From: Candidatus Iainarchaeum sp.
GTDB lineage: Archaea > Iainarchaeota > Iainarchaeia > Iainarchaeales > JAAZKV01
DNA: 34,496 nt
Assembly: GCA_028701835.1 (NCBI GenBank)
Contig: JAQVQA010000003.1
Coordinates: 5,673 to 40,168, forward strand
Reading direction: 5' to 3'
Below the pieces are notes generated by a model. That model was given only the letters and a program-made list of their open reading frames with translations, ran no database searches and was not told where the DNA came from. The position numbers were made by a program, and so were the translations under genes. Positions 1 through 34,496 of the stretch are shown here, piece after piece (position 1 is the stretch's first letter; every line of letters begins with the position of its first letter).

Positions 1-3000
1 TTTCTTCTAAATCCCCTTCAACTTCCTCAACTTCTTCAAAACCCCCTCCATAATCAAGTTCATTAATTACTACCCCTAATTTACATTCTTCACTATCGAA
101 TCCTTCTGGAGGAATCGGATTAACACTTACCCTGCGATAATTAATTTCACATTTTTTGCATTCCCTACTATACTCTCCTTCCCCTAATTCCATTTCTATA
201 CTTTCTTCAACAAAATCTCCACTTTCTTCTTCATCAAAATCTTCACTAAATTCTTCATCAAATTCTTCTTCCTCAACAGCTCCACTGCAAGAACCACAAC
301 CAACTGAAGGTATTCCATTCTCACAAGTAGAATTACTAAAACCACCAGCCATGTTTGGAATTATTTCATAAATATGCCCTTTTTTTGGTTTTAAAGGATC
401 TCCTTCTAAATCTCCACCAAATCCTTCTTCATCATCCTCGTAATCATCTTCGTCTTCTTCCTCACCCTCTTCATCTTCTGCAAAGTAAATCAATTCATTA
501 TCTTCAATAATTTTAGAAGTATTAGCAGTTTGAGAAATACTTCCACTTGTTGCATTTAACTCTGACCTAATTTTGTTTTGGATTGGAACTGGAAGAACAT
601 AAAGTGATTTTGTTGGGTCTCTATCATCAGCATCAGGAGTCTCTATAGGAGCAGCTGATTCTATTTTATCCATTAAAATATCGGTAATGTATTCAGTGTG
701 ATCTTGTGCAAGGTCATTAAATATAAGTTCGTTTGGAGTAATTAATTTTGTTTTTGAATGACAATTATCTTTTCTATTTGTTTGATTAATTACTGAACCA
801 TAGTTATAAGCATGGGTTATTGCTTCAATTGCATGACTTTTTACTACAGCATTGAATTTTATTGTTTCAGGAACACCTGGTTTAGTGTAAGTTAGTCCAA
901 CTGAATTAGTTCCTATATTCATTTGAGGGTAATAAATATCTAACCTCTCTCCATTAGTGTTTGCTTTATTAATTATTTTTGATGAAACTGAATTGGTTTT
1001 TGTCATATCAAAAATAGGGTTAATTAATTCAAATTCGCTTGAATCACTCGAAACAATTACATCAATAAAACCTATTTGATTAAATTTACTTTTATTAATT
1101 ATTTGCATTATTTGCATTGGGTAGGCTCCAAGCATTCCTCCTCTTTGGGAAACAATTGAGGAAGGATCATTTATAGTTACTGTTTTTGTTTCACCAGCAT
1201 TAATTGGAAATCTACTTCCAGTACTAACACCTAAATCACTTTGAATCAACACTTCTCTATCATCACTACAACTAGACTCTATAGTGAAACTTCCTCCACT
1301 AGCACCCAATTTTGAATAAACTAAAGGATTATTTATTTCATTAATATTAACTCCATTAATTTTGACACTAATGCAATCAGGCACTGTTTCTGTAATAGGA
1401 TCATTAAATGCTTTTTGTAGAGTAATTTCTAAATAACCTGGGTTTGAATTATTAGAATCAATTGCAGTAAAAACTAGTGTTGTTCCTTCATCATAACTTG
1501 ATAAATCAATTGCTCCTACCCACTCTCCATTCACATCAGTTTCTCCTTGTCTAATTGGAGAATTATTTTCTCCTTTTACACTAACCTCCCAAATTGTTTT
1601 TACAGGCACTTTTTCTAGTTTGTAACTGGTTTTAATATAAACGTAAGGATAATTATAATTAGCATAAATTACATTAGGGGTTCTTGATGCAATTACTTGG
1701 ATAACTATATCTTCTTTATTCTTAATATCAAATTTCAATTCTTCATTATTTCCCTTCAAATTTTTTAACTCTTCTCCTTTTTCAATTGATTCAATTATTG
1801 AAGCAGTAGGAGTAGTTGCAATTGGATTTAATTTAAATACAGTATTATTTTTATCAAAGGGTTTTAGATTTATTTTTGAAGAAACTTTATTAGAGTCATC
1901 ATCAAGAGTAATTTTTGTTTGAGAAGTACTCTTTACTTTCCCTACTAAATCAATTTCTCCAAAATCACTATCAGTTAAATTTTCTACAACTACTTTTAAT
2001 TCGTAAGAATCACCTATTTGTAAATTTGAATAGTTCTCAGCAGGAACCCATTCAGAGTTTTTTGAAGAGTCGATTGAATCTATTCTTCTCAAGTAATTTG
2101 AGAATAATACTTCAGGGCAACTTCCTTTTCCAAAGCAAAACTTTTCCCCTATTATAAATTCTTTTGAGTAGAGTAAACTCTTTTCTTCCCCCAAAATCCC
2201 TTCCCAAAAAAGAGTTGTTGAACCAATAGCATTTAAGTCAACACTTGCCTCAACCAAGATAGGATACGCAACTAATCCACTAACCTCTCCAAAATACACG
2301 TTTAATTGCTTTGCTTTATCAAAAGGAATTGTATTTAATAAATCTTGTTCAATTATTGAAGAATTCATTACTAAAGATTTTTTCACTATCGAATTTTTTA
2401 TAGAGTAAGCATCTTCGACATACATTTTTGTGTTAGCATCAATTGTGTTAGAGTCTTTTGGTGAAACAAATACATTAGCAACTGCTATTGAAGGATCACT
2501 AGCTCTTGTTATTAGAGTAAATAAGAAGTAATATTTTTTTCCCGGTAATAGATTAGATGCTTTTGATTCATTATTAACCCATGGGTTTGAATTATACACT
2601 CCTTCTAAAAACATTTGAACATTATTAGAATTAGGTAAATCACTTTCTTTATACAAAATTAATTCTTTTGTTTGATTCCCTCTCTTTACCTCAACAACTG
2701 GACTTTGAGTATAAATAAAGTTTGAGTCATTAACAACTAGATAAACTTTTTTTTCTGATTTGATTGAAACAGCTTGAATATACCCGTTTGTAGAAAGAGC
2801 TTGATGAATCAAAGAATTTTCATCATCTATTTTTTCATACAATTCACAATAAGCATTCGTTGATTTTCCTTCATGAATTAAATTAAATTTTACATTCCCT
2901 GTTCCTGTAACTAGTTTCAAAACAACTTTTTTATCAGCACTAACTTGAATTGAATTCATTGTGCCAGTGTGAGTTGATGATTTTGCTTCAATTTCATAAA

Positions 3001-4435
3001 CTCCATTAGGAAGATTTTTGAATTCAACTAAACCATTCTTATCAGTCGAAAGCGGTTCTAAAAACAAAGCATCAAATCCATTCTTTTTAATCGAAACAAC
3101 AGCATTTCTAATCACTTTATTTAAATCATCAATTACTTCTACTTGTAGAGTAGCTCCTCCTTTTGACATTATTACTTCTTGAGGCTCTTCGCCCGAAACT
3201 TTGTAAATTACATCAATTATTTTTGTTTCATAATTAGTTGCACTTATTATTGCATAATAGCTTCTATTATTCGAATCATTTAATGGATAGTGTTCAACAA
3301 GCCCAGAGTAACTTGAATTACGTTTAGCATAATAATTAAAATCATTATCTTTTTTGTAGTATAACCTCACTTCAGCTCCACTAACACCACTGTTTCCATC
3401 AATTAATTTTAAGTAAACTCCTTTAGCAGTTCCATTCAATATGGGTGCAACATAATTTGTGGTTACTTCTTCAAAAAATATTTCAACAGTTGTTGTTTGT
3501 CCAGTTAATATACTAAAAGAACCTGATTTTTGAGAACCAAGTAAGTTTGCAGTGTAAGTATATTCTCCTGGAGAATAATTTTTTGAAACTACTCCTGTTG
3601 AATCCAAAATCAAATTGTATTGTTTACCAAGTTCGTCAACAACAAGAATCATTGCTTCTTTTCTTCCCGAATTGCTATCAACTTCAAAAACCACTGTTCC
3701 ATTCAAATTAATTTTTTCAAGATTCAAAGTTTTATTCTCTTCTTTTGAACCAAGTAACTCTTTTTTTTCATTATACCCTTCTGCAATTGCTTTTAGTTGA
3801 ATTGATTCACAACCTTGAGGAATATTAATTAAGTAACCTACGGTGGATTGATCCTTATCCCCTACTAAAATCTCATCAAGTTTTCCTTCTTTTTCACAAA
3901 GCAAATACAACTCTGCTTCAGGAATTATATTTCCATTACCCTTGACTTTTACATTAACCATTCTAAGAACCGAAGTTATTGGAGACAAGTAAATCCTTGC
4001 TTTGTTATCTTCAAAAGAAATATCTTCGGATTTAGTTGAATAACCTTCTTTTGATATTCTTAGATAAGCAGAATCCGAACAAGCACTAAATTTTACTTTT
4101 CCTTCAGAGTTTGTTCTTAAAGAAACATCTCCTTTATTAGAACAATCTTGATTAAATGAAACAACAGCTCCACTAACTGGTGCTCCTTGTAGAGACAAAA
4201 CAGTTACTTCTGCTTCAAAAGAAACGATTCCTCCAAAACCACTTCCCCCACTAAAAAACAACAAACCAAATAAACCAAGTAAAATTAATACAAAAAGCGC
4301 AATGACTATCAAAAAACTAGGAACAACCTTGTCAATAGAATCAACTACATTAGCAACTGGAATATATTGATTTAACCAATCAACAAAATCATACCATTTG
4401 TCTTCTAAACTTGTGTAAATGTTAATAATAATCAC
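1..4435 (-). CDS. Giant membrane-anchored surface protein with carboxypeptidase-regulatory/Ig-like repeats; partial, C-terminus beyond window edge
   Basis: Open minus-strand frame from GTG at 4435 (VIIINIYTSLEDKWYDFVDWLNQYIPVANVVDSIDKVVPSFLIVIALFVLILLGLFGLLFFSGGSGFGG...) with one N-terminal TM, then beta-rich segments (SFEAEVTVLSLQGAPVSGAVVSFNQDCSNKGDVSLRTNSEGKVKFSAC). Frame spot-checked near 1-480, 1202, 2042, 3602 and 3960-4435 with no stops. In-frame TAA just upstream of the GTG. Not in the ORF track, probably because it runs off the edge. Confidence 0.85.
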   Translation of the reverse strand, partial: MIIINIYTSLEDKWYDFVDWLNQYIPVANVVDSIDKVVPSFLIVIALFVLILLGLFGLLFFSGGSGFGGIVSFEAEVTVLSLQGAPVSGAVVSFNQDCSNKGDVSLRTNSEGKVKFSACSDSAYLRISKEGYSTKSEDISFEDNKARIYLSPITSVLRMVNVKVKGNGNIIPEAELYLLCEKEGKLDEILVGDKDQSTVGYLINIPQGCESIQLKAIAEGYNEKKELLGSKEENKTLNLEKINLNGTVVFEVDSNSGRKEAMILVVDELGKQYNLILDSTGVVSKNYSPGEYTYTANLLGSQKSGSFSILTGQTTTVEIFFEEVTTNYVAPILNGTAKGVYLKLIDGNSGVSGAEVRLYYKKDNDFNYYAKRNSSYSGLVEHYPLNDSNNRSYYAIISATNYETKIIDVIYKVSGEEPQEVIMSKGGATLQVEVIDDLNKVIRNAVVSIKKNGFDALFLEPLSTDKNGLVEFKNLPNGVYEIEAKSSTHTGTMNSIQVSADKKVVLKLVTGTGNVKFNLIHEGKSTNAYCELYEKIDDENSLIHQALSTNGYIQAVSIKSEKKVYLVVNDSNFIYTQSPVVEVKRGNQTKELILYKESDLPNSNNVQMFLEGVYNSNPWVNNESKASNLLPGKKYYFLFTLITRASDPSIAVANVFVSPKDSNTIDANTKMYVEDAYSIKNSIVKKSLVMNSSIIEQDLLNTIPFDKAKQLNVYFGEVSGLVAYPILVEASVDLNAIGSTTLFWEGILGEEKSLLYSKEFIIGEKFCFGKGSCPEVLFSNYLRRIDSIDSSKNSEWVPAENYSNLQIGDSYELKVVVENLTDSDFGEIDLVGKVKSTSQTKITLDDDSNKVSSKINLKPFDKNNTVFKLNPIATTPTASIIESIEKGEELKNLKGNNEELKFDIKNKEDIVIQVIASRTPNVIYANYNYPYVYIKTSYKLEKVPVKTIWEVSVKGENNSPIRQGETDVNGEWVGAIDLSSYDEGTTLVFTAIDSNNSNPGYLEITLQKAFNDPITETVPDCISVKINGVNINEINNPLVYSKLGASGGSFTIESSCSDDREVLIQSDLGVSTGSRFPINAGETKTVTINDPSSIVSQRGGMLGAYPMQIMQIINKSKFNQIGFIDVIVSSDSSEFELINPIFDMTKTNSVSSKIINKANTNGERLDIYYPQMNIGTNSVGLTYTKPGVPETIKFNAVVKSHAIEAITHAYNYGSVINQTNRKDNCHSKTKLITPNELIFNDLAQDHTEYITDILMDKIESAAPIETPDADDRDPTKSLYVLPVPIQNKIRSELNATSGSISQTANTSKIIEDNELIYFAEDEEGEEEDEDDYEDDEEGFGGDLEGDPLKPKKGHIYEIIPNMAGGFSNSTCENGIPSVGCGSCSGAVEEEEFDEEFSEDFDEEESGDFVEESIEMELGEGEYSRECKKCEINYRRVSVNPIPPEGFDSEECKLGVVINELDYGGGFEEVEEVEGDLEE

Positions 4436-4563
4436 TTAATCCAATAACATGGATGCTATTTCTGTTTAATAAACCTTACTAAAAAAGTTAAATTATAAAA
4501 AAAAGTTAAAAATATAAATAAAACTTTTTATATTAAAGAAAATTGATCAAAAAATTAATCAAA

Positions 4564-4728
4564 TTATTTTTTTGTTACAAAATACACTCCAATCCCAAGA
4601 CAAATGAATGAAAGAAGCATACTAAAACCAGGTTCAAGAAGCTTAAATTCAAGCATTTCAAGTCCTAATAAGAGGAAAAAAGTTGCAGCAATTATAAAAA
4701 TAACACCTTTCTCCAAATTTTCAACCAC
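4564..4728 (-). CDS. Small two-TM membrane protein (54 aa)
   Basis: GTG start with GGAGG upstream; VVENLEKGVIFIIAATFFLLLGLEMLEFKLLEPGFSMLLSFICLGIGVYFVTKK*; two hydrophobic segments. Confidence 0.5.
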   Translation of the reverse strand: MVENLEKGVIFIIAATFFLLLGLEMLEFKLLEPGFSMLLSFICLGIGVYFVTKK

Positions 4729-4985
4729 AACTAACCCCTCCAAAAACCATTTACTTAAAAAAACAAATTAATTCACTAAAACACTAATAATAAACTATAC
4801 AAAATAATATAAAAAGCTTTCTTTAACTGTAAAAAGTTACATCTTAACATTTTTGTTCTCACCGGCAAACCACCCCCAATAGGTTTATAATCCCCTTCAA
4901 GCAATAAATCCACTAGGAAAGTTAGTAATTTGTGCTTATATAAAAAGTACAGTACTGCTTTTTTTTAAAATAAGGTGAAAAAAAA

Positions 4986-5213
4986 ATGGAAAGAAGATAT
5001 GGAAATAGTAGACCTAGCTTCGGCGGGCCAAGAGAAATGCACGACGCTACATGCTCTGATTGTGGTGCTCAAACTAAAGTACCGTTCAAGCCAATTGAAG
5101 GAAGACCTGTTTATTGCAGGGATTGCTACCAAAAGCACAAGAACGACAGACCAAGTAGACCTAACTTCAGAAGAGAAGACAATGACGAAGCACAAGAGTC
5201 TGACGAAGAATAA
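4986..5213 (+). CDS. Small zinc-ribbon protein (CxxC...CxxC), 75 aa
   Basis: MERRYGNSRPSFGGPREMHDATCSDCGAQTKVPFKPIEGRPVYCRDCYQKHK; two CxxC knuckles and acidic tail; resembles CxxC zinc-binding proteins common in DPANN/CPR genomes. Confidence 0.8.
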   Translation: MERRYGNSRPSFGGPREMHDATCSDCGAQTKVPFKPIEGRPVYCRDCYQKHKNDRPSRPNFRREDNDEAQESDEE

Positions 5214-5239
5214 AATAACTGCTACTTTCAGAAAAGAAT

Positions 5240-5270
5240 AAGGGAAAAAAAATCCCTTTTTCTTGATTTT
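5240..5270 (+). terminator. Hairpin plus T-run terminator candidate after the zinc-ribbon gene
   Basis: AAGGGA-A7-TCCCTT followed by TTTCTTGATTTTTTT. Confidence 0.5.
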
Positions 5271-5449
5271 TTTAATATTTTTTTAATTTTCTTAATTTAA
5301 TTGATTTATTTAATTAATTGAATTTAAATAAAAACAACACTTTTTTTACTAAATTTAATTTGTTCAAAAAAAAATCTTTTAACTAAATAATCCACCTCAA
5401 CCCTATTATTATAGATATATACTATAATTAATCCAAAAAAAAAAGAAAA

Positions 5450-5555
5450 AGCCCTTAGTGGGATTCGGACCCACGACCATCGGTTAATTTACCAATAGGA
5501 CTATTAATCCCTATTAGATACAAAACCGGCGCTCTACCAACTGAGCCATAAGGGC
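5450..5555 (-). tRNA. tRNA-Thr(UGU) with 33-nt intron at 37/38
   Basis: Minus strand: GCCCTTA TG GCTCAGTTGGTAGAGC G CCGGT TTTGTA [intron TCTAATAGGGATTAATAGTCCTATTGGTAAATT] A ACCGA TGGTC GTGGGTTCGAATCCCAC TAAGGGC T. Acceptor, D and T stems complete; anticodon stem has a C27-A43 mismatch; discriminator U. Confidence 0.88.
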
Positions 5556-5612
5556 ATTACTACAAAATTATCATTTAATAAACTTTTAAAGCCTTCCCTC
5601 TTCAATCCTAAA

Positions 5613-6317
5613 ATGAAAATAAACGAAAATAGTCCAAAACACTCAAAAAAAGAAGAGTCCAATTTTTGTCTTGAATGTGGAGAGTGTTGTAAAAGATATT
5701 ATATTACTCTTCTACCAAAAGAAGTTGAGATTATTTCAAAGTTTTTAAAAATTTCTAAAAAAAAGTTTTTAGAGAATTATTGTGAACTAAATGTAAAAAT
5801 ATATCCCAAAAGTACTCTTGGAGTATTAACTTACCCAAGCACTTTTTTTCCAAACAAGATAATTGAGTTAATCAAAAAAAAGTCTTTTGAAATACCAACT
5901 AGTTTTTTTGTTGTACCCCAAGTCGTCCTAAAAAGAGAGAACAAATTAACTCAAACTTTTTTTAATAATGAACCAAAAAAAGATTTTAGAAAAGCGTGTA
6001 TTTTTCTAGAAAAAAATAATTTTTGTAAGATTTATCCAAAAAGACCAATTCCTTGTAAGTTATTCCCCTTTATTGCAATGCCTGATTTAAGAGAACAATA
6101 TCCTTTTTGCGAATTATTTAAAAATTCTCAAAAAGATTTTTCAATCGAATCAAAAAAATACTATTCAAGAATTCAAAAATATTTTAAAGAAGTTAATAAA
6201 AAATCTTTCAAGAGTATTTGGTTTAATCCTCCAAAATCAGGAGAATTATTTTACTCTGATACTCTTTTAGGAAAAATTTCTATTGAAGAATTAATTGAAA
6301 TGATGCCAAAAAAATAG
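5613..6317 (+). CDS. YkgJ-type cysteine cluster protein
   Basis: FCLECGECCKRYYITLLPKEVEII... with further CIFLEKNNFCKIYPKRPIPCKLFPF; typical CxxCGxCC family pattern. Confidence 0.8.
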   Translation: MKINENSPKHSKKEESNFCLECGECCKRYYITLLPKEVEIISKFLKISKKKFLENYCELNVKIYPKSTLGVLTYPSTFFPNKIIELIKKKSFEIPTSFFVVPQVVLKRENKLTQTFFNNEPKKDFRKACIFLEKNNFCKIYPKRPIPCKLFPFIAMPDLREQYPFCELFKNSQKDFSIESKKYYSRIQKYFKEVNKKSFKSIWFNPPKSGELFYSDTLLGKISIEELIEMMPKK

Positions 6318-6363
6318 TGTCTAAAAATAATAAAAATTATAAAATCAAGTTTTTTTATTCCCC

Positions 6364-7047
6364 CTAACTTAGTTCAGACAAAAGAATTATTTTTTTTGCA
6401 TTCACATACTTTGCTTTAACATCAGTATTTTCTTGCATAGATTTTTGTTTGAATTCTAAATAATCCAAGAATAATTGATTTAAAGTATTTGAAAAAATAT
6501 TGGCTTCCCTAACATCCCCTTCAAATAATTCAATTACTTTGCTTTGAGAAAATATTATAGGTATTTGGTTATTATTTTCAGCTAATTGAATTGTGTATTC
6601 ATATTCAGGTTCGCCTATTCTCACACTACAAGCTTCATTTAATTCAATCATTTTTAACAAGAAAGTTGAAAAAGCTGCTTCTTTAGCATAAATATCGTTA
6701 ACTGGTTTTGAGTTAAATAAAGTAACTTCTTTTTCTTTTAACCAAATAAAATCGTCCTTTGCTGAAATTAAAAAATATTCATCAAGCTCTTCTTGGACAA
6801 CACTTAATTCCTCATTAATTGCAATTAAATAAGCATCAATTTCTGATTGATTAGTATAGTACATGTTAATGGCATAATTTGCTTTTTCTTCAAAAACTCC
6901 ACTTTGTCCAACATTTAACTGCAAAAATAATATTGAGCAAAGCAAAATTAAAAAAGAAATCATGAATCCTTTATTTTCTTTTGTAAAAACCAAGGCATCT
7001 TTCAAATAATCTTTTTGATTTATTTTCTTTATTTTTTTCATAATCAT
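6364..7047 (-). CDS. Hypothetical membrane-anchored protein
   Basis: 227-aa ORF; one N-terminal TM (GFMISFLILLCSILFLQLNV); no family recognised. Confidence 0.6.
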   Translation of the reverse strand: MIMKKIKKINQKDYLKDALVFTKENKGFMISFLILLCSILFLQLNVGQSGVFEEKANYAINMYYTNQSEIDAYLIAINEELSVVQEELDEYFLISAKDDFIWLKEKEVTLFNSKPVNDIYAKEAAFSTFLLKMIELNEACSVRIGEPEYEYTIQLAENNNQIPIIFSQSKVIELFEGDVREANIFSNTLNQLFLDYLEFKQKSMQENTDVKAKYVNAKKIILLSELS

Positions 7048-7080
7048 AATATGTTTATAGTCCTTAAAAATTAATGCTTT

Positions 7081-8352
7081 TTATTTAGAAGAAGTTTCTT
7101 TAACAGATATTTTTTCAAGTTTTATTTTATCAAATTTTATTTTTTCTCCAATAAAAACACCTATAGTAGTAATTATATTTGAAAATAATATTATCAAAAA
7201 TATTATTGCAGCAATTTTTTCAAACATTTCTTGAGAAAAAACAGATATTATTATTGGAAAAGACATTAAACTAGCAGCTGCAAGCCCTCTTGCCCCAAGA
7301 GTAGTTATAAACAAATGATCTTCTTTAAACACAGGATTGAATTTACTTATTAACTTTGAACCAATTATTCTAGCAACTATAATTGCTATTAAAATTAAAA
7401 ATGAAATGAATATTACTCCTAAGTCATTCAAAAATTTTAATTTAAATAATAAACCCAAATAAACAAAAAAGAAGGTTCTTACAATGAATGATATTTCCAT
7501 TTGGAATGATTTTATACTCCCCTCTACTTTTCTTGGAGTTAATCTAAGCATTCTTGTTAAATCTTCACTATTCCCAAGAATTATTCCAAACACGAGGGCA
7601 GCAATTGCCCCATTCCCTCCAAAGAATTGAACTATAGAATACATAAATAATATAACTGCCAGAGTAAGTAAATACTCATAAGGTTTTTTTTCAAGGAAAA
7701 CAAGTAATTTAATCCAAATAAAACCAAATATCCCTCCAACTACCGCAGCTATGCTAAATGCTGATAAGAGATTTGAACCAACATTTGCTAAATTAATTCC
7801 TCCCCCCCCAAGATTTGATAATATAATTACTTCAGCCATAGTAACTGCCATTATTACACACAAAGCATCAGTTAATGCAGATTCGAGTCCAAGAAGAGAT
7901 TTTGTTTGATCATTTGCAGAAGTATTACTAACTAGAGGAATAACTATTGCTGAACTAGTTCCTCCTAGTATTGCGCCAAGAAGCACTCCTTCAAATAAAT
8001 TTCCTGTAAAGAAAAACCAAACAATTGCTATTAGAAAATTAGTTGCTATAAAAGTAATTATTGTAAAAATAAATGCGCCTGGTAAGTCCCTAATAGTTTT
8101 AAAAAAATTTAAGTGCATCCCTCCTTCAAATAGAATAATCATTAGAGCAAAACTAGCAAAAAAAGGAAGAAATCCTTCAAAAAGAGTTATTTCAAATTCC
8201 CCAACCAAACCAAAGAAAGGACCTATTATTAATCCAATTAACATTAAAACTAGGGTTTCAGATATTTTTGTTTTTTTGAAAAAAAGCATTCCAAAGTAAC
8301 CAATGAATATTATTAGAGCCATTGCAATAAAAGCACTTTCAACTTCAACCAT
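7081..8352 (-). CDS. Cation:proton antiporter (CPA / Na_H_Exchanger family)
   Basis: 423 aa, about 12 TM; LILFEGGMHLNF, GAILGGTSSAIVIPLV, LLGLESALTDALCVI motifs. Confidence 0.85.
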   Translation of the reverse strand: MVEVESAFIAMALIIFIGYFGMLFFKKTKISETLVLMLIGLIIGPFFGLVGEFEITLFEGFLPFFASFALMIILFEGGMHLNFFKTIRDLPGAFIFTIITFIATNFLIAIVWFFFTGNLFEGVLLGAILGGTSSAIVIPLVSNTSANDQTKSLLGLESALTDALCVIMAVTMAEVIILSNLGGGGINLANVGSNLLSAFSIAAVVGGIFGFIWIKLLVFLEKKPYEYLLTLAVILFMYSIVQFFGGNGAIAALVFGIILGNSEDLTRMLRLTPRKVEGSIKSFQMEISFIVRTFFFVYLGLLFKLKFLNDLGVIFISFLILIAIIVARIIGSKLISKFNPVFKEDHLFITTLGARGLAAASLMSFPIIISVFSQEMFEKIAAIIFLIILFSNIITTIGVFIGEKIKFDKIKLEKISVKETSSK

Positions 8353-8445
8353 TTCAATAGAATTGATTTTAACATAATAAAAAGCTTGCTATAAACAATT
8401 TTTTTTTGATTTAGAACAAATCAAATTAATGACTGCTTCCTTTGC

Positions 8446-8577
8446 TGACTAACGTCAGTGGGTTTCCCCACAAATTGAAAAGTAGTTGCATACAAAACAA
8501 CATAATAAAACAAGGATTCATTTCACTCTAAAAGAGAGGGGGTAGTTTTCTTTAACCTTTATTAAAGATTGAATAAA
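8446..8577 (-). ncRNA. Candidate structured RNA / small repeated element, copy A (132 nt)
   Basis: Paralogous to 17308-17439: gagggggtagttttctttaacctttattaaa identical, and 40/42 across the plus-strand right end. Minus-strand hairpins GTGGG-GAAA-CCCAC and CTGAC-GTTA-GTCAG. Strand is tentative. Confidence 0.55.
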
Positions 8578-8615
8578 AAGAAATTATAATTAAGTTTGGA
8601 TATGAGTTATAGAAT

Positions 8616-11186
8616 TTAAGCATAATTATTGGTTTTTAAAAAAATTTTTTTATACACTTTTATACCTTCAAAAATAATTACTGCCATTAAACCAGCTATA
8701 AAACAATAAATTAAATCAATTAATTCAAGTGCTGAGAATGAGAATAATTCTCTAAGAAAAGGAACACTTAAAACTAATAGTAACAAAGTAATTGCAAATC
8801 CTGAAACAATATAAAGTGCTTTATTTGGTTTTGAAAAAGACTCTATTATTGTTTGAGTATTTGACCTCATAGAGAAAACTATTAACAAGTTAGCAATTAT
8901 TAAAACAGTGAAAGCAATTGTTCTTGCAACTTCTTCATTTGCCCCATTAATTAAAATGAATCCATATAAAGAAATTACTATTAATAAAACTATTACTCCT
9001 TGCAATAATCCTATTAACAAAGTTTTTTTATTAAAAAGAGGTTCATTTAATTTTCTTGGTTTTCTTTTCATAATATTTTTTTCTTCTACTTCTGCTTCGA
9101 AAGCAATTGAGCAAATTGGATCTATTATTAATTCAAGAAAAGCTATGTGTGCTGGAAAAAAAATTAGGGGCCAATTGAATAGAACTGGGAACAGAGCTAA
9201 ACCTGCAATTGGAATGTGAATTGCTATTATGTAAGTCATCGCTTTTTTTATATTATCAAATATCCTTCTACCCATTCGCACTGCTTTTACTATTGAAGCA
9301 AAATCATCATCTATTAACACCATTGCTGATGCTTCTCTAGCAACTTCTGTTCCTCTTGCACCCATTGCTATTCCAACGTGAGCAGATTTTAGTGCTGGCG
9401 CATCATTAACTCCATCCCCTGTCATTACTACTACTTCTTTATTTGCTTTCAGTGCATTCACTATTAAGAGTTTTTGTTCAGGAGCAATTCTCGCAAAAAT
9501 ATTAACGGTTCTTACTTTTTCTTTTAATTCTTGAGTAGTCATTTTTTCTATTTCTTCTCCTGTTAAAATTTCTTCTATTCCGCTTAAACCAGCTTGCAAA
9601 GCAATATGTTTTGCTGTTCCAGCATAATCTCCTGTAATCATTATTACTCTTATACCGGCTTGGTAACACTCTTTTATAGCATTTGGAGCACTTTTTCTAA
9701 CAGGATCTTGTAAAGCAATTAAACCAAGGAATTCAAATTCAAAATCATGCTGTTTTTTTGGAAAAATTAAGTCATTGTTTTTCTTTAACTCCTTTTTAAT
9801 TACTGCTGAAGCGACTCCAATTACTCTATACCCCTCATTAGAAAATTTATTAACTTGATTCAAAATATCTTTTTTACTTTTGTTATCCAAATGACACAAA
9901 TCAATTATTGCTTCAGGAGCACCTTTTGATGCTACAATGAATTCTTTCTTATTTTCACTTTCCCAAACTTGGGAAAGAGCAAGTAAGTGTTTTGAAAGAG
10001 GATATTCTTTTACTATTTCATAATCATCTTCTTTTATATCAGAAAGTTTTTCAAACACTCCTAACTTAATCGCTTTTTCCATTGGATCAAAAGGAATTTT
10101 TTGACTGGCTAAAACTGAATACTTTAATAATTTCTCAAATTTTTTTGGAGTAAATTTACTAGAAAAATCATATTCTTCCCCATTAGCAAAAGCTTTTTTT
10201 AACACCATTTTGTTTAGAGTTAAAGTACCTGTTTTGTCAACACAAAGCACTGTAGCAGAGCCAATGTTTTGAATTGAATTTAGTTTTCTTGTTAACACAT
10301 TATGTTTTGACATTCTCCAAGCCCCAAGCGCAAGGAATAAAGTTAAAACTACTGCGAATTCTTCAGGAATTATTGACATTGCAACAGCTAAAGCTGATAA
10401 TATTGAATCAATTAAATTATTAGTTGATAAGTAATAAAATATTATTATTAATAAACATACTAAAAAACCAGCTATCGCAAAAATCTTAATTATTTTTTTT
10501 GTTTCTTTTTGGAGAATAGTCTCTTCAGGAATTGTTTTTTGTAACTCTTTTCCTATCCCCCCAATTTGGGTTTGTACCCCTGTTTTAATTACTCTAGCAA
10601 CACCACTTCCTCCAACTATTAAAGTACTTGAATAAACAAAAGGAGTATCTTCTCCCCCCGCTGTTTTAAATTCTATACTCTCTTCACCCTCACTTTTTCT
10701 AACAGACAAACTTTCTCCAGTTAATAAAGATTCATCAACTAACAAATTATTTGATTGTAAAACTATTGCATCAGCAGGCACTCTATCGCCTTCTTCTAGA
10801 ATTATTAAATCTCCTTTAACTACTTCTCGACCAGGAATCTTTTTTTGAACACCGTTTCTTATAACTGAAGCTCTTGGACTAGAAAGGTCTTTTAAAGCCT
10901 CAAGGGCTTTCTCTACTTTTAACTCTTGGTAAATAGTAGTTCCTATTATTAGAATGACAAAAAAAAGTAATAGAAAAGCATCGTTTATTGAACCTAAAAA
11001 TAAGTACAACAAACCACAAATTATTAACAAGAGAAACATTGGTTCTTTTAATACATCAAGAATTATCATAATTAGAGTATTATTCTTTGAAGAGGGTAAT
11101 TCATTATAACCATTTTTTTTAAGCAATTCAATTGCTTTAAAATCACTTAAACCTGTAAAAGAATGATGCTTGAATATATTAACCAT
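8616..11186 (-). CDS. Cation-translocating P-type ATPase (P2-like)
   Basis: DKTGTLT phosphorylation motif, LLTGES, MITGD, GDGVNDAPALK; PEEFAVVLT in the TM4 region; LIIDPICSIAFEAE. Confidence 0.93.
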   Translation of the reverse strand: MVNIFKHHSFTGLSDFKAIELLKKNGYNELPSSKNNTLIMIILDVLKEPMFLLLIICGLLYLFLGSINDAFLLLFFVILIIGTTIYQELKVEKALEALKDLSSPRASVIRNGVQKKIPGREVVKGDLIILEEGDRVPADAIVLQSNNLLVDESLLTGESLSVRKSEGEESIEFKTAGGEDTPFVYSSTLIVGGSGVARVIKTGVQTQIGGIGKELQKTIPEETILQKETKKIIKIFAIAGFLVCLLIIIFYYLSTNNLIDSILSALAVAMSIIPEEFAVVLTLFLALGAWRMSKHNVLTRKLNSIQNIGSATVLCVDKTGTLTLNKMVLKKAFANGEEYDFSSKFTPKKFEKLLKYSVLASQKIPFDPMEKAIKLGVFEKLSDIKEDDYEIVKEYPLSKHLLALSQVWESENKKEFIVASKGAPEAIIDLCHLDNKSKKDILNQVNKFSNEGYRVIGVASAVIKKELKKNNDLIFPKKQHDFEFEFLGLIALQDPVRKSAPNAIKECYQAGIRVIMITGDYAGTAKHIALQAGLSGIEEILTGEEIEKMTTQELKEKVRTVNIFARIAPEQKLLIVNALKANKEVVVMTGDGVNDAPALKSAHVGIAMGARGTEVAREASAMVLIDDDFASIVKAVRMGRRIFDNIKKAMTYIIAIHIPIAGLALFPVLFNWPLIFFPAHIAFLELIIDPICSIAFEAEVEEKNIMKRKPRKLNEPLFNKKTLLIGLLQGVIVLLIVISLYGFILINGANEEVARTIAFTVLIIANLLIVFSMRSNTQTIIESFSKPNKALYIVSGFAITLLLLVLSVPFLRELFSFSALELIDLIYCFIAGLMAVIIFEGIKVYKKIFLKTNNYA

Positions 11187-11343
11187 TAAAATAATTAAAC
11201 TAGCACAAGAATAAAATAGTTTCTTATTAATTAAAAATTAGATTATTAAAATTAAAGCGCAATTTTTTTAAAATTAGATTCAAACAATTTTTAATTAAAA
11301 AATTATTGTCTTTTTATATTCATATTGAAGAGCACTCTTTTTT

Positions 11344-12426
11344 CTAGCATTTTTTTGTATAAATCGTTTGAGTTGGGAAAGCAAATTCTATTTTTGCTTT
11401 CTCAAATTCTTTTTTAATTTCAAATCCTACTTCATCACGTGCTAAAACCATGTCTTTCCAAACTCCTCTTTTAGTAAAGAATACTACTAAAATATTTATT
11501 GAACTTTCGCCAAATCCTTCTAAAGCTATTGTAAAATCACTATCACAATACTCGCAGTTTTTAATCGCTTTTTCAATTATTTTCTTAGCCAACTCAATTT
11601 TCTTGTTAGGAGTATCATAAGTCACTCCAATAGTCCAAACAACTTTTTTCTTCAAAGCCCCTGTTACGTTAGTTATTATTTCTCCTGAAAGAATACTATT
11701 TGGAACAATCACTAGTTGTTTATCCAAATCCCTTATTTTAGTATACCTAAGATTTATTTCTTCTACTGTTCCAGTATAAGCTCCGTTTGAGAATTTAATA
11801 GTGTCACCTATCACAAATGGCCTTGAGAATAAAATTGATATTCCTCCAAAAGCATCTGCAATGGTTTTTTGAGCAGCAAAAGCAAACGCTATTCCCCCTA
11901 TTCCAAGTCCTGCGAGTAGCGCCATTACATCAATACCCATATTGTCAAGGATTATTATTATTGCTAAAAACATTACCGTTATTTTCATTGATTTTTTTAA
12001 CCAAGGAACTAATTGATCATCAAGTTTTGTCTTAGTTTTACTAGTAATCGGTTTTATTATTCTTTCAAAGAAAGAATCAATGAATCTTATTACAAACCAA
12101 GAAACATCAAGCATTATTAATAATTTTATTGCATTATAAAAAAAATCATTGATAGTTGAATCAAAAACCAGGACTTGATAAGCTACTAAAAAACCTATTA
12201 CTGTTAACAAAAAAGCAAAGGGTTCTTCAATTAAATCAACTAAAATATCATCAAAATCATTTTTAGTTTTGGAGGTTAATTTAGTTAAAACATTTTTTGA
12301 AAAATAAAGGGTTATCCTTGAGAAGATTACAAAAACTATGACTATTATTAAAGCATAAATCCACAAAATTAATGGATTTCCAAAATAAACTAACGAAAAA
12401 ATATTTGATAATGACATAAAAAACAC
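11344..12426 (-). CDS. MscS family mechanosensitive ion channel
   Basis: MALLAGLGIGGIAFAFAAQKTIADAFGGISILFSRPFVIGDTIKFSN...GTVEEINLRYTKIRDLDKQLVIVPNS, characteristic of MscS. Confidence 0.93.
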   Translation of the reverse strand: MFFMSLSNIFSLVYFGNPLILWIYALIIVIVFVIFSRITLYFSKNVLTKLTSKTKNDFDDILVDLIEEPFAFLLTVIGFLVAYQVLVFDSTINDFFYNAIKLLIMLDVSWFVIRFIDSFFERIIKPITSKTKTKLDDQLVPWLKKSMKITVMFLAIIIILDNMGIDVMALLAGLGIGGIAFAFAAQKTIADAFGGISILFSRPFVIGDTIKFSNGAYTGTVEEINLRYTKIRDLDKQLVIVPNSILSGEIITNVTGALKKKVVWTIGVTYDTPNKKIELAKKIIEKAIKNCEYCDSDFTIALEGFGESSINILVVFFTKRGVWKDMVLARDEVGFEIKKEFEKAKIEFAFPTQTIYTKKC

Positions 12427-12622
12427 TCTTTTTTCTTCTAAAAAAACTTTTTTTTAGTAAACTAATTTATTCAAGAATAAATTTTTACAACTCTTAATTT
12501 ATATTTTCTTAATTTACTATAAATTAAATTTCTTTAATAATCTTTAAAAACAATTCTTTTTTTAAAAAAATCAAAAAAATGTCCAAGAAAAGAATATAAA
12601 CTTAAAGAGTTTAATTAGTTTC

Positions 12623-13276
12623 ATGTTTAACCCTGATTTAGGTGGATTTAATCAACGTGGTTTTATTTCATTAATTATTAATGAAACAACTTATTACAAG
12701 GATCAAATTGGAATTGTTTTAAAGAGAACTAAACTCTTTGCTTATAAATATCCTAAAATTATTTTGTTTATATTAATTTCAATCCTAGCTTTTTATTTAT
12801 TCCATAACGATTTTTTTTCTGATTTTATTTCTAACCTTGGTCAATTTGTTTTTTTAGGAGAATTTATTGGAGGAGTACTATTTTCTTTTGGATTAACAAC
12901 TCCTTTTGCAATAGCTATTTTCCTTAAAATAACTCCTCAAAATATTTTTCTTGCTTCTTTAATTGGGGGATGCGGAGCATTAATTTCAGATTTATTAATT
13001 TTTAAATTCATTAAAATTTCTTTTGAAGATGAATTTGATAAATTAAAAAAAGAAAGACCTTTTCTTTTCATGAAAAAACATATTCATACTTTTATTAACC
13101 CTACAATAACACATTACCTAACATTTGCTTTTGCAGGAATTCTTTTTGCTTCTCCTTTACCTGATGAAGCTGCAATAATGGTTCTTGCAGGAATAACTAA
13201 AATAAATCTTAAAACACTTGCTTTAGTCAGTTTTGTTTGTAACTCAATAGGAATATTTTTTATATTATTAATCTAA
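12623..13276 (+). CDS. Hypothetical polytopic membrane protein
   Basis: 217 aa, several TM segments, SPLPDEAAIMVLAGITK motif; family not recognised with confidence. Confidence 0.65.
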   Translation: MFNPDLGGFNQRGFISLIINETTYYKDQIGIVLKRTKLFAYKYPKIILFILISILAFYLFHNDFFSDFISNLGQFVFLGEFIGGVLFSFGLTTPFAIAIFLKITPQNIFLASLIGGCGALISDLLIFKFIKISFEDEFDKLKKERPFLFMKKHIHTFINPTITHYLTFAFAGILFASPLPDEAAIMVLAGITKINLKTLALVSFVCNSIGIFFILLI

Positions 13277-13286
13277 AATTTAAAAA

Positions 13287-14021
13287 TTAAAGTATTTCAC
13301 TTAATTTATCCCCAGCAACTACTTCGGGAACTATAACTACTTTTGCGCCAGCTTTTTTTAGTTTAGAAACAAATTTTTGTTCATAAGCTCTTGCAAAAAC
13401 ATCTATTTTTGGGTTCAATTCTTTTGAAGTTAGGGTTATTAAAACATTTGACTCGGTTTTTGGGAGAGTTAGAATTATTTTGGTTGCTTTCTCAATTCCT
13501 GCTTCTATTAGTACTTTGTCATCTTCAGCATTACCTTCAATCACTAAATACTTTTTTTTCTTTAAAATCTTAATTACTTCAGAATTATTTTCTATAATCA
13601 AAAATTTTTTTCTTTTCTTTTCAAGATTTGAAGCAATTTCGCTTCCAAATCTCCCTCCACCAATTATTATTATATGATTATTCATTAAACTCACTCTTAA
13701 ATCATTGAATTTTTTGTTTAAATACCTTTCCAAGTTCCTATCTAAAAGCATATCTGCTAGACTCCAAAGAACCCACCAAACTAAAAATACCCCTACTATA
13801 GCAAGAAATATTTCAAGTAATCTTTCAGCAAAGTTACTCTCATCAGAGAATATAAATGCTAGTGTTTCAAGCGTTCTAAACAAACCTTGTTCGAGTGAAA
13901 TTGAAGAAATTAAAGAAAAACTAATTGTCCCAAAAATTATTAATAATAAAATTATTTTCACAAATATTTTTATTCTTCTTGGAAATTCATCAACCTCTTT
14001 TAAAGAAGCTCCTCTTGACAT
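13287..14021 (-). CDS. RCK/TrkA-N domain protein with two N-terminal TMs (K+ channel-like)
   Basis: NHIIIIGGGRFGSEIASNLEKKRKKFLIIENN...VIEGNAEDDKVLIEAGIEKA Rossmann RCK; two TMs flank a P-loop-like region without TVGYG. Confidence 0.82.
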   Translation of the reverse strand: MSRGASLKEVDEFPRRIKIFVKIILLLIIFGTISFSLISSISLEQGLFRTLETLAFIFSDESNFAERLLEIFLAIVGVFLVWWVLWSLADMLLDRNLERYLNKKFNDLRVSLMNNHIIIIGGGRFGSEIASNLEKKRKKFLIIENNSEVIKILKKKKYLVIEGNAEDDKVLIEAGIEKATKIILTLPKTESNVLITLTSKELNPKIDVFARAYEQKFVSKLKKAGAKVVIVPEVVAGDKLSEIL

Positions 14022-14135
14022 GAAAAAAACCTTGTAATAAATTGATTTACCTAGTTTAAAACACTTAGGGTTTAAAAAAATTAAGATAAAAAATCTAAGG
14101 GTATAAATTAAATACTAACTCTCCTAAATTTATTA

Positions 14136-14420
14136 ATGCCTATTTTGAAACAACTTTTAGATTGGTTAATTTTAGGTTCTAAAGGAGGAATTTCTAGGGC
14201 AAAAATCCTTTTAGAATTAAAAAGAAAACCATCTAACATCCACGCACTTTCAATTAAATTAGAAATGGATTACAAAACTATTCAACACCACATTAATATT
14301 CTTTTAGAAAATCAATTAATTACTTCAATAGGTAAACCTTATGGAAAAATTTTTTTTATTTCACCTCAACTAGAATCTGAATTCGATTTATTTAAAAAAA
14401 TGATTGAGGGGAAGATATAA
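14136..14420 (+). CDS. Winged-helix HTH transcriptional regulator (ArsR-like)
   Basis: GGISRAKILLELKRKPSNIHALSIKLEMDYKTIQHHINILLENQLI. Confidence 0.78.
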   Translation: MPILKQLLDWLILGSKGGISRAKILLELKRKPSNIHALSIKLEMDYKTIQHHINILLENQLITSIGKPYGKIFFISPQLESEFDLFKKMIEGKI

Positions 14421-14421
14421 T

Positions 14422-14877
14422 ATGAAAGGAACTAAAATTAAATCAAAAAAAATTCTTTTAAACAAATCAATAAACTTTCACCCTCTTTTTATAACTTTAA
14501 TAATACTAATAATTGGTTTTTTGTTAATTTATTTTGCAGGTAATTTATTAGGATTAAATTCTTTTGACCCAGATTCAACAGGGAGAATGATTAATCAATC
14601 CTTTTTAGTAGAAAGAATAATAATTAACAGCATCGCTTCATTTTTGATTTTAATTATAATTAATTCTTATATCTCAATTTATTTAAAAACAAAATCAAAT
14701 TTTTCACTAGGCTTATTAATAATGAGCATTTCATTATTAATTCAAACTTTGAGTGCAAATCCATTGATATTGAGTTTATTTAGCTTTAGATTAGTAGGAT
14801 TAGGTCTTTTGAGCCTTGTTTCTAGCGCTACTACTTTAATTGCAGTACTTGCATTACTTTACTTATCAAGAACCTAA
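14422..14877 (+). CDS. Small polytopic membrane protein, co-directional with the HTH gene
   Basis: ATG at 14422 preceded by GAGGGGA; four hydrophobic segments. The track start at 14404 is a TTG inside the preceding gene. Confidence 0.65.
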   Translation: MKGTKIKSKKILLNKSINFHPLFITLIILIIGFLLIYFAGNLLGLNSFDPDSTGRMINQSFLVERIIINSIASFLILIIINSYISIYLKTKSNFSLGLLIMSISLLIQTLSANPLILSLFSFRLVGLGLLSLVSSATTLIAVLALLYLSRT

Positions 14878-14975
14878 AAAACTCTAATTTGGGTATAATT
14901 TGGGTTTAATATTGGAAAATCCTTTTTAATTAAAAAAAAAGTATATTAACACCATTTAGAAAAGGAGGTGGGATT

Positions 14976-15374
14976 GTGAATAAAAAAATTATGGGATTAG
15001 CTATGGTTTTATCACTACTATTGTTAATAGGAGTTGTTAGTGCTTATCGAGGCGATCCGCTTGTTTTGGGACCTAATTATTCTCAAGAAAGACACGAAGC
15101 AATGAACCAAGCTTTTGTTAACGCAAATTATTCAACTTGGTTTGAATTAATGACTAGTACTAATAGAAGTCCAAGAGTACTTAAAGTTGTTAATGAAAAC
15201 AATTTTGATTCATTCATAAAAGCAAGAGCTTTATTAAGTGAAGGCAAAGTAGAAGAAGCTAATTCAATCAGAGAAGAATTGGGTTTGAATAATGGACAAG
15301 GACAAAAAAGAAATGAAAATAAATCAAATAGAGGGCAAAGAGGAAATAAAAATAATTGTCCATATTCAAACTAA
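14976..15374 (+). CDS. Small secreted protein with signal peptide
   Basis: GTG start with GGAGGTG; MNKKIMGLAMVLSLLLLIGVVSA signal; ERHEAMNQAFVNANYSTWFELM...EGKVEEANSIREELGL. Confidence 0.75.
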   Translation: MNKKIMGLAMVLSLLLLIGVVSAYRGDPLVLGPNYSQERHEAMNQAFVNANYSTWFELMTSTNRSPRVLKVVNENNFDSFIKARALLSEGKVEEANSIREELGLNNGQGQKRNENKSNRGQRGNKNNCPYSN

Positions 15375-15380
15375 AAAATT

Positions 15381-15405
15381 ACTAGTGGAATTCTTTTCCA
15401 CTAGT
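15381..15405 (+). terminator. Perfect 9-bp hairpin after the small secreted protein gene
   Basis: ACTAGTGGA-ATTCTTT-TCCACTAGT starting 6 nt after the stop; no long T-run follows. Confidence 0.4.
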
Positions 15406-15489
15406 TAATAAACTGGGTGAATTGTATTAAAAAAAATAGTTTTAATAAAAAATTAATCAATAAAAAAAATAGTTTTTTTGTTAAAAAAA

Positions 15490-16287
15490 TTATTTAAACA
15501 ATTTTTTAAGTAAATTAATTGATTTTCCTTCTTCTCCAAATAGTTCAGAAGGAATTACATAAATTTTTGTTTTGCTTTTTTCTGTACTCAAAGAGTGTAT
15601 TGTTTGTAGTGTTCTTAATAACACTCCTCCTTTAATGCTTGTTAGTTCTCTTGCAGCGTCATGTAGGTTCTTTGAGGACTCAAGTTCTCCTCGCGCCCTT
15701 AGTAAAATCGCCCTTTTTTCTCGCTCTGCTTCAGCTTCTTGAGAAATTATTCTAACTAAACTATCTGGTAAAATTATTTCTTTTAACTCTACTGACTCTA
15801 CTTTAATTCCCCAAGGATCAGTAACCTTATCCAAAATAATTTGGATTTTTTTTGCAGTAGCATCTCTTTGAGATAACAATTCATCAAGACTAGTCTCTCC
15901 AATTATTTCCCTCATAGTAGTTTGAGATATTTGACTCACTGCGTACTTATAATCCCTAACCTCAATTATTGCTTTCTTTGAATCATTCACCCTATAATAC
16001 ACAACTGCATTAACTATTGCTGAAATATTGTCTTTAGTCATTATATCTTGTTTTGGAACATCAATTACAGTTGTTCTAATATCAACATTATACCACTTTT
16101 GAAGAATAGGTACAACTAACCTTAACCCAGGATTCATTACGCCTGAATATTTTCCTAGAGTAAATTTAACTCCCCTCTCATATTCATTAATTATCTTAAT
16201 TGAAGCAATTAAAAAAATTATTATTAAAAAAACTAAGGGTATGAACATTAGTATAAATAGACTAAAAATAATGCTTAATGCAGTCAT
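15490..16287 (-). CDS. SPFH/Band 7 (stomatin-like) protein
   Basis: EYERGVKFTLGKYSGVMNPGLRLVVPILQ...VDIRTTVIDVPKQDIMTKDNISAIVNAVVYYRV...QAEAEREKRA. Confidence 0.92.
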   Translation of the reverse strand: MTALSIIFSLFILMFIPLVFLIIIFLIASIKIINEYERGVKFTLGKYSGVMNPGLRLVVPILQKWYNVDIRTTVIDVPKQDIMTKDNISAIVNAVVYYRVNDSKKAIIEVRDYKYAVSQISQTTMREIIGETSLDELLSQRDATAKKIQIILDKVTDPWGIKVESVELKEIILPDSLVRIISQEAEAEREKRAILLRARGELESSKNLHDAARELTSIKGGVLLRTLQTIHSLSTEKSKTKIYVIPSELFGEEGKSINLLKKLFK

Positions 16288-17120
16288 TTTCTCTTACCCC
16301 CATATCCTTTAGTGGACTTTAACATATCTAATGGAACAAAAAATATTGTCTCGTTAGTAGGATCCGAAGAAATATTATCCAACTCTTGTAGTGTCCTTAA
16401 ATTCAATCCACCTTCTATACTACCAATCGTTCTAGCTGCTTTTGAAACTATTTTTGCAGCAGCTGCTTCGCCACTAGCTTTAATAACTGCAGCCCTTCTT
16501 ATTCTCTCTGCTTCAGCAGCTTTAGCCATTATTGTTTTCATCGATTCAGGGAGCTCAATATGTTTTAACTCAACCGAATCAACTTTAATTCCCCAAGGGT
16601 CACTCGCTTTATCAACAATCTCTCTTATCTTTCCAGAAGCCTCATCCCTATTACTTAAAACTTCATCAAGAGTCATTTCCCCAACTACGTTACGCATAGC
16701 TGTTTGAGCCAATTGACTAATTGCATACACATAATTATCAACTTTTATTATTGATTTCTCTGCTTCATCTGCTCTTATCTTGTAATAAATAACTGCATCA
16801 ACACTAACAGAAACATTGTCTTTTGTTATTGGAGATTGTTGAGGAACATCAGTAACATTAACTCTCAAATCAACTTTGGATACTCTTTGAACTATGGGTA
16901 ACACTACATTCAAACCCGGTTTTAGCATCCCATCATATTTTCCAAAAGAAAAAACTACTCCTCTCTCAAACTCATAAATAATCATAACAGAATTAGTAAA
17001 TAAAAAAACAAAGATACATAGCAAGAACACAAATAAAGGAAAATAAGTTACTAAAGAAACCAAAGTAACTAATGCAAGTAATACTAAGAAAATCAACCAA
17101 AATTTTGAAAAAAGATTCAT
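16284..17120 (-). CDS. SPFH/Band 7 (stomatin-like) protein
   Basis: EFERGVVFSFGKYDGMLKPGLNVVLPIVQRVSKVDLRVNVTDVPQQSPITKDNVSVSVDAVIYYKI; overlaps the downstream SPFH gene by 4 bp. Confidence 0.92.
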   Translation of the reverse strand: MNLFSKFWLIFLVLLALVTLVSLVTYFPLFVFLLCIFVFLFTNSVMIIYEFERGVVFSFGKYDGMLKPGLNVVLPIVQRVSKVDLRVNVTDVPQQSPITKDNVSVSVDAVIYYKIRADEAEKSIIKVDNYVYAISQLAQTAMRNVVGEMTLDEVLSNRDEASGKIREIVDKASDPWGIKVDSVELKHIELPESMKTIMAKAAEAERIRRAAVIKASGEAAAAKIVSKAARTIGSIEGGLNLRTLQELDNISSDPTNETIFFVPLDMLKSTKGYGGKRK

Positions 17121-17307
17121 CTTAATTAAACTAAAAAAACAACCTTTATTTAACTCTTTTCTTTAAGACAAAAAAAGAACTATTCACTAAAAATTTAAAT
17201 TAAACAAAAAATAATTAGCCGACAAAAATACACAATAATTATCAAAGGATTTTTTATAAGTTAAATAAAATTTATTTATATAAAAACAAATAAATTGTCC
17301 TTTTTTT

Positions 17308-17439
17308 TGACTAAAATTGGCGAATTTCCCTCACAATGAGAAGAAGGTGCGTACAAAACAGTATAATGCAACAAGGGACGCTTTTGCACCCTAAAAGGAG
17401 GGGGTAGTTTTCTTTAACCTTTATTAAAAGTTGAATAAA
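17308..17439 (-). ncRNA. Candidate structured RNA / small repeated element, copy B (132 nt)
   Basis: Same length as copy A, starts TGACTAA and ends TTGAATAAA (plus strand); shares the 42-nt block; minus-strand hairpin GTGAG-GGAAA-TTCGC kept through wobble/compensatory changes. Confidence 0.55.
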
Positions 17440-17525
17440 TAAACCAAATACCCTAAAGCAACAAATCATTAAACCATTTTGTTTTAAAAGAAAAAGTTAT
17501 TAAACTTCAAAATCTTTCTTGTGTC

Positions 17526-18356
17526 ATGAATAAATTTAGAAGCGAAATCAAATCAATAGTTGATTCAAATTATTTTAATTATTTTATAATATTAATTATT
17601 TTATTTTCTGCAATTCTTGTCGGGTTTAGCGTTGATTTGAGTCCTTCATCCCCCTATTTTAATTTAGTGAATTTTTTAGAATTAATAATTTTAACTATTT
17701 TTTGCATTGAATTGGTTATGAGAATAATTGCTGAAGAAAAACCCCACTCATTTTTTCTTGACGCGTTTAACTTATTTGATTTTTTAATAGTTGCATTATG
17801 TTTTATTCCTTTTCAAAGCAAAGCGGTTTATGTTCTTAGGTTAGTTAGAGTTCTTAGAACATTTAGATTATTTAGAGCTTTCCCTAATCTTCGTCCGGTA
17901 GTTAGTGGAATAATTAAGAGTCTGTCTTCAGTTTTATTCGTCGCTATTTTATTATTTATAATAATTTACATTTACGCTGTTTTAGGAGTCTCTTTATTTG
18001 GTTCAGTTGATCCAATTCATTTTGGATCTCTTTGGAAAGGATTATTCACGTTGTTCCAAATACTTACCCTTGAAAATTGGAATACTATCATGCTTCCAGC
18101 AAACTCTGCATACCCTTTAGGAGGGCCCCTTTATTTTGTTTCATTTATAATAATTGGAACCATGATTATAATGAATTTATTTTTAGGAATAATTGTTGGA
18201 AACATGGGCAAAGCAATTGACAAAATAACAGGGAATGAAGAAATGAAAGATTACTTAGATGAAGATGCTAAAAGAGAAGAAAAATTAGATCAAAGACTAA
18301 AAGCGATTGAAAAACAATTAATCCTACTCGCAAGAAAAGAAAGAAGAAAAAAATAA
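17526..18356 (+). CDS. Single-domain voltage-gated cation channel (NaChBac/NavAb-like)
   Basis: Six TMs; S4 LRLVRVLRTFRLFRAFPNLR; pore TLFQILTLENWNTIM; S6 MIIMNLFLGIIVGNMGKAI; C-terminal coiled-coil-like tail. Confidence 0.9.
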   Translation: MNKFRSEIKSIVDSNYFNYFIILIILFSAILVGFSVDLSPSSPYFNLVNFLELIILTIFCIELVMRIIAEEKPHSFFLDAFNLFDFLIVALCFIPFQSKAVYVLRLVRVLRTFRLFRAFPNLRPVVSGIIKSLSSVLFVAILLFIIIYIYAVLGVSLFGSVDPIHFGSLWKGLFTLFQILTLENWNTIMLPANSAYPLGGPLYFVSFIIIGTMIIMNLFLGIIVGNMGKAIDKITGNEEMKDYLDEDAKREEKLDQRLKAIEKQLILLARKERRKK

Positions 18357-18390
18357 TTTTTATTAAATAACTAAAAAATTATTATTTTTA

Positions 18391-18533
18391 TACCCTGACC
18401 GGGATTCGGACCCGGGTTAATGCCTAATTCTCGCTATTGCCTCTTTCTTTTGGGCAACCTACACTTTTCTTTCTCTGTGAGAAAGAAAAGGGCGGTGAGA
18501 AGGCACTGTGCTTGACCGCTGCACTATCAGGGC
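18391..18533 (-). tRNA. tRNA-Glu(CUC) with ~70-nt intron
   Basis: Minus strand: GCCCTGA TA GTGCAGCGGTCAAGCAC A GTGCC TTCTCA [70-nt intron] A GGCAT TAAC CCGGGTCCGAATCCCGG TCAGGGT A; BHB-like pairing TCTC:GAGA at the splice region; G1-U72 wobble. Confidence 0.85.
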
Positions 18534-18613
18534 GTGGCATTTTTTGAATATTTTATTCGTAAATATTTTCATTTTGATTAGGTTTATATTGCTTACTCAC
18601 GTCGTTTGTTTGC

Positions 18614-19276
18614 ATGAAATTAAAAGCGGTTTTGTTAGATTTGGATGGTACTCTAATTGATTCTATTCCTCTTATTATGGAGAGTGATTTGGCTACTATT
18701 AAAGAATTTGGTTTTAGTGTTTCTCATCAAAAGTTAAGAGAGTTGAGTAACTTGCATTCAAGGGATATTGCTTATTATTTAATGGATTTGAATAGAACTA
18801 ATTTTTGTTTAGAAGATTTTATTGAATTTAGAAGAAGTTATTTTGAAAAGTTATTAAAAAAGCACAAAGTTAATGGTTTGTGGTTTAAAGGCGCTAAAAA
18901 TTTTTTAAAAGAAATTAATGAATTTTTTCCACTAGCACTAGTAACGGGTTCTCGCCATAGATTCATTAACCAAGTCTTTGATAAGAGTACAAGAAATTAT
19001 TTTAAATCAATTATTACTAGTGATGATGTTGAGCACAAAAAACCAGATATTGAACCTTTACAAATTGCAATTAGAAAATTGAAAGTAAAAAAAGAAGAGA
19101 TTGTTTTTATTGGAGACTCTGTAATAGACGGATTAATGTGTCAACGATTAGGAGTAAAGTTTATTGCAAAAATTGGTGGAATAAGTACTGAAAATCAATT
19201 AAAAAAATTTAACCCTATTTTTGTTGCAAGAGATTTTAGTGAAATCACTTCTTTTTTAGCCCGTGTTTTTAGTTAA
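18614..19276 (+). CDS. HAD family hydrolase (phosphoglycolate phosphatase-like)
   Basis: LLDLDGTLIDS; LVTGSRHR; KPDIEPLQIAIRKLKVKKEEIVFIGDSVIDG. Confidence 0.88.
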   Translation: MKLKAVLLDLDGTLIDSIPLIMESDLATIKEFGFSVSHQKLRELSNLHSRDIAYYLMDLNRTNFCLEDFIEFRRSYFEKLLKKHKVNGLWFKGAKNFLKEINEFFPLALVTGSRHRFINQVFDKSTRNYFKSIITSDDVEHKKPDIEPLQIAIRKLKVKKEEIVFIGDSVIDGLMCQRLGVKFIAKIGGISTENQLKKFNPIFVARDFSEITSFLARVFS

Positions 19277-19858
19277 TTATTTTTTTTTATTTGGTTTATC
19301 TATTAATGATAGTTTCTCTTCTAATAGAGGTAAGTTTATTTGAGTGTCTTTGCAACCATCTTTTAGTAAGAGAACTGTTTGGGGTATTATATTAACTTGT
19401 TTAGTTAATTCAAATGCTAGTATTGCTTCGTGAAAACAACAAACCCCTATTGCTGCTTTTGGTTTGTATTTTTCAAGCATTTTTTTAACCATACTTCCTC
19501 CAGGAACAATGTATATTTGAGTGTACCCAATTTTTTCAGCAATACTAACTGCTTTGTCCAAGTCACAACCCCCACAGTGTTTGCAGTGTATTCCTTCTTC
19601 GTCACTAATTGCTTTACAAACCCTAGTGTTTCTTGAACAATGTGGTAAGAATAAGGCTCTGTCTTTGAAAGGAATTTTTCTAAACTCTGGTTCATACACA
19701 GCGTTTCTTAGTTCAACATGAGCAAATTGGATTAAAGCGTCACTTAAACCTAATGATTTTCCTATTCCTTCAGCAGCACTCGCAGCATTCAAATGCGCTC
19801 CCGAATCAACGGTTTTTGCAACAGCAAGCTTTATTCTTTGATAAATACTTTCAACCAT
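19277..19858 (-). CDS. DUF116 family protein
   Basis: LPHCSRNTRVCKAISDEEGIHCKHCGGCDLDKAVSIAEKIGYTQIYIVPGGSMVKKMLEKYKPKAAIGVCCFHE. Confidence 0.82.
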   Translation of the reverse strand: MVESIYQRIKLAVAKTVDSGAHLNAASAAEGIGKSLGLSDALIQFAHVELRNAVYEPEFRKIPFKDRALFLPHCSRNTRVCKAISDEEGIHCKHCGGCDLDKAVSIAEKIGYTQIYIVPGGSMVKKMLEKYKPKAAIGVCCFHEAILAFELTKQVNIIPQTVLLLKDGCKDTQINLPLLEEKLSLIDKPNKKK

Positions 19859-19916
19859 AGATAACTAGAAAATAAAAGCAATTAATTATAAAAGTAAGTG
19901 AAAAGAAAAAAAATAG

Positions 19917-19989
19917 TGCCACTGGGCGGAATCGCACCGCCGAGCTTCCGATTATGAGTCGGACGATCTAACTGCTGATCTACAGTGGC
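19917..19989 (-). tRNA. tRNA-Met(CAU), probably elongator; intronless
   Basis: GCCACTG TA GATCAGCAGTTAGATC G TCCGA CTCATAA TCGGA AGCTC GGCGGTGCGATTCCGCC CAGTGGC A; G1-C72 and no GGG:CCC anticodon stem argue against initiator. tRNA-Ile2(CAU) not strictly excluded. Confidence 0.88.
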
Positions 19990-20335
19990 AGAACCACAAA
20001 ATCGGTTCACGCTTTATCCTTCTCGCAGTTTCACTGCTTAAAAGAATTTCCATTCGAAAATCTCAAAACTTACTATCTTGCCTTTTTCGCGAACCTTTTT
20101 CTAAAAAGGCTCCGACACCAACTGCTGATCTACAGTGGCTTAAACTGCCCAGCTACCAAACAAAACCATTGGTTTTGTGGGTCCCGCAAACTTTCAGTTT
20201 GCTTGGAGTTCGCATCTCGAGTCTATCTCGTGGTGAAGTATTACTTCACTACGCCTCGCAAAATCTTTGATTTTGCTTAGTCGCTTTGCTCGATAGACTT
20301 TCCAAAAAACATCTAGCTAAACTGCCCCTAAATAA
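19990..20335. repeat. Hairpin-rich array with tRNA-Met 5'-half copy
   Basis: At least eight inverted repeats (e.g. 20025-20037, 20094-20109, 20161-20177, 20186-20202, 20229-20255, 20258-20276), an 8-bp outer stem AGTCTATC/GATAGACT (20220-20227/20292-20299), and an exact 20-nt tRNA copy at 20120-20139. Confidence 0.75.
20120..20139 (-). pseudogene. Truncated tRNA-Met 5'-half copy (20 nt exact)
   Basis: aactgctgatctacagtggc identical to 19970-19989. Confidence 0.8.
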
Positions 20336-20379
20336 AACCCCCTTGAAAAGGTTTTAATACTTGCTTTTTTAACAAAATT

Positions 20380-21054
20380 TTAAGCTTCAGGATTATTTAA
20401 TCTGCTTTTTACAATTAGTTGTGTTCCATGAAGTACTACTCTATCAGCATACCCTGTAAATAAACTTGTTTCGAGTACTCCAGGGATTCTTTTTATTTGA
20501 TAATCTAAATCATCTAGGTCATATACTTCATCAATTTTTATGTCTACAAAGTAGTGTCCTGTTTCACTCAAAACTGGTTTGTCTTTGTCTATTCTTAGTT
20601 TCACTTCACCTAAGTTCATTAATTGAGTAATTGTTTTGTTTATTGCAAATGAACTCACTTCTGCAGATATTGGCCAATTTAGTTTTTGAACAAATTCTTT
20701 TTCTTCACAAATTACAATCATTTCTTCTGCATCAAGTGCAATCATCTTGTCTCTAATTAAAGAAGTTGTTTCGTTTGAGATATAATTAAAATCTTCGTCT
20801 ACTTGATCAACGAAATCAAAAGCCAAGTCTATGTCAACACTATCAAGTGAAACTACTGGTATTTTTAGTTGACTTGCAAGTAGAGCCATTGAGTGAGAGG
20901 TTGGAACTATTTTTATTCTCACCCCTGCGTTTATAGAGTATAAAGCTAATTTTTTTAAAAATTCTTCATTAGTTGGACCTGTTCCAAAAGAAACTATTGT
21001 ATCTTGTTTTACATATTTTTCAAGTAGAGCTTCTATTCTTTCACTTGTAATCAT
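20380..21054 (-). CDS. rpiA: Ribose-5-phosphate isomerase A
   Basis: VSFGTGPTNEEFLKKL, SLDSVDIDLAFDFVDQVDEDFNYI, GYADRVVLHG. Confidence 0.88.
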   Translation of the reverse strand: MITSERIEALLEKYVKQDTIVSFGTGPTNEEFLKKLALYSINAGVRIKIVPTSHSMALLASQLKIPVVSLDSVDIDLAFDFVDQVDEDFNYISNETTSLIRDKMIALDAEEMIVICEEKEFVQKLNWPISAEVSSFAINKTITQLMNLGEVKLRIDKDKPVLSETGHYFVDIKIDEVYDLDDLDYQIKRIPGVLETSLFTGYADRVVLHGTQLIVKSRLNNPEA

Positions 21055-21187
21055 ACTTAAAGGAAAGGATTTTGTTAAATAAAAGGATTATTGTAAGAAA
21101 AAAATTAAATTTTTCTCTTCTTTTTTGTGTATTGTATTCTTACTCAAAGGATTTTAAAAACATTTTTTTAAGATTAGTTGGTTTTTT

Positions 21188-22270
21188 TTAATTTTTTCTC
21201 CAAACAACTTTTACATCATCAGTTCTTTGTTTTGGAAGAATCACTAATTTGTTTTTAGGGGTTCTTACTCCTGAAGAGTACATTAACAAACCGAGCCAGC
21301 CGATTTGGGCAGCGTTATCCACCATTACTGAATTTGGAGGAATAAATAATTTTGCTCCTCTTTCGTCACACATTTTTTTCACCATTTCTTGTAGTGCTTT
21401 TGAACATCCAACTCCTCCACCAAGAACTACTTCTTTTTTTTCTGTGTGAGCAAGGGCTCTTTCAGTTACTTCAGTGAGCATTGCAAAAGCATTGTGTAAA
21501 ACTGAATAAACCAAATCTTCTTGATTTATTTTTCCTTTCTTTACTTCTTCAATTTTTTTTGTTGCAGAAGTTAAGAGTCCACTAAAAGCCAAATCCATTC
21601 CTTTTACTGTATAAGGTAATTCGAGAAGTTCACGTGGTGAAGCCATTGCTTCACTACGCCCAGCAAAAGCAGATACTTTTGCAAGGGTTCCTTTAAAGTA
21701 CATTTCATCAAGTTTTGGTCCTGCAGGAAATCCAAGTCCCAGTTCCCTACCAAATGTGTCCAAGAAATTGCCAATTCCTGTGTCTAGGGTTTCTCCAAAA
21801 ACTCTGTAATAAGAATTTTCGTAGCAAATGATTTGTGTGTTTGCTCCACTCGCATAAAGCATTATTGGGTCTTTAGCATTGCATAATTTTCTTCCAATCT
21901 CAATGTGCGCCACGCAGTGATTAACTCCAATTAAAGGGATATTATTTTTCAGTGCAACTTGCCTTGCACTAATTGCACCAACTCGAAGCGCGTTTCCAAT
22001 TCCTGGCCCTTGAGAGAAACTAACTAAATCAATTTCACTCAAATTCACTTTCGCTTTTTCTAAAGCAGATTTAATTATATTTAAAGAACAAGCATAGTGA
22101 TGTTCTGCTAATTCTCTTGGAATCATTCCTCCTGTTGTAGTAGTGTAAGAATCTTTTTCATTTGAAAGAATTTTACAAGTTGATTTTTTGTAATCCTTTT
22201 TATCAATGTCGCTCTCAACTACACTCGCGCCAAAAGTGTGTGCAGTTGATTCAATTCCAAGCGTTAACAT
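21188..22270 (-). CDS. tsaD: tRNA threonylcarbamoyladenosine biosynthesis protein TsaD/Kae1
   Basis: MLTLGIESTAHTFG, SQGPGIGNALRVG, GVNHCVAHIEIGR, ELPYTVKGMDLAFSGLLT, VLGGGVGCSKALQEM. Confidence 0.96.
   Translation of the reverse strand: MLTLGIESTAHTFGASVVESDIDKKDYKKSTCKILSNEKDSYTTTTGGMIPRELAEHHYACSLNIIKSALEKAKVNLSEIDLVSFSQGPGIGNALRVGAISARQVALKNNIPLIGVNHCVAHIEIGRKLCNAKDPIMLYASGANTQIICYENSYYRVFGETLDTGIGNFLDTFGRELGLGFPAGPKLDEMYFKGTLAKVSAFAGRSEAMASPRELLELPYTVKGMDLAFSGLLTSATKKIEEVKKGKINQEDLVYSVLHNAFAMLTEVTERALAHTEKKEVVLGGGVGCSKALQEMVKKMCDERGAKLFIPPNSVMVDNAAQIGWLGLLMYSSGVRTPKNKLVILPKQRTDDVKVVWRKN
21633..21660 (-). repeat. Palindromic element inside tsaD
   Basis: cgtggtgaagccattgcttcactacgcc; arms match 20229-20255 (cgtggtgaagtattacttcactacgcc). 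Confidence 0.7.
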
Positions 22271-22296
22271 TTTTTCACCAATAAGATATATTGATA

Positions 22297-22992
22297 CTAC
22301 ATATGTTTTAACTTAGATAAATCCCCATCAACTCTTTGAGAAGGATTCTTTTCCAAATACACTTTGGCGTTTAGATCCCCTTTTCTTGCAAGAGCATTTA
22401 TCCCTCTTAAAAAAGATTGATGAAAAAGATTATCTTTCACATCTTTCAATTTAATAATTTCTCCAAATACTCTAAAGTCCCCATGTTCTGCTAAATCAGC
22501 AAGTCCATCAATAGCAATCATTCTAGAAAATCTTTTTTTTGATTTAATTAAATCTTTTAAAATAGGAAATACCCTCTTGTCACCTCTTTTTGATAAGACT
22601 TGAAACCCAACAGATGCATCTATCATTTCACCAACATTTGGACTTTTAAGACCAGCAACTAATCCTCTAAATACATTCTGTGTATCTGATAAGTTTCTTA
22701 CACACTCCAAAATAAGCATTCTTGTAAATTGATTAGGATTTATTTTTCTGCTTGAAAAGTTATTTAAGATTCTAAGAGCTCCTCTATCCCCCATTTTTGC
22801 ACGCTCCTCCAATTCTTCTATTAACTTAATCGCTAAACTTTCATTCTTAACAGTCCTAATAGTTTTTTTTAACTGCCTTAAACTTGGTGTTTCAAAATTA
22901 ACTAATTTTCTAACAACATCCTGATTGGTTTTGTTTTTTTTTGCACGCTTTAATACAGTCAATGATTTTTGTATGTGTTTCATTAATTTCAC
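22297..22992 (-). CDS. HEAT-repeat-like hypothetical protein
   Basis: 231 aa, alpha-helical repeats (GLADLAEHGDFRVFGEIIKL, ARKGDLNAKVYLEK). Confidence 0.55.
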   Translation of the reverse strand: MKLMKHIQKSLTVLKRAKKNKTNQDVVRKLVNFETPSLRQLKKTIRTVKNESLAIKLIEELEERAKMGDRGALRILNNFSSRKINPNQFTRMLILECVRNLSDTQNVFRGLVAGLKSPNVGEMIDASVGFQVLSKRGDKRVFPILKDLIKSKKRFSRMIAIDGLADLAEHGDFRVFGEIIKLKDVKDNLFHQSFLRGINALARKGDLNAKVYLEKNPSQRVDGDLSKLKHM

Positions 22993-23522
22993 CCTGATAA
23001 AATATACAATATTATTGCAAACAAGTTATATAATAAGTGCCCTAAATAGTTTTGGGTTATTGAATTATTTTGTTTGAACCAATAAGCTAGCATTAATCCT
23101 AAAGCAAATGCACCTATTACTTGGGCAATTGAGTAGTACCCAATGTGAGCAATTCCAAAAATGATTGAGGAAGGAATTAATCCAATTTGTTTTACTAAAA
23201 AACTTCTAAAAAATAGTTCTTCAACAAAAACCATTATTATTATTACAATTAAGTATAGTGTGATGTTTTGAGAATTTATTGCAATTACTTCACTTACTTT
23301 TTCAAGATCATTTATTCCGCTTAAATTAAAAACCATTGATAATAAAAGAAACCCTATTAGTAGTGCAAAAAATAATTTTACTCCACCAACTAATTCAACA
23401 AAAGGATTTTTTTTAATTGGAATTAATTCTTGTTTTATTTTGCCCCAACTCTTTTTTTTGATTATTCTTAACCAAAAAATTGGCATAGTTATCATTAATA
23501 CTAGTAAAACAAAGTCAAGCAT
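22989..23522 (-). CDS. CPBP family intramembrane metalloprotease
   Basis: FVEELFFRSFLVKQIG...IIFGIAHIGYYS...LGHLLYN; EExxxR and conserved His motifs. Confidence 0.85.
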   Translation of the reverse strand: MLDFVLLVLMITMPIFWLRIIKKKSWGKIKQELIPIKKNPFVELVGGVKLFFALLIGFLLLSMVFNLSGINDLEKVSEVIAINSQNITLYLIVIIIMVFVEELFFRSFLVKQIGLIPSSIIFGIAHIGYYSIAQVIGAFALGLMLAYWFKQNNSITQNYLGHLLYNLFAIILYILSG

Positions 23523-23596
23523 AATAAAGAAAGAGAGTTTCTTTTTTTAAAATGATTTAATAAAAAAAATTTTTTTAGAAAAAGGAAAAAGAAGTT

Positions 23597-23770
23597 TTAG
23601 CTTCTTTTCTCCATGTATCCGCATAACCCGCACGCGTACCTATTTTTGTGTGCTGCCATGAATACTCCCGGACCACACTTTGGACAGAATTTTGTCTTTC
23701 TTTTTAAAACTCCGCTTGAAACATCATATTGACTCGACTTTAATTTTTTTTCTTTTTCTTGTTTAGCCAT
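23597..23770 (-). CDS. rps27ae: 30S ribosomal protein S27ae
   Basis: [35 protein letters not shown] start with GGTGAG upstream preferred over the track start at 23782. Confidence 0.92.
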
Positions 23771-23798
23771 TTTTATTCTCACCTTTTGTAATAATCAT

Positions 23799-24125
23799 TT
23801 ATTTTTTGAAACTTGCTGGAGCGTCACTATTTGTTTCTGTAGTTTTAGTTTCTTTTCCAAAGTTTCTTGTTATAACATACTTTGCTTCAGTACTTTTTAG
23901 TGATGCTTGATCATTATAAGCTCTAGCATATATCACTGCGTGTGATGAACCAAATTTTGTTTCAACTTTTTGTATAGCAATATTTTCAACAGGTGTGTTT
24001 AATAGTGCGGATAATTTTTCTCTTATTTGTATTTTTGAAGGAATTGTTTTTTCTTCTAATTCAGCTATTACTTCTGTTCTATTAAATAATTCATTTTTTT
24101 TCTTGTCCTTTATTTTTACTTCCAT
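23799..24125 (-). CDS. rps24e: 30S ribosomal protein S24e
   Basis: MEVKIKDKKKNELFNRTEVIAELEEKTIPSKIQIREKLSALLNT...YARAYND; GGTGA before the ATG at 24125. Confidence 0.92.
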   Translation of the reverse strand: MEVKIKDKKKNELFNRTEVIAELEEKTIPSKIQIREKLSALLNTPVENIAIQKVETKFGSSHAVIYARAYNDQASLKSTEAKYVITRNFGKETKTTETNSDAPASFKK

Positions 24126-24145
24126 TGTGTTCACCCGCTAAATTT

Positions 24146-24343
24146 TTACCTGCTTAATCTTAGGGCAAATCTTCCTCTTCGAGTTATACCCATTTTTTTT
24201 GCTATTTCTGATTGTTCAGGATTTAGAACCATTACATATCCTCTCCAAAAAGTAGTGAATGCTTTTTCATTACAATTTGGACAAGTATCGCCTTCTTCAA
24301 GAATATATCTGCAATTTCTACAAGCTTTTTCTTTTAGAGCCAT
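24146..24343 (-). CDS. spt4: Transcription elongation factor Spt4 (RpoE'')
   Basis: ACRNCRYILEEGDTCPNCNEKAFTTFWRGYVMVLNPEQSEIAKKMGI. Confidence 0.92.
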   Translation of the reverse strand: MALKEKACRNCRYILEEGDTCPNCNEKAFTTFWRGYVMVLNPEQSEIAKKMGITRRGRFALRLSR

Positions 24344-24366
24344 TTTCCCATCCCTCTTTTTAAAAT

Positions 24367-24984
24367 TTAATCTTTACTTTCTCCTTTACTTTTTTCTTTT
24401 CTAGCTGTTTTCTCTTCTTTTGAACCTTTTTTATTTTTTTCTCCTTTTTCATCTATTTTTCCCCAATCAGCTTTTCCAAGGAAAGGTTGTCTCATAGTTA
24501 ATCCTATCTTTGAACTTGAAGTATCTCCTCTTAGAGAGATTGTTACAAGTCTAGCTAAAACATTATCTTCAGGCACTAACTTTTTATCAGTCTTTTTGCC
24601 TAAAAAACCAGGTAATTTTGAATCATAGTTTATGTAGTCATCCATTATTTGACTCACGTGAATTAATCCTTCAATTGGACCTATTCTTACAAATGCACCA
24701 AATTCAGTTGCTTCAGTTATTGTTCCCCTCACAACTTCTTGAACATTTGGTTTGTAAGTAAGCATTTCTATTTCTGCTTCATAGTAAGCTGCACCGTCTC
24801 CAGGTATAACGTGTCCGTCCCCTACTTTCCCTATTCCTGTTACCGAAATTATTACACCATACTCGTCTCCTATTCTTCCTTCATAATCTTCTCTACAAAT
24901 ATCAAGTAGTGAGTCTTTAATGTTAGTACCAAGTTTCTTTGGTTGCACTCTTACTTTATCCATTATTTTTGTTTTGTAGAACAT
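24367..24984 (-). CDS. rpoE1: DNA-directed RNA polymerase subunit E' (Rpo7)
   Basis: MFYKTKIMDKVRVQPKKLG...GDGHVIPGDGAAYYEAEIEMLTYKPNVQEVVRGTITEATEFGAFVRIGPIEGLIHVSQI. Confidence 0.93.
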   Translation of the reverse strand: MFYKTKIMDKVRVQPKKLGTNIKDSLLDICREDYEGRIGDEYGVIISVTGIGKVGDGHVIPGDGAAYYEAEIEMLTYKPNVQEVVRGTITEATEFGAFVRIGPIEGLIHVSQIMDDYINYDSKLPGFLGKKTDKKLVPEDNVLARLVTISLRGDTSSSKIGLTMRQPFLGKADWGKIDEKGEKNKKGSKEEKTARKEKSKGESKD

Positions 24985-25155
24985 TTGCTCACCTTCAATA
25001 TAAAAATTTTTAAAATCGTTTTTTCAAGCCTTATCCCTAAGGCGTGATTAATTAATTAACAAAACGCCATGTTTAAAAACCATCACTTTTAATCAAAAAA
25101 ACTGTAAATTATTAGCACTCTTAAATGCAATTATTCAATTTTTAGAATAATTAAT

Positions 25156-25548
25156 CTACTCTTCAAGTATGTCGCTTGTATCAATATAAGTTAAACTTCG
25201 TATAAATACTGTTTTTCCTCCCTTTTGATGCACTTTTTTTCTTAATTCTTTATCATTTGTCGCAATAACATACTCTTTGCTTAGTTTAATCAATTCGTCA
25301 TCAACTGAATTAATTTCACTTTCAATAATTTTTAGATTATTGATTTTTATTATTTGTTCGACGAGAGAAACTTCTTTTTTTATTTTTTTATCACTTTTAC
25401 CAAGCCCTTGTAATTCAAAGAGCACTCTTGATAGAGTAAAAAATTCTATAGGAAGTTTTTCTTTTAATTGCTCTAAAGCAAATATTTTGTTTCTCACCAT
25501 TGAAAGGAAAAAATTTGTATCAATTATTATCTTTATTTTTTTAACCAC
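25156..25548 (-). CDS. PIN domain protein (Fcf1/Utp24-like)
   Basis: IIIDTNFFLSMVRNKI...VDDELIKLSKEYVIATNDKELRKKVHQKGGKTVFIRSLTYI. Confidence 0.85.
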   Translation of the reverse strand: MVKKIKIIIDTNFFLSMVRNKIFALEQLKEKLPIEFFTLSRVLFELQGLGKSDKKIKKEVSLVEQIIKINNLKIIESEINSVDDELIKLSKEYVIATNDKELRKKVHQKGGKTVFIRSLTYIDTSDILEE

Positions 25549-25596
25549 TTAATTCACTTTAATGTAAATAAATATTTTTTTTAAAAAAATTTTTTA

Positions 25597-27102
25597 TTAA
25601 ATTATTTCACCGTATGCAACTAGTCTCCATTGCCCGTTAATGTTTTTACTTATAGCAACTTTTTCTCCTTTTTCGGCAATTGCTTCATTCTTTAAATTTA
25701 GTGTAACTGTTTTTGAATCAGTTTTTGTAACAAATCCTATTACAGTGTTTGTTCCAACTGTCATTACTAAAGGTTCAGTTACTTTAATTACAATTTTTTG
25801 TATTGAATTTTCTGTTTCACTTTGTTTAGACAATCCACTAGATTTTAATTGATTTTTTGAATTTTGACCTAACATTCTCTCAAACATATTATAATTTATT
25901 CTCAATTCTTTTACAGGTAAGGGTATTATTCCTGGTTTTGAAGCGATTTGTCCTCGTAGTTGATCGTTTTGAGCTACACTCGGATCAAGGTCTGTTCCTA
26001 TTGCAATTAATCCTCCTGCATGTGCTTCTTTAACTAATCCGCTTGATGTTGATATGCTTTCTACTTTTACTAGAGTTTTTCCTTTCAATCCTGGATTTAA
26101 TTCTATTAAATCACCAATAGCTATTTTTCCTTGAGTTATGCTTCCCCCAATAATTGCTCCTTTTAGATTTTTTGGTAGGGTTCCAGGTTTATTTATATCA
26201 AAGCTTCTCGCAATATACATTTTTAGGGGCTTTGTTTCATCAAATTTTGGATTAGGAATATTTGTTTCAATAGCTTCAATTAAGGAGTCAATATTTACGT
26301 TAAATGTTGCCGCTGTTGGTATTATAGGGGCTTTAGTGTAACCATAATCATCAAGAAATTTTCTAATTGAATTATAATTTTCAATTGCTTGTTCTTTTGT
26401 TATTAAATCCACTTTGTTTTGAGCAACTACAATATTTTCTACTCCTGCAAATTTTAATGCCATTAAGTGTTCTATTGTTCTTGGTTGTGGACACATTTCG
26501 TTTGCAGCAATTACAAGAACTGCTCCATTCATTAAAGCTGCTCCTGAAAGCATTGTAGTCATTAGTGTTTCGTGTCCTGGCGCATCAACAAAACTTACAT
26601 TTCTTTTTGAAATTACTCTAACTTTTTGTCCTTGGTACTCTGGCGTATTTGAATAAATGATTCCGTTTGGAGTTTCTAGTTTGTAAAATGTTACGTCAGC
26701 ATAACCTAATCTTATTGAGATTCCTCTCTTCATTTCCTCGCTGTGAGTATCACACCATTTCCCAGATATTGCTCTAGTTAATGATGTTTTACCATGATCA
26801 ACGTGTCCAATCATCCCAATGTTTATTTCGGATTGTTGGTTATTCTTTTTTTCATTATTTTCTTCAATTATTTTCTTTTCTTCATTATTTAGAAAATTTT
26901 CTTTTTTATCAGTTAAAATAGTTTCTTTTTTTTGTTTCTTGATTTTTACTTCTTTTGGGGGAGAGAGAGGCGTTTTTTCTTTAGCCTCTTTAACCTTTTT
27001 TACTCTCACTTTTTTTTCAGTTAAAGAAGTCTTCAAAAGAGAGGCATTTTCTTTAAGAATTTTTTTGTTATCATTTTCTTTTATCGATTTTTTCACAGCC
27101 AC
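25597..27102 (-). CDS. eif2g: Translation initiation factor aIF2 subunit gamma with Lys/Glu-rich N-terminal extension
   Basis: INIGMIGHVDHGKTSLTRAISGKWCDTHSEEMKRGISIRLGYADV...VSFVDAPGHETLMTTMLSGAALMNGAVLVIAANE; GTG start with GGTGA upstream supports the extension. Confidence 0.95.
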   Translation of the reverse strand: MAVKKSIKENDNKKILKENASLLKTSLTEKKVRVKKVKEAKEKTPLSPPKEVKIKKQKKETILTDKKENFLNNEEKKIIEENNEKKNNQQSEINIGMIGHVDHGKTSLTRAISGKWCDTHSEEMKRGISIRLGYADVTFYKLETPNGIIYSNTPEYQGQKVRVISKRNVSFVDAPGHETLMTTMLSGAALMNGAVLVIAANEMCPQPRTIEHLMALKFAGVENIVVAQNKVDLITKEQAIENYNSIRKFLDDYGYTKAPIIPTAATFNVNIDSLIEAIETNIPNPKFDETKPLKMYIARSFDINKPGTLPKNLKGAIIGGSITQGKIAIGDLIELNPGLKGKTLVKVESISTSSGLVKEAHAGGLIAIGTDLDPSVAQNDQLRGQIASKPGIIPLPVKELRINYNMFERMLGQNSKNQLKSSGLSKQSETENSIQKIVIKVTEPLVMTVGTNTVIGFVTKTDSKTVTLNLKNEAIAEKGEKVAISKNINGQWRLVAYGEII

Positions 27103-27139
27103 TCTTTATTCACCTTCTTTATTTAACTCACTTTTTATT

Positions 27140-27613
27140 TTAGTGCTTGGGTTTCTTTACTCCACTTCCAAGTTCTGCACTACCTGCTTTTTCAAGACTT
27201 TGTTTAATCATTCTTTCTTTTGCACTTAAAGCATCGTCTCCTTCAGGCCCTTTCTTTGCAAGTACTTTAGATACATCAACTGTACCGACTTTTGTAATAA
27301 CAACATTTAATTGTGCAATTTCTTTGCTTACAGTACTTCCTCTTACTGAAACTCTTTTTCGTTCACCTTTTTTGCTTGCTTTAAAACCTGCAGCGCTTTT
27401 AGTAAGTATTCTTCTTCTTACTGTCCCAACAATTGATTGATTCATCGGGAAACCGTCTTTGTCACTTCCACCAGTTATTTTTGCTTCGTACCCTGGTAAA
27501 CCAATTTCGTCAAGTTTTATAACTTCCCCCATTTTTTTACCTGTGAATACTTCTTCTTCTGTACTAGCCATATAGGCTTTGCCTGTTTTTTGGTCGCTCA
27601 CCACTACTTTCAT
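27140..27613 (-). CDS. rps6e: 30S ribosomal protein S6e
   Basis: GLPGYEAKITGGSDKDGFPMNQSIVGTVRRRILT...KKGERKRVSVRGSTVS. Confidence 0.92.
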   Translation of the reverse strand: MKVVVSDQKTGKAYMASTEEEVFTGKKMGEVIKLDEIGLPGYEAKITGGSDKDGFPMNQSIVGTVRRRILTKSAAGFKASKKGERKRVSVRGSTVSKEIAQLNVVITKVGTVDVSKVLAKKGPEGDDALSAKERMIKQSLEKAGSAELGSGVKKPKH

Positions 27614-27669
27614 TTTTTCTCCCCCTAATTATGTGATACGTATTAACAATTTTGTCATTCGCAACGCTT

Positions 27670-29421
27670 TTATTCCTCTTCTTCAGTTGTTTTTTGCTTA
27701 CTTTTTATAATTTCAAGCAATTCTTTTTCATCTTCATTTAAGTCAGTTAAATATTTTGCTAGATTAGCATAGTGTTTAATTGGAATACAAGAATATAATT
27801 TATCTCCTTCAAATAAATTTCTTCCAATATTAGCCCCTTCAATCGATACGGCCAATTCTTCTCCACTCTTAGCTTCTTTAACACTCTTCCCCTCTGATTG
27901 TATTCCATCTATTTTTCCTATTACTTCACCTTCTTTGTTCATTACTTTCCAACCTTCTCTTAATTTGCCAATATTAATTTTTACTCCAACTATTGCAGGT
28001 TTATTATTTCTAAAAACTTTTCCTCTAATTAATTCAAATTCAACAGGCATAACTAAACAAGCTATTTCGCTTTGTTTTTCTAATCTCTTTTTTTCTTCAA
28101 CCCAATTTTTATAATTTTCAATTAAATGATAAATTACATTCTCATTAAATATTTTTATTTCTCTTTTATCAGCTTCGATTTGTGCATCCGAATCTATTTG
28201 GACATTAAATCCAAGTACTACTCCAAGCAATGGATCTTGTGCTTGTAGAGAAGAAGCTTCCATAACATCTTTTCTAGTAATATTTCCTATTTGTGCTTTT
28301 CTTAGAGTATAACCTTCTTTATTTAATAAATTCATCATTGCTTCAAGAGAACCTATTGCATCTGCTTTGAATATTAATCCATTAATGTCTGCTTCAATAC
28401 TGTGTTCTCTTAATTCGGTTTGTAATTCATCAACTTCTTTCCCAGTCCTTATTTGGGTTAGGGTTGAACCTGCTAAAACTTCTTCTAGTTTAGGCGCAGA
28501 TATTTTTACTCCACAAGCAGCTGATACACTTTTAACTGAAGTAAATTTGTCTTTTGTTGAACGAATTTCTTGCATTGGTTTGGGTTGGAGTAAAATTCTT
28601 ATTTTAGTTTGAATAACCCCATTTTTTCCAAGGACCGCAATATCATCATTAACATTTAATGTCCCTTGGTATAATAATACATCAATTGTTTTTCCAAGAC
28701 CTTTTTCTTCTTTTGATTCAAGGACTGCTGCTTTTGCACATTCTTCAAAACTAATTTCAAGTTTTTTTTCCAAGTATTTTTGCGAGAGTCCAGCAAGTAA
28801 AGTAATTAATTCTGCTAACCCTTCTTTTGTGTGAGCAGAGCAAGGCACCATAGGAATTTGTTTTCCAAAAGCACACCTATCATATCTCTCACCCTCAAAC
28901 CCATACTTATATAATTCCCCAACAATAGTGTATAATTTTTCATCAAACAATTGTTTGCTTCTATCATTGTGAGTATTTAAATTATCAATAAAGTTCCCTT
29001 CTTTTGAAGAGTAAAAATTTAGTAAATCTATTTTCGTTAAAGCAATTACAAATGGAACTTTATAAGCTTTTAATATTTCAATCGCTTCTACTGTTTGGGG
29101 TTGTATTCCTTGAGTTATGTCAATCACTAAAATTGCTAAATCCGCTATACCCCCACCCCTCTTTCTAAGATTAGTAAATGCTTCGTGACCAGGAGTATCA
29201 ATGAACAATAACCCGGGAATAGTTAAATTAAAACCAAATTTTTTTATTAGAGAACCAGCAACACTAAGAATCGCATCAATAGGAACTTCAGTCGCACCAA
29301 TGTGCTGAGTTATTGCCCCCTCTTCTTTAAAAGCTACTCTAGTATTTCTAATCGCATCAAGAAGGGATGTTTTGCCATGATCAACATGCCCCAAAACAGT
29401 TATTATTGGTTGTCTTATCAT
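27670..29421 (-). CDS. infB: Translation initiation factor aIF5B (IF-2)
   Basis: MIRQPIITVLGHVDHGKTSLLDAIRNTRV...GAITQHIGATEVP...LLFIDTPGHEAFTNLRKRGGGIADLAILVID. Confidence 0.96.
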   Translation of the reverse strand: MIRQPIITVLGHVDHGKTSLLDAIRNTRVAFKEEGAITQHIGATEVPIDAILSVAGSLIKKFGFNLTIPGLLFIDTPGHEAFTNLRKRGGGIADLAILVIDITQGIQPQTVEAIEILKAYKVPFVIALTKIDLLNFYSSKEGNFIDNLNTHNDRSKQLFDEKLYTIVGELYKYGFEGERYDRCAFGKQIPMVPCSAHTKEGLAELITLLAGLSQKYLEKKLEISFEECAKAAVLESKEEKGLGKTIDVLLYQGTLNVNDDIAVLGKNGVIQTKIRILLQPKPMQEIRSTKDKFTSVKSVSAACGVKISAPKLEEVLAGSTLTQIRTGKEVDELQTELREHSIEADINGLIFKADAIGSLEAMMNLLNKEGYTLRKAQIGNITRKDVMEASSLQAQDPLLGVVLGFNVQIDSDAQIEADKREIKIFNENVIYHLIENYKNWVEEKKRLEKQSEIACLVMPVEFELIRGKVFRNNKPAIVGVKINIGKLREGWKVMNKEGEVIGKIDGIQSEGKSVKEAKSGEELAVSIEGANIGRNLFEGDKLYSCIPIKHYANLAKYLTDLNEDEKELLEIIKSKQKTTEEEE

Positions 29422-29440
29422 TTTTACTCACTTCAAATTT

Positions 29441-29890
29441 TTATTTATTAAATTCTCTTGTAATTTCTTTAATACTTTTACTTAAAATTTCTTTCCTATC
29501 AATTTTTTTCAAAAAATAATTCCCGTCATTTTTTTCATTTTCAAAAATTTCGTTCTTTTCAAAAAAACGATTTATTTCATATTTTGCAGTTTCTTCATTT
29601 AAAGACACGTGTATATAATCATTAAATTCTTTCTTCAAATTTTGCCCAAAATTTATTGCATCACTGCCTTGGATTATTATTAATACGCAAGGAATTTTTT
29701 TTGCGTTAATTAATTCTTTTTTATTTTTCTCTTCTTGTTCTTCAATTAATTTTTTTTCAATCGAATGAATATCAAACAAACTTGTTTTTATTGAAACTAT
29801 TATTGCATTTTTTTCTTCAATTCTTTGAATAATTAAACCAAGTACTTTTTTTGCAAGTGCACTTGGCTTAACTATTATTAAATTCTTCAA
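29441..29890 (-). CDS. Degenerate NDK-fold paralog, predicted catalytically dead
   Basis: MKNLIIVKPSALAKKVLGLIIQRIEEKNAIIVSIKTS aligns with the NDK N-terminus; IPCVLIIIQGSDAI, DYIHVSLNEETAKYEINRFF align with PVVALVLEGVDAV, DYAHVS...EIALWF; no NxxH catalytic motif. Confidence 0.65.
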   Translation of the reverse strand: MKNLIIVKPSALAKKVLGLIIQRIEEKNAIIVSIKTSLFDIHSIEKKLIEEQEEKNKKELINAKKIPCVLIIIQGSDAINFGQNLKKEFNDYIHVSLNEETAKYEINRFFEKNEIFENEKNDGNYFLKKIDRKEILSKSIKEITREFNK

Positions 29891-29907
29891 TTATTCTCGC
29901 CTCTTTT

Positions 29908-30441
29908 TTAATTAATCTTTCCTCGCATTGCTTTAATGTGTTCTGCCTTGTGATGAAGTATGTGTATGTCATGAACTGATGGATAATTGTGTAATTCTTC
30001 TGGAATAAACCATAAAGCAATCTCGTTTTTTGCTTCTTCTTTTGTTCCTGAAGCGTGTACAACATTTCTAACCGCTTGATTCACTTCATCAGAGTAGTGA
30101 AAACTAACATGCGCATAATCTCCCCTAATTGTTCCTGGAGGAGCTACTCTTGGTTCTGTTGTTCCACAAATTTTTCTAACTATTTCAACTGCATCTACTC
30201 CTTCAAGAACTAATGCAACAACTGGCCCCATTGTAATTAATTCCATTAAAGCATTGAACACTTTTTCTCCTCGCCTTGCTTTTATATCCGAGTAATGTTT
30301 TTCTGCAAATATTTCATTAATCCAAGTCATTTTCATTCCAACTATTTTGAGTCCAACATTCTCAAATCTCTTAATTATTTCTCCTGTTAATCCTCTTTGA
30401 ACCCCATCAGGTTTAATTAAAACTAGTGTCCTTTCAATCAT
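29908..30441 (-). CDS. ndk: Nucleoside diphosphate kinase
   Basis: MIERTLVLIKPDGVQRGLTGEIIKRFENVGLKIVGMK...GTIRGDYAHVS...NVVHASGTKEEA. Confidence 0.95.
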   Translation of the reverse strand: MIERTLVLIKPDGVQRGLTGEIIKRFENVGLKIVGMKMTWINEIFAEKHYSDIKARRGEKVFNALMELITMGPVVALVLEGVDAVEIVRKICGTTEPRVAPPGTIRGDYAHVSFHYSDEVNQAVRNVVHASGTKEEAKNEIALWFIPEELHNYPSVHDIHILHHKAEHIKAMRGKIN

Positions 30442-30486
30442 ACTCTCACCAAGCCTTTTTTTTTAAATAAAATTAAAGAACAAGCT

Positions 30487-30720
30487 TTAATTTGCTTGTT
30501 CTTTTGTTTCTTGTTCGTGTTTTTCTTTTGCTGACATTAGTGTTTTCTTTAGTTTTATGTGCGCTTCAGTCCATTTTGTTTTTACTGGTTTTCTTTTCAA
30601 AACTAATTGGTTTTTTTCGCACTTGTTTGAACAAAAGTAAAACACTGTGCCTTCTTTTTTAGCGTATAATTTTCCTCCACCTAGTGGGAGTTCCTTACCG
30701 CAAAAACTGCACTTAACCAT
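30487..30720 (-). CDS. rpl24e: 50S ribosomal protein L24e
   Basis: VKCSFCGKELPLGGGKLYAKKEGTVFYFCSNKCEKNQL...KTKWTEAHIKLKK. Confidence 0.93.
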   Translation of the reverse strand: MVKCSFCGKELPLGGGKLYAKKEGTVFYFCSNKCEKNQLVLKRKPVKTKWTEAHIKLKKTLMSAKEKHEQETKEQAN

Positions 30721-30733
30721 TTTTTACTCACCT

Positions 30734-30946
30734 TCACCTTGTCTTAATTTCTTTTGCTTCTCTTTCAGTGTCTAGAAGAATTATTATGTCTCCTTTTTGT
30801 ACACTACCCCTTGCATTTCTTCTCTTTACTCTTCCTTTTTCAGGTCCATCCATTATTTTGCAGAGGATTTGTGTTACTTCTCCGTGAACACCGGTTTTTT
30901 TTACAACTTCAACAATTTCTGCTGGAGTTCCTCTCTCGTCACCCAT
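30734..30946 (-). CDS. rps28e: 30S ribosomal protein S28e
   Basis: GTPAEIVEVVKKTGVHGEVTQILCKIMDGPEKGRVKRRNARGSVQKGDIIILLDTEREAKE. Confidence 0.94.
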   Translation of the reverse strand: MGDERGTPAEIVEVVKKTGVHGEVTQILCKIMDGPEKGRVKRRNARGSVQKGDIIILLDTEREAKEIKTR

Positions 30947-30963
30947 TATTCATCCCTCCACAA

Positions 30964-31323
30964 TTACTTTTTTAATTCAGCAATTTTTTTTGCTAATTCT
31001 TTAATATCATTCTCAGCATCTGATTCAATTATTGCAATTGATGCAGTTGCTGTTCTTAACCCAGCTTTTTCACCAAGTTCTTTTCTTGTTGCAATATAAC
31101 TATAAGGAATATTTTTTTCTTCGCACAAGATTGGTAAGTGCATTACTACTTCAGCTGGACTAACATCCTCTGCTATTACTACTAGCTTTGCTACTCCTCT
31201 CTCAATTGCTTTAGTTACTTCATTTATTCCTGCTTTAATTTTTCCTTTCTTTGATTTTTCAACTATACTAACAGTCTCGTCTCTTAACTCGTCTGTTAGC
31301 TCTACTTTCACATATGCCGCCAT
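30964..31323 (-). CDS. rpl7ae: 50S ribosomal protein L7Ae
   Basis: KGKIKAGINEVTKAIERGVAKLVVIAEDVSPAEVVMHLPILCEEKNIPYSYIATRKELGEKAGLRTATASIAI. Confidence 0.95.
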   Translation of the reverse strand: MAAYVKVELTDELRDETVSIVEKSKKGKIKAGINEVTKAIERGVAKLVVIAEDVSPAEVVMHLPILCEEKNIPYSYIATRKELGEKAGLRTATASIAIIESDAENDIKELAKKIAELKK

Positions 31324-31365
31324 TAAAATCTCCTCCGCGTCAATTGTCTAAAGAATCAGCATTTA

Positions 31366-31530
31366 GAAATTAGAGTATGTTACTCTTTCTCCTCGGCTGA
31401 CTTTCAAACATCAGCTTCATTGGCAATAAATTAACACAAAAAGCGAACTTTTTGTGACAGTCAAAATCCATTTTGGACTTCTCCTTAGCCTTAGAAACTA
31501 TGAAATAATTTCCCCTTAGAAACCTTTAAA
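31366..31530 (-). promoter_or_regulatory. Structured leader candidate upstream of L7Ae
   Basis: Inverted repeats AGAGTA-TGT-TACTCT, GCTGA...TCAGC, CACAAAAAG-CGAA-CTTTTTGTG (9 bp) and AGTCAAAATCCATTTTGGACT in ~165 nt upstream of the start codon. Confidence 0.5.
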
Positions 31531-31540
31531 AAGGTGGTTT

Positions 31541-32263
31541 TTAGCACATCATTTCGCATATTGCATAAGGAAGAATTAAACGAATCTTTCCTTCTTTTTT
31601 TTGTTTAGACAAATTAATTAAAAAAAGTTTGTCTGTTTTTTTGTAATTTTTTAAAAAATTATTTAACCCAGAAAAATTACTAGATTTAATATCGATTTTA
31701 AATTTTACTTCAATGGGGACCACATGATTATTATTAATTAGAACAAAATCAACTTCTTCCAAATTTTTGTCATTCCAAAATTTTATGTTCTTTTGTTCTT
31801 TTTTTATTAATTCTGATAGTACAAATCCTTCAAAAAGATAGCCCGAATCGTCTCTTAGATTTAGGGCATTAAAATTGTTTATGAAATAATTTCTAACCCC
31901 ATTGTCAATAAAATAAATTTTTGGGATTTTTACAAGTTCTTTGTTTTTGTTTGTAAAAAATGGTCTGACTTCTTTTATCAAATAGGTTTCAGAGAGCACT
32001 TCAATATACTTTTTTGTTTCATTGAAAGATAAACCGCATAAACTAGATATTTCTTCGTACTTTATTTTTTGACCGTTATTGACTGCCAAAAACTCGATTA
32101 ATTTTTTTACATTCAAAATTTTTTCAACTTTTAAATATTCTAGCAAGTCTTTCTTAACATATAAATCAAATATGCTTGTTAGAACAGATGTTTTTTCTTG
32201 AACAGATTTTTTTAAGACTACCTCGGGATACCCTCCAAAGATCATGAATTCTTCTAGTAACAT
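31541..32263 (-). pseudogene. DUF4143-type C-terminal half of an AAA ATPase (truncated)
   Basis: FGGYPEVVLKKSVQEKTSVLTSIFDLYVKKDLLEYLKVEKI...FIDNGVRNYF...YLFEGFVLSELIKK...WNDKNLEEVDFVL; no AAA/Walker A domain. In-frame coding-like sequence continues to ~32415 before a TAG. Confidence 0.65.
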
Positions 32264-32654
32264 TCTGTATTCTCTTAATGATGAGTTTAAATCATCTCCT
32301 TTTAATTTAGTTATGTTTTTTAGGTTTTTTGGATTTATTCTTTCGCTTGAATATCTGTTAGCTAATGAAATTAACTTTGTTTTACCTTTTTCTATTCTTT
32401 GAATAAAATAAGCCTCTAACTAATTAAGTGTTTTTGGATTATTGCTTGACATAAGTTGTTTCAAAAGCATAGGATTTATTTTTTTCCTTTTATTACTGAA
32501 AACCTTGCAACGTGCATTAAAGCAGAACTTCGAATTTGTCTAGTATTTAATCTATTTGCAATAGGCACAGTCAAATTTAATACCTTCTATTAAGAAGTAC
32601 TGCTAAGGCAAAATAAGCTTTTTCTAAAAAAGAAAATTAGTTATTTTTTTGTAT

Positions 32655-34313
32655 TTACTCGTGTGCAAATACTAGTTTAACTATTGAATCAGTTTTTTCT
32701 TCTATATTTGCGTAACCAATTCCTTCTATTCTAATTACTCCATTCTCTTCTAAAATTTTTTTTGTAGTAATTCCTCGCTTAATTGTCCCATCACTCATTA
32801 GTATTTCAATATCAACCGAATCAATTATCCAAGATAGTATCGGATTATTTGTTTTCATGTAGGAAACGAATGTTGCTCTTGAAGAATATTTGTTTACTTC
32901 ATCAATTTTCACATTGCATGCTCTCTTTAGTCTTATCATTGAACCAACTTTGTTTTTAGATAGTTCTTTTTTGTTTACCAAAAATTTTTGTATTCCTCCA
33001 CTAAATTTAGTTCCTTCTACTTCCCCTTCAATCATATTAATTACTTCTAAGGGGATTATTTCTTCAAAGAAAGGGTATTCTTTCACTTCACCTAAGAATA
33101 ATTTGTTTGCAGCAGCAAACGCATCTGTAGTAATTTTAACTTCTTTTAAACTTAAACCACAATCAAGTATTATTTTTCTAATTGCTTCTGGTTTGAATCC
33201 TCTTCTTTTAAATGCTTTTATTGTAGCCATTCTTGGATCATCATATCTTTCTACTCCAAGTTCATCCATAATTAGTTTCATTTTGCTTTTTGATAGAGTC
33301 ATGTCACCTAGTTTAGAAATTTTTCCATGATAGTAGCAGTGAGGGTACTCCCAATTAAATAAATTATAGAGTTCTTTTTGTTTGTCTCCGTTAGTTAGGT
33401 GTTCTTGTCCACGAATAATTAAATTTACGTTCATGTCATGGTCATCCACTGCACTAGCTAAGTTGTATGATGGCCAAACGTGATTGTCTTTTGCTTTGGG
33501 ATTTGGGTGTTCAACGTTATCAACTATTTTTGCTAACCACCAATCTCTTTCACTTGGATCAGGATTGTTTAAATCAGTTTTTATTCTAACAACTGCTTGT
33601 TCTTCTTTTATTTCGTGTGAAAGCATTTTCTTAAAATTGTTTAATTGTTCTTCAACACTTTTTTCTCTGCATGGACAAGCCCTTGATTCCCAAATTAATT
33701 TTCTCCAATCTTCGCTTTTACAAAAACAAATGTATGCTTTATTCATTTTTATTAATTGTTCAATAACTTCATAGTATCGATTGAGTCGATCACTTGCTCT
33801 TGCAGTTTCATGAAACTCTACTCCGAGCCAATTATAATCATTAATAAAATCTTTTTCAATTCCAAAAACAGGTTTTTTTACTTTTGGATCAGTATCATCA
33901 AATCTTAGAATGAATTTTCCATTATATTTTTTTATGTATTCGTCTGATAATACACTTGGTCGAGCATGTCCAAAGTGCATTGCTCCACTAGGGTTTGGAG
34001 CTACTCTTGTAATCACTTTTGTATTTGGAGTAACCCAAGTCAGTTCTTCTAAAGTTTTTTCTTTCGATTCGTGTTTTAATTCCCAACCTTGGGCATTGAA
34101 TTTAGCGTATTCAGAATTAAGCATGTCCTTATGCATTTTATTTGCATTATTCACGCTTTCAGTAATAAGAGGCATTACAGTTTTTAGATCAATCTCGGGA
34201 AACAGCGCTTTTACTTTTCCAACAACCGCACCCATTTGTGCTTTGCCGTCGTGCTCAAACGCATTCTTTACAGCATACTTGTAAGCTACTTGTTTTACTT
34301 CATCCATTAACAA
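32655..34313 (-). CDS. gltX: Glutamyl-tRNA synthetase (archaeal type)
   Basis: VAPNPSGAMHFGHARPSVLSDEYIKKYNGKFILRFDDTDP; LSKSKM; archaeal-type beta-rich anticodon-binding domain. Confidence 0.95.
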   Translation of the reverse strand: MLMDEVKQVAYKYAVKNAFEHDGKAQMGAVVGKVKALFPEIDLKTVMPLITESVNNANKMHKDMLNSEYAKFNAQGWELKHESKEKTLEELTWVTPNTKVITRVAPNPSGAMHFGHARPSVLSDEYIKKYNGKFILRFDDTDPKVKKPVFGIEKDFINDYNWLGVEFHETARASDRLNRYYEVIEQLIKMNKAYICFCKSEDWRKLIWESRACPCREKSVEEQLNNFKKMLSHEIKEEQAVVRIKTDLNNPDPSERDWWLAKIVDNVEHPNPKAKDNHVWPSYNLASAVDDHDMNVNLIIRGQEHLTNGDKQKELYNLFNWEYPHCYYHGKISKLGDMTLSKSKMKLIMDELGVERYDDPRMATIKAFKRRGFKPEAIRKIILDCGLSLKEVKITTDAFAAANKLFLGEVKEYPFFEEIIPLEVINMIEGEVEGTKFSGGIQKFLVNKKELSKNKVGSMIRLKRACNVKIDEVNKYSSRATFVSYMKTNNPILSWIIDSVDIEILMSDGTIKRGITTKKILEENGVIRIEGIGYANIEEKTDSIVKLVFAHE

Positions 34314-34371
34314 AATAGAGTAAATTAAGGTTTAAGAGGGTTTCTAAAAATTAAAAGAGTTAAAAAAAATA

Positions 34372-34496
34372 TTAGTATTTTTTTCCTTTTTCCCAATTGT
34401 GTTGAAAGAAGTGGGTTAGTGCAGTTGCCATTGGAGCATGATCATTCATTATAGTAAAGTGATAATCTGGTTTTTGTTTTTTAAAATCACTTATAG
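34372..34496 (-). CDS. C-terminal end of an unidentified protein (partial)
   Basis: Open frame from the edge: ISDFKKQKPDYHFTIMNDHAPMATALTHFFQHNWEKGKKY*. Confidence 0.6.
   Translation of the reverse strand, partial: ISDFKKQKPDYHFTIMNDHAPMATALTHFFQHNWEKGKKY

Follow-up and report, generated by a model that had tools for sequence, protein, structure and literature searches.

The repeated unit of about 140 nt that occurs twice in the window (the whole analysed stretch of 34,496 nucleotides, contig C19, positions 5673-40168, of the source genome) is best explained as a decayed, non-autonomous palindrome-associated transposable element (PATE) with IS200/IS605-type ends, a reading to which a probability of roughly 0.75 is assigned. 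The repeat is best seen as what is left of a small transposon; a role as a functional RNA or as a leader sequence is improbable. Seven copies are scattered through the source genome, the sister species lacks the element at all four orthologous sites that could be compared, and the right end is IS200-like. This would represent a burst of non-autonomous IS200/IS605-type elements in an archaeal genome of 0.74 Mb in which no matching transposase was found, and recognizing it guards against taking the repeat for a novel small RNA or riboswitch. The defining features of PATEs are near-terminal palindromes and the lack of inverted terminal repeats, target duplication and transposase (PMC3119063).

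Copies and architecture of the element

The source genome (G000; 741,671 bases in 52 contigs, 89% complete) was compared with a sister species (G001), with G002-G004, which serve as outgroups at the XerA site described below, with G009 (like G004, a member of the same archaeal family) and with G048, from the same order and another family. The nearest named relative of a neighbouring protein is found in archaeon ADurb.Bin336 (unclassified Archaea in NCBI), at 88% amino acid identity. Genome size suggests that the organisms compared here belong to the DPANN archaea. Copies were sought over the whole source genome by blastn and then with a sequence model, and seven were found, 53-72% identical in pairwise comparison. 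Copy A lies on the minus strand at window positions 8430-8571 (about 142 nt), as delimited by the repeat alignment and by the alignment with the sister species, and copy B, also on the minus strand, at 17294-17433, delimited by the repeat alignment. The blastn and model searches place the others at C24:984-836 (C24_900), C24:8508-8359 (C24_8400), C25:1625-1778, C38:4864-5019 and C42:14262-14111. Six copies are close to one another (60-72% identity) and share 53-60% with C42. All seven open with TTATT(C/A)AA, and most end near GYAGT. Two further matches were rejected: one on C29 sits within an ScpB gene, and a partial blast match on C45 lacks a hairpin.

The first-pass annotation had described a 132-nt pair, aligning 8446-8577 with 17308-17439. 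That repeat is real over both stretches, and the 40 identical bases of 42 at one end were recovered by counting from the sequence; between copies A and B, one ungapped block of 52 nt is 77% identical and another, of 47 nt, is 91% identical (blastn E 1e-24, 83% over 115 nt). Where two copies had been proposed there are seven, and the unit reaches about 16 nt past the proposed lower limit, to about 8430, since both the other copies and the empty site place it there. No open reading frame of at least 60 amino acids lies inside the element of about 140 nt, which is too short for a transposase.

Read on the minus strand, copy A is preceded by the target-like pentamer TTATT (8572-8576), which stands before all seven copies (at 17434-17438 for copy B); the G048 copies described below are preceded by TTTAT. 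The left tip is formed by hairpin H1 (8554-8570, AATCTTTAATAAAGGTT), closely followed by GAAAAC; it is present in all copies and perfect in G048. Next comes H2 (8526-8541, CCCCTCTCTTTTAGAG), a candidate left subterminal palindrome that is decayed in copy A, forms a 9-bp hairpin in G048 and a 6-bp one in C42. H2 could be the left palindrome, with the GAAAAC just 5' of it as its guide. Also on the left side, and internal to the conserved unit, is a C-rich/G-rich complementarity, ACTAY/RGYAGT; as a long-range closing stem it was rejected, the pairing being mostly pyrimidine against purine with little covariation. On the right, GGAA (8464-8467), a candidate guide, occupies the same position in the G009 IS200 and in G048. 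The right subterminal palindrome H5 (8445-8458), the minus-strand hairpin CTGAC-GTTA-GTCAG of the earlier reading, is indeed present; its loop, YTTTAG in general form, and its flanks are as in both ends of the G009 IS200. It is decayed in copy B. The terminus (8430-8444, AAAGGAAGCAGTCA-like) resembles AGGATGTCA of the IS200 right end, and the alignment with the sister species resumes at 8429. Taken together, H1, H2 and H5 are near-terminal palindromes without terminal inverted repeats, clear in G048 and decayed in most source-genome copies.

The general form of the right end is GGAA, a hairpin with a TTTA loop, and AGG..GT(C)A. It reads GGAA-ACCCACTGA-CGTTAG-TCAGCAAA-GGAAGCAGTCATT in copy A, GGAA-CTTGCGCA-CTTTAG-TGCGCG-GAGGATGTAATATT in G048 and GGAA-GCCCACAC-CTTTAG-GTGTGG-GAGGATGTCACATT in the G009 IS200, the last two sharing the terminus GAGGATGT. 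Between G048 and G009 these ends are of equal length, the stem differs in sequence and stays paired, and the rest is identical except near the end. The right end thus matches the G009 IS200, and the left end has no autonomous match. A scan of 84 kb with the pattern G.AA, hairpin with TTTA loop, GGR gave five matches against 0.33 expected (in C24_900 and C24_8400, in a single G048 copy and at each of the two ends of the G009 IS200), a ratio that is only indicative because the thresholds were set after the sequences had been seen; extension to 592 kb added one other match.

Outside the source genome, a sequence-only model (R1) was run against 52 relatives, and two copies in G048 were convincing. 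They are diverged, 125-135 nt long, and share with the source-genome element the left tip (TTTATCAACCTTT...AAAGGTTGGCGAAAAC) and the right hairpin (CACTTTAGT). What supports homology is that a second copy exists and that the sequences match position by position; the model E-value is only 4e-4 for one genome. Most other weak matches that were inspected looked like chance, the exception being an H1-like hairpin in G002 (L095). No copies were found by blastn and the sequence model in four congeners and five other family members, and blastn of a G048 copy gave no match among plasmids and phages. Exact-motif scans of GTDB contigs and IMG/VR were empty; these collections may omit the source genome and its nearest kin, and such scans miss diverged copies. 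No Rfam family matches the element at gathering or relaxed thresholds.

As DNA, the two G048 copies are much more stably folded than shuffled sequences (z -5.9 and -5.5). The seven source-genome copies fold no better than shuffles (z -1.6 to 0.5; -1.4 for copy A and 0.1 for copy B), and RNAalifold returned a weak consensus of -3.1 kcal/mol for six of them. The six close copies differ from one another by 28-40%, about as much as fourfold-degenerate sites do between the source genome and its sister (30%, 122/408). Neutral drift following an expansion around the time of the species split would produce such values, which do not allow close dating of the insertions. The source-genome copies appear to be inactive relics drifting neutrally.

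Empty sites in the sister species

The sister species shares about 85% DNA identity and the same gene order with the source genome, and its empty sites make the insertion history directly readable. At all four testable sites (A, C24_900, C42 and C24_8400), gene order is conserved and the element is absent, occupied in one genome and empty in its relative as expected of a mobile PATE; from this absence it follows that the element was mobile. At one of these sites the missing stretch has nearly the exact size of the element. At C24_900 the flanks align to base 839 and again from base 990 of L059, where the sister has 9 intervening bases; by explicit split alignment the insertion measures 142 nt. 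At C42, which lies upstream of XerA, positions 4109-4254 are missing in the sister and the split alignment yields an insertion of 157 nt. At site A, window positions 8430-8625 face 51 bases in the sister, the alignment ending at 8429 and resuming from 8626; the best split bounded at the element tip gives a 145-nt insertion, although slightly higher scores are reached with splits at other positions. The element is likewise absent at C24_8400, but the intergenic stretch aligns badly there.

Upstream of XerA the outgroups G002-G004 are also shorter, and gain in the source lineage is therefore favoured over loss in the sister. At the other sites, loss by precise excision in the sister could also account for the difference. 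The pentamers at the empty sites, TAATT (A), TTGTT (C24_900) and possibly TTGTT (C42), are each one base off TTATT. No target duplication is visible at C24_900, A or C42, where 15% divergence and AT-richness make the junctions ambiguous.

Two further sites are rearranged in the relatives. At site B the sister species (L154/L156) lacks the element, and the corresponding intergenic stretch contains an extra gene; at site C25 archaeon ADurb.Bin336 (L149) lacks the element and has an additional gene there. Both extra genes resemble a gene elsewhere in the neighbourhood.

Transposition model and competing explanations

In IS608 each hairpin has guide bases on its 5' side (right guide GR GAAT, CR TCAA), and insertion takes place 3' of TTAC (PMC5934647). 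The element is similar in having two subterminal hairpins with candidate guides 5' of each and in its position 3' of a T-rich sequence (a tetranucleotide in IS608), its target being TTATT or TTTAT instead of TTAC (PMC5934647). By analogy with IS608, a Y1 transposase acting in trans would recognize the subterminal hairpins when the top strand, which is the minus strand of the window, is single-stranded. It would then excise the element and reinsert it 3' of a target resembling TTATT, and no target duplication would result. To our knowledge, IS608 has no extra hairpin at its left tip.

Closer at hand are the IS200 elements of G009 and G004 (L150-L153), whose right ends share with the element the GGAA/GAAG and the hairpin with the (C)TTTAG loop, and in G009 also the AGGATGTCA-like terminus; unlike it, they encode a Y1 transposase, and their left ends differ from its H1-H2. 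An element with IS200/IS605-type ends, the alternative raised earlier, is supported, the right-end hairpin matching a Y1 IS200 of the same family, the sites of the sister being empty and Rfam giving no match. The PATEs of Haloquadratum walsbyi (PMC3119063) resemble the element in lacking terminal inverted repeats, in their near-terminal palindromes, non-coding length and IS605-like ends, and in showing strain-specific insertions; no target duplication was seen in those PATEs, and none is visible at the ambiguous junctions here. The present case differs in belonging to another archaeal lineage, in having only seven copies, all decayed, and in that no IS605-type transposase was found in the genome. 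An ends-only IS605 derivative has also been described in Halanaerobium (PMC7290912).

Some findings count against the PATE reading. Neither a Y1 transposase (PF01797) nor TnpB (PF07282) nor an autonomous element with both ends was found in the 89%-complete source genome; PF01797 was likewise not found in G001-G003, and genes of this family are present in G004 and G009. The left end has H1 right at its tip, a departure from IS608, in which a guide precedes the first palindrome on its 5' side. The mismatched pentamers and blurred junctions of the empty sites weigh in the same direction.

The first-pass annotation had suggested an independent small RNA or a leader of the antiporter gene, and neither is supported. 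A leader or riboswitch of the downstream gene (the cation antiporter for copy A) is scarcely tenable. Copies A, C24_900 and C25 do stand about 78 nt before a co-directional start codon, but the genes that follow are unrelated (the antiporter for A, an SPFH protein for B, ribosomal L15e for C24_900 and a DHH protein for C25), and C24_8400 and C38 run into convergent genes, an aIF5A-like and a GIY-YIG gene, respectively. This arrangement gives no support to a leader serving one kind of gene, a constant position before co-directional, related genes is not seen, and the context already largely refutes the idea; moreover, the antiporter gene of the sister species has no such leader. A family of small RNA genes with their own promoter, duplicated in the source species, is unlikely. 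The copies are intergenic, a TTTAA-A region is conserved before a C-rich start, and the G048 copies fold strongly; against this stand the empty sites of the sister, the shuffle-like folding of the window copies, divergence like that of neutral sites, the lack of a conserved promoter upstream of the unit, and the absence of an Rfam match and of copies in congeners. Of the features that had suggested an RNA, the hairpin GTGGG-GAAA-CCCAC exists in copy A and is peculiar to it. The TATA-like TTTAATAAA, placed about 25 nt before ACTACCCCC, starts 20 nt before it and overlaps both loop and stem of the conserved hairpin AAYYTTT-AAK-AAAGGTT, which the distant G048 copies retain without a TATA-like loop.

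The IS200/IS605-type right end is also where the guide of an omega-RNA would come next, and G048 shows several serial hairpins; a stand-alone omega-RNA-like scaffold left by a TnpB element, with each copy's right flank as guide, is nevertheless rather improbable, given that no TnpB was found in the 89%-complete genome, that both ends and a target-like left flank are present as in a complete mobile unit, and that structure is lost in the window copies. Movement by a tyrosine recombinase is very improbable. Copy C42 lies about 55 nt upstream of XerA (L099:4318-5268), the one tyrosine recombinase that the genome search matched. Strong XerA orthologs, however, turned up in almost every relative searched, also where the element is missing, the sister species lacks the element at this very site, and no shared core site or duplication was seen.

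The left-tip module near tRNA genes

In G002 and G007, an H1-like hairpin (CARCCTTT-N3-5-AAAGGYTG) with the tail RCGAAAAC precedes a putative tRNA-Tyr gene, without the remainder of the element; H1 may therefore not be a transposon end. In both G002 (L095:1473-1574) and G007 (the integrase-side stretch of L142, minus strand) the module follows a partial duplication of the tRNA 5' end (CCCCCCKTAGT). The tRNA at the G002 locus was called by Rfam; its assignment as tRNA-Tyr and that of the G007 locus as a tRNA were read by eye. The modules beside the tRNA genes may be remnants of the same element or an independent motif. It is possible, if doubtful, that the left-tip module is a separate conserved mobile or RNA motif in these archaea and that the seven-copy element is a composite of it with an IS200-type right end.

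Two other observations were made in passing. A tRNA at window positions 5450-5555 (minus strand), apparently with an intron, was recognized by Rfam and not by ARAGORN. At L061:3392-5866, a polyprenyl synthetase gene is split by an intein with a LAGLIDADG domain (Pfam).
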